Part shown: piece after piece, positions 1 through 10,116 of the stretch
Numbering within the stretch: the first letter of the stretch is position 1
Layout: each line of letters starts with the position of its first letter
DNA from: an uncultured Bacillota bacterium
GTDB taxonomy: Bacteria > Bacillota > Clostridia > Peptostreptococcales > Anaerovoracaceae
Length of the DNA: 10,116 nt
Assembly (NCBI GenBank): GCA_947302945.1
Contig: CAMYWZ010000017.1
Coordinates: 1 to 10,116 of the forward strand
Reading direction: 5' to 3'
Notes under the pieces: generated by a model
Database searches by the model: none
The model's input: the letters and a program-made list of their open reading frames with translations, nothing else
Told to the model about the DNA's origin: nothing
Made by a program: the position numbers and the translations under genes

Positions 1-14
1 CCGTCCCCTGTTTT

Positions 15-596
15 TTATTTCAGCGCCGCTTCTACCTTTTTCCGAAGGTCCTCAAGCGTTCCGTCGTTGTAGATGACGAGGTCCGCGCGGGCCTCTTTTT
101 CGCCGTCGGGAAGCTGGCTTTCCATGCGCTTTAAGACTTCTTCGCGGGAGATGCCGTCGCGCTTCATGATGCGGGCGATGCGCGTCTCTTTATCAGCTGC
201 TACCACCCAGACCTTGTCGACAAAGTGCTCGCGCTTCGTTTCAAAAAGCGCCGGGGCGTCAAAGAAGACCTTGGAATACAGACGCTTTTCGCTTGCCTCC
301 TTAAGAGCCGCCTCAAAACGCTCGTCCAGAGCCTTCCTCATGATCTCGTTGAGAAGCGCAAGCTTTTCCGCGTCTCCGAAGACCTTGCTGCCGAGCTTTT
401 TCCTGATAAGTTCGCCGTTTTCGTCCAGTATGTCGCTTCCGAATGCCTTTGCGATCTCATCCAGGACCGGAGAACCTTTTTCGGTGACCTGCCTTGCGAT
501 AAGGTCCGCGTCTACGACTTCGCACCCAAGTTCTCTCAGATACTGCGCCACAGTGCTCTTTCCGGAGCCGGTGCCGCCTGTAAGACCGTAAATCAT
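15..596 (-). CDS. coaE: Dephospho-CoA kinase
   Basis: Catalyses the last step of coenzyme A synthesis in the cytoplasm: ATP-dependent phosphorylation of the ribose 3'-hydroxyl of dephospho-CoA. The 193-residue product has the normal length for the family. Visible motifs are the N-terminal P-loop GGTGSGKST (about residues 7-15), the CoaE signature DADLIAR (about 29-35), the mid-protein DAPALFE segment (the family's D-x-P-L-L-F-E) and an R-rich lid region. The ATG at 594-596 has AGGGGG six bases upstream; that site overlaps the stop codon of the preceding nucleoside hydrolase, only 10 bases away, so the two genes are probably co-transcribed and translationally coupled. coaE close behind polA is a common Firmicute arrangement, here with one extra gene between them. 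The gene ends 14 bases from the window edge, so what follows is unknown. Confidence 0.97.
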   Translation of the reverse strand: MIYGLTGGTGSGKSTVAQYLRELGCEVVDADLIARQVTEKGSPVLDEIAKAFGSDILDENGELIRKKLGSKVFGDAEKLALLNEIMRKALDERFEAALKEASEKRLYSKVFFDAPALFETKREHFVDKVWVVAADKETRIARIMKRDGISREEVLKRMESQLPDGEKEARADLVIYNDGTLEDLRKKVEAALK

Positions 597-606
597 AAGC
601 GGCCCC

Positions 607-1644
607 CTACTTCATTATCGTCTCTTTGTAAAGCTTGTAATAGCTTGCCTTCTCCACGCCGTTTACAAGGGTGACGTTGTAGTCGAACTCGTTCTTTACA
701 AGGTCGTAAGTGAAGCCTTCCTTGTAGAAGATGACCTGCGCGTAAGCCTCTCCCTGGTCTGTGATGCAGCTTCCGTGGGCTTTTATCGATGCCTTTACGA
801 AATCGGGCTTAAGAACGCACATCATTGCAAGAGCGTCGCAGTTCATCGTTGAGTCCGCAGAACCGTTCGACGCGTAGAACTCGCGGATCTTACCGAAGGA
901 CTTCGATACGAAGCTTCCTATGCCGTTGACCTTTTCGAGCTCTTCGAACTGCCTGTTTGTCCACATGGCGTCTCCGTCGCACATATCGAGGCCGATTATG
1001 GTTACGGGGATGCCGGAATCCAGCATGTATTTATATGCTTCAGCGTCTCCGTAGACGTTGAATTCAGCTACCGGCGATGCATTTCCCGGCCCCAGGCCTG
1101 CGGTGCCCATGGACCATATCATCTTTACCTGCTTCATGACCTCAGGAGCCTGCTTTATGGCAAGAGCGATGTTTGTAGCCGGTCCGAGCACGACTATCTC
1201 CACCTCTCCCGGGTTGGCCTTGACAGTGTCGATTATAAATGACACTCCGTCTTTCTCCTGAGCCTTTCCCTGCGGATGTATCAGGTCCGCTTCACCCATG
1301 CCGTCCTTGCCGAACACGCTGAAAGCATTGATCTGGTCTCCGTTGAATCTGGTCTTTGAGCCTTTGTAAACCGGAGCGCTGCATCCCGCGGTCTCAAGCG
1401 CCATTATGGCATTCAGAGTGCTCTGCTCAAGGTCCACGTTTCCGGCCAGCGTCGTGACGCCTAGGATCTCAGCCTTCGGCCACTTTGCCGCAAGAATGAT
1501 AGCCGAAGCGTCGTCGGCTCCTGTGTCCGAATCGATGATCAGCTTCCTGTGCGGATAAGCCGCGTTGTCGATCTTCTTTGCCGCGCTGCAGGACGTAAGA
1601 AGGAGCGCTGCTCCTATCATTCCGAAAAACAGTTTCTTATTCAT
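607..1644 (-). CDS. Nucleoside hydrolase-family lipoprotein
   Basis: Predicted exported lipoprotein of the inosine/uridine-preferring nucleoside hydrolase fold, which splits the N-glycosidic bond of ribonucleosides into base and ribose using a bound calcium ion. The N-terminus is a lipoprotein signal: KK, a hydrophobic run and lipobox LTSC with Cys19. The calcium-site motif is DSDTGADD (Asp38, Asp40, Asp44, Asp45; the family usually has DxDPGxDD). VLGPATNIA, EFNVYGDAEA (Asn of the EFN motif) and NCDALAMM near the C-terminus follow in family order. In the last motif the His that usually precedes the Asp is Cys, so substrate range or activity may differ. Length 345 fits one full domain plus signal. 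AGGGAGG lies nine bases before the ATG. It starts 19 bases after the polA stop and ends 10 bases before coaE, so it is inside their operon. Substrate is inferred, not shown. Confidence 0.9.
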   Translation of the reverse strand: MNKKLFFGMIGAALLLTSCSAAKKIDNAAYPHRKLIIDSDTGADDASAIILAAKWPKAEILGVTTLAGNVDLEQSTLNAIMALETAGCSAPVYKGSKTRFNGDQINAFSVFGKDGMGEADLIHPQGKAQEKDGVSFIIDTVKANPGEVEIVVLGPATNIALAIKQAPEVMKQVKMIWSMGTAGLGPGNASPVAEFNVYGDAEAYKYMLDSGIPVTIIGLDMCDGDAMWTNRQFEELEKVNGIGSFVSKSFGKIREFYASNGSADSTMNCDALAMMCVLKPDFVKASIKAHGSCITDQGEAYAQVIFYKEGFTYDLVKNEFDYNVTLVNGVEKASYYKLYKETIMK

Positions 1645-1663
1645 ATCATTAAACCTCCCTCGG

Positions 1664-4306
1664 TCATTTAAGATCGTACCAGTTGTCCGCAGTGTTCTCT
1701 TCGGCGATGAGCTTTACTTTAAGGTCCGCGGCGCTCTCCATGCATTCCTTCAGGAGAGCCGAAACGCCTTCCGCGTCCTTCTTCGGCGCTTCTATGATGA
1801 GTTCGTCGTGGACCTGGAGTATGAGCCTTGCCTGCGGGTATTTTTCGGCCAGAGCATCGTACACTTTGACCATCGCTATCTTGATAATATCGGCAGCGGT
1901 GCCCTGTATAGGCGTGTTCATCGCGAGCCTTTCGCCGAGCTGGCGCACCATGTACTGCTGGGCTTTTATTTCCGGTATGTTCCTTCTGCGCCCGTAGAGC
2001 GTGCGCACGCAGCCGTCCTTTCTGCAGTCGGCCACCTGCTTGTCCATGAAGCTTTTTACGCCTTTGAAGCGTTCGAAATAGTCCTTGATGTACTGCTCAG
2101 CCTGTTTTCTGCTGATGGTGAGCTCTTCAGCCAGGCCGAATCCGCTCATGCCGTAAATTACGCCGAAATTGACAGCTTTCGCATTAGAGCGGAGCTGCGG
2201 GGTAACCTTTTCAAGAGGCACACCGAAGACTTTGGCCGCCGTTTCCTTATGTATGTCGTGGCCGCCGGAGAAGGCTTCGATCAGCTCTTCATCCCCGGAC
2301 ATGTGAGCCATTACGCGCAGTTCTATCTGCGAATAATCTGCGCCGACAAGGGTCTTTTCAGGGCCGCCTGCCGTAAAGGCTTTCCTGAGCTGACGCCCCA
2401 GATCCGTCCTTACGGGGATGTTCTGAAGGTTGGGCTCCGTGCAGCTGATGCGCCCCGTAGCCGTTACCGTCTGCTGGAAGTGTGCGTGTATGCGCCCGTC
2501 TTTTGCGATCAGCGGCAGCATTCCTTCCACATAAGTTCCGTTCAGTTTGGCAAGCGTCCTGTACTCGAGTATCTTTTCTATGATGGGATGAACGCCTTTG
2601 AGCTTTTCCAGGACGTCCGCGCTGGTGGAATAGCCTTTGCTGGTCTTTTTGCCCGAAGGAAGCCCCAGATCTTCGAACAGGACCGTCCCAAGCTGCTGCG
2701 GCGAATTGATGTTGAAGTCTTTTCCGGCAAGCCCGCAGACCTGCTTTTCGAGAACCGCGAGCTTTTCCTTAAGGTCTTTTCCGAAATCCTCTATAGCTTT
2801 CCTGTCGACGGCAAAGCCCTCTTTCTCCATCGAAGCCAGGACCTTGCACAGAGGAAGCTCTATGCCGAAATAGACCTCTGAAAGATCCTCTTCTTTTATC
2901 TGTTTTTCAAGCGCTTCGCAAAGCGCCTTTATGTACGCGAGCTTCTTTCCGGAAGCGCTGCTGTCTTCTGTTTCGAAAAGCGAAAGCTGCACTGGACCTT
3001 CGTCGAGATTTACATGGAAGACTTCAAGGACCAGCTCGGCAAGGCCGGGTGCCTTGGAGCTGGGCGAAAGCACATACCTTGCCAGGGCTCCGTCGGACTC
3101 TGTAACAAAGCCGCTTATATCTGCGCCTTTAGCTGCAAGATAGTAATAGACCTTTCCGAGGCCGAAGCCCGTGAGCTTTGCACGGCTTCCAGAAGCAGCT
3201 TTTACGAAAGCGTCCTCAAATTCCGGCCCGAAGACAAAACAGCCGTTTTCAGCCATTATTTCAGCCTTTTCGAGCTTTGGGACGTCTTTGTGGTTTTCGT
3301 CGCTCAGAACGTCTATTACAAGCCTTTCAGAGGCAAATAAAGCCTCAAGGTCGGCTTCGGTCCCTTTGACAACTGCGGGTATTGCGACGCTTTGGCTTGA
3401 AGTGTTCAAAACCGGTGCTTCAGCAGCGGGCGAAGCCTTCATTTCCTTCAGCAGTTTCGAAAGATAAGTCTTGAACTCCAGCCGGCTGTATATCCTTATG
3501 AGCTCGTCGCTGTCCTGCTTTCCTATCCGAAGATCCTCTATGCTGTAGCTGACAGGGACGTTCTTTACGATAGTGGCAAGGCGCTTTGACATGAGCGCGG
3601 AGGTGCTGCCCTCCTCTATCTTTTCGCGCAGTTTGGGACTGTCGACTTTATCCAGACCGGCCAGCAGGCCTTCGAGCGACCCGAACTGCTGTATCAGCTT
3701 GACAGCGGTCTTTTCGCCTATACCGGGAATTCCCGGAATGTTGTCCGAAGCATCGCCCCTGAGCGCTTTGTAATCTATGAACTGCTCGTGGTCGAAGCCG
3801 TATTCTTCTATCATCGCGGCGTCGTCGTAGAGCTTGAATTCGCTTATTCCTTTTTTCGTGATGACGACCTGGGTCCTGTCAGTCGCAAGCTGCAGGGCGT
3901 CACGGTCCCCGGTGATTATGACCGCGGGCAGACCTGCTTCTTCCGACATCTTCGCGGTAGTTCCTATTATGTCGTCCGCTTCGAAACCGTCCGTTTCGAA
4001 CTGGTAGATGCCCATAGCTTTAAGGATGTCCTTTAGGACCGGAAGTTCCATGGCAAGCTCATCCGGCATCCTGCGCCTGCCGGCTTTGTAATCGCCGTAC
4101 TCCAGGTGCCTGAAAGTAGGCGCTTTGCGGTCATATGCAACGATCATATGAGTCGGCTTGTAGTCAGCCCTGATCTTGAACAGCATGCTCAAAAAGCCGT
4201 AGATCCCCTGGGTGTAAAACCCGTCTTTCGTGATCATAGGCCTTTGTATCGCGTAATACGCTCTGTTCACCAGGCTGTTGCCGTCGATAATGACTATCTT
4301 ATCCAT
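1664..4306 (-). CDS. polA: DNA polymerase I
   Basis: Repair and Okazaki-fragment-processing DNA polymerase of 880 residues. Residues 1-290 are the 5'-3' exonuclease: DGNSLVNRAYYA, YDRKAPTFR, GFEADDIIG (about 108), ITGDRDALQL and the helix-hairpin-helix GDASDNIPGIPGIGEKTA (about 185-201). Residues about 310-440 are the 3'-5' exonuclease fold, but the metal-binding DTE motif is missing (VIDVLSDE instead), so no proofreading is expected, as in Bacillus and Thermus enzymes. The polymerase domain has motif A GADYSQIELR (Asp657), the O-helix with Arg706, Lys710, Phe714 and Tyr718, and motif C QVHDELIIEA (His833, Asp834). I chose the ATG at 4304-4306 because the protein then begins MDKIVIIDGN, as the family does, and GAGG sits six bases upstream; an in-frame ATG 11 codons earlier adds unrelated residues. 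First gene of the polA, hydrolase, coaE group; preceded by a long structured leader. Confidence 0.98.
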   Translation of the reverse strand: MDKIVIIDGNSLVNRAYYAIQRPMITKDGFYTQGIYGFLSMLFKIRADYKPTHMIVAYDRKAPTFRHLEYGDYKAGRRRMPDELAMELPVLKDILKAMGIYQFETDGFEADDIIGTTAKMSEEAGLPAVIITGDRDALQLATDRTQVVITKKGISEFKLYDDAAMIEEYGFDHEQFIDYKALRGDASDNIPGIPGIGEKTAVKLIQQFGSLEGLLAGLDKVDSPKLREKIEEGSTSALMSKRLATIVKNVPVSYSIEDLRIGKQDSDELIRIYSRLEFKTYLSKLLKEMKASPAAEAPVLNTSSQSVAIPAVVKGTEADLEALFASERLVIDVLSDENHKDVPKLEKAEIMAENGCFVFGPEFEDAFVKAASGSRAKLTGFGLGKVYYYLAAKGADISGFVTESDGALARYVLSPSSKAPGLAELVLEVFHVNLDEGPVQLSLFETEDSSASGKKLAYIKALCEALEKQIKEEDLSEVYFGIELPLCKVLASMEKEGFAVDRKAIEDFGKDLKEKLAVLEKQVCGLAGKDFNINSPQQLGTVLFEDLGLPSGKKTSKGYSTSADVLEKLKGVHPIIEKILEYRTLAKLNGTYVEGMLPLIAKDGRIHAHFQQTVTATGRISCTEPNLQNIPVRTDLGRQLRKAFTAGGPEKTLVGADYSQIELRVMAHMSGDEELIEAFSGGHDIHKETAAKVFGVPLEKVTPQLRSNAKAVNFGVIYGMSGFGLAEELTISRKQAEQYIKDYFERFKGVKSFMDKQVADCRKDGCVRTLYGRRRNIPEIKAQQYMVRQLGERLAMNTPIQGTAADIIKIAMVKVYDALAEKYPQARLILQVHDELIIEAPKKDAEGVSALLKECMESAADLKVKLIAEENTADNWYDLK

Positions 4307-4312
4307 AATAAA

Positions 4313-4362
4313 CCTCAAGGACGGTTCTAAAGTTCGCACCTAAGGGACGGTCCTTTTGGTGC
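4313..4362 (-). promoter_or_regulatory. polA leader: hairpin plus partly masked ribosome site
   Basis: Directly visible on the minus strand: a hairpin pairing GCACC (4362-4358) with GGUGC (4340-4336), with inner pairs AA/UU and GGA/UCC around a CCG loop. Downstream, AACC (4326-4323) can pair with GGUU (4314-4311), covering half of the polA GAGG site at 4316-4313. The nine bases UUAGAACCG at 4330-4322 repeat a segment of the upstream structured RNA (4446-4438), so the same 5' arm (CGGUUCU, 4499-4493) could pair with either copy. There is no U-tract, so this is not a terminator. Control of polA translation by this region is inference. Confidence 0.4.
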
Positions 4363-4381
4363 CGTTATATTGCCAGGTTTT

Positions 4382-4538
4382 CTGCGGCAGTATGGTTACT
4401 GTCCGGACACGCTCCCACTTGCGGGGGCCCCTCCCAGCGGTTCTAAGCTCTGTCGGCGCCCTTAGTCGTTGGTTTTGGCTTGCCAATCGCTAAGAACCGG
4501 GTTCCCCGATAGTCCGTCCAGCAACCATACTGCCGCAG
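4382..4538 (-). ncRNA. Unidentified structured RNA upstream of polA
   Basis: About 157 nt, not assigned to any family I recognise. Bases 4538-4519 pair with 4382-4401 over 20 consecutive positions: 19 Watson-Crick pairs and one G-U (4522/4398). The stem continues through a tandem G.A step (4518-4517 against 4402-4403) and five more pairs (4516-4512 with 4404-4408). Inside are three arms: UCGGG/CCCGG with a GAA loop (4509-4497), UUCUUAGC with GCUUAGAA (4496-4489 with 4448-4441, one U.U), and CGCU/AGCG (4439-4436 with 4413-4410), making a multi-branch junction. The G-U pair and the G.A step would be A.C and U.C mismatches on the other strand, which fixes the minus orientation. A TATACT box ends six bases before the stem, so transcription should begin at its foot. 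No U-tract follows it, so it is either the 5' part of the polA mRNA or is processed from it. Fold drawn by hand. Confidence 0.65.
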
Positions 4539-4544
4539 CTTAAT

Positions 4545-4573
4545 AGTATAAAACAAAGCATCTTCCCTGACTC
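4545..4573 (-). promoter_or_regulatory. Promoter for the structured RNA and polA
   Basis: A TATACT -10 box (4550-4545; five of six consensus bases) lies just upstream of the first base of the long closing stem at 4538, so a start at about 4540-4538 would place the RNA 5' end exactly at the foot of the stem. The hexamer 17 bases further up is GAGTCA (4573-4568), a poor -35. A better-looking TTGTCA (4582-4577) is 26 bases away, too far. The -10 and its position are convincing; the -35 is not. Confidence 0.5.
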
Positions 4574-4632
4574 GGGTGACAATAAGGGGGATCGCTGGGT
4601 TTTTCCTCAAGAAAAAGCCAGTGGATGGATGC
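4558..4632 (+). other. Foldable spacer between two RNA genes; orientation uncertain
   Basis: The stretch between the 6S RNA end and the next promoter has no protein gene but can fold. GCATC (4558-4562) pairs with GATGC (4628-4632). Inside, ATCGCTGG (4591-4598) pairs with CCAGTGGAT (4618-4626) and TTTTTC (4600-4605) with GAAAAA (4611-4616). Several pairs of the lower stem are G-U only if the plus strand is transcribed and become A.C mismatches on the minus strand, which hints at a plus-strand RNA antisense to the gene order. No U-tract follows and no clear plus promoter was found, apart from an AT-rich TATAAA (4547-4552). It may also be only untranslated leader DNA. Confidence 0.3.
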
Positions 4633-4659
4633 CTTGATGGCAGGACCTGTGCGGCTTAC

Positions 4660-4680
4660 AAAAAAATACCCCAGAATGCC
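4660..4680 (-). terminator. U-tract at the 6S RNA 3' end
   Basis: On the minus strand the 3' arm of the 6S closing stem is followed directly by seven Us (4666-4660). The closing stem therefore also serves as an intrinsic terminator, ending transcripts from the 6S or yebC promoters before polA. This fits polA having its own promoter further down. Because the two stem arms are about 150 bases apart, the efficiency of termination is uncertain. Confidence 0.5.
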
Positions 4681-4848
4681 GGTGGGCTATAATTCACGCC
4701 CTATCATTTTGATAGGTGGGATGCCTGCTATTATGCCTCTGTCTTCCACTGATCTTATGAGGCCTGACATAACGCATAAAATGACGTCCGGCTTCCCTGT
4801 GTTGAACTGTAGGTTGAATTAATGCCCTGTCGAACACCCCAGGATATT
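4662..4848 (-). ncRNA. ssrS: 6S RNA
   Basis: Regulatory RNA that mimics an open promoter and binds the main sigma factor holoenzyme. About 187 nt, the usual size. The closing stem pairs 4846-4833 with 4667-4680 over 14 positions, six of them G-U, all of which would be A.C mismatches on the plus strand, so orientation is secure. The 5' side reads GGGGUGUUCG, matching the GUGUUCG/AUGUUCG of known 6S RNAs, and the 3' side reads CCGGCAUUCUGGGGUAUU, close to the conserved 3' arm. A second stem (GGGC/GCCC, then UAAUUC/GAAUUA; 4827-4816 with 4684-4695) leads to the large central bubble. On the bubble's 3' strand sits the hairpin CCUAUCA/UGAUAGG (4716-4700), a usual 6S feature. It starts about ten bases after the yebC stop; any own promoter must lie in the end of yebC, where I see only a weak TAAAAC. 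Seven Us (4666-4660) follow the closing stem. Assignment is from motifs and fold, without a covariance search. Confidence 0.9.
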
Positions 4849-4857
4849 TTTTAAGTT

Positions 4858-5586
4858 TTACTCCTCGCCGTACAGATCGACTCCGCAGTTGGTGTAGACC
4901 TTCTGCACGTCGTCATCATCCTCCAGGATCTCTATCATCTTGCGCAGCGTGCCGAGCTGATGATCGTCCGGCGTGGCTGTCATGGACGGTACCTGTTCGA
5001 TATCGGCTTCCATGACTTCAAGACCTGCGTCCTTAACAGCTTTAACTACGTCATTGAAAACTTCCGGAGCGCAGAGTACGTCGAAGCTGTCGTCGTACTC
5101 GACTATGTCTTCCGCTCCTGCGTCGAGGGCGACCATCATGAGGTCGTCTTCGGTGACGCCTGTTTCCTTGTCGAATACAAGTACTCCCTTTGTGTCGAAC
5201 ATGTAGGATACGCAGCCCGGTGTGCCGAGGTTGCCTCCAAATTTGTCGAATGCATGTTTGACGGAGGATGTGGTCCTGTTCTTGTTGTCTGTGAGCGCTT
5301 CGACTATTACAGCGACGCCGCCTGCGCCGTAGCCTTCGAACTTGAGCTCTTCGTAGGTCTCTCCTGCGAGTTCTCCTGTGCCCTTCTTGATGGCTCTTGT
5401 GATGTTGTCGTTCGGAAGGCCGGCTGCCTTTGCTTTATCTATAGCCGCGCGGAGCGCCGGGTTATAATCCGGATCTCCTCCTGCCTTGGCTGCTACTGTT
5501 ATCAGTCTTGCGTATTTGGTAAAACTTGCTGCTCTCTTTGAATCCTGAGCGGCTTTTCTGCCGGCGATGGTGCCGTGTCTGCCCAT
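4858..5586 (-). CDS. yebC: YebC/PmpR/TACO1-family protein
   Basis: A 242-residue member of the YebC family, the full usual length. Long annotated as a DNA-binding transcriptional regulator, the family includes members shown to act at the ribosome in translating difficult stretches such as polyproline; which applies here is unknown. Recognisable segments are the basic N-terminus with KAAQDSKRAASFTKYARLI, then NPALRAAIDKAKAAGLPNDN and ITRAIKKGTGE, and YEELKFEGYGAGGVAVIVEA followed by LTDNKNRT, which are family landmarks. The first residues are MGRHGTIAGRK rather than the more common AGHSKWANIKHRK, marking a divergent subgroup. AAGGGAG lies nine bases before the ATG. A fair promoter stands at 5621-5649. 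Its stop codon is about ten bases from the start of the 6S RNA, and the last codons may hold that RNA's promoter. Confidence 0.96.
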   Translation of the reverse strand: MGRHGTIAGRKAAQDSKRAASFTKYARLITVAAKAGGDPDYNPALRAAIDKAKAAGLPNDNITRAIKKGTGELAGETYEELKFEGYGAGGVAVIVEALTDNKNRTTSSVKHAFDKFGGNLGTPGCVSYMFDTKGVLVFDKETGVTEDDLMMVALDAGAEDIVEYDDSFDVLCAPEVFNDVVKAVKDAGLEVMEADIEQVPSMTATPDDHQLGTLRKMIEILEDDDDVQKVYTNCGVDLYGEE

Positions 5587-5620
5587 TGGAATCAGCTCCC
5601 TTCTGTATCTTTATGATAGG

Positions 5621-5649
5621 ATTTTACCATTAAATGTTATTCTGCACAA
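5621..5649 (-). promoter_or_regulatory. Promoter of yebC
   Basis: Minus-strand TTGTGC (5649-5644), a 17-base spacer and TAAAAT (5626-5621), with TG one base before the -10 (extended -10 form). The predicted start is about 5614, which leaves a leader of roughly 28 bases before the ATG at 5586. The -35 is weak (three of six) but the -10, its TGn extension and the spacing are good. It begins only nine bases after the stop codon of the upstream gene. Confidence 0.55.
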
Positions 5650-5657
5650 GCAGTTTT

Positions 5658-6920
5658 TTATCTGTACTTGCCGTAGGTCTTGATCGTGTCGAACATTGCT
5701 TCGACATTCTCTCTCTTTGCGATGTCCAGACCGGCGCTGGTCCTGAAGATGAATCCGCCGCCTGCCGCGCAGTCGTCTATGATCTTTTTGACGTTGTCTA
5801 CGACTTTTTCCTTCTTCTCGAAGTACAGCTGGCCGGCCGGGAATCCTCCGGTGATGGTGGCCTTGTCGCCGAGCTTCTTCTTTACGAGGTCCATAGGCGT
5901 ATACTCGAACGCGTACACGATAGGCCCGTCTGGGATGTCCCTGAGAAGATCCAGCCTGCTCTCGTAGTGTCCTTCGCAGAAGACGCTGGGGATGAGGCCT
6001 ACGCTCATGATGGCTTCTATGATCTCCTGCAGGTGCCTCCAGTAATACTTCTGGTAGAATTCCTCTGAGAGGAAGCCGTCCATGCCGCGGTGGAGAGTCA
6101 TGTTGACGAGCTTGCCGTCGTACTTGTGATCCGGGTTCATGTGCTTGATCTTCCAGATCATTTCCTTCTGGTTCTCTTCGATGAAGCGGTCTACGGCCTC
6201 AGTGTTCTCGTAGAGGTCCGTGATGCAGTTGAGGGAGCCTCTGAATTCGTCGCCCCACTCGTCGTAAGGAACAGCTGCCTTGCCGTAGCCTATGCTGGGA
6301 TAACCGAGATCTTCGATCTCCTTGCGGACCCTGCGGGCTGTGGCGTTGCACTCCTTGAACATCTCGTCTATCTTCCAGCAGGTCTTGATCATCTCCTTCA
6401 TCTCGGGTTTTGAGAACTCGATAGCCAGAGCCTGCGGAACGCGGCTGGAATACGGGATATTGAATTTCCTCAGGGGCTCGTAAAGATCGCAGAGGTTGGG
6501 CATGCACTTGGTAAGCCTCCACGTGCCGTTGTCGTCGAAGAACATGTCGATGTCGTCGTCCTCAAGAGGCGGCTTTTCTATGAACTGCTGTATGGAATTG
6601 TCCGGTACGTTGTAGCCGGGCCTTCCGGACCATGCCATGAACTTCGGGGAAACGAGCTCCATGACCTGTCCCTGGCCTGCGTAGCCTACGAAGCCCGGAG
6701 CAGTATCCGGATCGTACTTTTCAAGGAATTTGACAGACGCGTCCTTGCTCTTTTCGAGCGTGGTGTCGTAGATGCATTCCTTTACGGTATAACCGGCTTC
6801 GATGACGGAGAAGATGCCTCCGCTGACGTTTATGGGAACTCTGTCCGGCTCTTTATGAGCGATAGCAGTATATATCCTGTTCTTTTTCTCTTCGTATTTT
6901 TTTCTGTTCTCTTCTGTCAT
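5658..6920 (-). CDS. URO-D/MtaA-fold methyltransferase-like protein
   Basis: A 420-residue protein with the uroporphyrinogen decarboxylase (URO-D) fold, a superfamily that in anaerobes is mostly made of corrinoid-dependent methyltransferases (MtaA, CmuA and O-demethylase partners) rather than haem enzymes. Evidence: the N-terminal RIYTAIAHKEPDRVPI segment typical of the group, an alpha/beta barrel-like pattern, and the C-terminal ITGGFPAGQLYFEKKEKVVD ... AAGGGFIFRTSAGLDIAKREN. A possible metal pair is Cys315 and His318 (CEGH), where MtaA-type proteins have a His-x-Cys; the Gly-Cys normally seen before the ENxxA segment is Ser-Ala here, so the usual third zinc ligand is absent. No corrinoid protein or haem gene is adjacent. 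AAAGGA lies about eight bases before the ATG. Divergent from the MATE pump and probably co-regulated with it. Substrate unknown. Confidence 0.8.
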   Translation of the reverse strand: MTEENRKKYEEKKNRIYTAIAHKEPDRVPINVSGGIFSVIEAGYTVKECIYDTTLEKSKDASVKFLEKYDPDTAPGFVGYAGQGQVMELVSPKFMAWSGRPGYNVPDNSIQQFIEKPPLEDDDIDMFFDDNGTWRLTKCMPNLCDLYEPLRKFNIPYSSRVPQALAIEFSKPEMKEMIKTCWKIDEMFKECNATARRVRKEIEDLGYPSIGYGKAAVPYDEWGDEFRGSLNCITDLYENTEAVDRFIEENQKEMIWKIKHMNPDHKYDGKLVNMTLHRGMDGFLSEEFYQKYYWRHLQEIIEAIMSVGLIPSVFCEGHYESRLDLLRDIPDGPIVYAFEYTPMDLVKKKLGDKATITGGFPAGQLYFEKKEKVVDNVKKIIDDCAAGGGFIFRTSAGLDIAKRENVEAMFDTIKTYGKYR

Positions 6921-6959
6921 GGCTGTTTCCTTTCTGCGCCTGAAATGCCTTATATATAT

Positions 6960-6987
6960 ATTTTACGACACATATAAGAATAGTCAA
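6960..6987 (-). promoter_or_regulatory. Promoter of the URO-D-family gene
   Basis: Minus-strand TTGACT (6987-6982), 16-base spacer, TAAAAT (6965-6960): five of six matches in both boxes. Start predicted near 6953, giving a leader of about 32 bases with AAAGGA before the ATG at 6920. The -35 box is one arm of an inverted repeat shared with the divergent pump promoter. Confidence 0.75.
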
Positions 6988-7005
6988 GAATAAAGATTGA
7001 CTATT
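6979..7005. promoter_or_regulatory. Inverted repeat shared by divergent promoters (putative operator)
   Basis: AATAGTCAA (6979-6987), nine bases, TTGACTATT (6997-7005): a perfect 9-bp inverted repeat with a 9-bp spacer. Each arm contains the TTGACT -35 box of one of the two divergent promoters, so a dimeric protein bound here would cover both -35 boxes and turn off the URO-D gene and the MATE pump together. The symmetry is seen directly. The operator role is inference: two outward-facing promoters with the same -35 hexamer will always give some symmetry, though here it extends three bases beyond the hexamer. Confidence 0.5.
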
Positions 7006-7025
7006 AAATACGCAAAATGTAAAAT
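6997..7025 (+). promoter_or_regulatory. Promoter of the MATE efflux gene
   Basis: TTGACT (6997-7002), 17-base spacer, TAAAAT (7020-7025): five of six in each box at ideal spacing. The predicted start near 7032 leaves a short leader with AGGAG six bases before the ATG at 7055. Hexamers are identical to those of the divergent promoter. Confidence 0.8.
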
Positions 7026-7054
7026 TAAACATCCGCAGAAAACAGGAGAAGATC

Positions 7055-8449
7055 ATGGATACAGAACAAAAAACCGCGGAAACCGCAAAGGCCGACAGGA
7101 CCTTGAGGATGGGCACCGCGCCCATACTTCCGCTCATAATAAAAATGTCGCTTCCGGCGATGTTTTCAATGCTCATACAGTCACTTTACAACATCGTCGA
7201 CGGCATCTACGTTGCGCAGCTTTCCAAGACGGCGCTCAACGCAGTCTCCCTTGTTCATCCGGCGCAGATGATAATAATCTCCGTCAACGTCGGTACCGGA
7301 ATAGGCGTATCCTCCCTGATATCCAGAAGGCTTGGCGAAAAGCGCCTGAACGACGCGGAAAACGCCGTTGCCCACGGCATGATCATCGCCAACATAGAAT
7401 GGGTGATCTTCTGTCTGATAGGGATACTCGCTCCGGTCGCATTCTGCAAACTGTTTACGGCTGACCAGGAGCTTATAGCCCTCGGATCCTCGTACTTCCG
7501 CATCGTCATGATAGGATCGCTCTTCATCTTCAACGCAGGCTCGGGCGAGAAGATCATGCAGGGCTGCGGCAACATGGTCTATACGATGGTCTGCCAGCTC
7601 ATAGGCGCCGTTACGAATATAATCCTCGACCCGATAATGATCTTCGGAAAGCTCGGATGCCCGGCGCTCGGAGTTGCCGGCGCGGCTTACGCTACAGTCA
7701 TCGGCCAGCTGTTCGCGATGATAGCGACATCCCTCTTCATGAGGCACGGCCGCTTCCCCATCAGGATCTCCTTCAAAGGATTCAGGTTCCACGGCCAGAC
7801 CGTAAAGGACATCTTTGCCGTAGGCTTCCCGTCGATAATAGTCCAGTCGATAATGTCGTTTACGACAATGATACTCAACAAGGTGCTGATCAGCTTCTCA
7901 GATACGGCTGTTGGCATCCTGGGCGTATACTTCAAGCTCCAGTCCTTCCTCTTCATGCCTATCTTCGGCATGAACCAGGGTGTAATGCCCATCATGGGCT
8001 ACAACTACGGCGCAAAGAACAAAAAGCGCCTGATCGATACTTATAAAAACGCCATGTTCATTGCCGGCGGAATACTCCTGATCGGTATGCTCATATTCAA
8101 CCTGATACCCGACACTCTGCTCTCCATTTTCAGCGCGGACGCGGAAATGTACGAGCTTGGCAGGCAGTGCCTGAGGACCATCAGCTGGGGCTTCCTCTTC
8201 GCGGCGTTTACGATAATCAGCGGAACGCTCTTCCAGGCAACGGCTCACGGAATGAATTCGCTGATCATAACCATACTTCGCCAGATAGTCATACTCATAC
8301 CGCTGGCAGTCATACTGTCGAAGACTCTGGGGACTTTCGGAGTCTGGCTGGCCTTCCCCATAGGCGAAGGTCTTTCGGCCGTCGTATGCATCTTCCTTGT
8401 AAGAAACGTGTTCAACAAGGATATAAAGAACCTCGATAGGAAAAACTAA
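7055..8449 (+). CDS. MATE family multidrug efflux transporter
   Basis: A 464-residue inner-membrane antiporter of the multidrug and toxin extrusion family, expected to export cationic drugs or metabolites in exchange for sodium ions or protons. A short charged N-terminus is followed by MGTAPILPLIIKMSLPAM and SLYNIVDGIYVAQL, typical of the MepA-like MATE branch, then about twelve hydrophobic segments in two six-helix halves. The second half opens at about residue 250 with VKDIFAVGFPSIIVQSIMSF and includes the family-typical NQGVMPIMGYNYGAK. Length is normal. AGGAG lies six bases before the ATG and a strong promoter 30 bases further up. A bidirectional terminator follows the stop within 16 bases. 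No regulator gene is adjacent; the inverted repeat in the shared promoter region suggests control together with the divergent URO-D-family gene. Actual substrate unknown. Confidence 0.94.
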   Translation: MDTEQKTAETAKADRTLRMGTAPILPLIIKMSLPAMFSMLIQSLYNIVDGIYVAQLSKTALNAVSLVHPAQMIIISVNVGTGIGVSSLISRRLGEKRLNDAENAVAHGMIIANIEWVIFCLIGILAPVAFCKLFTADQELIALGSSYFRIVMIGSLFIFNAGSGEKIMQGCGNMVYTMVCQLIGAVTNIILDPIMIFGKLGCPALGVAGAAYATVIGQLFAMIATSLFMRHGRFPIRISFKGFRFHGQTVKDIFAVGFPSIIVQSIMSFTTMILNKVLISFSDTAVGILGVYFKLQSFLFMPIFGMNQGVMPIMGYNYGAKNKKRLIDTYKNAMFIAGGILLIGMLIFNLIPDTLLSIFSADAEMYELGRQCLRTISWGFLFAAFTIISGTLFQATAHGMNSLIITILRQIVILIPLAVILSKTLGTFGVWLAFPIGEGLSAVVCIFLVRNVFNKDIKNLDRKN

Positions 8450-8464
8450 GCAGAAAAAAAACAG

Positions 8465-8502
8465 CAGCGCGGCAGCAAAGAGCTATCGCGCTGTTTTATT
8501 TT
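8465..8502. terminator. Bidirectional intrinsic terminator between convergent genes
   Basis: CAGCGCGGCAGC (8465-8476), loop AAAGA, GCTATCGCGCTG (8482-8493): eleven of twelve positions paired including one G-U, followed by TTTTATTTT (8494-8502) for the MATE gene. Read on the minus strand, the same GC stem is followed three bases later by eight Us (8461-8454), so it can also stop the convergent PI-PLC transcript. The 3' arm lies within the last codons of the PI-PLC gene, whose stop codon is at 8483-8485. Confidence 0.88.
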
Positions 8503-9490
8503 GTGAATAAATGTGTTCCGCCAGGGCGGCATTCGAGAAATCGACTATTATCCACTGCTTCGGGTAAACCGACAGATCTTCGTCAAGAAGATACTTGTTC
8601 AGCGTTCTCGCGTATTTGTAGGGATGGCCGAATTTCGGAGTGCCGTTGGTGCTGAGGAAACTAAGCCTTATGAAATCTCTTCCGGGGTCTGCGGCAGCAA
8701 GGCCGGCCTTAAACGCCGTCCATTTGTCCTCAGTATCGTACTTGTAGCGGTCCTGGACGATCAGGCTGAAGCTGCCGCACTCTATCGTTTCCGCATTCAG
8801 GCTGACGTCGCTGTTTGCGCCCTGCTCAGGCCAGTTCATGTATATACCTGCCCTTTCCCCAAGACCGCACACGTCGTCAAAGCGTCTCATAAGGACTATC
8901 TTTCCCCTGCATTCTCCTAATGTTGGGAGGGTATCGGTAAGCAGCCACTTGTCCTGTCCCTTGCTGATATATGAATCAAGCAGGAGCTGGAAGGATCTGA
9001 GGTCGCTGCCCTGCTCCATTTTTACGGCAAAAATGATGGTCTCGGACGGGTAGTCGGAAAGGAAGGAATAACACTGTGCGAGTACGCTCCCAAGATCAAG
9101 GTCTTTTGACCATGGCACCCAGCTTTCCTTGCACTTGCAGAACCCGTGGTACAGCAGAAGCTTGTCCTCGTTTCCCACTCTCTTTACGCCAAGGCGTATG
9201 TCAAGATAGCGGAATCCGTCGTCCAGCTGCGTTCTGATGTCCGATGCCTGGCATTTCGCGAAATATGGCAGCACCACGTTGTTTGAAGCGCTGTCGTGAG
9301 TTCCGGGGATGGCGATGTCGGCTATGACGGTCTCGTCTGCAACTATGGACATCCAGCTTTCCGAGCCTTCGGCCTTTACATTCTCATGCCTGATAAAAAG
9401 CGGTGAAATGAAAAGCCAGGCTGCAGCTATGAGCACTATGACAATGATAATCGATATAATGGTTTTAAGAGTTTTCAATACTTTAACCAT
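8483..9490 (-). CDS. Membrane-anchored PI-PLC-like phosphodiesterase
   Basis: Belongs to the phosphatidylinositol-specific phospholipase C (X-domain) family, which cleaves phosphoinositides or inositol-glycan anchors outside the cell; the true substrate here is unknown. Numbered from the chosen start (335 residues): a basic N-terminus and one long hydrophobic segment (about 10-33) form a signal anchor or uncleaved signal, followed by the catalytic domain. Key residues are in place: IPGTHDSAS (His65, Asp66), RYLDIRLG (Asp97, Arg99) and LLLYHGF (His115), matching the Bacillus PI-PLC His32/Asp33, Asp67/Arg69 and His82. I prefer the ATG at 9488-9490 because it opens a normal signal anchor, though its GGAG is 15 bases away. 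An in-frame ATG at 9548-9550 would add 20 residues; it lacks a ribosome site but lies one base after the upstream peptide's stop, so reinitiation there is possible. The 3' end overlaps the MATE terminator. Confidence 0.85.
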   Translation of the reverse strand: MVKVLKTLKTIISIIIVIVLIAAAWLFISPLFIRHENVKAEGSESWMSIVADETVIADIAIPGTHDSASNNVVLPYFAKCQASDIRTQLDDGFRYLDIRLGVKRVGNEDKLLLYHGFCKCKESWVPWSKDLDLGSVLAQCYSFLSDYPSETIIFAVKMEQGSDLRSFQLLLDSYISKGQDKWLLTDTLPTLGECRGKIVLMRRFDDVCGLGERAGIYMNWPEQGANSDVSLNAETIECGSFSLIVQDRYKYDTEDKWTAFKAGLAAADPGRDFIRLSFLSTNGTPKFGHPYKYARTLNKYLLDEDLSVYPKQWIIVDFSNAALAEHIYSQNKTAR

Positions 9491-9521
9491 ACACGTTTTC
9501 TGTTGCTCCGAAAAAGGGGGA

Positions 9522-9550
9522 CTTATAATAAGTGATACGCCCGGTATCAT
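9522..9550 (-). promoter_or_regulatory. Possible promoter of the PI-PLC gene
   Basis: Minus-strand ATGATA (9550-9545; four of six), 17-base spacer, TATAAG (9527-9522; five of six). Predicted start near 9515, upstream of the preferred ATG at 9490. The -10 lies in a small palindrome, ACTTATAATAAGT (9521-9533), and ATAAGTG occurs again at 9554-9560, so a repressor site is conceivable. If real, it argues against the longer PI-PLC start at 9550, which would then lie upstream of the transcript. Confidence 0.4.
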
Positions 9551-9551
9551 C

Positions 9552-9704
9552 TCATAAGTGTCTTTTTAAAACTACCTCCACAGGAATAAACTCTTCATCG
9601 TCTTTCTGACCATCCGAGTCTTCATACAAACTATCATCTGGATAGCCACCGGTGACTTTCTCCAGATCCTTATTGTTCAGGGGATTGTTCTCTTTCTTAT
9701 CCAT
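9552..9704 (-). CDS. Double-glycine leader peptide (bacteriocin-type signal)
   Basis: A 50-residue precursor. Residues 1-20 look like a bacteriocin-type leader: polar start, then NNKDLEKVTGG with the hydrophobic spacing (L14, V17) and Gly19-Gly20 that C39 peptidase ABC exporters recognise. The predicted 30-residue core is rich in Asp and Glu (ten acidic against three basic residues), has no Cys, Ser or Thr pairs suited to lanthionine bridges, and ends VEVVLKRHL. That is unlike a cationic pore-forming bacteriocin; a secreted signal or a substrate for modification are alternatives. The ATG at 9702-9704 is chosen because AAGGAG sits eight bases upstream; an ORF open to 9758 would overlap the previous gene. 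The start lies 14 bases after the zinc-ribbon gene's stop, so they are co-transcribed. No exporter or modifying enzyme lies inside the window. Confidence 0.75.
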   Translation of the reverse strand: MDKKENNPLNNKDLEKVTGGYPDDSLYEDSDGQKDDEEFIPVEVVLKRHL

Positions 9705-9718
9705 ATTGCCGACTCCTT

Positions 9719-9934
9719 TTAATACAGTATATGGATCACCCTGCAGTCCTCGCAGCAATACGCCTCGATGCTGGCTCTGTGATTGAGCCTTACGGGAGTG
9801 ATCTCTATGAAGCCGCTTGCGTTCTTCGCGTTCTTCAGCATTCCCGGAACTTCATCCGCGAAACTGAAACCTCCGTCTTTCGTCGCGAAAAGATACCCCT
9901 TTTTCATTTCTTTACCGCACTTGGGACAACACAT
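9719..9934 (-). CDS. Small zinc-ribbon protein (DUF6487-like)
   Basis: A 71-residue protein with one N-terminal and one C-terminal pair of cysteines: CPKCGKEM at residues 3-10 and CCEDCRVI near 59-66, which together would bind one zinc ion as a ribbon. The layout, CPKCGxEM, then xGYLF, then YxCxxCxxI at the end, resembles the small uncharacterised zinc-ribbon family DUF6487 common in Clostridia; the family name is from memory. No signal peptide or membrane segment, so probably cytoplasmic. AAGGAGG is eight bases before the ATG and lies inside the last codons of the RNA methyltransferase gene, whose stop is two bases away; the two are probably translationally coupled. The double-glycine peptide gene follows 14 bases after its stop. 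Function unknown. Confidence 0.85.
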   Translation of the reverse strand: MCCPKCGKEMKKGYLFATKDGGFSFADEVPGMLKNAKNASGFIEITPVRLNHRASIEAYCCEDCRVIHILY

Positions 9935-9936
9935 GT

Positions 9937-10116
9937 TTATTTCCTCCTTTTCAACGAAGCGATAACTTCACAATGGCGAGTGAAGCTGAAGTTGTCGTAA
10001 GCCCTGACCGACATCACTTCGTACCCGCACATCTGCGCGGTATGCAGATTCGCGGCAAGCGTCTTCGGATTGCAGCTTACGTATACGATCTGATCGGTCC
10101 CGTAAGACAGGATCTT
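9937..10116 (-). CDS. 23S rRNA (uracil-5-)-methyltransferase, RlmD/TrmA family (3' end)
   Basis: Partial: only the last 59 codons and the stop are present, the gene running off the right edge. The fragment contains IVYVSCNPKTLAANL, the catalytic motif of SAM-dependent RNA m5U methyltransferases (the Cys is the nucleophile that attacks uracil C6), followed by GYEV and DNFSFTRHCEVIASL, equivalent to the family's D-x-F-P-x-T-x-H-V-E, with the Glu that acts as general base. The remaining ending is short and basic. The stop codon is two bases before the zinc-ribbon gene. Family assignment is firm; whether it acts on 23S rRNA (RlmCD/RlmD type) or tRNA cannot be told from this end. Confidence 0.9.
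   Translation of the reverse strand, partial: KILSYGTDQIVYVSCNPKTLAANLHTAQMCGYEVMSVRAYDNFSFTRHCEVIASLKRRK

Follow-up and report, generated by a model that had tools for sequence, protein, structure and literature searches.

The window, meaning the whole stretch of 10,116 nucleotides that was analysed, carries on its minus strand a yebC/TACO1-family gene, a 6S RNA and polA, and three repeats lie between the 6S RNA and polA. The subject of this analysis is one of those repeats, the element at 4382–4538. Read along the minus strand, the order is yebC, 6S RNA, the 4555–4654 repeat, the element, the 4333–4364 palindrome and polA:

4858–5586, minus strand: yebC/TACO1-family gene
4664–4848, minus strand: 6S RNA (RF00013, 57.7 bits, cut-off 46.4)
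4555–4654, minus strand: second repeat, about 93–100 bp, seen by BLAST in its own genome
4382–4538, minus strand: the element, 157 bp, one copy of a dispersed family, recognised by its fold, its BLAST copies and a match to covariance model R1
4333–4364, minus strand: short palindromic repeat containing GGACCGTCCC, seen by BLAST in its own genome
1664–4306, minus strand: polA, with its ATG at 4306

Elsewhere in the window, 8483–9550 on the minus strand encodes a protein with a PI-PLC X domain (PF00388, 29.7 bits, cut-off 23.1).

Does the element belong to polA? An earlier sequence-only reading placed it at the head of the polA transcript, as a riboswitch-like regulatory leader of polA and a CoA gene (polA-coaE). 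The element does lie on the same strand as polA, the distance of 75 bases to the polA ATG is confirmed, and nothing terminator-like is found on the minus strand within 4200–5000, as that reading had said. However, its place at the head of the transcript is not confirmed: the 6S RNA lies upstream of the element, and eight polA loci, recovered from ten other genomes of the genus, all lack the element when searched with R1. The expected homologues upstream of polA in related genomes are thus missing, and copies elsewhere adjoin other genes, in both orientations. A cis-regulatory leader is thereby refuted as a conserved function and has only the slimmest chance of being right, although a private effect on polA-coaE in this strain alone is possible. 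The best reading is that any influence of the element on polA is incidental.

In six of the eight congeneric loci the 6S RNA also lies between yebC and polA, almost directly before polA; the remaining two, with yebC–polA gaps of 50 and −3 bp, gave no 6S match. The gap measures 551 bp in the window but 205–230 bp in the six loci with 6S RNA, and about 320–345 bp have therefore been added at the window locus. This added DNA is made largely of the three repeats. The 4555–4654 repeat gives 19 BLAST rows in its own genome, the window row included, and none in 10 further congeneric genomes. In several places it lies within tens of bases of element copies, and at C31 of the same genome it abuts the 3' half of an element. 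The palindrome has 35 further BLAST rows in its own genome, some of which are the two arms of one place; it recurs in this way even though the assembly of that genome (72% complete) yielded no Y1 transposase.

Folding of the minus strand reproduced the architecture that had been described from the letters, namely a 20-bp closing stem, a tandem G.A step, five further pairs and a branched interior:

4519–4538, minus strand: 5' arm of closing stem P1, 20 bp, free in sequence, with pairing retained across the family
4382–4401, minus strand: 3' arm of P1, pairing with 4538–4519
4518–4517 with 4403–4402, minus strand: tandem G.A step, from the fold, letters checked
4512–4516, minus strand: 5' side of the inner P1 stem, CGGAC, following the tandem G.A and pairing with GUCCG at 4404–4408
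4477–4498, minus strand: 5' side of the P2 core, GGUUCUUAGCGAUUGGCAAGCC, strongly conserved
4437–4459, minus strand: 3' side of the P2 core, GCGCCGACAGAGCUUAGAACCGC, strongly conserved
4411–4418, minus strand: P3 hairpin with a GNRA loop, GU-GGGA-GC in the window copy

The minimum free energy of 4382–4538 on this strand is −85.7 kcal/mol, against −53.8 ± 4.2 kcal/mol for 200 shuffled sequences (z −7.65), none of which folded equally well. The plus strand also folds (z −6.46), which is expected since the element is a long inverted repeat. A search with 4227 Rfam covariance models, a check called for earlier, gave nothing over the element at E ≤ 10, and nothing over the copies at nine further loci at E ≤ 1. 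The description of a large structured, RNA-like stretch that matches no known family thus holds. No open reading frame of 80 amino acids or more overlaps it.

The boundaries come from copies in the same genome. The alignment with a 91% identical copy (C54) spans exactly 4382–4538, and that with another (C67) extends only 8 and 4 bases past it; these coordinates therefore correspond to the repeat unit. R1 recovers 4384–4538 of the window at 120.2 bits (E 8.6e-32), the window copy being itself one of the 59 rows from which the model was built. Those rows were picked by hand among 81 copies remaining after an 85% redundancy filter, with 22 left out.

How widespread is the element? In its own genome it gives 12 BLAST rows. 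Two of these represent the opposite arms of a single copy, several cover a copy only in part, and three begin with a contig's first base, a place where a repeat would break an assembly. A degenerate pattern of 23 bases matched 107 stretches in genome contigs from Clostridia, Clostridiales, Mogibacterium or Bacillota. The same pattern had no exact match in viral contigs, and BLAST of phage and plasmid records gave no match to the element; an origin in phages or plasmids was set aside on these two grounds. With R1, and at most ten candidates scored per genome, copies were found in 86 of the 296 genomes of the window's bacterial family, belonging to 27 of its 92 genera. Ten chosen carriers, for each of which 150 of 268–534 first-look candidates were scored, held at least 4, 17, 8, 6, 7, 11, 18, 9, 12 and 9 copies. 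In an order-wide sample of 198 genomes, seven had an R1 match, all of them in the window's bacterial family. The range found so far is accordingly a single bacterial family, together with a few Clostridia MAGs that are unplaced.

The copies share a structure more than they share a sequence at their ends. RNAalifold applied to a MAFFT alignment (A1) recovered no more than 21 pairs. Sequence alignment of arms this variable probably fails, and the structure of R1 was therefore taken from the fold of a single copy (L012), with some pairs removed by hand. In the resulting alignment of 59 rows (A2), standard pairs occupy 77.5% of cells; shuffling the partners lowers this to 64.8% and sliding them to 34–43%, although the structure, being taken from one of the aligned sequences, is favoured over the slid control. 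Cells in which both partners have changed number 446, against 203 ± 12 in shuffles, and all 17 closing-stem pairs in A2 vary on both sides; further pair types are no more frequent than in shuffles (111 against 108). A comparison that uses no structure model agrees: against a background of arms exchanged between copies, the native arms of 98 among 115 non-redundant copies pair above the 99th percentile. Across the family the closing stem is about 22 bp long and differs in sequence from copy to copy while its pairing is retained. At orthologous sites (groups B, C and D, judged by eye), the stem shifts fast, by paired substitutions or wholesale, and the core less so. That core, with its GNRA-capped hairpin, is near-invariant and is enclosed by the closing stem. 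Of 154 distinct copies, 141 have a GNRA loop in P3, and longer, empty or misaligned loops are among the remaining 13. This is a structurally conserved family, in which a hypervariable but paired closing stem surrounds a strongly conserved three-way-junction core.

Which strand is constrained? The sequence-only reading had assigned the fold to the minus strand, an assignment that the GNRA loop and the mismatches across the family favour, even though the plus strand folds as well. When isolated stem mismatches are classed through a symmetric DNA alignment, the element's own strand shows 55 of the G.U type and 17 of the A.C type in 125 copies, and 43 against 16 in 98 copies after similar arms are removed (p 6e-4). 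A first count of all mismatches in 60 copies gave a weaker 53 to 34, and the stricter filter was chosen after that count had been seen. Sorted by neighbouring genes with crude ORF calls, the G.U to A.C ratio is 16:4 in antisense copies (31 copies) and 12:4 in mixed ones (33 copies), while sense copies alone give 8:5 (22 copies), which is not significant. Because the bias is present in antisense copies, the apparent source of the constraint is the folded strand of the element itself and not host mRNA. Within the core, the element's own strand is favoured by columns 54/90, with 28 rows of U.G and 27 of C-G; columns 44/100 of A2, non-standard in 16 of 59 rows and C.A by eye, oppose it. There is thus moderately strong reason to think that what is constrained is one folded strand, namely that of the element itself (the minus strand in the window), whatever the orientation of the neighbours. 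RNA and folded single-stranded DNA would account for the signal equally well, and a strand difference in mutation could, less probably, be its source. The strand preference is accordingly put forward less firmly than the fold, the dispersal or the extra DNA at the polA locus.

These data bear directly on a simpler proposal, that the element is a REP- or BIME-like hairpin that folds within host mRNA and stabilises or punctuates operons. By eye, several copies do lie between genes of apparent housekeeping operons (atp, ribosomal protein, adk, htpG), as such hairpins would. However, the G.U bias tracks the strand of the element, at 16:4 in copies antisense to both neighbours, and the core exceeds a hairpin in complexity; the proposal is accordingly improbable, though somewhat better placed than the polA leader.

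The surroundings of the copies are varied. Among 115 copies, 24 are sense to their neighbours, 36 antisense, 20 in convergent and 18 in divergent gaps, and 17 at contig edges, by crude ORF calls. Recurrent neighbour genes look like housekeeping or transport genes, judged by eye from the protein starts of the 25 largest groups, among which no transposase or other partner was recognised. A TATACT box had been proposed as the promoter of the element; among 123 copies no −10/−35 is common to that place, and no conserved promoter is found at the copies' edges. Three copies have other long-armed structured stretches nested in or beside them, by eye (L013 about 690–910, L117 about 5925–6015, L076 about 1610–1695).

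The family is multi-copy, and its members are present or absent at orthologous sites, several such sites being empty in a relative. Among the ortholog pairs listed, which include duplicate records of one genome, 59 have the element in the same orientation and 19 do not. The 19 stem from two loci. At one intergenic site the element lies one way round in L016, L035 and L013 and the other way round in L029 and L041, which are from different genomes; L066 and L092 may be independent insertions.

How does such an element move? One trace comes from a lineage, here called subfamily S, that is marked by GTAAC..TTCAGTC ends. Of its 16 aligned copies, 15 have a left end like GTAACNRTTCAG (at most two mismatches), the match in L053 falling elsewhere than the aligned position; a right end (at most three mismatches) is present in 11. 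IS66 elements make 8-bp target duplications. Perfect 8-bp flanking duplications are present in four of the 11 copies with both ends (L069, L085, L093 and L139), and L074 has one shifted by a single base; the flanks match at seven of eight positions in L091 and L142 and at six of eight in L107, and L043, L103 and L121, which also have both ends, show no 8-bp duplication. Nine chosen genomes were tested for an IS66-family transposase: it was present in three of the four tested genomes that hold subfamily S and had no match in G000 (the window's own genome), G005, G006, G271 or G182. The same terminal sequence occurs near an IS66 transposase in L250 and L251. With one mismatch allowed, it occurs 28, 12, 75 and 7 times in four subfamily S genomes, against 1, 0, 0 and 0 occurrences of a reversed control pattern. 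The genome with 75, a 3.1-Mb MAG (G454) that holds L045, looks as if it has undergone a large MITE expansion.

Copies outside subfamily S had no conspicuous target duplications. Flanking 8-mers are shared in 26 of 145 copies, subfamily S included, compared with 62 of 717 swapped flanks, mostly at offsets that do not match by eye. In the window copy and its relatives in the same genome, IS66-type ends are not visible by eye, and the copies of that genome match one another up to the ends of the closing stem.

Is there an enzyme that goes with the family as a whole? Genomes with a Y1 transposase number 39 among the 86 carriers and 85 among the 210 non-carriers (p 0.44); for a TnpB domain the figures are 18 of 86 and 36 of 210 (p 0.51), and for a reverse transcriptase 36 of 86 and 67 of 210 (p 0.11), so that none of the three is enriched; these co-occurrence tests are rough because the genomes are related and many are incomplete. 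Twenty-two of the 86 carriers have none of the three. G005, 98% complete and with 17 copies, has no Y1, TnpB, reverse transcriptase or IS66 transposase. Y1 transposases were likewise missing from G000, G002, G003 and G004, and TnpB from G000, G002–G004, G006, G009 and G010, with G005 negative in both series; G000 has one reverse transcriptase match.

That one match, together with a unit boundary that coincides with the stem end in C54 and nearly so in C67, the folding constraint on the element's own strand and the presence of copies with no promoter, is what a SINE-like retroelement might leave behind. The folded RNA itself would then be mobile, reverse-transcribed in trans, with the ends of the unit set by the ends of the closing stem. 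Yet reverse transcriptases are not enriched among carriers, and none is found in G005 despite its 17 copies, which makes this route doubtful at best.

The copies might instead be free-standing small RNAs of the host with a cellular function, forming a multi-copy family dispersed by old duplication. Such a family would explain why the core is so strongly conserved across many genera, why it keeps a GNRA loop, why the own-strand bias persists even in antisense copies, and why the same locus is occupied across species in 59 same-orientation ortholog pairs (duplicate genome records included); it would also sit well with the 17 copies of G005, which has none of the four enzyme families tested. It fits less easily with the lack of a conserved promoter at the edges of 123 copies, the patchy presence in 86 of 296 genomes, the empty orthologous sites and the 8-bp duplications of subfamily S. 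Host small RNAs are thus a minority reading, unlikely but the best placed of the rivals. The sequence-only reading had offered, besides the leader, a free-standing RNA that precedes polA by chance; this came nearer the mark than the leader did but missed the multi-copy, dispersed nature of the element and the two repeats that adjoin it.

Taken together, these results make it reasonably probable that 4382–4538 is a copy of a non-autonomous, dispersed, mostly intergenic family of elements of about 140–160 bp with a folded, RNA-like core. How might a non-autonomous element of this kind work? The closing stem would bring its two ends together, and the P2 core with the GNRA-capped P3 might form a platform recognised by a trans-acting protein, on RNA or on single-stranded DNA. 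The element may be transcribed, and it would be copied or moved by a factor encoded elsewhere. In one lineage, the element appears to be carried by IS66-type ends with 8-bp target duplications. A fuller version of this scheme, in which the family consists of mobile, structured noncoding RNAs of about 150 nucleotides with a strongly conserved, probably protein-binding core and with ends that vary freely in sequence yet always pair, spreading as a folded strand through a trans-acting enzyme and captured in one lineage by an IS66-type transposon, is offered as speculation, and the odds are against it as a whole.

Dispersed repeats in bacteria are mostly plain palindromes or MITEs, in which the ends are conserved and the middle is free. 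The present family reverses that pattern, since its ends are free but paired and its core is ornate and conserved. The folding constraint seems, moreover, to be tied to the element's own strand, which raises the question of which enzyme or RNP reads the fold. There is also a practical lesson: where a structured intergenic RNA lies upstream of a gene, its dispersal should be checked before it is named a leader.

How does the family compare with known systems? HEARO/IscB omegaRNA and TnpB reRNA are structured RNAs on mobile elements, sometimes with no neighbouring ORF. The present element differs from these in that it has no Rfam match at E ≤ 10, its carriers show no association with the TnpB domain, and its long ends are paired. 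Subfamily S resembles an IS66-type MITE in its ends, its 8-bp duplications and the IS66 transposases that accompany the same terminal sequence in its genomes, whereas the window copy and its relatives in G000 lack such ends by eye and five tested genomes of the window's bacterial family gave no match to the transposase. Literature searches on Mogibacterium structured RNA, on covarying miniature inverted repeats and on Anaerovoracaceae noncoding RNA returned no description of the element.

In size and style the family is similar to the bcr1-type repeats, which two papers (PMC6542083, PMC2267715) describe as dispersed, structured, mobile-looking repeats of about 150 bp confined to one taxon; the likeness is one of description, and the taxon is another. 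The bcr repeats belong to the Bacillus cereus group and are tied to a TTTAT motif (PMC6542083). Nearest among the published descriptions compared is, in PMC11109978, the class of mobile or repeat sequence candidates (MRSCs), of which its Table 1 lists 250 and which are thought to be selfish. MRSCs are multi-copy, have no consistent orientation to their neighbours, possess a structure backed by covariation and often lie beside transposase, integrase, nuclease or helicase genes (PMC11109978). The worked example of that paper, MRSC-65-2, consists of one long stem and a short repeated motif and is found in diverse phyla. By description, the present element is set apart from that example by its three-way junction with a conserved core, and it is like the class in being multi-copy (4–18 copies per chosen carrier), inconsistent in orientation and supported in its structure by covariation.
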